Part shown: piece by piece, positions 1-64,000 of the stretch
Numbering within the stretch: position 1 is the first letter of the stretch
How the letters are laid out: each line of letters begins with the position of its first letter
From: Polytrichum commune
Taxonomy: Eukaryota > Streptophyta > Polytrichopsida > Polytrichales > Polytrichaceae
Direction of reading: 5' to 3'
Assembly (NCBI GenBank): GCA_950295325.1
Contig: OX485807.1
Location: 52,544,440-52,608,439, forward strand
DNA length: 64,000 nt
Program-made: the position numbers and the translations under genes
The notes under the pieces: generated by a model
The model's input: only the letters and a program-made list of their open reading frames with translations
Told to the model about the DNA's origin: nothing
Database searches by the model: none

Positions 1-774
1 GATACTTGACGAAGGTTACGTGTTACTTGGATACTTGACACTTGAAGAAATAGTTACTTGTTATTTGGTACTCGGCGACTTGAAGAAACTTACGACCATT
101 TGGATACCCGAAGGAAGTTACTTAAGAAAGGTAAACAGAGTAATTGAAGACGGTTACTTGACTAATTGAAGAAAGTTACCTAGTTACCCAAAGAAGATAC
201 TTAGCATAGTAGAGTTACTTGAGACTCCAACGATACCAAAGATCCGGGGTTACTTGGTGCCTAGCACAAGAAATTTAGGAATTGGAACTTGATATGAGTT
301 AAATATAGGAGATTTCTATCACTACAATTGAAAACCCAAAAGAAGAGAAGAAGACAATTACAACACATGAAGACATTTGACACGCGTGAAGAAGTAGTTA
401 TGACCTCAAGTACAAGAAGCAACCCTTGAGTTAAAAGGGACAACTACGACACATGAAGACCTCTACAACACGAAGGAAGCTAGTTAGCTAAAAGATTAAG
501 AACAAGATTAAATAAAAGAGAACCACTTGAAGAGATATCAAGACAAGAGACCCTTCAAACGGTATAAAGGATTCTTCACTAGAAATACAAGGTAGAGGAG
601 CTTCTGAAAGACATTCAACCGTCAACAAGACGAAAGCCACAATTGGGTACTTAACGAAGAATGTTAGTGGACAACTAGTAGAGTAGGTAGTTCTAATCAT
701 CTAGTCCGGATGATTATCTTAGTCACTACGATACGGTCAACCCTAGGAAAAAGTGGAGGTAGTCGAGCTCTACA
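1..774 (+). mobile_element. Probable 5' LTR (3' part) of an LTR retrotransposon
   Basis: The block ends in CTCTACA, four bases before a tRNA-primer-like site, as the 3' end of a plant LTR does. Its left end lies outside the window. Inside it are many degenerate short repeats of GTTACTTG and GAAGAAA about 25-35 bases apart, and a longer near-copy pair around 357-380 and 448-475 (both contain ACACATGAAGAC). No coding frame is convincing. The LTR reading rests on position and the primer site; the matching 3' LTR cannot be seen. Confidence 0.35.
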
Positions 775-777
775 TTT

Positions 778-795
778 TGGCGACCATGCTGGAGA
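778..795 (+). other. Putative primer-binding site
   Basis: TGGCGACCATGCTGGAGA begins with TGG, as needed to pair with a tRNA 3' CCA end, and resembles the tRNA-Arg-type primer sites of some plant Ty3/gypsy elements. It lies just after the CA that would end the LTR, and an ATG-led reading frame begins at 803. The tRNA was identified by eye only. Confidence 0.35.
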
Positions 796-802
796 TTTCA
801 AC

Positions 803-1061
803 ATGAGTAAGAGAAGAGAAAGGATTATGGTGATTAGAGAATGAAGAGAAGATTTGACCATGAGTGAACAAACTAGACGCAACGTGGAAGAGGCTTACAA
901 ACAACTTTGACGAGAGATTGAAAAAGAAAGGAAGGAAATCAAATTACAACCGTTTTGGCTGTAGGAACATCCACCGTATAGCACCAACAACAACAACCAT
1001 TGAACATGGACAAATGCAAGCAAGTTACAAACTCTAGTGAAGAATATAAATAGAGTATACA
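803..1061 (+). pseudogene. Decayed leader/gag-like coding remnant
   Basis: A short lysine/arginine/glutamate-rich frame opens at ATG 803 and another at ATG 860 (begins MSEQTRRNVEEAYKQL). Both are broken by stops within 20 codons, but the charged sequence continues past the stop at 908 (REIEKERKEIK). Its position right after the putative primer site is where gag would start in an LTR retrotransposon. No conserved gag or zinc-knuckle motif is visible, so the name is an inference from context. Confidence 0.25.
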
Positions 1062-1325
1062 ATGAAAGCTTGGAAAGAATTTGAAGAGAAAAAAATTAGC
1101 TTTACTTATAGGTCGGAGTTTGAAAGGAAATTAAAAGAGCTACCGGAAGAACTACAAGCAATTATAATTGCTAAGATGTGGAACGAAGACAAGGATACCT
1201 TGTGGGAGTGCATGCCGGGAACGACAAGGCAAACCGGCTACCATTACAATCAAGAAGGATTCCTTTATGACATATATTACGAAAAAATTATGATACCTAT
1301 GTATGAAGAGAGTGATGAATATTAG
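1062..1325 (+). CDS. Hypothetical 87-aa protein inside the LTR-element relic
   Basis: This is an uninterrupted frame from ATG 1062 to TAG 1325. The product is charged and rich in E, K, Y and W (starts MKAWKEFEEKK, ends YEESDEY), with no signal peptide, membrane segment or recognised motif. It lies 12 bases before a second ORF of similar length. Together they may be exons or fragments of one retroelement protein, or an accessory ORF. No family is recognised. The amino-acid composition looks protein-like rather than random, but at 87 codons chance cannot be excluded. Confidence 0.3.
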   Translation: MKAWKEFEEKKISFTYRSEFERKLKELPEELQAIIIAKMWNEDKDTLWECMPGTTRQTGYHYNQEGFLYDIYYEKIMIPMYEESDEY

Positions 1326-1337
1326 TCTAGAGTGACC

Positions 1338-1592
1338 ATGGGAAAAGTATTACGAGTATTAAATAAAGGAGCAATAGATGGGAAGTATTTCATAGGGCCA
1401 AGGAATATATCTCGGCAAGATCAAGAAATCCAAAGGGCGATTGAAGAAATAAATTTGAAAGGTTTATTCGTACAAGTATATTATGAAGACGAGATCGTGA
1501 TCACCAAGAAAGCGGATCATTGGGCATGGGAATCTTCTAAGTATAACAAAGAAACTCACACCAAGAGAACATGGCGAAGCACCTATATTTGA
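1338..1592 (+). CDS. Hypothetical 84-aa protein inside the LTR-element relic
   Basis: The frame runs from ATG 1338 (MGKVLRVLNKGAIDG) to TGA 1592; an in-frame GTG lies six bases upstream, but ATG is the sensible eukaryotic start. The product is charged, with a basic, tryptophan-containing tail (KADHWAWESSKYNKETH). It follows the 87-aa ORF by 12 bases in a different frame. No domain is recognised. The pair may be the remains of one gag-like polyprotein split by a frameshift, which is inference only. Confidence 0.3.
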   Translation: MGKVLRVLNKGAIDGKYFIGPRNISRQDQEIQRAIEEINLKGLFVQVYYEDEIVITKKADHWAWESSKYNKETHTKRTWRSTYI

Positions 1593-3312
1593 ATAAGTGA
1601 AATACTTTGATGTGGCTGAAGATTTTAGTTTAAGTACGAAGGCTGGGTGCCCTTGGATGCAAATATGCCCACTGTGTTCTGATCATCAATCTCAAGTTTG
1701 AGTATATTTTATTTTGTCCTTGACATAACACAATACTTATACATAATAAGCTTTTAAATACATAAATGTATATAATATAACTCCTGAACTTGTTTGAGTG
1801 TGTATAAATTGTGTATACGGCCGTCTGTTGAGACACCATGTCCTAATTAGCACATTTGGTGTACTCTACTTGGAAGATGTGTTGAAGCCATAATATCAGA
1901 AAAAGAGGATGAGAACCAAACACGTTGCTTGACAGATGGGTAAAATTCTGTCAGACTCCCCACCGGAAGTTCCTGACCTTGAGACTAATAGCCCACCTTC
2001 ACAACCTTTACTTTCCCTTCCACTCTTTCTCCACTCTTGTTTCAATCTTCATGGTGATAAAATTTGTCAAATATTTTGCAGTTTTTCGAGGTCCATACAA
2101 TCATCTCATGTGGTGAAGGATGTGCATGTTGAATGATATAAAGTAAATGTGACTGAGACTATGGCAAACTTGCATTGGACTGGTTAGTTGTAGATATTGA
2201 TCTGGTTGCAACTGCAAACCTGTGTTGGACAACTCAGTTGTGTACAGTGCTATTTGCAATGAAATAAAATTGATTTTAAAGTCCATGAGCCCAAAAGGCT
2301 TATGGAACTAGAAGTACATCAACATGGTGTCAAAAAGGCTTATTCTCTGGAGTAACAAAGTGCAGTGGCCTCACTAATATATAGGCTAATATCAACTTCA
2401 TGCTCCTATTGAAAGAAAGCATTAAAACTTTCTATTACTACATTTTGAAATATGGAAGCAGGTCTATCTTCAATGGAGTTGTAGAGTGGACACTCCAACA
2501 CCAAGTGTCATTTTCAACTGCATTTTCGGAACATAATTGGTGGTCTTATATCCCTAAGAATTGGGACAGTCAACCACTGTCCAAGTTGTCTTGTTGCCAT
2601 TGTTGCCATGTGATTTTTGGTGGTGTTGGGATGTCCAGGGTTTCCCTATCTACAACACAACTTAAGATCACCAGCTTTCAAGAGATATAGTAGGTCCTGC
2701 TTGTAGGCAGTCTTACCCTGCTCAGACAGGTCCCAGAACAATTGCTCAAGAGCACAAAGTTTATGTCAATGATGTGACCGATACCTTGAACAAATATTAG
2801 CTTCTGTTCAAGCAAATTGCACTCCCTTTCTGCATACAACCAACTGATATAAAAACATTTCTAGGAAGAAACTAAAATTCATCCAGCAGAACGCCAGAGG
2901 AACATACTGTTGACAAAACAACTACATATCTGCTTGATCCAGGACTAACACCTTATTCCAATCTGCTTCCTAGTAGGAAACGTAGGACACTGTCCAAGCA
3001 GCGTCCGTCTCTGTACTGCTGACCAAAATCTTCGTTTCAAAATTCTCCCTATATCTCTTCCTACAAGCACAAGACAAACTAAAATGTATTAGAGCAAACA
3101 AAACAGTACTAAAGGACAAAATTGAAGACATTTTGCATCAGCAAATTCCTAGATGTTGTTCAGTGACAGGTGAAGAGAGATACCTTTGAAATTTTCAAGG
3201 ACCATTGCTTTAGAGAGTAGACACTCTTGAGATGGTTTTGTCAAAACCATGGACATCTTGGTACTTTGAGTCCATATCACTGTAATCGGCATCAGAATCC
3301 TTCCAATTTCAA
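1593..3312. other. No supported gene
   Basis: The stretch is AT-rich with short frames on both strands and no recognisable family. One frame on the plus strand around 2660-2800 and one on the minus strand at 3210-3302 look mildly protein-like but are too short to call. Confidence 0.5.
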
Positions 3313-3405
3313 AATCTTTTCCAAATGTGGAACTTCAAAACAACTGCATCAGAGTCCTTCAGACACTTGATGCAGTTGTTTTGGAGTTCCATATTTAGAA
3401 AGATT
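3313..3405 (+). ncRNA. Candidate miRNA-like foldback precursor
   Basis: The left arm 3313-3351 and right arm 3368-3405 are almost perfect reverse complements around a 16-base loop (3352-3367). Aligned by hand, the arms differ only by one 1-nt bulge, one C:A mismatch and two pairs that are G:U wobbles if the plus strand is transcribed. Those two pairs become A:C mismatches on the minus strand, which favours plus-strand transcription. The loop-proximal 14 pairs are perfect (arms ...CAACTGCATCA and TGATGCAGTTG...). Size and pairing fit a plant miRNA precursor. It could instead be a short MITE or a recent inverted duplication; no known miRNA is recognised. Confidence 0.35.
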
Positions 3406-5932
3406 GCAATCACATGTGCATTCACGGCCCCAGCCTGAAAAAATGGGTCACTCGTTTGGGATGCCTCAACACCAACACAACATTAATTTCCAAGTAGTCC
3501 TCATGAAGTAATCTTGAGCTTTAAACGATTAAACATGAATCAGAAAGAACCACTCGACACATCCAATATGAACGGTATTTAGAGCAATTACTTTTCTGTA
3601 CAATCAAATAATACTGACAAAATATTACAACCATGTGAACGTCTAAAATTTCAAGAATAGTGACATGCATGACACCAGCATTATGCTGATTCCAATGGGG
3701 AACTGAAAATGGATCAAATAAGTACCCGAACTCACCTTTCTGATCGAAAATTTGCCTCTACAAGAGCTGTCATGCGGCTTCATCATTAGGACTTTGCCTG
3801 TGGACATCCAAGAAATGTCCATCACTTTTACGAGCATGGAGGATGAGTTTGTTTATCTGTACGTGGATAGCACCAATTTCAAGGAACCCTAATTCATAGT
3901 CAGGGTTAATCGTCATCCGGTTTTTCTCCCGTAATCATGTTTGGATTCTGATCTTGTTGATGGGGGCTTGGCAACGGCAAAGTTGAGCACAAACCAAAAG
4001 ATGTATAACCAAACCATGACTCACACACCTGTGCACCAGCTCCCCACTCAAGCTGCTGTTGTGCATACTGCAACTGTTTTCTATCTACATTCCACGACAC
4101 CAATTCAGCTGCCAATCCCATCGTTGACTGCCTGCATCCACGAAGACCAATTCACAAGTTACATTTCGTCCCATGGGTGTTTCTTCAGCACATAGAGCAG
4201 TGCCCATGAACACCATCAAGTTAGGGTTTAGGGCTCTCCCGACACAACTCAACTGCATTATCCCCACATGTCATATTTTGTGTCCTCCTTGTGCGGATGG
4301 AAACAAACCCATCGTGTTATGAGGACATCAGACTGAGTCCAAGTGACTCCAAGTGACAGAAGAGGGAGATGATTTGGATAGTTAAGTGGAGCTCGCAGAC
4401 CACCAAACCAATCCACAAGCTGCAGGCCTGACAGCTAAATAGCACAAAATTTGACAGAAGACCTCAAAAACATCCACAACTATGCCACTCTCGTGTTGAA
4501 CTCTTCCTGCAGAAATGGTATGCCTGACCTGCTGTGAAAGGAATGGAACAAGTATGTCAGTGGCGCTCGATACACTTGGGTGCCGTCGTTGCGAAGAATG
4601 ACGCACAACCCTAAACCCAACTCGTCGATTCTGTGTCTTCATGGCTCTCCCAAGCCGGGCTCCATGCTCTTGTGGAACATCAATGAAAGAAATTGCTGGT
4701 TTAGGGTTTCAACTTCATGTTCCTGCCTGAGAAATACCGCTGCAAACTGATGCAAAATTGTGCAGTTTCTGGTGATCGGATGAGAAAGAGTCAGGACAGG
4801 TGTAAACGGAGAGGATGAGATCTTCGCGTTTTCTTTCTTTGGTTTCAATTCACACTGGCGTTGGCTAAGTTGGCCTTCTGTGTCAAGAAACAAAAACAAA
4901 AAAAAAATGAGATCTTTGTAATTTTGATGAAGTTATTAAACTCTACCAAAAACCTCAACTCCTAAATGCTCAATCAGGCTCATCGGAAAACCTAACCACT
5001 TTAAACTTTATTATCCATAAGGTTTTATGGATTGTCAAGGTCAGGCATAAAGTTCAATTTGCAAGCCTGCTCTATGAATCATTCATGAAGCGAAATTGTT
5101 GACAGGAAGCCGAAGTACACATGTGTACGGTTGGACCTTCTATATAAGGTCATGACCTTTGTGGAAGCATTTAAAAGTAAAAACTTCATAAAACTTGTCA
5201 ATCATTTCATTGAAGATATTTCTAAATCATACATAATCATCTTGGCGATACACAAACAAAAATGATAGGATTTGTGTTTTTAGTAGATTGTTTAATCTTA
5301 ATGCGTATTATATTTGACTATGTTTCAGTTTTTTGTGTGAATAAAGAAATTTGTTCCAAACAACTCTTCTTTCGGAGGTAAACACCACTTGAGGATTGAA
5401 TTTTAGTAGTTTTCAATTGTAAATAAGGTCCCGTTGGGAATACCTCTCACCGGTTGGGAGGTTAGCTATGAGCTCAATCGCGAGCCATTAAGAATATGGT
5501 AAATCCATATCCACTTTATAGAACTTCATTATGAAGTAAACCTTGCAAATTCCCCCAAAAAGTACTCTTTACTCAAAAATGACCTCCACCCAATGCTAAG
5601 GGGTTTGGAGGAATGATGTGGCAACCACAAAGATGTCTCTAGAGACATCAAGAGTTAACCCTCTATTGTCATGGATATGAACATATGTCCCGCACATTTG
5701 CGAAATGTAAAAAGGGGATCGTACCTGGATCACGGGGATGCCAATGAAATCGTTTCCATTCATGGTGTTGTGTCTCAAATAGATGGAAAATCTTGTACCT
5801 AATGCTCCCAACAAATTTGATAAAATATTTCTCAAGGAGATATCCTCTTAAAGTACACATGTGTTGAGAATCCACATGCAACAAATGCACTCTTTTACCT
5901 AGTTTAATGCAATGAAAATCCAAAAACTTTAA
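3406..5932. other. No supported gene; weak minus-strand frames and an LTR-like block
   Basis: Several 60-86 codon minus-strand frames (3643-4899) could be exons of an unrecognised or decayed gene, but no domain is visible. Near 5097-5365 there is a 14-bp palindrome GTACACATGTGTAC (5115-5128), TATATAA (5141-5147) and AATAAA near 5341 inside a TG...CA-bounded block. This could be a solo LTR; no target duplication was established. Confidence 0.35.
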
Positions 5933-5966
5933 AATAATCATAATCATAATCATAATCATAATCATA
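5933..5966. repeat. (ATAATC)n microsatellite
   Basis: About five and a half copies of a six-base unit ATAATC. Read on the minus strand it gives an alternating Met-Ile run inside a longer open frame, so that frame is largely repeat-driven. Confidence 0.85.
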
Positions 5967-8449
5967 AACTTAATAATCTTAATAACCATTAATCCTATTT
6001 CCTTGAACAAATTTAAATGTTCTTAATTACTAAGAAATGAACACCAAATAGTAATTGAATGAAATTGGACACACTTTGTCTTGAATATGCATTATCATGC
6101 AAACTATTTGACCATAAAAGTCTTAAATTGATATCATTTTAAATTTAAACTAACGTTTCTTTCCTATTTCATTCAACATTAGTCACAAGAGTTGTCATTA
6201 GCTACTCTCTTGATTTGCTACATTGTAAACCCACATATCTTCAAAACGGGCTCACAACACAAAAAAAGCTTCAACCCATCACAAGTAATTTAACAATACT
6301 TCTAGAGAAACCAATTTATTTTTCAAATTAAAAATGCTACCATGAAGCTCACCACGTTCTTTTAGAACACCAACAAAAAAAAATACAACTTACATTTAAA
6401 TCAATATCAACAAATTTTCTTCATAAGGCTTTTACTTTCTAGTCTTGCAACTTTCATTTTATAACATATGAAGAATATGTGTTACTAGGCAACTTACTTC
6501 AAGAAGGCTTGGACATACATATAGTGGGTTAACTCCTAAAGACCGAGGTTGGTTGTCTTTATCCATACTAGCGTACACATTGTGACAATCTTTTGATATT
6601 GGACATGTGCATAGATGAACAATTCTATGAACCTAATCTCATGAAGATTCCATCCCTATAGTGAAGAGTTTGCTTCACATACAAATACATATGGACCACT
6701 CTATCATGCGATGAACCAATATCAACAAAAATTCTATGGTTAACATACCAGAACCATGAAATATGTGCATATGCTCCTTGAATGCAGTCTTATAGTTTAA
6801 ACTATAAAAGTGCATGAGAAATTCAAATGTATTCTACTGCTTGAAGTGGTGGGATATAGGCTATTACTTAGGTGGCCCATGATCTAATATATTAACTATG
6901 AGAGTTGTTTGCCTAATAACATTTTAGTTGTGAGAGATGGTAATGATGTTAATATGTGGTATTGTAAATCCTAAGATGGGTTTAAGATTTCCTTATTATA
7001 GATATAAATTGATAAGTTGTATATGAAAATCTTGCGTAGGTTTTTAGTGCGGTAGAAGAGGTCATGGTAGGGCATATCTAAGATTTTAAGAATTTTGTTG
7101 GCCCGGCCTTGGTATTTTATTTTGAATGGGGTTTCTAAAATATACATTGTATATTGCTCTAGGAGAGAGGTTGCAAACTTGGCTTTTTAAGCCTTGTTTT
7201 CCAAGAGGAAATTTTTTCAAGTCGTGCCACTCTCCCTTGTTCTTTATCCTCACTTTGTCTTGGTCAAAAACTGATAATATTTTTGTCCTCCATACTATCT
7301 AATTCTATGTACCAAAATTTGCCAAAAACTCATCTAAAACCTCACTTTATGTCTATGCATGCTTGTCATTAACATTTTTTCTTATTTTGATAATTAAAAA
7401 GCATAATTCTAGCATTATAGCATGTGGTCAAAATGCAAAACTGAATATAAATTAAGTTAGATGGAGGGCAACCACTCCCGCTAAGTTATCTAGACTACTA
7501 AATATCATAATTGTTTCCAAAATAATTCTTGCAACCACTCTAGCTTAAACTTTCGTCCCTTCATGTAATTGATCACTTGATGATGTGGGATGGACTTCAA
7601 TCATCATTGTAATTTTTTGAGTTGCTCTCTTTCACTATGATGAGGAGTCGTTTGTGTTGGATCTTTACATACACCATGTTGTCTCTTATCATTAGCTTGT
7701 GAAAGACTATCTTGACCACTTATTTTTTCATGTGTCATAGGAGCAAACCGTGACGATTGTACATCAATGTTGTTTTGAGTAATCCTACATCCAACATGTG
7801 TTCAAGATTAGAAGTTATAATCCTTATCCAAGAGAGTTGTAATTCGTATGATGCTTTAGGCTTTGCATCAATAGCAATTTAAAATTCCAAAGAAATCATG
7901 TACACACATAAGGATCTGAAGACAAAGTAAGGAAATGTGCAAACATGGATGACACTGAATTTGTAGCTATTAGTTATTGAGGTTGTAATGCAATTGGGCC
8001 TCACTTTTTTTGTTGTGAGCCCAAGGGATCAGAGATATCAACCCTAATTATGGTAGCAAATTCAATCCCACAAACTTCACTTGTAGTCAACTTTTCAAAT
8101 ATCCCATCAAACGCTATAATGCGGTGAGCTTCATTTTTACCAATTTCCATCCACCCAATCCGCTTAGGATTTGGAGTTACTCCATGTCTGCACATAACAC
8201 ATAATTCATGTAACAGAAAGGACATGTTGAGTGTGAAGGGAACCTATTAAAGGAAGCCAATTCTTCATATTTGAGTTGATTCAAACCACATTTTATGATG
8301 TCAAATGTGAAAAGCAATGCAAAAGATTATGATAAATTTTCCATGAGGATCAAAATAAGTGTTATTTTACAACAATGATGTCAAGTGCAACAAGAACACT
8401 AACCTTTTGCATCCTAGATGGTGCTAAAATCTATTCCACGTGACATGTT
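5967..8449. other. AT-rich intergenic DNA, no gene seen
   Basis: Both strands hold only short frames. No RNA gene, terminal repeat or recognised transposon domain was found. Confidence 0.5.
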
Positions 8450-8512
8450 ATCAATTTTGATAAACCCACGCCACCTCCGTGATATTGTCCTAGTCATACA
8501 ATTTTGACAAAC
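8450..8512 (+). repeat. Upstream block shared with the intact kinase gene (copy 1)
   Basis: This roughly 60-base block (TTATCAATTTTGATAAACCC through GTCCTAGTCATACAATT) resembles 10140-10202, which lies about 80-140 bases upstream of the intact kinase start. It shows that the duplication that made the dead kinase copy at 8746 included 5' flanking DNA. Copy 1 lies about 235 bases before its kinase fragment. Confidence 0.55.
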
Positions 8513-8745
8513 GGCCATAGTAGTTGTAGGATAGATAGCATGTTGTAAACCAACCCATGTTCCCTCATGAAGGTTGTTTTATATCAATCCATCTACCATA
8601 CCAGAATTTTCAAGTTTTCAAAGCAACTGTTTGCATCCATTATACACCACTAGCTCACCAATATATCCCTCATATGTACAAATGGTATTGACCTTTAAAG
8701 ATACATACGTTTTCAAATGTTTTCTTAAAGTCATATCAATCCAAC

Positions 8746-8964
8746 TTGGAAATCGGGGACATAAGTGGGATAGGAAGCCATGGTAGTGTGTGCAGGGCAA
8801 GCTGGTTAGGTTGTGAAGCGGCAATAAGAGGTTTTCCCAAATTCAATTATTACACACCAAAGGCTAGGGATTTTCTCAAAATACTATCCCACCTACATAT
8901 TGTCCAACTAGTGGGCTATTGTGTAGATGACAACTACACTTACCTTGTTATGGAGTTGATGGAG
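8746..8964 (+). pseudogene. Truncated kinase pseudogene (partial copy of the 10279 gene)
   Basis: The conceptual product follows kinase domain 1 of the gene at 10279 for about 73 residues: glycine loop GIGSHGSVCRASWLGCE, then YTPKARDFLKIL, HIVQLVGYCVDDNYTYLV and MELME. Similarity stops abruptly after MELME. The catalytic lysine motif VAVKK is replaced by AAIRG, there is no ATG at the homologous point, and the catalytic loop and DFG are missing. This is therefore a dead partial duplicate. Confidence 0.8.
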
Positions 8965-9284
8965 ACTATCTCTCCGGAACATACCGAGTTGGTAAGCCTA
9001 TGTAGTTGGGGTTTCCAAGCAAGTATGGAATTAGACGAGAGGATATTCTTTTTTTGTCTCTCTCCTTTGGTCGGGTGGTTCAAGGTCACAGGCAATCACA
9101 ATCTAGTGATTTATGTGCATTCTTGAATGTATCATTTTTGTGAAAAAAGAGAGAGAAATGTGACAAGGCCCATGCAGTTAAGAGTTAATAAGTTGTTGAA
9201 TTGGATTGAATTATTTGAGGCAATCGTGGGCATCCTCCACTTTGGGCCTCATGCAACACGGACTATTTCAAGTGAATTTTGGGC

Positions 9285-9414
9285 ATGGAAATCGGGGACA
9301 TAATTGGGATAGGAAGCTATGGTAGTGTGTGCACCCCAATTCCAATTATTACACACCAAAGGCAAGGGTTTTTCTGAAAGTAACTTATCTCTCCGGAAGA
9401 CACTGAGCTGGTAA
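9285..9414 (+). pseudogene. Second, shorter kinase pseudogene fragment
   Basis: The fragment begins ATGGAAATCGGGGACATAAT, matching the start of the 8746 fragment, then keeps IGIGSYGSVC. After two internal deletions it resumes at ATTATTACACACCAAAGG and ends with CTCTCCGGAAGACACTGAGC, a sequence shared with the end of the 8746 fragment (8967-8996). Sharing that non-kinase tail shows the two fragments derive from one another or from a common truncated copy, not independently from the intact gene. Confidence 0.7.
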
Positions 9415-10139
9415 CCCAGCTTCTTCACGCCTTCTCCACCTGTCACCGTGCCCTCCGGAGCTCGGTTTGCCTCTGGAAGATTCTCTGTAGAATCCTGCAT
9501 CGCAATGGCTAGTTCCTTCATTAATTGCAAGCGGAGGAGGAGGCATATGATGAAAACAGCGTGTGGAAGATCATAGCTTGATTCTAACATCGGCGCCACT
9601 AACCTGCTGTGACAGAATTCTCGTCCGAGCGCAGGCGAGGCTGATCAGCGAAGAAGAGTAGCAAGCTCACAGGACTATGGGGTTTGCATACAACTACAAG
9701 TTTCACCTACCTGCAGCCTCAATCTCTTACAACTCTTCTGCTGGGGAGCATCAGTAAGGTGCATGGATGCGGGATTGGCTGCGCTTGTATATGCAAGATC
9801 TACATTCGGGAACAGGATTTATTTAGGGTTTTTCCACCTGACACTGTTTGTGGCGTCCCAGGCTGTTTCCCATCAAAAGCTAGGTTTGCAACTTCAGTCT
9901 TCGCATAGAGCATAATCTGCTTCACATTAGTCAACCGGGTTTAGTTCTGCAATGTAGTCGATCTTGTCTTGCTACAGTGTCGGCCTTTATATAGGCAACT
10001 GGTGTGATATTGTACAGGTTTCAGGATTAGGATTTTAGGAACCTCTTGGAGATTGTTGGAACATTGAAAGTATGTACCCCACCTGTATAGCTTGCCAAGA
10101 GTGTCGCTAGATGTCGCTAGAATCATTTCTGCTTGACCT
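9415..10139. other. Intergenic; possible short first exon, no supported gene
   Basis: ATG 9676 opens a 26-codon frame (MGFAYNYKFHLPAAS...) that meets a GTAAGG donor-like site near 9754, so it could be a first exon. No continuation was found. A minus-strand frame across 9249-9599 is antisense to the kinase fragment and probably meaningless. Confidence 0.35.
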
Positions 10140-10202
10140 ATTATCGATATCTATAAACCCACCTCACCTCTGTTATGTTGTCCTATTCAGACAGTTATGA
10201 CG
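10140..10202 (+). promoter_or_regulatory. Duplicated 5' flank of the dual-kinase gene (copy 2)
   Basis: The block contains TATAAACCCACCTCACC and matches 8450-8512 upstream of the dead copy. It probably belongs to the promoter or 5' UTR of the intact gene. TATAAA here is about 125 bases before the start codon. Confidence 0.4.
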
Positions 10203-10278
10203 GATGGCTATGCGCCAAACGCCATAACTAGCTAGCCATTCCATCTGCAACTCTCGCCCAACATTGGCGTTCGCTACG

Positions 10279-12258
10279 ATGGTAGAGACCTCAGAGGACA
10301 CTGAAAGTTTAGATGAATTTTTGAAGATAGATCGGTCGGATTTGGAAATTCGGAACATGATTGGGGCGGGGAGCTCTGGGGAAGTGTACAGGGCGAGCTG
10401 GCTAGGTTGTGAAGTGGCAGTAAAAAAAGTCTCCCACCGTATCAACAATTACACACCAAAGGATGCGGATTTTCTTAAAGTACTACCGCATCCACACATT
10501 GTCCAACTACTGGGTTACTGTGTAGATGACGATTACACTTACCTCGTGATGGAGCTGATGGAGGCAGATCTTGGCCATACTATTGAAAAGTGTTGTTGGA
10601 CTGAGAATCCTTCAATGGCATGGACTCCTTTTAAGGATAGTGAAGCTTTAGACATTATCACCAAATTGGCATTAGGCTTGAGGTACTTGCACGCCCGAGG
10701 CGTTGTTCACCGAGACGTGAAGAGTGCAAATGTATTGGTGCATGTTCATCCTGAATACATTGACGTGAAACTTACTGACTTTGGAGTATCTGAGCATTTT
10801 GGGGATTTGTCTCATGCCCGACCTACGGGCACTGGCGTATGGCGGGCACCAGAGGTTCTAAAATCTTTTTGGGATCAATCCGTGACCCATATCACCCCTG
10901 CAGTAGATGTTTATAGTTTTGCAATGACATGCTCTGAAATTGTGACAGGGAAGCATCCCTTACTGGATGAAATTTCCACTTTAGGGCGGGTCAGGACACT
11001 GCACAGAATCGTCTCAGAGGAATTACGACCAGAGTTGCCTGTTGGACTCGATTCTAGGTTGGCGGAGCTCATTCGCAGATGTTGGCGTCATGATCCTAAT
11101 CAAAGACCCAACTTTGATGAAATTTGCAATGAGCTTGCTACAATGGGGCCGGTTCTCGCCAGGGCGGATGCTCAGGAGACACATGCTCCCCGTTGGACTG
11201 AGCAACATGAATCAAGTGACGGGCAATTAATGGGAACTCGGAGTGGTGAAAAAGTTGAGATACTCCCAAGATACTTGGAGATAGATGCAGATGCCCTAAA
11301 GCTAGTGCTCGTCATTGGAGAGGGAGGCTGTAGCAAAGTGTACGAGATGACCTGGCTAGGATGTGCATTTGCAGCGAAAAGATTCAGGACTTCACATATG
11401 CCAGTTTTGCAAAGAGAAATGGAGTTGCTGGTGAAACTGTTGCATCCAAATGTTGTGCGCTTGGCAGGTTTCTCTGTGGAGGATGAAGGAGGTTGGATTG
11501 TCATGGAGCTGATGGAACAAAGTCTTCAAGAAATGATTACCTCTCGCATCCGGTTACAAGAACAAGTATTCAAGAAACCATCGTCGCCTCCTTTCAGCGA
11601 GTCCGAAGCTTTGAAGATAATCACCAAAATTGCATTGGGCATGAGATTCCTGCACTCCAAGGGCGTTGCACATAGAGATTTGAAGAGTGGAAATGTGATG
11701 GTGAATGACCGCACGGACAGCATCGACGTGAAGATTGTGGACTTCGGTTTGTCGCAGTTCATTGGAAATTCTGCAGTCAGAGCAGGAGGCACTGGATTTT
11801 GGAGGTCTCCAGAAATCCTCCGACAACGGATGGCAGATAAAATAGATTATGATCTCAAGTCAGCGGATGTGTACAGTTTTGCAATGACTTGCTATGAGGT
11901 ATTGACAGGGAAAGAGCCTTTCGCTGATGAATTGCAAAATTTCCAAAACAGAGCACATGTGATATCCTCTATCATTTCCGGTGACCATTTGAGACCAGTG
12001 CTGCCAGGTGACCTGAGTCCAACATTGGCGAAGCTCATACACAGCTGTTGGCATGATGATCCTCAACAGAGGCCCACCTTTACTGAAATATGCAGCTTAC
12101 TTCTTGCTGAGCCAAAACCCGAAGTCTCCACCGCGATTCCTGCTACAGGAGCCGATTGTGGGTCAACCAATTCGAACTGCAGATTCTTCGAATCAATCTA
12201 CAGGCTCTTTGCGTCAATTAAAAATCAGTTCACCAATTTTATCCAGACTCTTCACTGA
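10279..12258 (+). CDS. Dual-domain TKL-type protein kinase, single exon, 659 aa
   Basis: The protein consists almost wholly of two protein kinase domains in tandem and probably phosphorylates Ser/Thr (or Tyr) in the cytosol; no signal peptide or membrane segment is seen. Domain 1 (about residues 22-285) has glycine loop IGAGSSGEVY (28-37), lysine in VAVKK (K49), HRDVKSAN (144-151), DFG (167-169) and TGTGVWRAPEV. Domain 2 (about 340-620) has IGEGGCSKVY, K367, HRDLKSGN (465-472), DFG (488-490) and GGTGFWRSPE. Both keep the Lys, HRD Asp and DFG Asp, so both may be active. Domain 1 has a shortened helix-C region without an obvious conserved Glu. ATG 10279 is chosen; the frame is open 15 bases further up but has no earlier ATG there. 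Substrate and pathway are unknown. Two dead partial copies lie just upstream. Confidence 0.88.
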   Translation: MVETSEDTESLDEFLKIDRSDLEIRNMIGAGSSGEVYRASWLGCEVAVKKVSHRINNYTPKDADFLKVLPHPHIVQLLGYCVDDDYTYLVMELMEADLGHTIEKCCWTENPSMAWTPFKDSEALDIITKLALGLRYLHARGVVHRDVKSANVLVHVHPEYIDVKLTDFGVSEHFGDLSHARPTGTGVWRAPEVLKSFWDQSVTHITPAVDVYSFAMTCSEIVTGKHPLLDEISTLGRVRTLHRIVSEELRPELPVGLDSRLAELIRRCWRHDPNQRPNFDEICNELATMGPVLARADAQETHAPRWTEQHESSDGQLMGTRSGEKVEILPRYLEIDADALKLVLVIGEGGCSKVYEMTWLGCAFAAKRFRTSHMPVLQREMELLVKLLHPNVVRLAGFSVEDEGGWIVMELMEQSLQEMITSRIRLQEQVFKKPSSPPFSESEALKIITKIALGMRFLHSKGVAHRDLKSGNVMVNDRTDSIDVKIVDFGLSQFIGNSAVRAGGTGFWRSPEILRQRMADKIDYDLKSADVYSFAMTCYEVLTGKEPFADELQNFQNRAHVISSIISGDHLRPVLPGDLSPTLAKLIHSCWHDDPQQRPTFTEICSLLLAEPKPEVSTAIPATGADCGSTNSNCRFFESIYRLFASIKNQFTNFIQTLH

Positions 12259-12320
12259 GCACCATGCTCATGTGCAATGAAGTGGTTCACTGAGCACCAT
12301 GCTCATGTGGAATGAAGTGG
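12251..12320 (+). repeat. 35-bp tandem duplication spanning the kinase stop codon
   Basis: Units 12251-12285 and 12286-12320 (TTCACTGAGCACCATGCTCA...) differ at one base. The kinase TGA (12256-12258) lies in the first unit, so the duplication created a second copy of the end of the coding region in the 3' UTR without changing the protein. Confidence 0.9.
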
Positions 12321-12710
12321 TCTGATCCCTCGTGGTTGGCCAGGTTCACAAATATTGCAGGAAACACCGAGATGGATTTTGTGGATGCACAACCAACTTC
12401 AATTCAGCACCTGAGATAAGAAACTGAAGAGCTTGACAGATTTATGTACATAAGTTTATTGTTTATAAGTGGTGAGCATGGGCTCGGTAGGTCTTCATGA
12501 TCGGTCACTTCATGTGGCAGAATCTGTTTGTTATGTATAGGTCTCATGTGATCCTAAGGTATGTGGGTGTCATACAATTAGATCATGTAACACGATGTAA
12601 TTGTGTGACTTTCTTAATCAGACACCCACATTTGACAGGATCGACGAACAAACATCGTGAAGACACGGTTCAAAAAGACATTTGGACTACGTCTTCAACT
12701 TTTATTAACT
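12321..12710. other. Kinase 3' flank, no gene seen
   Basis: AT-rich 3' UTR or intergenic DNA before the long-inverted-repeat element. No coding frame or repeat is supported. Confidence 0.45.
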
Positions 12711-13385
12711 ACACTAATAAATATGAAATTTAGTGTCATATGGTATTTTATGTCATTATGGTAAGTTTTTGGATGACACTTCTTAAGAGAATGTGAACAA
12801 ATATTGTCATGGATGATGGATGATTTCAACCATTGGCCAAAACCCTACCTTCTCTTGTCAGCAGCTTGTTATGAAACATTGTCATGGATGATTGACATTT
12901 GGATGAAAAATCACTTGTTAAGTGACAGTAATCGCAACACTGAACATCTATAATCCCCCAAAGAAACTTACAAGGAATGACAAATAATGTTGTGTTAACA
13001 TTCAAGTATTGGTGACACTACACCGTGGTTTACAATCAGTACTGAGCAAGACATTTAGAATTGGTGACACTAAATTTCATATTTAGTGTACTCCACTCTC
13101 AATAGTGAATGGAACTGGGAGGACCTCTGTATTCAACTAAGAAATCTACAAATGTGTACTTGTGTCATGAATTGTGTCAGCAGTTGATTCTCGTTCTTTG
13201 GGAAAGTTTATGCATGTGGATTGGAGGGAGATGAAGATAATGTTTTTACCGTTTAGTGGTTTTTGTCAACGTTGTTGGGACATTAGATTGTATTCTAAGG
13301 GCCTTTTGACATTCAACCAAATCTTCTAGTCCAAAGTACTTCCACAAGGTGACATCCTTTGTGACATGATTAAATAACCGTCTCC

Positions 13386-13630
13386 AACAAGATTGTTTCA
13401 CAGCTGGTCACCGATAATGAACGGGGAGAATCGACCCCAAATCGACCACTAGTTACGGATGAACTGTTTGAATTTGAGAAAAATTTGGTTCAAGTTCAGA
13501 TTTGAGGAAATTTGCACATCATTTTAGGGGAAGTTATGGAATATACCTCCAATTAATAAAGAAAAACTAAAAATTGTTAGCATGTAACCGATTGGACTTG
13601 GAAACACTAGGATCTTGACCGAATATGCCT
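13386..13630 (+). repeat. Inner inverted-arm block, copy A
   Basis: It shares CATGTAACCGATTGGACTTG, ACACTAGGATCTTGACCG and ATCATTTTAGGGGAA with copy B (15187-15435, same direction) and copy C (15468-15690, opposite direction). The three copies are clearly diverged, so the amplification is old. Confidence 0.6.
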
Positions 13631-13756
13631 CAACATATCCCTGGACATTGGTTACCAAAATCAAGGGTTTTTAATCTTAAGTCATAGTTGCAAAGTGCCT
13701 TCTGAAACACACAAATTTCATGAAAAAAAAACATAGTATATTATAAGCTCTAGGGA

Positions 13757-14248
13757 TTATAATCCATCACTTGTACAAAGCCCTAACAAGGCTAAAGCAT
13801 GGTTTTTGCAAGATTGAGCAAGAGGGTCTTCATAACTATCAGTTTCTTGAGAACCATAAGCAATTAAATCATCTAAAGTGCTTAAATGGTCTTCATGACT
13901 ACCACTTTTGAGATCATCATCATCATAAGTGTTGCTTTTCGAATTGCTTATTTCAATAAGGCTTTGGTTTGAAGTAGAGTTTTCTTGAAATTGAGATCAA
14001 CTTGTTGAAGATGACATGGTCAAAACTTCACTCAAACTCTTTTTATTTTCATTTTGTGGCACGTGTGGAGATGGTTAAACTCTTTCTTCATACATGAAAG
14101 AATATTGATCTTCAATATCCAACTAAGAAGGCAAAGAAGGAACCTTGGTAATGTGAATTTCATCGGGATTTAAATCTTGAATGGAATCATCAGTTCCCAT
14201 GCTCTCCAACATCCTCGAGTTTGTTTGAATGAAACCCAATTTTTTCAT
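13757..14248 (-). pseudogene. Decayed acidic/Ser-rich ORF inside the foldback element
   Basis: Read from ATG 14248, the frame gives about 163 codons with three isolated stops (one TAG, one TAA, one TGA) and otherwise strongly protein-like sequence: MKKLGFIQTNSRMLESMGTD, DLNPDEIHITKVPSLPS, SLIEISNSKSNTYDDDD, DDLIAYGSQETDSYEDPLA. It is acidic and rich in Ser, Asp and Glu. The stops fit single-base decay of a once-coding region. No family is recognised; it may be a transposon-encoded protein or captured host exon. Confidence 0.4.
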
Positions 14249-15186
14249 TTGAGAGGAGGATAACTATTGCGCATTCTTATTTCTTCTACAACTAATCTAA
14301 ATACCAATTTTTAGTTTCCGATTACAAGTACAATAAGAAATTCAACGTCTCTAAAAACATTGGGAAACATAGGAGCAACGCATGCACAACCACAACGGAC
14401 CTAAAACCCCAAACCTAGACTCTTGTTTTGAAACTTCATTTGAAACGAACATTTATGTTTGTTTCGAAACAGACAGATTCGTGTTGCATTGCAACTATGG
14501 TCTTAGTCTACCTTATATTTCTAAGCAGCAAATTACAAAACTACAAATTTCAAACCGAAAATAGAAGATTACGTTGTTTTTTCATAATGAAATCACCAAA
14601 ACATCCCAAACAATCATAGAAGTGTATGGAATCGCCAATTTTTGGACAAATATCTCCATGTTTGGAAGGACACGTGTGGTCATGTGCATTAGTGACCTTG
14701 AAACAAAAACCTATCGATGCTACACCTCTTATTCAAAACAATCAAACACTTCAAGGAAAACGAAATCTTGGCGTGCACAAGAATCTCACCAAGCTATTTT
14801 AGATTCGTTCCTTGCACTTAGATGTACGATGGCATTCATTTGTTATGTATTTCCATCCTTTATTTACATAAGTGTTAGTGTTTTAAAATTCCAAAATCAC
14901 ACAAGCGTCATTCATGTAAGTGTTACAAATTGTCTATCCTACCCCCAATAACTGTTAAAGTGTGAACACCACACAAGTACTACAAAGTTTCCTTGCTCCA
15001 AAGAGTTAACAGATATCGAGGGTGGACTGTATTGTCAGTGAGTTTCAAGGGTCGTTAGTAGTAGTATAGCAAATCCTCTGTATACTTGATTTGTGTTCTT
15101 ACTTACAAATCCAGTTTGAGGAGGTTTAAAACATGCATAAACTTCCACTGATTTAGTAAAAAAATTGGCGGAATTTGGGTCATTCT

Positions 15187-15435
15187 ATTGCTCACAGCTA
15201 TCAGCAATGAATGGGGTGAACCAACCGCTAGATAAAGATGAACCGGATAAATTTTAGAAATAATTGGTTGAAGTTCAAGACTTTGGGAAAACAACCAATC
15301 ATTTTAGAGGAATTTAGAGATTAGAATATAGCTCGATTCAATAAAGAATACTGAAAGATGTCAACATGTAAGCAGTTGGACTTGGAAACACTAGGATCTC
15401 AACCGATTGAGTTCAAAAGTCTCCCCGGACACTGG
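15187..15435 (+). repeat. Inner inverted-arm block, copy B
   Basis: Direct-oriented relative of 13386-13630, containing CAGTTGGACTTGGAAACACT. With the adjacent inverted copy 15468-15690 it forms a near head-to-head palindrome with only about 30 bases between, so single-stranded DNA or RNA here could fold into a stem of over 200 pairs. Confidence 0.6.
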
Positions 15436-15467
15436 CCATCTGCCCAGTGCCCAGGAAATTAGTTTTG

Positions 15468-15690
15468 GGCATATTATATAGTCGGTCAAGATCCTAGTGA
15501 TTCTAAATCCAACCGGTTACATGTTGACAACCTCCAGTTTTGCTTTTATTCATTTGAGTATATTCTTCTATAGATTCCTCTAAAATGATGGGTAATTCTC
15601 CTGAAGTCTCCAACTTCAACTGGTTATTTTTCGAACTCAACCGCTTCATCTGTAACTAACTGCCGATCCTTCCCGGGCATAGCATCAGAG
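15468..15690 (-). repeat. Inner inverted-arm block, copy C
   Basis: Inverted relative of the blocks at 13386 and 15187 (contains CGGTCAAGATCCTAGTG and CAACCGGTTACATGTTGAC). It belongs to the right arm of the foldback-like element. Confidence 0.6.
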
Positions 15691-16162
15691 TGTTCTCCAC
15701 CTAAACTTAGGTTGAAGAATTGGCTCTACTATGGGATTTTTTTCATCGAGGTAGAGTCCGTACATACAAAGGAAACACATTATTAAACAAGATATGATAC
15801 TTAGTGTCACCAATTCTAATTGTCTTGCTCAATATTAAATACTACTTGTACACCGCAGTGTAGTGTCACCAACACTAATTGTTAACTCAACATTATTTGT
15901 CATTCCTTGTACTTTTGGGGGGATTTATAGTGTTGCAATTACTGCCACTTACGGAACGATTTTTTCATCCAAATCTCAATCATCCATGACAATATTTTCA
16001 TCACAAGTTGCTAACAAGAGAAGGTAGGGTTCTGGCCAATGGACGAACTCATCCATCATCCATGACAATATTCATTCACTTATTCATAATAAGTGTCGTC
16101 CAAAAAGTTACCGTAGTGACATGATATATCTCATGACAATAAAATATCATGTTTAGTATTGT

Positions 16163-17219
16163 TATTACCCAGTGGCCAAAGTTTTGTAAGAGGTGGCAAA
16201 ATATTTTCATGCATGTCAGCTCAAGAGGGGGGTGAAGGAGCACCAACTATACTAAATAGTCTTAATATTGTGGGCCACAATAATTTTCTAAAGTCCACGC
16301 TATATTTCTAGTAGGAAATCAACACGGGCCATACTAATTTTCTTTCTGAAATATTGATGTGGGTGATTATTTGATTTGTGCCATTTTTTTCTCATAACTA
16401 ATATTTAGTGTGTTGGTCGGAAGTCTTCATGAAGACTTATTGGAAGACCTAGCGTTTTGGACCAATGTTAATTTTCACCTTGACTGGAAAATTGGTTTGG
16501 CCACACTAATTATTTCCACACTATCGTTCTCCCTTTTAGTGTGACATGTGTGGGAAACACAAAAAGTCTTATTATCAAGGTGTTGTCTTCTCATTAATAT
16601 GACAAATGGCATAAAGTTGTCGTATTATTTAGGGAATATGAAAACAAAAAGTAATAAGAGCTTCAAAAATACACACAACAAGTTTAAGCAATATAGATAG
16701 TATGGAATAATAACTTATAACTCCAAACAAATACAAATACTCTCAAAAATTCTTGAAACGGGAGTCCAAAGGTCTTTGGTGTTGCCTACCCAAGTTAGCA
16801 ATTGTCATCTTTCTAAATTCCCTACTAACTTGTGCAAATTAATAATTTCATTAACACCAAAATATAAAGAGTTCTCTAATATGAAACTAGACAACAATGA
16901 TGCATGATGTTTAACATCAAGATATTGGTGATACTAAAGCACCTATGTACAAGGCAACATACTAAGCAAGAGGCCACTCTAACCCTAATCATGTCCAATC
17001 TACCCTAGTAACCCTAGTTCTCATTAAGTTCCCAACGATAAGTGAAGTTCCCAAGTAGTTCCCAAGTGAAAATGGATGTATTTTAGATGTACATGACATA
17101 GATGAAAAGAATTTTAGCATGAACTACCTCTTTACTATGACAAAACGGAGATTCTAAGTGTCGCATTTATCGAGTGCCGTAGTCGCATAAAAGAGGCAGT
17201 TTTGAACCCAAAAGTTTGG
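16163..17219. other. AT-rich intergenic DNA, no gene seen
   Basis: No coding frame over 60 codons and no recognised repeat end. Confidence 0.5.
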
Positions 17220-17288
17220 TCTTGCAAAAATGTGTCATAATATTGAGGGTATCGAGTAAACGAGTGTTGTATTAATGAGGCTAGACTG
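17220..17288. mobile_element. Possible orphan pogo-like terminal repeat
   Basis: On the minus strand this end reads CAGTCTAGCCTCATTAATAC and is flanked by TA, closely resembling the terminal repeat of the element at 23150 (CAGTCTAACCTTGATAATG). No matching opposite end was found in the preceding kilobase, so it may be a truncated element. Confidence 0.25.
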
Positions 17289-17801
17289 TAGTAGGACTAT
17301 TTAGTGTGTCCATAGGTTTGGGCTAAGGGGTGACATTGGGGCCCGGTTTATGATTCGCATTTGGCTCTTACATCAGGTCCAGTGAGCCCACGGAACACTC
17401 TGGAGGCTCTTAGCATGTTAAGGTCATAGGACATGTTACATTTTAGCCCATGGTAATAGGTGTAGCTCTTTAAACCATTTATTGCCTACATGCATAATTT
17501 TTTGGATCGAAATGCATGTTGGAGATGAAGTACCTAACACACTAGGTTGTTTCACTTCAAAATTAGAAGGATTTTTAACAATTTTGATGCTCATGTACGA
17601 AAGCATGATGCGTTTCTATTCATTGTCAAATTTTCTTGTTGTATAGATGGGTTATTGGTGCTAGAGCATGGATATTAAACTACTACTTATATGTTGTGAA
17701 GCTAGGTTCAAATAGTGTGAGCTTTACATGCGTATCAGTTTGCATATATTGGCAACATGCAAATGAGAAGCAATTTGTGAGCCGACATTGCAACTGATCA
17801 A
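17289..17801. other. 3' flank of the P450 gene, no gene seen
   Basis: AT-rich sequence between the orphan repeat end and the stop codon of the minus-strand P450. It may contain that gene's 3' UTR; nothing else is supported. Confidence 0.4.
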
Positions 17802-19297
17802 TCACAAATGAGGCTTCAAACATGCCACCAAAGGCTCTTTTAAGACATTGATGACACCCCATTCCACAGTTTCTGTGAGGCTAAATGGATAAATGTCTCC
17901 ATAGAGAGGGGACAAATCAAACGTCTGCAATATCTTCACCAATAATATACAAATATGCAACATGTCCAAGCCCTTCCCTGGACATAGCTTTTGCCAAGCC
18001 TGAAATGCAATGACCCTATTCGGCTCTTTTGTTCCTTTCCTCGGACTAAGCATGCTTGGTGAGCAACTCATAGTTTCCAAGTGTCTGGTGGGAATGAATT
18101 CCTCGGGGTTGTCATACAACTCAGGATGGTGCCCAAGGGCACCAAGGTGACAAACAATTTGGGTATTCACTGTGAAGTGGTGATCATCAAGATAAATCTC
18201 CTTCGTTGTCGAGTGTGGCACAGTGAGCATCAGTGGAGATGAGAGTCGCATGCTCTCCTTCACAACCGCATGCAAGTATGGCATGTTATTGATGTCCTCC
18301 TCACACAACTGAGTCACACAAACCCACGACTTTAGAATAACCACTTTCATTCACATCAATTTGCATCATCTTTGTTCTCACAATATATTGTTGATTTTAC
18401 AAATGTTATGTTTGCTCTCAATCAATAACAACAAGAATGTTATTGAAAGGCACTAGAATAAAACCTACAAGTGAACAAATTCATTTATTACATATATATT
18501 CACATCCTCAAACCTTTGTTGTGGTGAAAGAAGAGATACTATATAGGTACTTACATATAAACAAGGTTTCTTCCCACACACTCTATCAATTTCTTCATGG
18601 ACTTTGTCTTGTACACAAGGGTTGGCCATAAGGTTGGCAAGCGTCCATTCCACAATTGTTGCAACAATGTCTGTATTTGCCAGAATTTGCTCACTTATCA
18701 ACCAAACAATCTCTCTATCATGGGGTTTGTCAACTTCATTTTTGATGTTCACCAATATATCCACAAGGTCAAGTTCAGGTGCTCCGGGAGCTTTTGTAGT
18801 CGCCCGCTCTCTATAATCGTGGATGACCATCATGAAAACCTACAACACAACACAAACCAACATATTACTTTAATACGTTGTCATTATGAATGGACATTAA
18901 TAAATGGTTATGCCACAGAAGGTTGTAGACTTTTTCTTCCCCCTTGAAGGTCAAGGGTGTTGTTTGTAATTTGAGAAGACATTTATGTGTGTGGAAACAC
19001 TAGTTGTGAAATTCCAACATAGTCATAATGAAGATGCCTAGTTGTAAATTAGACTCTTGGCTAATGTGATAATGTGAAGATGTGAGAAGTTTTTTTGAAA
19101 TTGTGTAGAGTATGACTAGTTTTGTATTGCAATCATATCCATCAAACCTTCTTTTGACTCTCCAAACCGCCTACTCACTCAAAGACAAATCACGTATTGC
19201 AAATTTGTTCACAAGTTTTTGATGCAACCACCAGTAATTTCAATAATAAAAATGGAAAAGGTTGCCGTGACGTCTCTAAGCATCATCCTTAAGGTAA

Positions 19298-19332
<35 letters not shown>

Positions 19333-20713
19333 GCTAGGGTTTCGGGTTGGTTTTGAATGCCTTGACTAGCCATGTAGTTCAAACCTTGTCCAATTTTTTG
19401 GCAATTGAAGCACGTTGCAAATCAATGGGCGTAGGCAAGTGACAAGCGGCTGGCAAGAAATCGCTTATGATGAATGCGGGACCAAGCCGCACCACTCCCA
19501 AGAACAATTCTTCAAGTTTGGTCACGTTTGGATCCTTGTGCGAGCCGATTCCTGCAAGTATGTGGTCCATGCGCTTTCCAAAACATATGTTATATAAGAG
19601 TTTGAAGACCGCAGAACGCAAATGCGGCCTCAACGAGACGTGGCCCAAGTTCACATTAGTTGCCCTAGAATCCATCTCACTCTTAAGGTTCTTGAGCATC
19701 ATTGTAATGTCTTCCACACGGACGGGTTTAAAGCTCATCGCCCGTGCTGATTGCACAAGATATTTTGCATAGATTGTCCTCAACCTATGCCAATGAGGGC
19801 CGTTGTAAGCGGGTATGCACTTCAAGTTTTGGTAACCAGCGGGGAATAAGTGCATACGGGGCCACGTGGATTTCGCTTGGAAGGTGCAGAATGCCATATC
19901 GTACATTTCCATAAGCTAAACATGGCACAAGTATCCAACAATGTCATGTGTTCAAGGTCCACATTTTCACGGTGTACATAAGTTTACTAGGTGCATGCGT
20001 TCTTCCACTATGATTCTAGGACCGCACTCTTGTGATAGTACGTTTTCTACCTTTGCATGTTTAATTCGGTACACAATCCTCCCTTTGGTGCACAATAGAA
20101 AGAGAACAAGTGAAAGTCACTTGATGTTGTTATGAAATATCAAAATGTCAACTCACAATCTATCGTGGATATAAAATAACATCATATTGAATTGGTATCA
20201 TGGTTTGACAACAAGACTTATGATGGCAATTGACTTGCAAGAAGATCAAAAGCCATGGAGTGTGCTACTAGCTAGGGTTGGATAGATGAAGCACAATCAA
20301 CACCCATGAGATGTCATGAATAATAACATGATAAGCACTTTCAATTGAAGCATGATGATGCTTAGAGCATAAGGAATTACTTGGGTGATAATTCGGGGTG
20401 ACGTTATTACAACAGTAGGTATCTCTCCCATGTAAATTTTCATGAGGCCTCCGTACTCTTGGGAGCATAGTTTGGCTAACGTTTGGCATGGTGTTGGGCC
20501 CAAGTGCATGAAGGTCCCTTGGGCCGGCCACCGTTGTTTAGCACACGGAGGTACTTTGCGACGGCTCATGCCTTTGAGGCATCCCGTCTTGTACAATGCA
20601 AATGAACCGCCACACACAAATACCAAGCCCAAAGCCCCCAACACATACAAGTGAGTCTTCTCTCCCTTGGATAGGCCAACAAATGGTTTGGGAATTGCCA
20701 CGCGGTTGAACAT
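17802..20713 (-). CDS. Cytochrome P450, A-type-like, four exons, 551 aa
   Basis: Exons (minus strand): 20713-20381, 19915-19385, 18839-18555, 18308-17802. All junctions are phase 0 with GT-AG borders and join to 551 aa, a normal plant P450 length. It should be an ER-anchored heme-thiolate monooxygenase: a membrane anchor lies near residues 19-40 (LYVLGALGLVFVCGGSFALY), then AYNGPHWHRLR (helix-C region), EEIDRVCGKK, EEDINNMPYLHAVVKESMRL with the ExxR pair, NPEEFIPTRH, and the heme-cysteine loop FQAWQKLCPGKG. Odd features: the I-helix reads ANTDIVATIVEW where AGTDTT is usual, so the proton-relay Thr is missing, and the heme loop has Trp for Gly and Lys for Arg. It may be catalytically unusual or decaying, though the frame is intact. 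The donor of exon 2 (GTTTGA) is weak. Substrate and CYP family are not assigned. Confidence 0.85.
19300..19329. repeat. (TA)n microsatellite in P450 intron 2
   Basis: Uninterrupted TA run of about 30 bases within the 545-base second intron of the P450 gene. Confidence 0.9.
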
Positions 20714-21444
20714 TGTACCATTCGCTTTTAGGGCATGCAAACATACACGTAAATGCTAAACATTCTTGATGCAAACTTGTGATCTCCTCACCTTGAAATT
20801 TCGATCAAAATTCATTACTAATATGTGAGTTTGTTTATTAGGAGTTGGTGGAGTACACAACTTGGAGCCTTCCAATGAATTTGAAGGAAACATAGATGGC
20901 TTTGGATGTTGCAATCACCATGTCAAACAAGATGCTTCACTCATGGTTCTATGCTATGAAGTCTATGCAAGACTTAAGGATGTATGCATATGCCCTTAGA
21001 GACATTTGGCACAAAAATATTCTATTTTGATCCTTCAATTTTGTACTTGACCTTGAGACAATACTCGAAATTTTAGTAGGCATGTTGTTTTGCTTCAAAA
21101 TTGACACATGAAACATCTTGACTTTGGAATGGATTGCTCTTTGCGAGAGTTATGCGCACGAGAAAAATGACAATATGGGTAGCTCCCATGACAATTTGAC
21201 ATTTTCATTTGGCTTTAAAACGGAACTCCATGCACATGCTTCGCTTGTTATTTCATGAACCAATATAGAGCGCCATCAATGGGGAAGCTAGTGTGTTGGA
21301 TCTACATGAACATTCTCAAAACATAATATGTCACAAATGAACAAAGAGACGACACTAGGTACATAGCCCACACCTTTTGGACCATATTTGAGTCACTTCC
21401 AAATCACAATGGGAAGATCATATCAAATACATGTGTGGAGCTTT
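20714..21444. other. P450 upstream region, no gene seen
   Basis: Probable promoter and 5' UTR of the minus-strand P450 gene. No clear TATA box or start site was fixed, and no other coding frame is supported. Confidence 0.4.
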
Positions 21445-21809
21445 TGTTGGTATACCGTAACCTTTATGCAATATGTGTGTTAGGGTTTGCTTTGTGTGAT
21501 GTAAGGCAATGCGGTTAGACCTTACACCAACAAATTTAAGAGGACAATGAAGGGTACAACATGAGAGTAATCTACGAGATTAATAATGAAACTCTCATTA
21601 AATATCTTTTGTACACCCATGTGGCTCCGGATGGATTGTGTTGAGTGCGCCCTTCCCCCTCCAACTTTTTCTTGATTATCTATATATCTATTTATATCTA
21701 TCTATGTTGATGGAGGTGAAATTCCGAGTTGCACTAAATCTTGCTCCAATCAGGTCATATTACTATTTGCAATACCACCTACTACATTTTTTGGGTTTAA
21801 TTTTGTACA
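21445..21809 (+). mobile_element. Copia-like LTR
   Basis: The block begins TGTTGGTATACCG and ends TTTTGTACA, the usual TG...CA termini with the TGTTGG start common in Ty1/copia LTRs, and is followed directly by a tRNA-iMet-like primer site. It is about 365 bases long. Downstream sequence (to 22.7 kb) has short broken frames and no clear reverse transcriptase, so only the 5' end or a decayed element is present. Confidence 0.45.
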
Positions 21810-21825
21810 TGGTCATCAAAGCTTT
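21810..21825 (+). other. Putative tRNA-iMet-type primer-binding site
   Basis: TGGTCATCAAAGCTTT resembles the common plant copia primer site TGGTATCAGAGC and lies directly after the LTR end. Confidence 0.4.
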
Positions 21826-23147
21826 GCACACCAAAGATTGGACAAGAAACCCACTGTGCAATTCAAGTCCACAACAATGGACTTGGCAATGACAACATAC
21901 TGACTAACTTGAACATCTATATGCAAATGAGGAGAACACAAAGCCCTCAAACATCAAATGAACTGGTACGATGGGAATTGCATGCATTCAAAATTGTTGG
22001 ACCATAATATGCCAAATGCACTTAAAATGACGTTGTGCCGTTTTCTCTTAACCGATATGAAATTGATCTTATGTATTTCATTGGATTGGGATTTAAATTG
22101 GAGTATTCACAAAATGTGGAACACTTTGACCAATATTTATAGTATGATCAAAACATGAATGTTATGTGTACTGATCATCAACTTATCACAATTGTCAAGA
22201 GATAGCATTATGAAAGAAACATTGACATGAGGAGACTGCAAAGTGATGGAAGAACTTTGCAATTTATGAATAGGGGGTAGACAATGGTTAGTATCCGAAG
22301 TGGGTAGAAAATCCTTCAAGATGGAAGGCCTCAATTCACAAATTCAATAAGTAATGGCTACATTACTCGGATGGTTAAGGTTGCCCTATCATTTGTATAT
22401 ATAACATGTGATTAGTAAAAACAATGGAATGGGGTTAGCTAGGTTTGCAAGGTCAACATATGGTGGCTAGTGGAAATTGTCATAATAAGAATACAATTAT
22501 TGCCACTGTCAATGGTAATTGCTCAAGCAACTCTCAAGAATCAACGATTTCTTGATTATTATTTTGATATTATGTGCAGTTTGGCACTCGACTGTTTGAA
22601 GCACAACCCTTGTTTGGTTGTATTGTTACACAACTTGGATCACCTTGGGGTGGGTTTTTGTTATAGTACATTCCATAAGATCATGACCCGCCTCAAGCCT
22701 ATGCCAAAGGGTTATTTCTCTTCCTCTAGCCACCAACAATGATACATTGCTCATTTTTCAAAATTTTACTACATACTCAAAGGTTTTAATAGTAAAAGTT
22801 AGCTTGTTGCTTTGCTAAGGGTAAATTGGGTCAAAACTAGAAAAACAAGTATGTTTTTTAAAAATGCATCCACTTGACATACCTCGTGGTTCAATTAGGG
22901 TGTTGAAAGAATTACAACAAGAAAGGCCTTAATATCATGTCATCAACCAGTATATTTGTTCACACACAAGAACCTTATTCATGGTTTCTACTAGAGGTAA
23001 GTAACTTGGTCGAAACAAGGAGGTGCAAATCTATATAAACCTTTTGAATCGCTAGAAGAGCCTACATTAATCTCTATGTGCATAATTGTTTGCCATGGGG
23101 AGGTCACTTCATTATCAAGTTGAACACCACATGTGAATAAATTTTGC
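21826..23147. other. Decayed retroelement interior, no intact gene
   Basis: Short plus-strand frames of 60-90 codons (for example 22470-22742) occur, but no gag, protease, integrase or reverse transcriptase motif could be recognised. Confidence 0.4.
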
Positions 23148-23149
23148 TA

Positions 23150-24179
23150 CAGTCTAACCTTGATAATGTCACACCATCCGTTTCACCAAAAAGAGTGATA
23201 TAAACAAGGTGTGACATATTTGATAATGTCACATTTTGAAGATTTGTGCATAATGTGATATTATCAAAAAAATAGGTAGAAAATCAAAATAAAATTACAA
23301 TGTAAAAAAGAATATAACAAATACGAGACTTCAATGTTTTTGAATGTAAAATCTAATTCAAAATTGTGAATAACAACAAGAGCACATCATAATGTGTCAT
23401 TGAGATCAGGTAAAGACCTCTCACTAGAGACAAAGAAGCTTCTAATGTCACATTGTTTTGTTGATGTTAAATGTGCAACACCAATTCTAATGAGTTTGTC
23501 ATGGATTTTTTCGCATTCCTAACAACTCCAGAGTGTTGAAAATTTGAGAACCTTGGCTAGCCATAAAATTCAAAACATCTTTAGCATATTTTTGTGCATC
23601 GCTTAGCTTCACTACTTTAGACTCATCATCACTGCTATCAACAATCAATGGGTCTACTTCCATGGAATCAAGAACATGTTCGCCATCTTGCACTAATTGC
23701 ACAAGCTCCTCAGTAGAATATTCCACCTCAAAATCATCTTCACCTTCCATGTTTATGTACTCCAAAGGACAAAGCTTTTCTACAGGCTTGCCTTCAACAT
23801 CCAAACCCAAATTCAATGCGGCGATGAGATTGCCCAATTCCAAAGTTGCTTCCTCCATTTTGGACTTCATACGTTCATCAAAATTGTTGATATCTGCATT
23901 CCACCTTGTAGGCAATATGGCGGACTTTCTCCAACAATTTCTAATGGTTTGATGACCCTTTCGGCTACTACAATATGTCCATCCAACCATCACATACAAT
24001 CCATCCATACTTGGTATTATCACATTTACACTACGGATTTTGGAAAAAAATAGTGACATTACCAAGGGTGATAGGGATAATAACGAGGGAGTTTTACACT
24101 ATGAAAATCGGTTTCAAACTTTTAGGTGACAATATCAAGGTGTTTTATTAACAAGGGTGACATTATCAAGGTTAGACTG
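23150..24179 (-). mobile_element. Pogo/Tigger-like DNA transposon, deletion derivative
   Basis: Perfect 23-bp terminal inverted repeats begin CAGTCTAACCTTGATAATG at both ends, and TA lies immediately outside each end (23148-23149 and 24180-24181), the pogo/Tc1-mariner signature. Repeat-related sequence recurs subterminally (for example GACATATTTGATAATGTCAC and GTGACATTATCAAGG). The 1030-bp interior retains only the C-terminal part of a transposase on the minus strand, so the copy cannot move without help. Confidence 0.85.
23499..24065 (-). pseudogene. C-terminal remnant of a pogo/Tigger-type transposase
   Basis: The conceptual product of up to 188 codons includes QTIRNCWRKSAILP, the conserved C-terminal motif of Tigger/pogo DDE transposases. 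After it comes an acidic tail (NMEGEDDFEVEYSTEELVQ, VDSSDDES). The frame lacks an upstream ATG near its left end (the first codons are TTG GTA ATG and overlap the terminal-repeat region). The CENP-B-type DNA-binding and DDE catalytic domains are absent. A functional protein is unlikely, though a spliced derivative cannot be excluded. Confidence 0.7.
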
Positions 24180-26677
24180 TACCCCTATATTACATGCCAT
24201 AGATAATTTAAAATTTATGATTATTTTTCTACATATACATAATCATTGATAGTATTTTTGAATTTTTTAGACATTTTCATTTTTGTAGTAATTGTTTTAA
24301 TTCGATTTTGTGTCATTATGGTTTTAAATGATATGTTTTATAAAAAATAAATCATCAAAATTGGTTATCATTTCTTACTATGTAATAGATACGGTGTATA
24401 TCTACTCATGAAAAAAAAATTGATAACATTTTGATCCATTTTGGTGATGCTTCATGTAAAAAGTATACTTTTTTTGTTCGCACGTGGTGTTCAACTTGAC
24501 AATGGAGTGACCTCCCCCTATTGTTTGCATATGTTTAAGAGAAACCCCCACCCACCCTATTATAGGATGCATGTGAGAAGGAGAACGAAAAGGCTTGGAA
24601 AAAAACTCAAAGAAGGCCTTTGCGAATTGGATGACCAATCTATTACTTTGATTAGCTTTGAAAAAGACATTTTTATCTTTAAGTTCAACAACACTATAAA
24701 CTATATTGTGTATTTCCAACCACTTTTCAGCCCAACCACCCCATTATAGTCCACTATGTAGGTTGGATTCGGAATTTGAAGCACTAATGTGAATGTTGTG
24801 CAATGTAGAATTTCTAAAGATGAAATCTACACAATTGACTAAAATTGGAAATATGCAACTTACATACACACAATTGTGCATGTTGAGGCCATGCATGGCC
24901 TCGTATATAGTTTGGGGGGCCTTTAGGGTTTAAGTATGTTGTGGGCACTTCCTATTCCACTGTAACCAATTGTATGAATGGATCAAAAATTATCTCGTAT
25001 GATTAGCAATTGGGATTCTTGCATATTCTTATTTCAAGGTTTAGGAATGGAATTAAAATGCAATAGATATAAGAGGTAATGTGATTTTATTTTTACTTTT
25101 TCTTTAAGCAATCACATAGGCTCTCCCAATCATGTTTGATATTGATCCTAGAACAACCTATAATTTTGAGCACGTAGTCAAATCTCATCGCAACACATGT
25201 TTTTTGAGTATTTGTTCTTAACTTGCAAAGGTTTGAAGGGGCCACATAAGGGCTTGATGTATGACCAATACACACATTCTCTATGAGTCCTCACCAAGTC
25301 TTGAAATAATACCTATTTTTTTTAATGGCTTTAATACTTTATTAACTACTTTATATTATTTATGCATCGGTCACATGTGCATGCTAAAAATCACATGTTG
25401 TATTGATGATCAATAACCCAAATATTTATGTGTATTCAAGGGCACCCATGTCATGAATTTGGACCCAAATCTTTGAATTCAACAACTTATTCACTCATTT
25501 GATCCAAAAAGTGTATTGGATGAATGTGTTTGCTTTAGATATGGCTGGCTTTGACACAATGGAATGAAAATCAAAATATGTAGCTCAAACCCACATGTTT
25601 TTTGCATGTCGAGGCGTTGGGATCAATATTGGACATGTAACCTTTTTTCTTATACCATTTGAGTATCTATATTAAGGAATTCACATTTGTTGGGTTCTAT
25701 CTATTTAATATATTTAATTAATTTCAATATAAATATAAATACATTATAAATATACATTCTAATTTTCTTGATATTATAGTTTTTGATATCATTGCATTCA
25801 TATACCATGCATGAACTTTCATACTTAGACAAAATTGCCCTAGCATGAAAATAGTTTAGGATGGTTTTGACCCATATAATGACTCATGTATATGATGATT
25901 CTCTCTAACCTTGAGATATTCATCAAATGTCAATATTGGGATGGTATTATAATTTTGATAACCACATATAGGTTCTTTGATACCATTATCAATGTGTGAT
26001 CATTGAGGGGTTGTATACACTATGGACCATGAAGTCATCCCAAGGCCCTGTAAAATATGTGATTGGCTGTTGAACTCGTTTTGGGACCACTTTGGTTTAC
26101 ACAAAGAAGAAAAACATGTCATGGTGACCATGAAGTTCGAGGTCCCCAAAAGATGTATTTTAAGGCCTACATTATCCACTGACATGGTCCAATGGGTTTT
26201 TTGGTGGGAGAGGCAAAAGAGGTGCTCTAAAGAAAAAGGCAAGGGTCCATGGCAAAGAATTGTTGTTACAATAAAATCTGAATGATCTTTTTTTTTTGGG
26301 GAAGAGAAGATAAAGACAAGAGAAGACAATACAATGATCAAACTTGCTATTTTTTTTCTTTTTGAAAATTGCCCTTTTTGGGCATATATTAATTTTTTTT
26401 AGCACATTCACTTTTTTGCTGCATGGTCATTCCTCTGGGTTCACATTCGGTTTACACCTAGTGAGAGGCCCAAAGACTTTGTAAATTGATTTTTTCCAAA
26501 AAGAAATTGGACCATGGAAGTTGGACCATCAAATCAGACCATGGGAAAAAAACCATCTTCCATGGTCCAACTTCATGGTCCATGGTGTAAACCAGCTCTG
26601 AGACCATGCATTCACATGTATACATTGATCGGGACCATTCCATTACAATGCCTGGCTCTTGTCATGTACCACTCACA
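24180..26677. other. AT-rich intergenic DNA with an inverted GGACCATG cluster
   Basis: No gene is supported. Around 26510-26590 TTGGACCATGGAAG and its complement CTTCCATGGTCCAA occur several times in opposite directions, forming a small compound hairpin; related TATGGACCATGAAG occurs near 26018. This may be the ends of a short MITE. Confidence 0.4.
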
Positions 26678-26702
26678 TAATAATAATAATAATAATAATA
26701 AA
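26678..26702. repeat. (TAA)n microsatellite
   Basis: About eight TAA units, located a few hundred bases upstream of the probable CLU transcription start. Confidence 0.85.
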
Positions 26703-27059
26703 GGTGTTCAAATACGAAGAGTGACCACGCAAGGCCCACATATATACTTCAATGCCAAGGGGGCCATGAAAGAGGATCACAACCAATAGTTGTGACAATG
26801 GCATCTTACAAAAAATAGCCAGAAAATGAGAAATAAGTGGTTTGATACCCGGGCTGGCACTAGACCCCAAACCCTAATTGCAGACCCCCCCTTGATGGCA
26901 GGTGCGCCGTACGATGCTTGTGGATAAGGCAGATGAGCGGACAGCCTTCAGCCTCGCCCTGCGAGCAGCCCGGTAGGTCGATACGCCACCTGGTAGGTAC
27001 ATAACCCGCCACCCGGTCGGTATCAAGGTCGGTCGGTACGAAACGCGCGAGCCATAAGG
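26703..27059 (+). promoter_or_regulatory. Probable promoter region of the CLU gene
   Basis: The sequence changes from AT-rich to GC-rich here and lies upstream of a spliced 5' leader. A TATATA occurs near 26740 in the AT-rich part, about 550 bases before the leader's splice donor. No start site can be fixed without transcripts. Confidence 0.3.
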
Positions 27060-27290
27060 GGCGACAAGGGGAGGGTCTAGGGTTTTGGGAGCTCGAGGAT
27101 CTCCTCCACCACACACCGATCAAATCCCATCCCACCCCCATCTGCCACCGTCCGGGCACTCGATTTTCCCTCTCACTGTCATTCTCGCAAGGCGGCCACC
27201 AAGTGCCGTGACGGATTGGAGGGACGGGCAGCTTCGAGGGTTTGAATGCCGTGACTTCAATTCCTCGCACACTCCGGATATCCAATCCTG
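27060..27290 (+). other. Probable noncoding first exon (5' UTR) of the CLU gene
   Basis: This GC-rich stretch ends in CCAATCCTG followed by GTGAGC, a good splice donor. The CLU start codon at 29312 lies 11 bases after an acceptor (ATCCTGCAG), so a leader exon must exist upstream, and this is the best candidate. The left border is arbitrary. Confidence 0.45.
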
Positions 27291-27439
27291 GTGAGCAATC
27301 TCTCGCTCTAGCCGCTGGTTTTATTTTATTTTATTTTTTTCGGCCGCTCCCCTCTTTCGAATGAGAGTAGGTTTCGATTCCGTGCAATGTCTTGCTTCAG
27401 TTGGCGAGGTTTTATGTGGTCGGGGTTTGGTGTGTTGCA

Positions 27440-27704
27440 TGGTTGGGGTTTGGAGGCATGTGATGGAATGGTGGAGAGGTGGCGGAGATTCCCATGCATT
27501 GTCGTGTGGACAGAAGAGTTCCTGCATTTCTTTCGAATCGCTAGGATTGTTGCATTTCTTCGGTGCTCCAATTTGAGCAATGGGGAGCTCTAGTTGTAAG
27601 CCTCTGTTTACAATTTTGGTCGCGAATTTCAGGCCTAGAGGGACATTGAATGAGACGTGTCTTTAGTGAATGTAATGCAACATCCTCTCCTACATCGAAC
27701 ATGT

Positions 27705-27744
<40 letters not shown>

Positions 27745-29080
27745 AAGGGTTTTTACTGGACTTTTCATCTCGTTAGTGCGCAAAAGAGGAACTGAGGAGG
27801 GTTTTGGGGTATACGAGTGATTGGTGGAGAGGTTGTGGAGACTCAAAGGCATTGTTGCACAGCCAGAAGAATTCCTACATTTCTTTCAAATGGCTCGGAC
27901 TGTTGCATTTTATTCGGTGCTCTGCTCCAATTTGAGAAATGCGAATTCACTTTGTGAGGCGGTGCTTATTTTGTTTGTCACGAATTTCAGGCTGAGAGAG
28001 GACACGTAATGCAACGTCTCTTTTGTGAACGCAAAGCATTATCTTATCCTACATTAAACATGTTAGAGAGATGTTAGAGAAAGGATGGAGTAAGGTTTTT
28101 TTGGGGCTTTTTAGCTCGTTATGCGCAGAAGAGGATGCAGAGGAGGGTTTTGAGGCATATGAGGGATTGGTGTGTCGAGGTTCTAGCATTATGGAAGAGA
28201 ACGAATTTGATCGTGTAAGGAAGGAGTTGGGTAACTCGAGGTGTCAATTGTGTGAAACATTGGGTGGAGAGGGTATGAACGAAGGAGTTATAGAAAGAAC
28301 ACGTCGGGATTGTGTTAATTCAGTATTTTCGGTTGGTTCCTGAATTACCGGGATGCTACATGTTTGTAGCTGGGACGCTAGGGGTGTCCGAGGTTTTCAA
28401 AGAGACCTGTTATGAATCCTAGCATTTGCAAGGGTTGAGGCATTGTTGCAGTGACTTATTCCTCTGTGAATGCTCGACGAAATGTGGCTGGAAGATGTAA
28501 GAACTTCTTCAAATAAAAAGATTCTTATCGACGGGTTCCACAAATTGTATGAAATTTTCTGCGATAAGTGTTTAGGAGAGACTACCCATTCTTATTATAA
28601 GCTGGAGGCAGTGTGGGCAGGATATGGTGCTACGAGGCTGGGGACACTAGTCAACCTTATTGGCTCGGGGAAAAAGTCTGGTTGTATGCTCTTTGCAATG
28701 TTGGCACAAGACACAGTGGGGTTAGAGCATTGGTTCAGATTATTCCCCGGTCAGTTGTAGAGACTCCAGGCATCATCGATAGCCTTGCTGCATTAGGTGG
28801 GGTTCTGCAGTTACTTTAAATGGTTCAGACTGTTGCAAACCCTTAGACGGACTGAATATTGTGCTCCAATTTGGGAATTGAGAACTTTCTTTTTGGGTCT
28901 CTGTTTATATTGTCCGTCACGAATTTATATCTGGAACGGCCATGGTGGTGACGTCTCGCTTGTGAACATATTACAATATCTGAACATTGAATATATTGGA
29001 GGATAGACTAGATTAGTTCGACTTTTAAGACCCTTAACGTGCAGAGGGAGCAATGGGGGTTTTCCTTTATTAAGGAGCAG
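27440..29080 (+). repeat. Degenerate ~350-bp repeats in the CLU leader intron
   Basis: Unit 1 (about 27440-27815) and unit 2 (about 27816-28180) share GGTGGAGAGG, CATTTCTTTC, GGTGCTC...CCAATTTGAG, GCGAATTTCAGGC or CGAATTTCAGGC, CATGTTAGAGAGA and the tail GAGGAGGGTTTTG. A more decayed third unit (about 28790-29080) keeps GGTTCAGACTGTTGCA, GTGCTCCAATTTG and CACGAATTTA. The order of blocks is the same in all, so this is tandem duplication within the intron. Confidence 0.65.
27706..27743. repeat. (AG)n microsatellite
   Basis: Uninterrupted AG run of 38 bases in repeat unit 1 of the CLU leader intron; unit 2 has only a short AGAGAGATGTTAGAGA at the same place. Confidence 0.9.
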
Positions 29081-29311
29081 GTTCGAGAAGCATCTTAATT
29101 ATTGTGGAAATGACCGTCATAGAGAATTCTGGTGGGTTATTAGGATTAGTGCTACGTGTGTGGATTGCCTCACAGAGATTTTAGGTCACGGGAGCCCTAG
29201 CATTTTAGCAAGCTTCAATTGCATGATTGTTCCTGGCACATAATGGGATGAATAGACATTGTGTACCTCTCTGAGGTTTTCTGGTATCTGGTATCCTGCA
29301 GGTTGTGAAGA

Positions 29312-32300
29312 ATGGCAGGAAAGTCAAATAAGGGTAAAGCCAAGGGCAAGAGCAAACCTGAAGCAGCCCCCAATGCAGCAACAGTAGCCTCTAAAGACGT
29401 TCAACCCTTGAAAAGTGCTACAGGCCTCCCTGAGCTGGGCTTGAAAAGCAACCCAAAGCCTCCTGCAGAACCTTCAGCTGAACAACCAATAGTCGAGGCT
29501 CCTAAGGAACAAAATGCAGAGACTCCGGCAGAGACTCCGGCAGAGACTCTAGTGGAGGAATCCCCATTGTCAGTTCCTGGAAAGTCTGAGGGTTCTGATG
29601 TCAGTACCGGCTCAAGTAACGAAGAGAAGGCATCAAAGTCTCCAGACATGGAAAGTCGAGATGGTAATGGAGATGGAGATGCTGATGGAGATGGTATAAT
29701 ACTCCTCTGGGTCCCTTTGTCATAAGGCGATTTTTGACTGTACTGTTAGTTATTTGTACCTTGCACCATGAGTGATTCGGCAAATCCACACATCTGAGAC
29801 ATGACTTATCTAACAAAGGGTTTATCAGTTTCATCTACATTGAGAGATCGTCTTGCAGTAGTTATTCAATCCATGTACAGCTACATGATGTTCTTCACTC
29901 TGATATTTCTCTGGAAGCTGAATTTTACCAGAGCACTGCATGTATTGGAACTTTGGTTTTCCATCAACATTTGATTTGTTACCTGGCATTACAGTTGTTG
30001 ACACATCCTGTTTTTGACTCTGCAGCAGAATTGCTACTCTACCCAATTACCGTCAAGGGACCAAGTGGGGAGCAACTTGAGTTGCAGGTATTTATGTCCA
30101 CCCTTCCTTATTGAATGCAATTAACCTCGGTTGTGAGAGTGGTTTTGAAGTGGGTGGTAGTTTCTCTTCATTCTTGGATATTAGAGGCTTTGCAGGATTA
30201 TGTTTTGAGTCCTGTAACTGAAATTCATTGAACAAAGAATAGTATATGTGAGTCTCCAGCAATTGCAGCTGCAGCAGTCCTGATTGTGTCTGATTGGAGG
30301 TTTTCTAAATGCCCTGCAGGTCAACCCAGGAGACTCAGTCATGGACTTACGTCAGTTCCTTTTAGATGCACCAGAGACATGTTTTTATACATGTTATGAC
30401 CTCATACTTAATGCAGCAGATGGTGTTCGCTACCACCTAGCTGAGTATCTTGAAATTGGTGAGGTTGCTGATGTGAGTGTTGGAGGATGTTCGCTGGAGA
30501 TGATGAATGGTGAACCCCGCAACCTTTGCTTGCAAAGTTATGATGTTTGACGCACAGAAAAAATAAAATGCTCTGTTGATTAATTTACTGCCGGTAAAGT
30601 CAGTGAAGATGTTAGAAACTGCAATTTGATTGAGTTTGTGTAACTAAATTTCTGTTTCCTGTAGCCTTGTATGATGATAGGTCTGTGAGATCCCATGTTC
30701 GGCGAACAAGGGACCTTATTTCTACAGCAACTATCCACTCTTCTCTGTCAACAGCACTTGCTATGGAATATGAAGCTAAGCAGGCAGCAGGTGGGTTTAT
30801 TCTGTGGTCATTCTCTGAAATTTATTGTTCATTTCTTGGAGTCACATTAACGGTGTATTAGGACATGCTGTTTATGAAGTAAATCTCTGATATACGTTCT
30901 TGTTCAAAGTGCAGGTGAGGATAAGGATGCAAAGGAGAGTAAAACGTCTAAAGACAAAGGTAATGCTAAGCAGTAGTGTAGGAGAAGGTCCTGTAATTGT
31001 GAACTTATTCAATAGCTGTCTTTATATTGCTACCCTTTTCAGAACTCTAATTTTGTCATCTTTACTATCTTGGGTGGGCATTTCACTGGGCACTGTATAT
31101 GGAATGATGGTTAATATGCTAACCTCTGGTATATTTTTTGACATGGATAGACGGCGCACCCTGTATTTTTTGTTTTCTGAGATATGATAGCGTGCTCCTA
31201 TTTGATGAAATTGTACAATGATGCAGGAGTGGTGAAGACAGAGGCTGCGGAGTTGGATGCCGGTCTGGGTTTTATGGAGGATTCATGCGCTCATTTAAGC
31301 TCACTAGTTTCAGTTCCCGAGGTTGAAGAGAGCAGTTGTATTGAAACGATTGCATTCTCATCGTTCAACCCTGTTCCAGGTTATCGGAGGTATTTTGTCA
31401 ATCAGCAAATCATTTTGGCTTTGCCAGCAGAAGTGTAAAACATGTGATTGATCGTAAATATGCATACAATTTTGAGCAGAGCTGGTTGTCTGCCATTAGG
31501 AGACTAATATCTTTTCCTTGGTGCCATATCTGTACAGGTTGCTTGGGGACCTAATTTACTTAGATGTTGTAACAGCAGAAGGCAAAAGCTTCTGCATTAC
31601 TGCACACACAAGAGGGTTCTATGTAAATTCTAGTAAGGGTAATGTACTGGAACCTGAATCTGCAAAGCCAGCAATGGAATCAACAACCCTTGTTGGGTTG
31701 CTTCGTAAGTTGAGCAAGAAATTTGCTTCAGGTATTGAACTGCTGCTTTCCAAAGCCCATTATTTTGCCAATTTTCAAAGTAGTCCTTGTTGCCTTAGGA
31801 GGACAGATTATCAGTCTGTCTGATGGTTTTGGGTGATGGATGCAATGGAATGCAGGGATCTGCAGTGAAGGGTAGGATGCCTGTAGCATTTCCAGCATTT
31901 TGAAGGATTCTTCACATTTCAACTTCTTAATGACCAAGGGTTTTATGGCTGTGATAGATAATATACAACAAGAATCTAGATTATTGTAGGTTCAAGAGAA
32001 GATATGCTCATTGTCTTTGTTACGGTCATTGGAAGAGACCTCATAAAGAGTATATGCAGAAAAACCTAGTGCTTAACAATTTGTTGGTCCTCATGGGTTT
32101 TTTGTGGAACAAGAATGGTACCTGATACTCTGATTCACAACATTCAGGATTTGCGGACATCTTGGAGAAAAAATCAGCAGGGCATCCCTTTGAAAATGTG
32201 CCTGTGCTGTTGCCACCAATCTCTTGGCTTGGCCCACACCCTACACCACGTAAGCTTTGCTCGTTTTAATAATCATATAAATTGATTTGGAACAAGTTAA

Positions 32301-35300
32301 ATAATTTATATATCTTTGAAGCTCGTTCAGGCTATATCTGTATAGATGGAGTCACAAAGAGTGGTGTAGAAGTGCACTTTATCAACCTGCGTAAACATTG
32401 TTTACACAATTGTTTTTGTGGATTCAAGTGTCTTAATTTACTAGGTTAGTGGTCGTCCCATGATCAGCTCAGTGTTTAAAAATGCATACATGCAGAATAT
32501 ACATTTCTTGTGTTTTTATGGATCATATTGTGCTGGCTATACCACTACAATAGTCCATTGTCTATAATGTAGTCTTGCAGTAGACTGTAATGACAAGATT
32601 GGTGGAAGTCTGAGCCTTGTTGAAATATGGACCTACAGCACACAAAAGAGATATTGCACGCGCAGAGGATGCGCTGATGGTTCCATATGGAACAGAAGTG
32701 GTTGGAATGCAACGTGACTGGAACGAGGAGCTGCAATCTTGTAGGGAGTTTTCACGTGATAATCTGCAAGATAGGTAGGATAAGTGAGCGCTAGAGTGAG
32801 TTGACACTACCAATTCCATGCGCACAGAGTGAGTTTTATGCCATGATCTTGGTTGTGGCTGATGCATGAAGCAGTTTGTACCTCATTCCTTGATCTTATA
32901 TGACCGCAAACATTTGCATCAAATGCTGGGTATTGTGCTTGACCTCTCTTGTTGTCAGGTGATTAACAGGAGGCTTGACTTTGTGTGGTGTGCAGGATAA
33001 TGAGGGATAGGGCACTGTATAAGGTAAATTGCGATTTTGTAGAAGCTGCAACCAAGGGAGCAAAAGCAGTAATAAGTCGGTGTATACCTCCCATCAACCC
33101 CACAGATCCCGATCGATTCCACATGTGTGTGCCTAACCTATTCGTTTGGTTCAGTGTCTGAGGTTGTTATTCTACACAGATGGGTTAAAGCTTGTAAATG
33201 CAGTTATAAACAAGTGGAAATATCTACGATTGGTAACTTTCTCTTTCAATGCGGTCAACTATTGCCTATAGAAAAGGATCCTAGTAGTACTGAGTTTTTT
33301 GTGATAATCCCTTCACGTAAAATTCTATCTCTGGCAGGTATGTGCACAACAACATATTTTTCAGCTTTGCTGTGGATGGAGATTTCTCCCTCATGCAGCA
33401 GATGAGAGAACAAAAGGTACAGACAGATGATGTGCCGAAGGAGACAGCCAATGCATCTAATGGAGATGTTACACCAGATGTTACCGAAAGTCAAAAGAGT
33501 GACACATCTGCAAATGAGGATGCAAATGCAGCTCCTACTTCTGTTGTAGAAAGTGAGCAGGCTACATATGCATCTGCCAACAATGATTTGAAGGGGACAA
33601 AGGCTTACAATAATGCAGATGTGGCCGGCCTCTACACTCTTGCTATGGCCATAATCGATTTTCGGGGTCACAGAGTAGTTGCACAGGTGGGTGTTGTCAT
33701 CAACTACCAAGGCAGCAGCCTTGTTCCAGGATTTAGTTGGCAATCACATAGATTATTTTACATATTCTAGATGAAAAGTCATGTCTGATATTAAGGTTGT
33801 TTTCTGTGGAATGCAGAGTATCATACCTGGAATCCTCCAAGGGGACAAGACCGAATCACTACTCTATGGTTCTGTCGACAATGGCAAGAAAATTGCCTGG
33901 AATGAAAAGTTTCATGCAAAGGTAAGCTATATGTCTTGTCTAGAATATGCTTTGGCTTGATTATCATACTGTTTGAAGATATAAGTATTAACTTTGAACT
34001 CACTTTTGTGTGGGAGTTGGTCCTCTATGATTTCCCATATTCTGTTTTCTATTTTTGGTGCATGCTCAAAGGGATTGCAACAAGTTTAAATTGTCCTTGT
34101 TGAAACAGGCCTTAGAAGCAGGAAAGAAGCTGCATATTAAGGAGCACACTGTGTTGGATGGGACTGGAAAGTCCATTACCATATGTGCTCCAGTTGAATG
34201 CAAGGGTATCGTTGGCAGTGATGACCGGTGGGTGGTTCCTTATCATGTAAATACATTCCTTTGGGAGGATATAAGCAGTAGATTCAGGAATAAAAGGACT
34301 ATCAGTACTTAAGGAACACCTATTGGAGAAAACTATTTCATACGTGGTGAAGGCAGAGATTAAAGAATGCCTGGGTTGCTGGTTTTTGCAGACACTACAT
34401 GCTAGATCTGATGAGAACAACCCCAAGGGACGTCAATTACACAGGTCCTGGGTCCCGCTTGTGTGTCCTTAGACCAGAGCTGGTGGCCATGTTTTGCCAG
34501 GTAATTTTTTCATGCACAGTAAATTTTCGATTATGATGTCACAGGCCAGATTCTCCAAAGTGGAATGATCAGTTTCTCGTGAGCTGTTTAATTGAACTGG
34601 ATGTGGGTGTATCGAGATTCTGATTGAAGTGATTTTTTCGCTCATGTTGACACTTGATCCCTACAGGTTGAGGCTCTGGAGCGAGTAAAGAAACATAAAG
34701 AAGAGGGAGCAGAGGGTGATGAAAAAGATCTCATCCAAGAGGAGCTTTCAAAGATTGTACTCAATCCCAATGTTTTCACGGATTTTAAAGTAGCTGGTAG
34801 TCCTGAGGTTGGTGCCAACCTAAATTCAAAGGATTTTTTTTTTTCATGTGAATAATTTTTTAAGGACTTTCTGTAGGATGGAAAGTTAACTGAGCATGTT
34901 TTTCTCTCTTTTAATCTGGCTGTGACACTTATTAGTTTTTGGTGAATTTGAAATAGAGGATTCAAATGTAGAGGATATGCTTATTTTATTATTGTAAAAT
35001 TTCATAATTTTACAATATTATACGATTGCACTGATGAATTTGTCGTTGTAATTCTGGTGTTTTCACAACACAGGAGATTGAAGCAGATGAAGAGCTCGTG
35101 AGAAAGGCAGGGAAGTACCTGAAGGATACAGTAATTCCTCGGATGGTAGTGGATTTGAGTAGTTTGGAGGTGTCACCCATGGATGGGCCTACTTTGACTG
35201 ATGCACTTCACACTCATGGCATCAATATCCGATACCTTGGTCAAGTAAGAATGCCTTACTATTGTGATTTCTGCTTAAGACAATGAGGACAGTGTAGTAA

Positions 35301-38300
35301 CTGATGGTAGTTCGCAGAAAACATCTTGTAGTATATGTAAAAATCTGGTCCAGACAGTCTTCAAAGACACTTGGGTGGTAATGGACATGAACGTGCATAT
35401 AAATACCAAAGCTTCTCTGTTTGTTAGCAGATCACTGATGAAGTTTGTACTGATGATATTGGTATTTATGGAGGTGTATGGGTAGTTAAGGCTTTTAGCA
35501 CATAATTGGTGACAATAGAAGACTTATGGATGGAAATCTCTTGAGTTTGCCAGGTAGCGAAATGGGCAGACCATTTACCCCACATCTGGGATTTGAGCAT
35601 CGTGGAAATGGTCGTTCGATCTGCTAAACACGTTCTCAAGGTTTGTCGCCAAGAAGCTTGTCAAATTCAGTGCTTACATTGTCTGGAGATGCATTTGTGG
35701 TGATGGCAAATTCCTGTATCTCAGGTTCTTGTAATTGGCACTTGGGAGTTTGTAATTGTCCCTGATATTCCATTTGTGCATTGCAGGGTGTTCTGAGAGA
35801 GACTCTGGATCAAGATGTTGGTGGAGCAATTGCCCATTTTTTCAATTGTTTAGTTGGGCCAGAGTCAGTGAAACCAACTTCTGAAAGTACTGCTATCTCT
35901 AGTGAGAAATCTGATGTCAAAACATCATCTGTAAGTGCAAACTAGCTTCCTTTGACCGCAAAGATTGTTACGTGAAATTTGCTAATGCACTGTGTTGCTC
36001 AAAAGACCATTGCATATATACATATGAGTGAGGTCTACATGCACTCTACAACTTTCACCTTGCTGTATTTGGATTCATTTTGATGTTGTGGCTCAATCTT
36101 TCACAGAAGCAGGAAAACATGACATCAACAGAGGCATCATCACCAGATATCCGGCCCTCATATCTATGCATAACGCCTGACCTCGTCTGGTCTGATATTG
36201 AGGAAAGTGTTAAGTTCAAATATCAGGTATGGCTCTTTGTCCAACCCATATTTGTCTCCTACAGACATTTGGCTGCTTGTTTACCTATTTCTTGTTCCAA
36301 CATAATTAAGCTTCTCTGCAAAACTAATTTTTCCATCTTTTAAAGAATCATCTTTGCGCGCCTTTCTTGAGCTGTCCGATATGCTGTATTGGTACTGGAC
36401 CTCACATGCCATGTGTGGAAATTCACAGTTTGATTTGCCAAAGGACGTCAGATCAAGGATACGCAAAATCTCTACATTCCGAAACCTTAGTCAAAAGGTA
36501 AGCTCTTTACTCTGGTGGTAACGTTATGTATGTATGATTTGTTCTTGATATTCATTTGCTTCAGCAAGTGCAGAAATGTGTCTAATTGCCATATTGGTGG
36601 CAGATGGGAGTGATGTTGGCAGCTAGGAAATACGACTTTGAGTCAGATGCCCCTTTCAATACAACAGATATACTGGACTTGCAGTCAGTAGTCAAGCACT
36701 TGTCTCCTGTTTGTGTTGATGCCCGTGACCTCTTGGAAAGTGGGAAGCTGCGTCTAGCACAAGTAAGTAATTTTCAGCCTTCGCCTAAAATTATTGAGAT
36801 GTTTTCTTGTTTGTTCTGTTGTGTGAAGGTGTGTTCACCTGTTCACTTGATCTGTCTGGATTTTCTTTTTGTGACTCTGCCACCATGCCTTAAAAACACC
36901 TCAACCAGTAGCATTCCAATAGAATGTACCTGCAACTAACAATTCGAGGAATGCAAGTATATCGCTGCTCTCATGTTGTCCTTGTAAGCCTAATATGCCA
37001 CGGCAAAATAAAGTTGCCCTTGTAGTTTTCCTCACACTTAAAGTGGATTGCTTGAACCTGCTATTTGGTTTCAACATGAAACAATCATTTCCATGTTGAC
37101 TGACACATTTTAACTCACCTGGCTGGTGATACTTTATATAAGCTGGGTATACCTCTGTGCGTCCTGTGAGTATTCTATTGAATGTTTCTATGTCTTAGTG
37201 TGTGTATTCCTCAAAGTCTCAAAATTATTGTGCTTAACCATAAGGATTTAGTTACTTGCACAAGAAGTTTGAATTTAAAATGTCATTTGTGTTTTGAAAA
37301 TCTCGGTCCTGGATTTTATGTCGTAGATTGTAATTTTTTTGTAATTAGCAAAAAAGTTGGTAGGTTTAGGGTGTTACTGAACCACTAGGTGTAAAGATAG
37401 TAAGGTGTTTTGAGTCGGGTTATGGAGACCAAAAAAGGACTGCCTTGTGGCCTGGGAACAGGTTGGCTTAACCACGCGGGTGAAGCTCTTGGGAACCCCG
37501 CATCCACCCCAGTGGTTCCGCCTTCATCAAGTTAACCCCCTCCCTTGTCTTCCCCCTTCAGATTGCTTGCACGCTTTCATAGTTTCTCATGTGTCATGCT
37601 GCATGCCATCCTAAAAGAATACTTTGATGTTTACCTTGTACTAATATCTGTCAAGCCTTTTAGGGTAGGTATCCTGAAGGTGTCATGCTTATGAGGTTTT
37701 AGTCTTATTGTGTGTACCATATGGATTGTAATGAGAATGGGCAAGTTCTGACCGCCATAACTGAAAATACCTCAAGGTTTAGTGTGTAGTGTTAAGATGT
37801 GCAGTGGAAAGGGTCAGATGATTATTTCAATTCTCATGGTTTTAGTGAATAGTGGTTTCAGGAGTTGCCTAAATATTGAAAGTCTGGTACATATGAGTAA
37901 GCAAGTTAATTTTAGATTTTGAATGTTGAAATTGCCCGTGTTTCACTTGTTGGCTTCCTGATTTTACCCACCATGAACTCAGATGCCTTTTTTTGGTTGT
38001 GTAATTCCTTTTGTATTCCTTTCAATATATTTTGGGACATGAGGTTTGCTATATATTCAGCTTGCTGCAATAACAGCAAGATTGTACTTGGGGAATTTGT
38101 GTTTTTTGAATCACTACTTATGAGGATTATTCTTGATTTGTGCAGGGGAAGCTGAATGAGGCCTATGAGTCATTTTCAGAAGCTTTCACAATTCTACAGC
38201 AGGTAATGCATCTGGAGAAAGCAACTCTTGTGTTGAAGTGGACCAATCATCTGAGCTTGTTACAGTAAGGAAGTACATACAAAATGAGTGATTATGAAAA

Positions 38301-38608
38301 GTGATACATATAAGAGCAGGTCAACCATATCTGCCTGGAAGGTGAGATTGCAACTGTAAGCTTGTGGACTGAGGAAATATATGGACTTCTTATGTGCACT
38401 ATTGTGATTCCAGGTTTGTGGACCAATGCACCGGGAGGTTGCTAATTGCTGCCGGTACTTTTCAAAACCTTTAATGTAGCTTGCACTTGTGCATGAAATG
38501 CTAAAGTCTCTGTTGTGTGTTTTGTGTTTCACTTTGTTCCTGGTGAAGATATTTTTGAAGCTTTGCACTTTTCAGCACCAATGATTGGTGCAAGAAACAT
38601 ACCTGCTT

Positions 38609-38651
<43 letters not shown>

Positions 38652-41472
38652 ACAATTGTCATAATTTTTATAATATTAGTCGATTGCATTTTAAACATTG
38701 TGATGTTGTACTGTGTTGCAGATATTTAGCCATGGTTCTATATCATGCTGGGGACATGGCAGGGGCAATTATGCAGCAACACAAGGAGCTCATAATCAAT
38801 GAGCGTTGCCTGGGAGCTGATCATCCCGACACTGCCCACAGGTGCCCACAACTTCTTTCCCTAAACATTCTTAATCTAAAGCATTAGCAGAACAGTTACG
38901 TTGAGATATTGGTACTTTGAGTCTTCATTCATGGGTCGTGGCACTAGCCCATTCATTCCCTGGGTCCCACTGGGCTAGATGTGTTTGATAACCCTGCAAA
39001 GCAGGTTGCAATGAACTTGTAAGTTGATGTTATGAGTGCTTTCTCATTTCTGTGGATTGTCATTTCACTGACTGTTCAATAATCCTTGTTTGTTTGTTTG
39101 TTCTTTTACCTTGAATAAGTGAACTCCATCATTAATGACTGTCAAATGACAAATTGCTTTGTGGTCTGATACAGCTATGGCAACATGGCGTTATTTTATC
39201 ATGGGCTGAACCAAACAGAGCTTGCACTACGTCACATGGCACGTACATTACTTCTGCTCAATGTATCATGTGGATCAGATCACCCAGATGTTGCAGCTAC
39301 GTTTATCAACATCGCAATGATGTATCAGGACATAGGAAAAATGAACGTTGCTCTCAGGTACCTGCAAGAAGCTCTAAAGAGAAATGAGCGGCTACTTGGT
39401 CATGAACACATCCAAACTGCAGTCTGCTACCATGCTCTGGCCATTGCTTTTAACTGCATGGGAGCGTATAAACTCTCTTTACAAGTAAGTTTTGCTCTGC
39501 CCCTTTCTCAATCCTCTTTATAGGCTGATGCAAATGTAGGATCTCCTCACTTGCATGTGGCAGTGAGTGGGAGAGGAGGGGCATCTCATATCTAGACTCG
39601 AGAACCTTATGTTCCTTTCCTCTGTACTTTGAAAGGTGGCTGTTCCTGAATTGACAAACTACTAGATTCTTGCACACCAAACGTGCAATATGTCAATGTT
39701 GATACTTTTGTCTCTCTCAAGCAAGTACCTGTATAATCCAGAGCTCAGATTCAGCAATTTGAAAATCTAGTCCATTTCCTGTTTGTGAAAGCTGACAGGG
39801 TGTTGGTGTTGATGATTGTTGCAGCATGAAAAGAGCACTCACACCATACTGCTCAAACAACTTGGTGAAGATGACTCAAGAACTAAAGACTCTGCCAACT
39901 GGATTAAGACTTTCCAAATACGGGACATACAGGTATGTGCTGATATATGTAGATGATGGTTCATAATGGTGCAATTACTAGACTTAAAAGTTGGTAATTT
40001 CTTCTGACTGGTTTGTGTGGTAGTTCACAAAAGGCTGTGTATATTACTGTAAAATTCCTACTGGTTGGGGTGTGCCAGTGATCCCTGAGACGCTGGTTAT
40101 ACAATCATGATGCTAACATTCTTAGTTCGATCCTTTTGCAGGCTAATGCTCAAAAGCAAAGGGGCCAACAAGCGGTCAATGCTGCCTCTGCACAGAAAGC
40201 TGCAGAAGCTCTAAAGGTTGTTGTATTAAAAATATCATCATTGTTTTGTTGTTGGGTGCCGATCTTGCAAGTAGTGATGCATAACATTCTTAAGTAATCT
40301 GGTTAACCTAAGAATTGTTTTGTTGTTGGGTGCGGGTTTTGCAAGTAGTGATGTATAACATTCTTAAGTAGCCTAGTAAGGTTCCAATGCAAACAGAAAA
40401 ATTCTTAAGTAATCTGGTAAACCTAAGAATTATCCCATATGGGGGACCACCTCTTGAACTGAATCTTGGTACAGTAAACTCTCTCTAAACTAATATCCTT
40501 GGGACCGGCCGGAAGATATTAGTTTATGGAGGATATTAGTTTACACAAATTATATGGGGGGTAACAAATTATACGGGGCCTGTGCCCGCATATTAGTTTA
40601 GAGAGAATATTAGTTTACACAGTATTAGTTTAGAGAGAGTTTACTGTAGATGGAAAAAGGCTGTGTCTGAAGACAGGCAGCAATGAGGTGTTTGACTAAT
40701 GAGAGCTTGCCGCTTGCCTATGCTCGGCATTTGTATATGTGCTCAAGGACATTCATTTCTGAAAATTTATTCTTGAAGTTGGAGTAAAAAGAGAACGTCC
40801 TCCTACATGCTCAAGAATGCTGTGTGAGCACATCCTATAAAAGACCTCTTTTTATTTTGTGAGTCATTCAAAATTGAACACTGTCTGTTGTTCATCTACA
40901 CAACCTCATGAAGTTAGTGCTGTGACTTTGGGCATAAACAGGCGAGACCCGATTTGGTACAAGCATTTCAACAAGCAGCTGCAGCCAGCAGCAGTGTGAA
41001 TCGAGGCTCCATGGGGAGGGCAGCCGAGAATGCACCAAGAGCAAGGGGCACAGATGAGAGGGCTGTGCGAGCTGCAAATGAAGTGAGGAAGAAGGCGGCT
41101 GCAAGGGGTCTGAATGTGCGCCCTCAGGCACCCACCCAAAGTGTTCCACCTCTTGGCGATTTACTGAGCCTTATCAATAGTGGAGTTGCAGGCAAAGCTC
41201 CCCTCGCCAGCAGTACTCCTAGTTCAAGCGGCGCCAGAGGGGCAGGAAAGGGTGCACAGGCTGCACGACCAGAAAGTAGTGGGAAGAAGGCAACAACAGC
41301 TGCGTCAGCTGCTCGCCCCGGTCCAGTTTCTGCAGTAGCAAATGGACCTGTGGGCCTACCAGCAGCAGCTCCTTCTGTGGATTTGCCAAACCCATCACCG
41401 ATCGGCTTGGGAAATGGCTTGGGGGGGCTTGAAGCAAAGAAGAAAAAATCGAGGTCAAAGAATGTTGCCTAG
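29312..41472 (+). CDS. FMT: Clustered mitochondria protein (CLU / FRIENDLY), 28 coding exons, 1447 aa
   Basis: Cytosolic RNA-associated protein needed for normal mitochondrial distribution in plants (Arabidopsis FRIENDLY). Coding exons: 29312-29693, 30026-30087, 30320-30509, 30665-30790, 30915-30959, 31227-31389, 31538-31731, 32148-32249, 32639-32774, 32996-33124, 33338-33686, 33817-33921, 34109-34227, 34392-34500, 34667-34807, 35074-35244, 35554-35640, 35787-35930, 36107-36226, 36429-36497, 36604-36762, 38146-38202, 38414-38454, 38722-38841, 39175-39484, 39825-39932, 40142-40216, 40942-41472. Phases fit throughout. Order: Lys/Pro/Glu-rich N-terminus; CLU_N region (about 128-211, [19 protein letters not shown]); central CLU domain (about 390-745, [28 protein letters not shown]); TPR region (about 1050-1250, [34 protein letters not shown]); Ala-rich tail ending in KKKKSRSKN. 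Length is close to the usual ~1400. Introns have GT-AG ends; the donor after 34807 (GTTGGT) is weak. Confidence 0.93.
36763..38145 (+). other. Longest CLU coding-region intron
   Basis: A 1383-base intron between the exons ending RLAQ and starting [10 protein letters not shown]. It holds a GC-rich island around 37430-37560 (CCACGCGGGTGAAGCTC, CCGCATCCACCCC) that differs from the surrounding AT-rich intron and may be a transposed fragment; no family was recognised. Confidence 0.6.
38611..38651. repeat. Compound (GT)n(AT)n microsatellite in a CLU intron
   Basis: Ten GT units followed directly by ten AT units, 70 bases before the next exon's acceptor. Confidence 0.95.
40472..40646. mobile_element. 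Emigrant-like (pogo-type) MITE in the last CLU intron
   Basis: This 175-bp element has perfect 24-bp terminal inverted repeats starting CAGTAAACTCTCTCTAAAC, flanked by TA on both sides (40470-40471, 40647-40648). The terminal repeat strongly resembles that of the Arabidopsis Emigrant MITE (CAGTAAAACCTCTATAAA...), which is mobilised by pogo-like transposases. Subterminal copies of ATATTAGTTTA repeat inside. It is inside a spliced intron, so the CLU frame is untouched. Confidence 0.85.
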
Positions 41473-43592
41473 AACGGTGGTGTCGTTGTAGTCGTCTCCT
41501 TGCCATCCACCTCCATAGGTTTTGGTTGCACTCGTCCATTTTTGCAGTTCAATGTGGAGTTCAATTGTAGGACATAATTTCAGGTGTGCACAACAGGTTG
41601 CCTCGAAAGACGGCCGGCAACATTTTAGCAGCGCCGTAGAAAGGGAGTTTGTAGCTCCTTTAATTAGCCTTGTGCCCTCCGGCATTCTGGCAGTCTTTCG
41701 GTGTAGATTATACCGAGGTATTTGCCTCACTAAGCTCCTGCAAGAGCTTACGAGTTGGAGTGCCATGGGGTCCACAGATGTTCACCTGTGGTCGTCCATA
41801 GCTGGAATTCATAATCATTGTGGGCACACACATCTCTTCCCAACACTAGGTCAGCTTCTAAGTCTCACATGCTTGATGTAATTATTTGCATACAAGCGAT
41901 TAGTAAACCATGTCCCTGAGATTGCTTGGCCTGAGTAATGTTTCTCTTTCTCTGTGTCCCCATGCCTTTCACATTGTGCTTTAATGAAGATTGTCAAGTC
42001 TTGAATGTTTTCTACTTTAGTCCTGGATCTTTCCCACTTATTTAGATACTCTGTCCCTGATCATGTACAAGGTTGCCGAATTCCAGCATTGTTTAACTTA
42101 GTTTGCAGTTTTATGATGAGGGATACTTCATAGATATCATTGTTTTAGATATTATGGAGTGTTAATTATCTACACATTACAAAGTGGTGCTTTTCCTACT
42201 CTTGAAGGATTCTTGCAGTGAGGATTGGACGTAGGGAAGTGCCATTGCAGATGAAAAACTATGGTAAGCACAATCCTCCAGGAGAGGTAAGAATATTGTT
42301 ATTGTTATCATTGAATTATGGGCTTGATGTTGACCTGATGCACACATGAGGTGTGACTGCCCTTGGTTCCAACTTGAAACTTCAAACAGAAGCTGTCTGA
42401 TCTTCAAATATCTTTCGAATTCCCAGATTGTGAAATCAAATTGTGATATTCTCAACGAGATACCTGGCAATGGAGCTTGGGCATTGGGTTTATAAGTATC
42501 TTGGTCAACTTACTAGGTGATACTGTAACTTCAGTAGGTCAGCCTCCAAAGCAATCATGCTGCTTTACTTTAATTACAGGTGACTAAGTTACAAGTTCTC
42601 GAAACACCTTCGTCTCAAAAAAACCCATGATCTTTTGTTCCACCTCGAAGGCCTTTTTCTGTGTTTTGGCCTGTCACCTTGTGACCCCCCTGCACCCTCC
42701 ACTCTGTTCATACTAAGCTATACTTATAGTTAAGTTACTCACAAACACTGGAAGCAGCTTGTGTTCTTGTGCTTTGAGTTCATGTAAGCTACTTATTCTC
42801 TGTGCAGGCTTGACACTACATTTCTCACTTAGAAATGCTGGCTGAATAACACCTAAAAATCCAATAGCTAGATACTTTTGTGCACTTGGAGTTGCCCACA
42901 ATTGGCACACACGCCCTAAGAATTCCATAATTCAGATTATGATTTGGTCCATCAATTGCTGTGTTTTAGTGTATTTGTAAACTAGCTAGCTAGATAGTCA
43001 TATATGCCAGCTTTTGAAGGAAGCAAGCACAAAACTCAAAGAGCCAAGACTCTTTGGAACTCGGACTGACCAATCTATACTGACACAGCCCTTGAGCAGA
43101 GGGAGGAGGTAGATGGAGGGTGATCCTCTTTTACCTATGGGTTTTGAATGGATTTAACATGAGTTTATAATCTACTCTGGGTGCCTCTTATAGGAAAGAT
43201 GATTGAGGTTCTGATATTAGCTGCAAACGTGGTTATTTCCAACATGAACCAAAATGGCCCAAGTGACACGGTGTCGAAGGGAGCACATTTTCTTTCAAAT
43301 TGGTTGAATTAATAGTATCTTCCAGTGTGTTTCTGTGTTCAGAAGTCTCAACACAAAGCTGGTTGGCGATTGGCACTTCTTGTAGCAGCAACCCTGAAAC
43401 ATTATTGAATCAACATAAATGAATTACTACATCCACACCAGAGTCTTCCAACTCAGAGTCATGTGGGCTCTTCATTGCTGCAATATGAGAATGGAACTGG
43501 TTAGGAATATTGTCCACACAAGTAAAACACGAGTTGCAGAAAGTCAATGAAGATGCATCCAAATTCAAGAGACTTTGGTGTCATATAACTTA
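41473..43592. other. CLU 3' UTR and intergenic DNA, no further gene seen
   Basis: The first few hundred bases after TAG 41470-41472 are probably 3' UTR; no poly(A) site could be fixed. Short frames beyond show no recognisable family. Confidence 0.5.
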
Positions 43593-43594
43593 TA

Positions 43595-44578
43595 CAGTCA
43601 AGACTCTATAAGTGTTACCCCTATAAGCGTTATAATTTCATATATGTTAAGAAAATTTTACTCCCCTACAAAAACACAATTGGTAAGACTCGTGAGTGTT
43701 ATGTGTTAAGTGTTATAACATGCTCTACTCCCTTCTTTTGTTAATTGCACCTTTATAAGTGTTAATTTTGAGAAAATCAAGGTAATAATATATGAGAGCA
43801 TACATTTTAAAGTTGTAATCACATTTATCCCATGTTCTTTGCGAACAATTCAAAATTGTTGGAGGCACACGGGTGTTCTTTCGATCTCTATTGAGAGGGA
43901 GATAGAGGAAGCTAGGCGCTTGGTAGAGGTTGATGAAGTTGCTACTCTACTTCATCAATTGACGTTGTTGTCATCTGATAGTGAGGTGGGTGACGTGATG
44001 AATGCTCATGAATACCTCAATTATGAGATGGAGATTGATTTAAACAACCCCTATGAACCAACCGGTGAGGAGTTTTTGGATATGTATTTCTCAAAACCTC
44101 AAGAAATTGATGTTGATGAGGTCATGGTTGATGTGGTAGAAGAAGTTGTAGGATTTAGTGTTGCTGAGCGTTCTCTAGAGACTTTGAAGAAAATACTTTG
44201 AACAAAGACCAAATGATGCCCTATCACACATCAAGAGCATTCAAGGACTCCAGAAGGAAGTTTCATCTCATCATTTGGAAGCTTCTCGTCACATTACTCT
44301 AGACTCTTTCTTTCAGTTAGTTTAGTTGGAAGAATTTCCTCAAATTACTACTATATAGATTATTTATTTCAATTAGTTTAGTTGAATTATGTATAATCAT
44401 TTGTACTTTTACTTTTTACTTTATAAAACATCATGTTCTTCATTTTCGGAAATTTTAAGTGTTATTTCTATAAATGTTATTAACCATCGGTATGAATCCT
44501 ATAAGCGTTACTTGTCATAATTCTATACATGTAATTTTTTGCTACTCCCAACCTGTAACATTTATAGAATCCTGACTG
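43595..44578 (+). mobile_element. Second pogo/Tigger-like transposon, deletion derivative
   Basis: The ends read CAGTCAAGACTCTATAAGTG (left) and, on the minus strand, CAGTCAGGATTCTATAAATG (right), with TA outside both (43593-43594, 44579-44580). Subterminal sequence repeats the motif TATAAGCGTTA. The 984-bp body keeps only a C-terminal transposase fragment on the plus strand. Terminal repeats and the protein fragment differ from those of the element at 23150, so it is a separate family member. Confidence 0.85.
43839..44201 (+). pseudogene. C-terminal remnant of a second pogo/Tigger-type transposase
   Basis: The open frame contains RTIQNCWRHTGVL, the typical C-terminal Tigger/pogo motif. A long acidic segment follows (EVGDVMNAHEYLNYEMEIDL, EEFLDMYFSKPQEID, VDEVMVDVVEEV). 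The first codon in the frame is TTG, not ATG, so the piece is either a last exon behind an acceptor or a truncated gene. DNA-binding and DDE catalytic regions are missing. Confidence 0.7.
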
Positions 44579-44580
44579 TA

Positions 44581-47500
44581 TAATGAATCTGAGCCTTCAG
44601 TCTGCACCATTTTTTTGTTTTTTTGAAGGCTTTGTTGATCTGACAACAAATTCTGTTACTAGCAGCTGTAGGAAGATCACAAAATGGTGGGGTGGTCTTT
44701 GCCAAGCAGGACGTGGAGTTCTTCTTCCTATTACAATTGGCTGTGATACTTGGCACTGGCCATTAACTTAGTTTGAATCCCCAACTTATCCTGCAAGTTT
44801 GCCCTGCCACTACTCCGCCACTGATCCTAAGTTCCTCTTCCCATGCAGTTCAAATTCCTAAATGCTTCTAAAGCCCGAAATGAGGTCTGATTTGGGCCTC
44901 TCATACAAACATTATTTTGAAATTGCATAATGCCAACATTATGGGCACACTTCCGTGTGCCTACATACTGTTCTAGCAAAGCAAAATAGAGTTCACTGAC
45001 ATCGACGAAGCTTTCGTCGACATCTTCAAGCATCTTCGTGACCAAGCACTTCCATGTGGAGTGGAGGGGTTTTGATATGAGAGAGTAGGTTTGTCTTGTT
45101 GTCCTATGTGCAAGTTGGAATGTGACCGTCCTCGCACTTACCCAATTTGGATGTTACATGGCCAAAGTGATTGAATGTTATACAAAGAAATCCAAAATTT
45201 ATGAGAGCTTCGGGCAAGGTTTGGATAATAAGAACATGATTGCTTGATTACATGATTGGATCGATTGAACTTTATGTCTTGAGATGTTAGAAATTTGAAA
45301 ATAAATCCAAAAGTTGTGAAAAATTTGGGCAAGGTTTGAATAATAAGACTATGGCACCATCAAAAGAAAAGAAAAGAGTTTAAAATACAACAATCATGGG
45401 TCCGCACCAACATGTTTATGAGGATGAAGTATTTTCCACTCAAATGAAAGTCAATCCTGGATTTCAGAAAAGAGAGGCGGTCAAGTCCCCTCCTCAAACT
45501 TGAACTTCCCTTGCAATTGTGTTGGGCGTGGACTTTTGTGGGAGAAATTAGTGCACACCTCCATGTGGAGGAGAGGGGGGGGGGTCCCAACTTTTTGTCA
45601 TCTAGTTGTTTTTGCTGACTTCACCAATGCATGGAAGTGTGCCTAGGGCAAACAAACCCACTATAGAGAGTTATACCTTGAGCATTTAAAGCATTGACTA
45701 TACACATTTCATCAAGGAGTTTTCACTATAAAATATAAAATATTTAAATTCCAACTTTATATGTTACTTTGTTGGACATAACATGGACTAGTTATGAGTT
45801 TTAAATTATTTCACTAGAGTAATGTACTAAAGACTTTGTGGGACCACATGTTGATTTTTTACTCTTCCCATTCATAGAGATAATGGTTATCCATTGGTGA
45901 CCAGAGCTATATGATATTCAACCTCTGAATTCTTCCTTACACACTCATCATGTGTCTTGACACCAACAACTCATGAGATAATTATAAACTACCTTGGCAT
46001 TAAATACCTTGTCATGTGCCTTAAAATTGAGCCCGGACATCCTAGCAACCAATCATAGGAAAGGAATAGGAAAGGTTTTCCTTGTGCTTGAAACATGCCC
46101 ATCTTGTCCATTGAACCATGCTTACCTTGTCATAATTTAAGAGCTTGTATCCTTATTTTTGGTACCCGCCTCTCACATGAATATGAGCGCCACCTATCTC
46201 CATATCCCTCCTCATTAATTCACTTCATTGAGAGCTCTACAAACCCCATGAACATATTTTTGTCAAAAATTCCCTAGACCTCAATGTTAAGTACCCCCCG
46301 CCAAGAATTAAGTGTGGTTACCTTACACATTGTGATATGACTTTTGGCCAGAAGTTTAGCTCATTGTCTTGGAAGTAACACTTCTTGACATTGAACGGGT
46401 CTTAAATACAGTTGCTTTTAGCTTTGTAACCATTTCTCGTATGTTAGCAAATTTTGTATGTGAAGTCCAAATTCCATTCACACACACATGTCGTTTTGAT
46501 ATTCCTTCTTAGACCAACATCTAATTACGCATCACTAAAATATAGATGTTTGTTGAAGATGAGTGACCAAATCAAGCTTGCTTAGTTTAGATGGTCCATG
46601 CCTTAAAACTATAACGAGAGAGGCTTCACAGCCACCACACCGCTTGCCTATCTATATGTACTATTATAATCTCAAAAAATGTTGGACAATTATTGCACGT
46701 GTGTTAATATCAACAAAGCATACACATATATTTGGTATCGGTCAGAGTGACCCATCCTAACATTCTTCAGCTAACACTATTGGTTCACTTTCTAATACTA
46801 GCCACCTTTTGACACAAGCGAGTGTTGTAAACATACGCTATTCATAACATTATTCATCGTTCACGGCCATAATTCACAGGCATTGGGTCCTATAAAATGA
46901 TATTTCAGCCATCCCCATCTCACATCCAGAGTGTGATGGGGGACATTATTCAAATGAATCTTAGTCGATGCTAGCATTTGGGAGAAGTAAGTGTTGGCCC
47001 TACCAAACCTAGCCCCCTAGCTGAAGAATGATTTGTCACAAATGCATACCAAGTTGGAATATCATTCTAAACATAGATGCATTTAAAAAAATTGTCTTCT
47101 TCATAATTTACAATTTCAATGATACATATATATATATAGAAAGAGAAAGAGAAAGAGAGAGAGTCCCACTTGCATTTTGATTGTAGGTGCTGGGGTGAAT
47201 TGTCTTGAAGACGAATGGAAATGAACCAAGTCTACTAACTATTGTGCAGAGTGGCAAGTCTCATACTACTACCGGCTCTCCTACACAAATGGAATGCCTC
47301 ACAAATTCCGACAATTCACAAGTCGATCTTTGGGTTATCAGCTTCTATGTTTCTTACTCAACACAACCATTGGTTCAAATGTTCATTTAATTGGGTGTGT
47401 GACAAAAGCGATTTCATGCCAACAAGGGCCAATTTACACTAGGGTTTGAGGGCCCTTGATCCGTGATATACAAATTATGTGATTGGTCGAGAACCTGGAG

Positions 47501-47639
47501 ACGGTCCAAGTTCACTTTACATTGGGCCTAAGGGACCAAAGAAATTTCAATGGATGAGAAATCTACATGGCAAGTAGTGGATGATGTTTCATGGTCTACA
47601 AAATACTGGCCCAACAAAAAGAGGTGGGTATGACTTAAA
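44581..47639. other. AT-rich intergenic DNA, no gene seen; one local direct repeat
   Basis: A 50-base block at 45188-45237 recurs in the same direction at 45303-45352 (shared GGGCAAGGTTTG and ATAATAAGA). A CT/GA-type microsatellite lies at 47125-47163. No coding frame has a recognised motif. Confidence 0.45.
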
Positions 47640-47765
47640 GCTAAAGAATGTGCCAATCATTTGAATTGTCGTTGGCTTCTAGAAATACTATATTGCCATG
47701 GTGGGGATCCGAACCCGAACATCTATTCTTGACCTCTAACCACTCAATTACATGTAGTCCGATTA
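47640..47765 (-). mobile_element. tRNA-derived SINE-like sequence
   Basis: On the minus strand, TTGAGTGGTTAGAGG (47747-47733) resembles a pol III A box. GGTTCGGATCC (47715-47705) is one base off the B-box consensus GGTTCGANNCC and is followed by CCCACCATGGC. Box spacing of about 32 bases fits a tRNA-related promoter, but no tRNA cloverleaf or anticodon stem is evident, so a SINE fragment is more likely than a tRNA gene. The outer borders are estimates. Confidence 0.4.
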
Positions 47766-49964
47766 AGAGAAGTGACAGAATTAGACCGAAGCACCTTCGA
47801 GAGTTTTCATGAAGGACCATTGGAGAATTTCAAGTTCTTCAGTGTCGAATTTAGTGAAAAATATCAAGGGTGATGGGAAAACCTACAAGTCGAATGCCTG
47901 AGCTCCTATTGAAATGAAGCGAAATGAGATTGATCTTATAGTCCAGGAACCCAAAAGGCTAAGGGGATTTTGAACATCTTCACCACATGCTAGGTAGATT
48001 GTTGGCGTCCATAATTCCCTAGGATCCTCAATAACTTTAGTGATTGTTTTTCTACCTAGCATGCTAAAAGTGACAATTGAACAATTGTTCAAGGGTTCAA
48101 TGATCACTTAGCAGGGTTTTATGATTGTCATAAAAACCTAGTACTTTTTGTTGTTTGTCAAAAAAATTCCGTTATTTAGCATAATCCACTCAAGTGAGGT
48201 GACAATGCATTATGGCCAATGTAATGCCCGCCATACAATGCTTTATGCCATGTTGTCCGCTATACACAATCTTTATGCAGGGAATGTCCGTCAGGGCTCT
48301 GCATTATGGAGTTCAAGAGCACATGCCCTCAGGTTCCCGCCCTCGCGTGAGTGTCTTTAAATTCCTTAATGCACTCCCCTCAGGACATTCCCCAATACTT
48401 TAGGCATCACATAAGGCCATATTTATTTTGGAGGAGAAAGAGGTAAGGCTTCAGTAGGGCCTCCTTGTGATAGTGAGAGGGATGTTTTTATGAGGATAGG
48501 TGTGATTGGGTGGGGAGCTCCTCCCCGTAGACCAATTCAAGAAAAGAAAAATGAAATAAAATTATTTTCTTTTTAGTGTATTTGTCAAACTTTGTCCTAT
48601 GATTAAGTGAGGTCTAGTATGGGGGGGGGGGGGGGGGAGGTCCACATTAGGATGTGGAAGATTAAAAACACATAAATTTTTTTCTATTAAAAAAAGAAAT
48701 TATTTGGAACTTCATGGATTTCCAACCTTGTTTTCCCCGTCATGCCTCTCTCTACATTGGTTGACGTAAATTGAGTGGGACCATAACGAAGAGGGCACTT
48801 ACTTTGCTGTAGCCATATAAAGGGTCATCTATCCTTGTTGACCCTCTTAAAATGCTAGAAGGTGTTTCATTTGCGCTTTGGATAAACCAAACCTTGGTTA
48901 CTTTATTGATGGATTTGACAAACATTTATTAGTCATCGGAGCCTATGTTGGGAGGGTGTAGAAAGGGACAAGTTGTAAATCAAGTATAGGAAGTTTGGCG
49001 AATCCTATTGAGGATTGAAAGACGAAAATGTGGATTATCCAAAGCATTTTTTTCATTGCTCTGTAATGGGAATTGATTTTGATTTTGGTAATGGTAAAAC
49101 CCTATAAATGATCCCAAAATTCTTTTCCCATCAAATAGATATATACTGTGATGAGATTGGTCATTGGACCAACTTAAGCAATCAAAATATATACACCATT
49201 AGTGGATTTGTTTTGGACTATTTATCACTCAAAACACAATTCCCTCTTTTTGAATGGATGATATTATTGAAATCTCCCCAATTTTGGAAAGGTATCGCTC
49301 TCTCGAGGCTAAAAGTATCTAAAATTGGATGAACAAATGCGTTTCATCCTTATTTTGTTATTCTTCATCCAATGTTATGGATGTAAATAGCTACTTCTCT
49401 CTTGAGTAGATCGCATATTGCACTCCCTATGAAAAATGTGAAAAAAAAATTTGCACACCATTCTTGGTTCACCATGTAGAATAGTTCACACCATGTACAA
49501 TTGGGAGGCCTATGTGATTGACTAAAAAGAAAGAGAATCTTCACCTCGACCTCTTGTAACTTCTACATCTCAACTCCAATTCTAAAACTTGAAAGGAGAA
49601 TCTTTGTGATTCCCAATTGCTAAGTAGACGAGGCATTTCCTAATCCAATCCAAAGATCAATGATTCCAACTCCGACTCCACATTGACCTTTGTATATACC
49701 TTGCTCTTAATTTATTCTGAAGAGCAACCGAGGATTAAATACCATCACAGTTCCCTTGCAATTGGTATTGCTGGTCATCGTTTCTTCAGCTTTGATTCTC
49801 TTGATCAATTCATCGATTTATACTCATGGAAGAAATTAAGCTTACTGCCATTTAATGTACCAGTAACGATATCGGGCAGAAAAGAATGTCCCCATATGCT
49901 TGTAGTGCAAATCTACCAGATAAGATTCAGAGAATTATTGTGGGTTTCATTTGTTTTTGTGCAC
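47766..49964. other. AT-rich intergenic DNA, no gene seen
   Basis: It contains a 17-base G run at 48621-48637. Frames up to about 118 codons (49683-50039) begin with TTG and show no recognised motif. Confidence 0.45.
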
Positions 49965-50630
49965 AAGTTCATCATTCCTTGGGCTTCGCAGGGTATAAGT
50001 TTTGGTTGTGAAGAGACCAAATTTTTGTCTGAGGATTAGGGTTTCGGTTACAGTCTATTGCAATTCCAAGTGCATGGAACATCAAAGAATCTCATACTAT
50101 TATGCGGTCAAGTCATCTAATGGTTGCTTTGTAGTGAAATTGTTTAAGTTCGTCATTCATTGGGCTTCACGGGAATAAGTTTATAGGGATGGACTCAATT
50201 GTGTCTGTCGATTAGGGTTCAGAGTTTAGATTGTTGCAATTTAAATGTCGGTTACGAATTGCACGGGACATTGAACTATCCCATGTTGTTATGCGGTCCA
50301 GTCATCTGTTTCTCTGTAGCAAAAATGTTGAACCGCTATAGCGAAAGTGTTTAAGTTCACCATTCATTGGGTTATAAGAATAAACTTAATTGTATCCGAA
50401 GATAAGGGTTCAGAGTTTAGGCTGTTGCAATCCCAAGCTCGATCTCTGAGTGCTTGGAACATGAAGTATCTCATATTGTTAGCGAAGTTGTTGAACCTTT
50501 GTAGAGAAATTTTAAAAAGTCATCATTCATTGGGGTATAGGAAAAAACTGAATCGTGTCTGAGGAGTAGGGTTGAGGGTTTAGGGCAATCCCAAGCTCAG
50601 TTTCTAAGCGCATGGATCAAATTGTAGCCA
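49965..50630 (+). repeat. Four tandem ~165-205-bp repeats just upstream of RecX
   Basis: Each unit begins near AAGTTCATCATTCATTGGG (starts about 49965, 50146, 50353, 50516), then GGGTATAAG or a variant, then TAGGGTTCAGAGTTTAG, then TTGCAATCCCAAG, then CATGGAACAT...CTCATA. Units are diverged but keep the same order. The last ends about 50 bases before the RecX start codon, so the array may be the promoter or 5' UTR. The TAGGGTT core resembles plant telo-box-like elements. Confidence 0.7.
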
Positions 50631-50680
50631 GATTGAAAACTCGAAGTGATCATGATTGGGTGCTCTAAAACTCTCTTGTC

Positions 50681-53103
50681 ATGCGAAGGTGCACCTCGAT
50701 GATGAAGTTGACGAACAGACCAATGATGGTAGGGTTTTGTGACGCCATGCTGCACAGAGGAGTGGGTGGACTACTCATTCGTGGAGCTTCGGGTCCCGTT
50801 CGATATAATCCTCAGAAACCTGAAGATTCTAACCAGGAGCAGCCATCAAGGCGAGAGAATTTTCGAGAGGCAGATTCTTCTTCTCAATCGCTCAGATGGA
50901 ATCGAGCCGCAGCAAAGAAGAAGGAAGGGGAGAGGTGGCGGCAGTTAACTACCTGGGACGAAGGTGGGGGAGAAAAAAGGAGTGTGGACATGGACGAGGA
51001 GGGGTTTGCAAGTTCTGAAATTCGGCGATTGAAAGCCGGCATGATGAATTTGGACAAAGAAAGAGCACCCAGGGTTCCTCATCAAAGACAATTGAGACAG
51101 AAATTTGCGGTCGAGGGGGAGGAAGAAGTGTTATCATCCACCTCGAATGCCGTGTCCATGAACCAAGAGATTGTTCAAAGAACGCGTCGAGAAGTTGTGG
51201 AGAGAAAACCTCCCATGTTGCACCAAAGCTCTGAGGATTATGTAAAAGGCTCAGGTCTATTTTACGGAGATGGTCGAAAGTTTGAAGGCAACATGATAAA
51301 TCTGGATCAAGAAGCAGCAGAAATTTCTGCACCTAGGGTTCCTCGTCAGCGACAATCGAGAAAGAAATCTGCGGTTGCCAGGGCGGAGGAAGCGTTTCCC
51401 ACCTCAAATGTTGTATTCGTGAACCAAGAGATTGTTCGAAATACGCGTCGAGAAGTTGTGGAGAGAGAATTTCCCATGTTGCAACAAAAGTCTGAGGATT
51501 GTGTGAAAGGATCAGGTCTGTTTTACGGAGATGGTCGAAAGTTTGAAGGCTTGTCTTCGGACAAGGATTATTCCTTGGGAGATTCCTTGGGAGGCACAGG
51601 AGCAAGTTTTAAGGAAATCACGGACTCTGCAGAGGAGGACGACAAGGAAATTGCGAAGGAGAAAAGTAGTGCCAAAAATTATTCATTGCGGTTGCTCGGA
51701 ATGGCGTAAGCTTCATCATATTTTGTTGTACGCCTTTGATGATTAGAGTTGCACTCTAATTTGTCATGTGAAAAAATCTGATGCATTTGAGACTCTTTTT
51801 GGTTTATGTTCTTGGTTTGACGACATTGGCAGGCCACAGACGGCACAAAAGTTGAGGCAGAAGCTTAGTGATCGAGGTGTATCTGTGGGTGTCATTGACT
51901 CGACGATCTCTGACCTTCAACGATGGTAATACGACGATCCCTCTCTTTCAATTTGACTTGTTTGAATTTTTGCAAATTGTTCAAAATGTGAAGAAACTAA
52001 AGAGTGCTTTGTTGTGTCCTTTGATTTGCTTATGAAGGTCAAATCTCGTTGACTTGTGCATATCTACTAGTGAAGTTAAATTGATTGTGACAAACAAATT
52101 ATATTACAATTTTTTACATTTTGGAATTGTGATTTATGGCAGCGGATTGCAGAGCGACGCCGAATATGCTGAGGCTTTTGCACGATCAAGATGGCGGTCG
52201 GCTATTTGGGGTCCTCAGCGTCTCAAGCAGGTGAGAGTTTCTACTAAGCAAGACCAGAAATCTTGTTATTCCTTAAAGGTCCGAGTGGCCCATTCTGGGC
52301 CTCAAGGTGTCATACCAAGGGGTTTAAGCTTACTTGATATTTTTGTGTAAATGTGTCAAAAGAGACCCTATCTAAAATTATCCCATTTATAATATGTATC
52401 ATTCCAATCGAAGCATACATATATGTAGATTAAATCATAGGGAGATTTGAGCTCGTGTATGTAACCTGGACTCAAAACACATTCCATATATATCTAATCA
52501 CTTGTTGTCACATATAACTTCATTCACACAATGCTTATTCAATAAGTTGTGCTAAACATGGACTCAATGTCATAGACCAAATAAAATATTTTTTCAATAC
52601 TTGTCGGAGGTTCATACAAACTGTCAGAAACTTGTCCCAAAAACTTTGAATTGTAATCCCAAAGAGCTGTTGCGGCTACCTTGAAAAGAGCTTGTGTGTC
52701 AAGAACCCAGTGGTTTATGCGCTCATGAGGATTGGAATTGGTTTCTGCAAAAGTGATGACAAAAGTACCAATTCCAAAAAAATTACAGGAGCTTCGACAG
52801 AAGGGGGTGGGAGGTGATGACATTGATAATGCTCTCCACAAGGTTTTTAGTACCAATGACGATTACGTGCCATTAGCTCAGGAAGTGGGTGACAATGAAG
52901 AAGAGGTTGAAGGAAGGTGGGGTCTGACAAAAGAAGCAAGCGACCATCTTCTTGACAAGGCAAGGCAACAGTGGGGTCGTGGAGGCAATATTTCTGATGT
53001 GGCTCGGAAGAGGCGGATGATTGGATGGTTGCAACGCCGCGGGTTCAACTGGTCGATAACTTCAGATATTTTGAAGGTGCTCGAGGCTAAAGGCAAATTT
53101 TAA
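50681..53103 (+). CDS. RECX: RecX-family regulatory protein with long N-terminal extension, four exons, 506 aa
   Basis: RecX proteins bind RecA filaments and limit strand exchange; plant versions are thought to act on organellar RecA. Exons: 50681-51705, 51833-51925, 52143-52230, 52789-53103 (phases 2, 2, 0), joining in frame. The C-terminal domain (about 335-506) has the RecX three-helix repeats: SLRLLGMAPQTAQKLRQKL...GVSVGVIDSTISDLQR, then GLQSDAEYAEAFARSRW and GPQRLKQELRQKGVGGDDID, then a third module AEAF-free but helical ending in QRRGFNWSITSDILKVLEA. The N-terminus (MRRCTSMMKLTNRPMM...) is basic and could be an organelle transit peptide. Residues 121-204 and 205-290 are a tandem duplication. 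Bacterial RecX is about 150-270 aa, so the 330-residue extension is unusual. ATG 50681 is the first in the frame. Confidence 0.85.
51041..51550 (+). repeat. Two-unit coding tandem repeat in RecX exon 1
   Basis: Units 51041-51292 and 51293-51550 encode 84 and 86 residues with shared blocks MxNLDxE, APRVPxQRQ, NQEIVxxTRREVVER and GSGLFYGDGRKFEG. The nucleotide copies are also similar (TTTACGGAGATGGTCGAAAG is identical), so the duplication is fairly recent and kept in frame. Confidence 0.9.
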
Positions 53104-54645
53104 AACTGAATTTGCATGGTAATTTTCCTAACCTGTTCTTGTAGTGGAGGTTCGAATTGTCATTTGGCCATCACATAGCTGACTGGAACCCAAATTTCTG
53201 GCACCTTCAAGTTGAACCGTTCTGATGTATATGCTTTTCACGGATGCACTGATGGAGGTTCTTGTCAGTCCATTCTGGCAGGATTTAGAAGCATGTGTGT
53301 CTACTTTCCTGTGATTGGCATCAGAAGATTCTGGCTGCGTTTGGGTTCTGGTATTGATGAATTCCAGTTATTTTTGGAAACTTGAGTTAAATTTGTGGGC
53401 ACCCACTTGAATTGTTGCCCTTTCTTGAGAAGTCTGAATGCAACAGCTTCGGAGATCAATCCTGATGTAAGTTGAGGAAGGACCAAAAGAAAATCTCTTC
53501 CAGGTTGAGGTAAACGTGTCTTAAATGGTGACTTCGCAGTTTGCCATGATTCTGAACTTGGATTTCAGAGATAGGTTTTTTCTTGGATCTGTGAAAGTGA
53601 TGTGAGAATTTAGCAACAGTCTGGAAATTTCTGAGCTCCCTGTTGCTGCTATAATTTTTCAGAGTGAAAAGAGTCGCAGCCATAAAACGACCAAGTGCCC
53701 CCCCCCCCCCCTCCCAGGCCCAGGTTCATGCTGACTATTGAACCTGATTTTGAGCACTCAGTCCAATCTCTATTGACCACATGGTGCCATTTTTGTGTCC
53801 GTTCTTAGATCCAACTCTAACCAGGCACCACTTATATAGAGGCGTCCGATTGAGAAAAGAATCCGAACTAGGCAAGTTTACTTTAGGCAACATTCATTGC
53901 CCCCCATTAATATACCGGGTGTACATTGGGTTCTGCGTATTGAGACTGCTGCCAAAGCAGTGCTCAGTCAGCCTGTGGTAAGCACTGCAACCAATTGATA
54001 AAAGAACAGAGTCCATGAAACTGTTATGAAACTTTTTGTGGATGTTTTGCGCATGTTTCGACTATTTTGGATACATGCACAGCTGCATACGCAATCTTAT
54101 GTGTCAACCTTATGTAAGTTGCAACATTTGTGTATACATGTGTCTGTCTCAACAGTTTTGGTATGTGTTTGAACTGTTTATGTTTCTGTGTTTCTGTTTA
54201 TGTGTATGTTTTGTGTATGTTTCTGTGTATCACTCAAAGGAATTTGCAGGCAGATTTGTTCTTGTACGTATCTTTTTAACCTGCTCAGTTGTGTTGATCA
54301 ATCTTATTTTATAATGTCAACAATTTTTGGACCCACATCAGGTTCAAGAAGGCCAACAAAAAGCGTTTGGAGGGAATGAATTGCAGGAATGACTGAAGGA
54401 GCAACTGACAATTCAATATGACAACAGAGGGTGGTGTCACAAAAAATTTGAGCATCACTGGCAGAAGGGTTGGTTACAAGGTCAGTGAATTGCCAATACT
54501 ATCACAAGTTTCCAAAGGGTGGTGTGTTATAAATTTATTATGTTAAAACTATACCTAGTGGTGTATAATTGTAACTACTGCAAAACATAGGCACAATTCT
54601 TATGTAACTATTTGCTTTTGTAGTAGCATAACATCACAAACTTCT
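53104..54645. other. RecX 3' flank and intergenic DNA, no gene seen
   Basis: It includes a 14-base C run (53698-53711). The open frames around 54036-54379 are cysteine/phenylalanine-rich products of TG-rich sequence and are not credible genes. Confidence 0.5.
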
Positions 54646-54902
54646 GGAGGCAGAATTATCATGTAGGTCAATAAAATGTCGAAAGAACATTTTAGATTCA
54701 TGAATAATATTGTAATATTTACATGAAAACCATGTAATTATTATGATATTATATTAAGGTTCTTATTGGATCTACATGATTTTCTTATAATTATCTTATT
54801 TTCATGTAGTAATTAAGAAATTAATGTAGTTATTACAACATTATTCATGAATTGAAGATTTTATTCAATAATTTGTTCGATCTACATGATAATTTTGCCT
54901 CC
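54646..54902. mobile_element. AT-rich MITE with ~25-bp inverted ends
   Basis: The left end GGAGGCAGAATTATCATGTA and right end (minus strand) GGAGGCAAAATTATCATGTA are inverted copies 257 bases apart. The interior is also near-palindromic (TTCATGAATAATATTGTAAT against TTACAACATTATTCATGAA). No coding capacity. The target duplication, and hence the superfamily, could not be fixed. Confidence 0.75.
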
Positions 54903-57900
54903 GGATGTTTGTGGTGACTGCCATCTGCTTATTACCAGGAGTCCTTTGGCCATATAGTGAACACGACCATGTCAGGATGGTATTGCTCCAGCAGTTATCA
55001 TGACACCCTTTGGATTCATGGAACAGGGTGAAGAGGATAGGCATGGTGTTGGTGGCTGCTCAAGTTAAAGTTTTGTGGTCTGCTTTGAGAACAAGTTGCT
55101 CACAACTAGCCAGTTCCAAGCTTTCATTTCAGTGGCAACGAATCTGTTTGATGGTTCTCACACCTAGCACATCACAACTGTCTCTTAAATTTGCAATCCC
55201 TTGTAAAACTTCATGTTAAGTTTCATGGTTACAGTAAGTGGATCTACATCCATATCAATCACTGGTTATACTTTTTATCAAGGGAGGGTGGAAGATGTGA
55301 TACCTTCAGAATGTGCATTAAGAAGTATGTCCAAATCACAAAAGACTAGGAGGACACAACAATCTTTTTGAGACAGTGCTTTATTGTTGTTCAAGTATTA
55401 GAAATTTGGAGATAATATTCATTCCCAAGCTGTACGTGGAGTTGTAGGTTGAGCCATTTTAATGACAATCAATGTGGCCCACTTTATCCATGTTGAACTA
55501 TTAGTCAGTATTTGGCATTTAGTGAAGCAGAGGTTATTGCTAATCAACTGAATAAGTCATGAGTCAATACAATGATTTTGAATACACAATGGTACAATGT
55601 TGAATACGTATACAATGATGTTGTTGATAAGAAGCAAGACACAACAGTTTTCAAATAGTTGACAGTTGATCATGAAACAATCTCTGTTGATAAAGGAATA
55701 AATATACTGTTAGAGTCTGAAAGCAAGTTACATAATAAGTTGTAATAGATGGTCAAAGTAAGTAGATATTGCTATTTGTAAGGTTACAAAAGGCCAGATA
55801 TACTAAATATAATCACATGAATCTGTATGCTGTCCCCATTAGGCATGTCCGCTATCCATCTTGCAAACCACTTGGTATATTCGATGAAGAGCTTTCTAAC
55901 AAACATGTCTGCCTGTGATGTGATTGAAGTTGTAATTGATGTTTGGGTTTAATGTAATTTGGAACCTAAAGCTGCAACTAGCTACTCTTGAACATGAGGT
56001 TTCTTTGAATCAACAATCAGAAGTACAATAACATCAGAAAAAGAGTAAGTACATGTGCATAAATGTCAAATGAGAGGGCCGGGGAAGGGGGTTCGTGCCA
56101 TTGTGAGCGAGTTGATGAAATTCAGGCCATTGCTACTGTTCCATAAGTCTGCAAAGTTTGTGAATGTAGTTCCACAGTTAGGTAGAAAACGCAAACGTGG
56201 TTAAAAAACAACTGTCACTCCTCAGAAAAATGTGGTTTCAGATATACGTAAAACTGATAAACATGTGATTTCAAGAACATGTGCAACTAATATGATCATG
56301 TAGACCTCGCGCATCATGATAGTTTTATGCAAATGACCGAGATATCTACAAAAGAAGTATTGCCTCATACTTTCGTTTTTAATATCGTCACTGGAGCATC
56401 TCATGAAGTGTTATTAAAGACAAACGAATTTGTCAAACAAGTAAATATCTTGCGAATGTTTATATATATTTTATCTCAAATTTTTTTTCTTGAAATTTTT
56501 TTTCATTGAGGTTCAATTGAAAGCAATATCAATTGTTTGTTGTTATGTGTAATAGTTTGGTATCATGAGATCCACACATGTGTCTAGCAACACATGTCCG
56601 CACCGAGGGTTTGATTTATTGATTGCAGACTTACCTGAAGGTCACCATGTTCCTCATATTTCTTCTCTTCCCTCAGTCATTCCAGAATGGAACAAGTATA
56701 AACCACAAAAATCAAAGCAATATTTGAGTTCGCATTTTCGTTCCTTCACGACGATGCGTTCATTCTTTTGTTCGTTCCGGAATGTAAAGATGTTCGTACG
56801 TATTCGGCTACTTACGGCTTCACGTTATTGAGAGATCGGTGGGGTATGAATGACATGAAATTGTGCTCTGGTATCGATGTTTTTGTGTGAGCCCAATTAT
56901 GTGCCCACAATTGAATTTAGCCTTAGGAATGCCCAAAAGTTTAGAATTAGCATTTGATTGAGTTAGTGAGAAGGACAAAAAATATTAGAAGTTTCAAAGT
57001 TTAGATAGAATTGAATTAAGTGTTCCAAGTCTAGGAATTATTAAAGAAGAAAACCAAAAATAAGTAAATTAGTTTTAATTAGAAGCTTAGTGATGCTTAA
57101 GTCTAAAGGGTTAGAAGCCAAGGAAATTGTTTGTATTAGGAGAGGCCGGCTTAAGTGGATAATCTCTGGAAAGTAGAGGAAAAGGAGGGCAGAGAGTTTT
57201 TTTTTCCAGCTCTCTCTCTTGTTGGTTTGGGAAGGCCGAGCTCCGGTGCGGCACTTGCAAGGGTGAACAGGGGAAAGAATTTTTTGATGAAGGCACGAAA
57301 AAAGAGGATATGGGCGCTGCGAAAGGGCGGTGCTGTGGGAGCGGCTTCAAAAGGATGCATTCGTTGTTGAATGTTTTTGTTAGGGCAGCTGGGCATGCTG
57401 CCTGGAAACCAAGAGCTAAGCTGTTGGACTGCGGTTGGGCACCGAGGGAGCGGCAGTTGAAGAAGCAACCCTGCTGAATTTGAGAGAGCTGCATGGGAGT
57501 TCTTTTCTCGTTTTGAGGAATGAAGAGGTAGGAAGGACACAGTAGGGAGGAACCAGCTCACAGAGGCGTCGTTGAACAATGTCGGAGGAGAATACAGGCA
57601 AAGGTGAAGGCTGGTGTGTGAGCAGCGAATTCCTCCTGGGAATGAGGGTGTGATCTAAACTTGTGAGGGAAGAGGCACGAGGCACCTGGTAGCATTTGCT
57701 ACCGGGTCTGCGGCAACAACTTGCAGGTACCACCTGTCTAATCCTAAACAACACCTCGGACAAATATGCATTGTGAAGGAGGAGGTTGAAGCTAGTCTGA
57801 AGCTGGTTTCCAACCTGAACTCAAGGTCGCCAAGTATCCAGTCTAGCGTTGAGGGCCGAATTATCATTGTATCTGTTGTTTGCCGAAGTGAACCCTGGGT

Positions 57901-58488
57901 GTGGCGGTGCCTGGTTGGTTATCTTCGATTTCACAAGGCCGAAGTGTATGCAGGGTTGTGTGGCCGGAGTGATCCAGGCGAGTCTGCATTCACAACTCAC
58001 CGTAGTTCCTAGTCTGCCGCTCAACTATGAGGATGATGGTAATTGGTGAGGCGGTTGGCAGTGGCGTCCTAAGAGTAGGGACTCACCTGTGTCATAGCCG
58101 CAAGGAAGGATGTTGCCAAGGGTCCACGGTGGTCCTGGTCGCCACTGGACAAACGAGGAGGTGGCAGGGTAGCAGTGCAAACAACATTTATCACTTCCGC
58201 AACTACGTGCTTGAACAGGGGTCAGCTGGAGTGAGGCACGGAGGATGCTGGGGCATGCTTAGATTAATTTGATAATCAGAAGCTGGCAAGGGAAGGGAGA
58301 CATTCACATTACCGGATTTGGGTCAGCCTATAGGGTAGTTATTAGTAATTGAGGTTATAGTGCTAAGTAGGAGACTAGTGGCTGGATTAGTGGAGCTGCT
58401 TATATAGTGGAGTTTAATACCAAATTGTGGTTGTTGAGGCTTTATATGTGAGTGTGTTGTTTTGAGTATTTTTGTGAGATCATCAACG
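54903..58488. other. Intergenic DNA, GC-richer from 57.1 kb; no gene supported
   Basis: From 54.9 to 57.1 kb the DNA is AT-rich; frames at 56070-56204 (basic tail GRKRKRG) and 56565-56831 are not recognised. From about 57.1 to 58.45 kb it becomes G-rich with open frames on both strands, suggesting composition rather than coding. This part could be the promoter or 5' UTR of the retroelement that follows. Confidence 0.4.
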
Positions 58489-60312
58489 ATGGCCGTCGCA
58501 CCGGAGCATAGCTTCGTCGACAACAGAAGCATCGGGAGCTTCACACCCCTCACCAAGCAGGAGAAACATCGACATAGCAGAGAGGCTAGAGAAAAGAGCA
58601 CAAGCAAAAGCACCGACCCCGCCCACCCTCACAAGCAAGAAGAACAGAGCCAGCACGGGAATGCTAGAACGACACATCAATGGAAGACAGCAGGCACACC
58701 TGCCGCTGAAAAATACCCTCAACAAAAGCGGCGTGCACAAAGAAGACTCAGATCCACAACCAGGAGACAACAAGAAGATGGCAGCCTCAAACTTCGACTT
58801 GTAGCTTTATTACCAGTGTTGTATACACTATACAGCTTGAGCCAAGCAACGGCCGTGACAACCTACACCGCCAACCTCACTACCTCCGATACCTCATCCT
58901 CCTCCTCACCAGATCCACACCAACTTCCTCCCCCAGATCTACACCACCACCCCTCTCCAGATCCACTCACACTCCCTCCACCCTCAGATCTACTCCCACA
59001 CCTACATCTACCTAAACCATGTCAACACTCCACAAATCCTCCGGAGCGGCCATCAACTGCGCGCTCCTCCAGCCGCCCAACATGGGAAGAAGACCGCCAC
59101 GGACACTGCCCTTCTCCAACGCCGCAGCAAAGCTCCAGCAGACACAACAACGACCGAGTCAGCCCCATACATACACACAACAACAACAAGCAGTTAGAAG
59201 CCGCACCGCCAAATCAAAGGTACCGCCTAACCCTAAAGCTCCATCTTGCAAAACGTACCCACACACAGACCACTCCGCTACACCTTCATACAACATTCAC
59301 ACAATCACAACCCCCCCAACAATCCACACATAGCTGGACACTTCACACGCCAATCATACAATCGCAGCATACACAAAGCACAACACACAAAGGACACACG
59401 CAAAACAACACCAACAAAGACATACCTTACATCTGTCGCCTCCCCACCATCCTCCAACAAGGGCTCCGAAAAAGAAGTCACACACCTTACATTTGTCGCC
59501 TCCCGACCATCCTCCAACAAGGGCTCCGAAAAAGGAGTCATAAGCAGAGGGCTGCCCCCCGGAGCATGCACCACTCACCGACACCAACAGCCGACCGCCA
59601 CACAAATCCCACAACAAGCACTAAAACTCCACCAAAACACTACAGAACCTTCCCCCTCAAACACACAAAACCTCACAACTCAACCCCCCACTCACAAAAC
59701 CTCCCGCTGCAACCCAGAGCTCACACCAAACAAACACAGCCTTGGATGATCACATACACACGACAACTCCAAACAAAGCAAAACAAAAACCCTCCCAGCC
59801 CCGAAGGGGCACCCTCACCTGATCAGAGGCAGACGCCATGTCGCAGAAGACCACACCAACGCCACCTCAAAATGACGCCGCATCACCTCCCACAACCTCC
59901 CACAACTCACATTACAGCTCACACAAACTCAAAGTTAGCATCTGTCACAGACTGCACAATCACAAACACAAACAGCCAATGGCCAAACACAGCCGACCAC
60001 GGCCCACACACACCCACCCGCATTAGGCAAGGCAAACCACTACATAATCCACTCCCTTCCCCACCCAATAGCACTCACCATCCGTCACTCTCAAGCAAGC
60101 ACTTCGAACACAGCTCCCACCACCCTTACTCCTCTACTCTCTTCCCATCTGCCTCTCTCTCACACTCACCCCCCCAAGGTTACACACAGTCACACCCACA
60201 GGCTCCAGCGAACTCTCAAGAAATTAGCCGAACACAGCTCCCACCACCCCCATTTCTCAACTCTCCTCCCATCCACCTCTCTCACACACTCACCCCCCAA
60301 GGTTATACATAG
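58489..60312 (+). CDS. Low-complexity 607-codon ORF upstream of the LINE (doubtful)
   Basis: The frame is open from ATG 58489 (MAVAPEHSFVDNRS) to TAG 60312. The product is dominated by His, Pro, Thr, Gln and Ser. The plus strand here is very poor in T, so stop codons are rare by chance in all frames, and the length alone is weak evidence. Over 58489-58802 the +1-shifted frame reads more like protein (SRRNIDIAERLEKRAQAKAP, GMLERHINGRQQAHLPLKN, GDNKKMAASNFDL then stop) but lacks an ATG. The region may be the retroelement 5' UTR or an ORF0-like segment. Confidence 0.2.
   Translation: MAVAPEHSFVDNRSIGSFTPLTKQEKHRHSREAREKSTSKSTDPAHPHKQEEQSQHGNARTTHQWKTAGTPAAEKYPQQKRRAQRRLRSTTRRQQEDGSLKLRLVALLPVLYTLYSLSQATAVTTYTANLTTSDTSSSSSPDPHQLPPPDLHHHPSPDPLTLPPPSDLLPHLHLPKPCQHSTNPPERPSTARSSSRPTWEEDRHGHCPSPTPQQSSSRHNNDRVSPIHTHNNNKQLEAAPPNQRYRLTLKLHLAKRTHTQTTPLHLHTTFTQSQPPQQSTHSWTLHTPIIQSQHTQSTTHKGHTQNNTNKDIPYICRLPTILQQGLRKRSHTPYICRLPTILQQGLRKRSHKQRAAPRSMHHSPTPTADRHTNPTTSTKTPPKHYRTFPLKHTKPHNSTPHSQNLPLQPRAHTKQTQPWMITYTRQLQTKQNKNPPSPEGAPSPDQRQTPCRRRPHQRHLKMTPHHLPQPPTTHITAHTNSKLASVTDCTITNTNSQWPNTADHGPHTPTRIRQGKPLHNPLPSPPNSTHHPSLSSKHFEHSSHHPYSSTLFPSASLSHSPPQGYTQSHPQAPANSQEISRTQLPPPPFLNSPPIHLSHTLTPQGYT
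59425..59544 (+). repeat. 60-bp tandem duplication
   Basis: Units 59425-59484 and 59485-59544 differ at a few bases (CCTTACATCTGTCGCC and CCTTACATTTGTCGCC starts). Sixty bases is a multiple of three, so all frames stay open across it. Confidence 0.9.
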
Positions 60313-60325
60313 TCACACCCACTGG
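60105..60325 (+). repeat. ~124-bp tandem duplication in A/C-rich DNA
   Basis: The unit starting at 60105 (CGAACACAGCTCCCACCACC) recurs at 60229, with shared CACTCACCCCCCAAGGTTA and AGTCACACCCAC. The second copy is truncated near 60325. Confidence 0.8.
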
Positions 60326-61196
60326 CCACAACGATTTCTCACAAAATCAGGAGCCAGCACCGCCAACGAACATCGCAGCCAAGAAGCAACCAGCGCCGCG
60401 ACAGAGACATCAGTGTCCTCCCAGTGCACCGCATCCACCCACAACACCTCACGCACACACATCGAAGGAGCAGTAGGCAACCCCAGCTACAACACCATAC
60501 ACTACTCCCACAAAATCACAAAGGTAAACACAGACCCCCCCTACCAACCCCCCCACATTGCATGCAGCAGCAGGATTACTAACTCAATTGAGCCATGCAG
60601 AATAAGAAAGCATGAGAAATCGCCCACACATGCCAGGCCCACACAGCACGCCCAACACACACTAGTAGAAGCGCCGCCAGTCGATCGACGAAGCCCCCAC
60701 CAAACTGCGAACTTGACAGGACAGAAGACCCCACCTGAAGCACTGGGTACGCCGCTGCAGCCACAAACGATCCCTGCACCCAACACAACACACGTCAGCG
60801 ACACCACACCAAGTCCCATAGCGACACCACACCAAGTCCCAATCCCAGCAAGCACAACCACCCACCCCGAGAAAACAAGGTACGCACACAACCTGCACAC
60901 CACCATCCTATAACCATCCATTAAACAACAAATTCACCCCACAAAGTGGCCCTTGCAGATCACACACAACAGGCACAACAGACCGAAGAGGAGGCCCCAA
61001 CTGAACACGGGCACACGACAACCTCCACACAACGACCACACTCGGAATCAAGACACCCAACCCCCCGAGGCCACAAGGAGTACTCAACAGGCACATCCAC
61101 AACCAAGCCCAAAGAGCAACCGAGACGAACGACCTCCAACGGCACTTTATTCAAACAGGAGCCGACCCACTACCCAACACCCGACCTCCAAATAAC
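60326..61196. other. A/C-rich, T-poor leader of the LINE-like element
   Basis: Open frames occur in two of the three plus-strand frames (60413-60913, 60946-61368), again with Thr/Pro/His-rich products. The likely explanation is base composition. It directly precedes the ORF1 start at 61197 and is probably transcribed leader. Confidence 0.4.
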
Positions 61197-63054
61197 ATGG
61201 CCCAGCCCAACCAGCAACCGCCACACCAACTCAGCAGCCAATACATGGAGTTCCGACAGCAAATCCATGTCCAACCGCCAACCTCTCACACATCACCACC
61301 ATCACACCAGCAAAATCGCCCACATGTGCAAGCCGCCGAGGAGGACCTCGACATGGACGCCCAACTAGAAAATGTGTCACCTGAGCGAGGAGGAAGCTCC
61401 CTCCAAATATCATCCGAGAGAAACTCCATCCAAGTCGCACAATTGACACCACATAAATCCGCACACATTACCGAGAGCACGCCACCAACGCTACACTACC
61501 GTAACCCGCGACTCGAAGACGCCTCGGAGAGCCAAACCACCAAGAGAAGGAAAGCCGACGACTACACCGCGACATCCACACCCACAATACCAAGTAAGAC
61601 CATACCACCCTCACCATACACGAGATCTAAGCGAATCGCTACTCTAGGAATCGACATGATTGGCCAAATGTGGACATGATTCCAAATGCATGAGGCACTT
61701 TCCATACAAAGGGGCAAGAAGGAATTGAAGGAGAATCGTAGCAATGAAGAGTTCAACACCCTAGGAACACCCGTCAACGAAATCCATGAATTTCGAACGG
61801 TTCGGAGGGCATTCCCACGAACCAAACAAATTCTCTATCCTACGGAGCGCCCGGATGCGGTCCCCGGACAACACCTACATTTCACACAAATCCCCATGTA
61901 TGAGAAGATCTCTCTAGACACGGGTCTCACCGAGGGATTCCATGTTACCATACGATTTGACGGAGAATACAAGAGACTTAGCCGAAAGGAGGTCAAAGCC
62001 GCATGCATGGAGCGACTACGACACACGAATATACCGCAACAACACGGCCGTCGACATACTTAGGACACTCATGAGGGAATCTTACTACGACGGCCGAGAG
62101 GTAGAAATCTTGTCACTCACCAAGTCGGAGGTAGAGAAAGACTTCGCTTTCATCACCCTCACCACCGAAGAATCTAGAGATGACATCCTCAACAACGGCC
62201 TCATCTACCACTCCGAACGCCTTAGAGTGAGCATCACCAAGGATAAAGACATGGGCAACATCTCGGAGCTCCGAATTAGCACCACGCTAGTAGCCAACAA
62301 CTTACCACAAAGGGAAGCTCAATCGACCATCACAAAGACCCTCAAGAGGCTATTCGGAGAGGACAACATCACCGGCATCACTTTCGGTCACCAATCCATT
62401 CACGGAGAAGATCGGCACGCCGGATGGTGCCACATCCAATGCCTTAATGCGGCGGTTTACACGGAGTGGCTAAGGAAATCGATGTACATCCTAGGAAGGC
62501 AGGTGGACTTCATCCCACACAAGGGGAGCATAGACGGCACCGAACCTAACCAAACGGCCATATGCCTCGCACACGCCCCCGTTCGTGAAGTCATAGCTCA
62601 AAAAGCCCAAGCTATGAGCAACACCGCCGCATCCTCACCCCTCATGTCGGAGAAGTTCTTCACCAAAACCATCAAGGAACTAGTCGAGACGGTGGATGGC
62701 AAGCTCACCACACTAGCCAACAACATCAACCTCAACACGGATAAGCAAATCGAAGCATCCACGGATACACTCAAGGCACATGCAACTAACATGCATAGCA
62801 TCATGAGCGCCATGGCGATGGAATTTCAACAATCCAACAACCGTATCCACAACATCATGCAAACATTGGCCGCCACCTCACCGGAACCTCCCCACCCCAA
62901 CATCGCAAGACTCCCGCAAGCACCAAGTACTTCCATGGCAAACACATATGCGGGAGACATCAACACATATCTCGCACCACCAGGGTTTACCGGCATACAC
63001 CTCCGAAGCCCCTCATCAAGCCTCCACAAAGATCAACAACATCCCAATGAATAG
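61197..63054 (+). pseudogene. LINE ORF1 (gag-like, two RRM-like modules), interrupted
   Basis: ORF1 proteins of LINEs bind their own RNA. The frame starts at ATG 61197 (MAQPNQQPPHQLSSQYMEF), with a Gln/Pro-rich N-terminus and a possible nuclear localisation KRRKAD. It reads through an in-frame TGA at 61677-61679, then continues (LSIQRGKKELKENRSNEEF). At about 62010-62030 the protein-like sequence moves to the +1 frame, after GFHVTIRFDGEYKRL...ACMERLR and into RIYRNNTAVDILRTLM. It stays open to TAG 63054. RRM-like folds are suggested by EVEILSLTKS...DFAFITLTTEES...ERLRVSI and STTLVANNLPQREAQ...AGWCHIQCLNAA. A coiled or helical tail follows. The TGA and shift are probably mutations; recoding is possible but unproven. 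Confidence 0.6.
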
Positions 63055-64000
63055 AAAGTTCCTAGCATGCCTATTGAAGTGTCTCATCCGTATAAATTGT
63101 ATTTCCCATTTTCTTATAAATAAAGAGTTATACATTACCACCACCACAATACTCCTAGCAAAGATCCGTAACACAACAAATACAAACATAACCAAAAAGC
63201 ACACTTATCCAATAGCATTCACATGGTCGATGATTACATACAACATTTATCTCCTATTATATATATATATTAATAAAAAGTGTACACGCACCAAGATATT
63301 CACTACTACTCTCATCTATGCCCTTATCGTCTCAATAATATGGGTCCACTTACACACATGGACGATACTCACATACATACTTTGTATTACCTACTTTTTT
63401 ATTATAAATAAAAAGCATGCACTCTCATTCCTCAAAATCCGTACATTGGCCTCACTCGCCAACATCATTAGACTAAATCAAATAATAAAAAAATATTACC
63501 AAGCTACCACAAAGGACCAAACCACCCTCATGAGTAGCAAACCAATAGTATATACATGGACGATACTTTCACATATCATATGTATTTTTCTACTTATAAA
63601 TAAAAAGGGCATAAACACCCAAAAGTTTTCCACCATACTTGCCATTACATGTAATATACCAATAGCATATGGCCATTTCACACCACACCCCACACTAAAT
63701 ACAACAACACTCTTACACAACACAAAATACTCACACCACAAAGCCCCCACCACCTCTCCATACAACATCCCCAATAACATGCACAACACACTAAACAACA
63801 TCGCAACCACATTACTAAAACAATTCAACTCTCTAATCCCACCCATCAATACCATAACATACATAGGTAAATTTCAACACATAACACACATGCATCTTAA
63901 AAACCCCAAAGTTAAACTCCTCCAATACTACACATGGAATAATTCTATAATCATCCTCCTAGGAGGGGATATCCAAACAAACCCGGGACCTCAAACAAAC
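63047..64000 (+). CDS. LINE ORF2, N-terminal part: hydrophobic leader plus 2A-like motif (runs off window)
   Basis: The frame is open for all 318 codons from ATG 63047 to the window end. The start overlaps the ORF1 stop in ATGAATAG. The leader (about 1-300) has hydrophobic stretches near residues 5-25, 58-76, 85-105, 106-121 and 166-185. Three of these belong to a repeated module: TWSMITYNIYLLLYIYINKK, TWTILTYILCITYFFIINKK and TWTILSHIICIFLLINKK. Then NNSIIILLGGDIQTNPGP (to residue 315) forms a 2A-like motif. In animal and protist non-LTR elements 2A sequences sit before the endonuclease/reverse transcriptase, so those domains are expected beyond 64000 but are not seen. It is probably translated by coupling to ORF1. 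Alternative: a non-LINE retroelement polyprotein. Confidence 0.6.
   Translation, partial: MNRKFLACLLKCLIRINCISHFLINKELYITTTTILLAKIRNTTNTNITKKHTYPIAFTWSMITYNIYLLLYIYINKKCTRTKIFTTTLIYALIVSIIWVHLHTWTILTYILCITYFFIINKKHALSFLKIRTLASLANIIRLNQIIKKYYQATTKDQTTLMSSKPIVYTWTILSHIICIFLLINKKGINTQKFSTILAITCNIPIAYGHFTPHPTLNTTTLLHNTKYSHHKAPTTSPYNIPNNMHNTLNNIATTLLKQFNSLIPPINTITYIGKFQHITHMHLKNPKVKLLQYYTWNNSIIILLGGDIQTNPGPQTN
63962..63991 (+). other. 2A-like ribosome-skipping motif
   Basis: The codons give GGDIQTNPGP preceded by the hydrophobic IIILL. The 2A consensus is D-(V/I)-E-x-N-P-G-P; here Glu is replaced by Gln. Skipping would occur between Gly314 and Pro315 of ORF2, separating the hydrophobic leader from the downstream enzyme. 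Activity of the Gln form is not certain. Confidence 0.65.

Follow-up and report, generated by a model that had tools for sequence, protein, structure and literature searches.

Stacked 2A-like motifs precede the endonuclease and reverse transcriptase of probable non-L1 LINEs in the moss Polytrichum commune

Introduction

2A-bearing APE-type non-LTR retrotransposons were reportedly found by Odon and colleagues in 2013 in the Rex1, Crack, L2, L2A, CR1 and Ingi/L1Tc clades. The preferences of 2A (StopGo) sites are taken here from a 2026 study, in which E at position 14 of the core is canonical, position 15 favours P, S, T and L among other residues, a natural site with H at position 14 was more than 95% active, and E14Q mutants were 26% or 56% active (PMC12846837). 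That study also found nothing to show that plant viruses employ StopGo naturally, and described StopGo as rare in cellular genes (PMC12846837). In the picornaviruses of the Paavivirinae, the tracts between 2A sites had no significant database matches beyond related viruses, as stated in PMC11512398. Among plant LINEs, only the L1 and RTE superfamilies were listed in a 2022 review (PMC9033089). No description of 2A in plant LINEs was present among the literature matches listed, which comprised titles and the starts of abstracts; no relevant title tying PCIF1 to retroelements was present among the matches listed.

In this work, a stretch of 64,000 nt from the moss Polytrichum commune (assembly GCA_950295325.1, contig OX485807.1, positions 52,544,440 to 52,608,439; hereafter the window, on contig C5) was analyzed together with its flank. 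The genome surveyed comprised 408 Mb in 64 contigs, and contigs C1-C7 were 42-78 Mb each. An earlier note on this DNA had proposed a plant LINE whose ORF2 begins with a repeated membrane leader that ends in a 2A-like motif. Our results suggest that the DNA described in that note is probably where ORF2 begins in a large non-L1 LINE of the APE type, about 12.9 kb long, in a green plant host; this view goes together with the skipping model that is set out in the Discussion.

Results

When the window and its flank were compared by blastn with the copies on C1 and C2, the part of the LINE inside the window was placed at 59216..64000 (+). The similarity to the C1 copy began at window position 59216 and stopped 13,282 nt past window position 56000, and the LINE ran past 64000 to about C5:52613721, where the homology to other copies stopped. 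The C1 and C2 copies had about 12.9 kb in common, with an insertion of about 1 kb in C2, and had the same 3' end, which lacks a poly-A tail; inspection by eye revealed neither a 3' tail nor a target-site duplication. The plant host was confirmed by a contig of 146.6 kb with rbcL, which matched PDB Rubisco large subunits over residues 8-482 of 482. The frame adjoining rbcL was recognised by eye as accD, and the compactness of this accD together with the seven chromosome-sized contigs would fit a moss. When viral contigs were scanned with the RT of locus L060, 21 pattern matches were obtained and none of them was confirmed as a relative.

ORF1 was found in three pieces on the forward strand. The first piece (61005..61679, +) is in frame with the longer ORF1 of the C1 copy and ends here at an in-frame stop, the second (61680..62063, +) is interrupted near 62034, where about 244 nt present in the C1 copy are deleted, and the last (61918..63054, +) ends in a TAG stop (63052-63054) that overlaps the ATG of ORF2 (63047), the overlap reading ATGAATAG in the window copy. 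With the in-frame stop and the deletion in ORF1, the loss of the 3' end, and stops and frameshifts from the endonuclease onward, the window copy is defective, and it is a dead element. The string ATGAATAG terminates ORF1 in 6 of the 19 loci examined (the window copy, L024, L026, L029, L030 and L031), and it is present in C1, C2 and L025, but there the ORF1 frame is shifted or stopped earlier. The junction string of L033 is ATGGTTAG, and the end of ORF1 was not found in five of the 19 loci (L004, L027, L034, L035 and L037). The boundary between ORF1 and ORF2 varies, since the ORF1 frame reads through into ORF2 in C1, L028 and L032, and the sister-group loci L036 and L060 are without the ATGAATAG overlap. 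A fusion of ORF1 and ORF2, which was first read from the C1 copy, was set aside given the overlap in other copies, and the same overlap makes separate ORFs the likelier ancestral state in the window subfamily. The ORF2 of the earlier note was recovered, and a separate ORF1, whose stop overlaps the ORF2 ATG, has to be added in front of it.

As the earlier note had stated, the ORF2 frame is unbroken; it is open from the ATG at 63047 through the end of the window and on, for 842 aa. The leader (63047..63991, +) ends in GGDIQTNPGP, again as described before, and the core of this motif no. 1, GDIQTNPGP, lies at 63965-63991 (+), with the skip predicted between G (63986-63988) and P (63989-63991). 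Motif no. 2, GDIHPNPGP, sits in the same frame 126 aa downstream of motif no. 1, outside the window (C5:52608782-52608808, +). On extension past 64000, the APE endonuclease and RT that had been foreseen downstream of the 2A-like motif were found. Exo_endo_phos scored 23.5 bits in the whole frame, just below the cut-off of 24.5, and 25.7 bits (E 1.1e-5), over the cut-off, when the EN-side part was scanned alone. The RT of the window copy (RVT_1, E 1.4e-16) lies in a frame other than that of the endonuclease, which ends in a stop, so that an EN-RT in one frame does not hold for this copy; it does hold for L060, where a single frame, still open after 2,406 aa at the end of the piece analysed, contains 2A, the endonuclease N-terminal to the RT (Exo_endo_phos and RVT_1) and a PCIF1-like domain (PCIF1_WW, E 2.3e-12). 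In the C1 copy, a PCIF1-like domain, RNase H (E 4.7e-15) and, by eye, a CPIC-type zinc-like motif were observed.

The RT of L060 scored 120 bits against R2 and 74 against L1, and that of the C1 copy 98 bits against R2 and 61 against L1. In contrast, the control L063, an L1-type LINE of the same genome found through zf-RVT, scored 170 bits against L1 and 75 against R2. No zf-RVT match was obtained in the scanned pieces of 2A-bearing LINE copies, and only one of the 27 zf-RVT matches listed on contig C1 was within 10 kb of a 2A motif. Identity with plant L1 was rejected on the RT scores, their reversal in the L063 control and the lack of a zf-RVT match in those pieces; judged by RT bit score, the 2A-bearing LINE is not L1. 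RNase H and a separate ORF1 are atypical of RTE elements.

The distribution of the motif was determined genome-wide with the pattern GD[IV]xxNPGP, in which positions 14 and 15 were unconstrained. There were 432 sites (233 on the + strand and 199 on the - strand) versus 0 for the reversed pattern, so that the motif is no chance occurrence; NPGPMP-type sites numbered 269 versus 0 in the control. The 94 C1 sites among the matches listed formed 80 loci, 10 with two sites and 2 with three, when each site of a multi-site locus had to be within 1.5 kb of the next. A motif-blind search was performed, for which the query was the 401 aa that follow the last 2A, and 103 matches of 1,224 candidates were scored. 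The junction 2A motif was recognisable in all of the 22 closest of these 103 scored copies, with NPGP intact in 17 and one residue altered in each of the other five (NPGS, NLGP, NPRP twice and NQGP); the copies and tracts are related, and these counts are not independent. On contig C1 the search gave 24 rows, 20 of them starting at query residue 1 or 2, and by eye the exact NPGP was directly upstream in 17 of these 20; the exact motif was absent in 3 of the 20 C1 rows and 5 of the 22 copies. When at least 6 of the 7 fixed residues were required, two motifs were counted in 13, three in 5 and one in 4 of the best 22 of 103 copies, and four motifs in one frame were present in L033. The placing of a 2A ahead of EN-RT in the earlier note therefore stands, but the number of one does not, with two or more motifs in 18 of the 22 best copies. 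Modules of the YYTWNNS type were sought without NPGP, five ids duplicated under another name being left out, and 28 of 34 ended in an intact D[IV]xxNPGP. The conservation in other genomic copies that the earlier note had asked about was thus found in the genome-wide sites, the best copies and the YYTWNNS-type modules alike.

Compared with the canonical core, (D/G/C/N)(V/I)ExNPGP, GDIQTNPGP and GDIHPNPGP depart at position 14 only (Q and H, respectively). Among the 94 listed C1 sites, position 14 was E in 54, Q in 20, H in 14, K in 4, R in 1 and Y in 1, and position 15 was P in 35, T in 27, S in 15, L in 13 and another residue in four; a fully canonical core was present in 54 of the 94, and 40 were non-canonical at position 14. 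For the upstream part, (A/S/C)G is expected before D. The sequence upstream of motif 1, IIILLGGD, has GG before D, outside A/S/C-G, and that of motif 2, LLILQCGD, has CG, which fits A/S/C-G; both were compared by eye with the L-rich motifs 2/6 of PMC12846837. From Q14 in motif 1, H14 in motif 2 and the activities given in that study, motif 1 is predicted to be leaky and motif 2 to be efficient in skipping.

Pooled over the fixed core codons, dN/dS was 0.025 for the terminal 2A core (20 sites, without the copies on C1 and C2) and 0.042 for the upstream cores (23 sites). The latter value is favoured towards conservation by the counting rule for upstream motifs, which demanded a match at 5 or more of 7 fixed residues and two adjacent L/I/V/F just before. 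NPGP was exact at 16 of 20 terminal and 20 of 23 upstream sites, and D was lost in two of those 20 upstream. Seven loci were also compared, namely the window copy (W), L024, L025 and L031, in which the site is upstream of another, and L028-L030, in which no second site was seen; here dN/dS was 0.67 for the hydrophobic hairpin, 0.88 for the spacer, 0.24 for the 37 aa before the core and 0.05 for the core. Among W, C1 and C2, dN/dS was 1.01-1.35 in the leader, 0.12-0.29 in the inter-2A tract and 0.21-0.51 in the EN-side part, from few substitutions (leader, W vs C1: 8 synonymous, 26 nonsynonymous) and with post-insertion drift possible. Judged by these ratios, the 2A cores are strongly constrained and the hydrophobic leader is not.

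The hydropathy of the leaders was evaluated over 19 residues, a Kyte-Doolittle mean of at least 1.6 defining a hydrophobic stretch, and 500 residue shuffles of the leader were used as control. Three stretches passed in the window leader, LACLLKCLIRINCISHFLI (63062..63118, +, mean hydropathy 1.75), IFTTTLIYALIVSIIWVHL (63296..63352, +, 2.03) and PIVYTWTILSHIICIFLLI (63542..63598, +, 2.04). Since the shuffles reached as many in 8.6% of trials, these stretches can largely be attributed to composition. The leaders of W, C1 and C2 had three stretches each (P 0.086-0.094 versus residue shuffles). Two were found in L028, read in an ORF1-fused frame that stops before 2A, and this count was above the shuffles (P 0.016); L025 had one, with a hydropathy peak above the shuffles (P 0.044), L033 had one, and the one of L035 was the 2A context itself. 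Of these leaders, those of L028 and L025 are the more TM-like. No stretch over the hydropathy threshold was found in the leaders of L029, L031, L036 and L060; the related L036 and L060 have other, non-hydrophobic leaders, yet 2A is kept in both. Selection for the membrane leader of the earlier note was not borne out, given dN/dS of about 0.7-1.35, a clustering in W, C1 and C2 not clearly above composition, and the non-hydrophobic leaders of L036 and L060.

The three imperfect hydrophobic modules of the earlier note are real as DNA repeats. The TW..INKK module is present in three imperfect DNA copies (63216..63619, +; repeat families D1 and D2), and the repeat search gave 38-nt repeats at 63216, 63351 and 63549 and 25-nt repeats at 63268, 63403 and 63595. 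Frame 2 of the module adjoining motif 1 reads NHPHE-stop, which is the ORF1 end of L024 and L026. This string looks like what remains of a former boundary between ORF1 and ORF2, and it suggests that the long leader of the window copy grew through duplication of the ORF1/ORF2 junction.

The origin of the tracts between 2A motifs was analyzed in 30 tracts drawn from the 22 copies plus L031-L034. Matches to EN-side N-termini at E 1e-3 or better were obtained for 21 of the 30, versus 3 of 600 shuffled tracts; the remaining 9 missed E 1e-3, and of these three reached 0.004-0.007. In its first half, the window tract showed 70% DNA identity over 162 nt to L027 (E 1.5e-16), and the matched segment lies just after the one 2A seen in this sister locus. 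Such a good DNA match was found in one of four sister loci, L028-L030 matching the window tract at the protein level only (composition-adjusted E 0.001-0.008). In L034 the order is reversed, with a window-type EN-side start, then 2A, then a sister-type EN-side part. From the likeness of 21 of 30 tracts to EN-side ends, 2A sites seem to stack through 5' chimeras, and repeated joining of sister-element 5' ends, for example by template switching, would be the simplest reading.

Discussion

Our work revealed the architecture of the element, the conservation of the motif, the selection on it and the likeness of most inter-2A tracts to EN-side ends. The model that we consider likely is as follows. 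ORF2 would start at the AUG overlapping the ORF1 stop, and one to four 2A sites would interrupt the growing polypeptide. Its variable N-terminal segments, namely the leader and the inter-2A tracts, would thereby come free, and the EN-RT-PCIF1-like-RNase H protein would be started anew with the proline of the final NPGP. The upstream sites would derive from sister-element 5' ends joined ahead of an intact EN-RT body, and each 2A would cut off the newly added head. In this role 2A may be an insulator, by which the 5' end could change without altering the enzyme. Several observations weigh against the model: position 14 is Q or H in the two motifs of this copy and departs from E at 40 of the 94 C1 sites, the window copy is dead, the exact motif is absent from 5 of 22 copies and 3 of 20 C1 rows, 9 of 30 tracts miss E 1e-3, one of four sister loci matches well as DNA, the ORF1/ORF2 boundary varies, and neither a 3' tail nor a target-site duplication was apparent. 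More tentatively, and with a little less than even confidence, we propose a land-plant non-L1 LINE lineage with tandem StopGo arrays as insulators, in which the strengths of the sites tune the ratio of fused to free product. Each 5' chimera would add a skipping site and a discarded head while EN-RT always starts at the same proline, and sites predicted to differ in strength, leaky with Q and efficient with H or E, could tune fused versus free product.

The upstream motifs might instead be remnants of former 5' ends that chimera formation left behind, with only the last 2A functional. The resemblance of most inter-2A tracts to truncated EN-side ends is consistent with this, and so are the damaged examples GAIHTNPGP (two copies), GDIELNLGP, GDIHTNPDP and GDIEPHLGP; however, the upstream cores are about as constrained as the terminal ones (0.042 versus 0.025), and exact NPGP is no rarer upstream (20/23, two of the 20 without D) than at the terminal site (16/20), which makes this explanation rather doubtful. 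The conserved motif might also act within the protein, for instance as a turn or protease site, rather than as a skipping signal. Skipping is a prediction here, which leaves room for such a role, but both free positions follow the StopGo preferences given in PMC12846837 (14 mostly E/Q/H; 15 mostly P/T/S/L), and the L-rich sequences upstream, in which G is the last residue before D, are similar to the L-rich motifs 2/6 there, so that we regard it as very improbable. An artefact of base composition in G-poor coding strands has next to no probability: by eye I, T, N and H abound in the leader, as would fit G-poor DNA, whereas the reversed pattern of the same base make-up gave 0 matches and synonymous codons vary freely.

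The split targeting of the earlier note, taken here as insertion of the leader into a membrane with partial skipping that yields both membrane-bound and free EN-RT, would be comparable with the sea-urchin 2A signals. The three hydrophobic stretches each in W, C1 and C2, the two in L028 and the one each in L025 and L033 are in its favour, as are the count in L028 and the peak in L025, which exceed the shuffles (P 0.016 and 0.044), and Q14 in motif 1 predicts leaky skipping from the activities in PMC12846837. Furthermore, a 2A doubling as a signal sequence functions in plant cells, as described in PMC4981915. However, the leader showed dN/dS of 1.01-1.35 among close copies, the hairpin 0.67 against 0.05 for the core over seven loci, the stretches of W, C1 and C2 are not clearly above shuffles, and L029, L031, L036 and L060 have none. 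Dual targeting is thus possible given the sea-urchin precedent, with no selection for targeting among the measurements, and as an account of the leader we think it unlikely. The skipping model set out above remains our preferred reading.

These results provide more than 400 StopGo-like sites in one plant genome, strongly conserved where measured, and such a natural test set would serve both position 14 variants and upstream motifs. The tolerance of 5' exchange would be a testable reason for mobile elements to keep 2A.

When compared with the known systems, the moss element resembles the sea-urchin NLR 2A signal sequences in a hydrophobic N-terminal stretch ending in 2A; in the sea urchin, 2A itself is the N-terminal signal, whereas the moss element has a weakly constrained leader of 315 aa with putative targeting (PMC4981915). 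With plant L1 LINEs of the zf-RVT type, such as L063, it shares an RT and an APE endonuclease, the latter recognised by eye in L063, but the RT of L063 is nearer to L1 than to R2, unlike that of the 2A-bearing element. As in the Paavivirinae, several 2A-NPGP sites of varying number are present per polyprotein, about 50-150 aa apart (PMC11512398); here the carrier is a retrotransposon, and most inter-2A tracts are like truncated EN-side ends of related elements.

Like the moss element, the 2A-bearing APE-type non-LTR retrotransposons have an RT and an APE endonuclease that is preceded by a 2A-like motif. The element described here differs from them in its plant host, one to four 2A sites, a PCIF1-like domain, a separate ORF1 with a stop/start overlap in several copies, and H or Q at position 14 in most sites of the window subfamily.

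Leader sequences and 2A motifs of the LINE copies

The first 1.8 kb of the LINE in the window (59216-61000) was occupied by a P/T/H-rich frame with internal repeats, in which TPYICRLPTILQQGLRKRSH was present twice. Upstream of 59216, the sequences of the window copy and of the related copy on contig C1 were unlike each other. In a sister group of element copies (L035, L036, L037 and L060), a single intact canonical 2A motif, GDIE[TPL]NPGP, was found at each locus (4/4), and a second, degenerate motif was also detected in L035. On the 5' side of the 2A motif in these four copies, the hydrophobic modules were replaced by RARPTGLAQ, MASAYRPRH and HPKHKPHP repeats. Clusters of three or four 2A motifs within a single stretch were identified at C1:762073-762887, at C1:66446877-66447859 and in the genome piece L033. 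At least two kinds of upstream module were distinguished at these loci (YYTWNNS... and IVDLQTLIL...), and they appear to have been exchanged between elements.

3' terminus and PCIF1-like domain

The copies on contigs C1 and C2 shared an identical 3' terminus, ...ACACTTTATTCAC (C1 ~31451509), at which poly-A was absent, and visual inspection revealed no target-site duplication for either copy. Directly 3' of the truncated LINE of the window, a Gypsy-like gag frame with a CCHC knuckle was noted by eye (L005:7437-9998).

Downstream of the RT, a PCIF1-like domain was located at L060:8500-9999 and L009:5415-8627, in copies on C1, and in the C1 copy it lay upstream of RNase H. PCIF1 represents a cap adenosine methyltransferase family. 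The activity of the element's domain is doubtful, because the ANPPF of PCIF1 is replaced by AHPPN in L060 and by AHPHT in the C2 copy.
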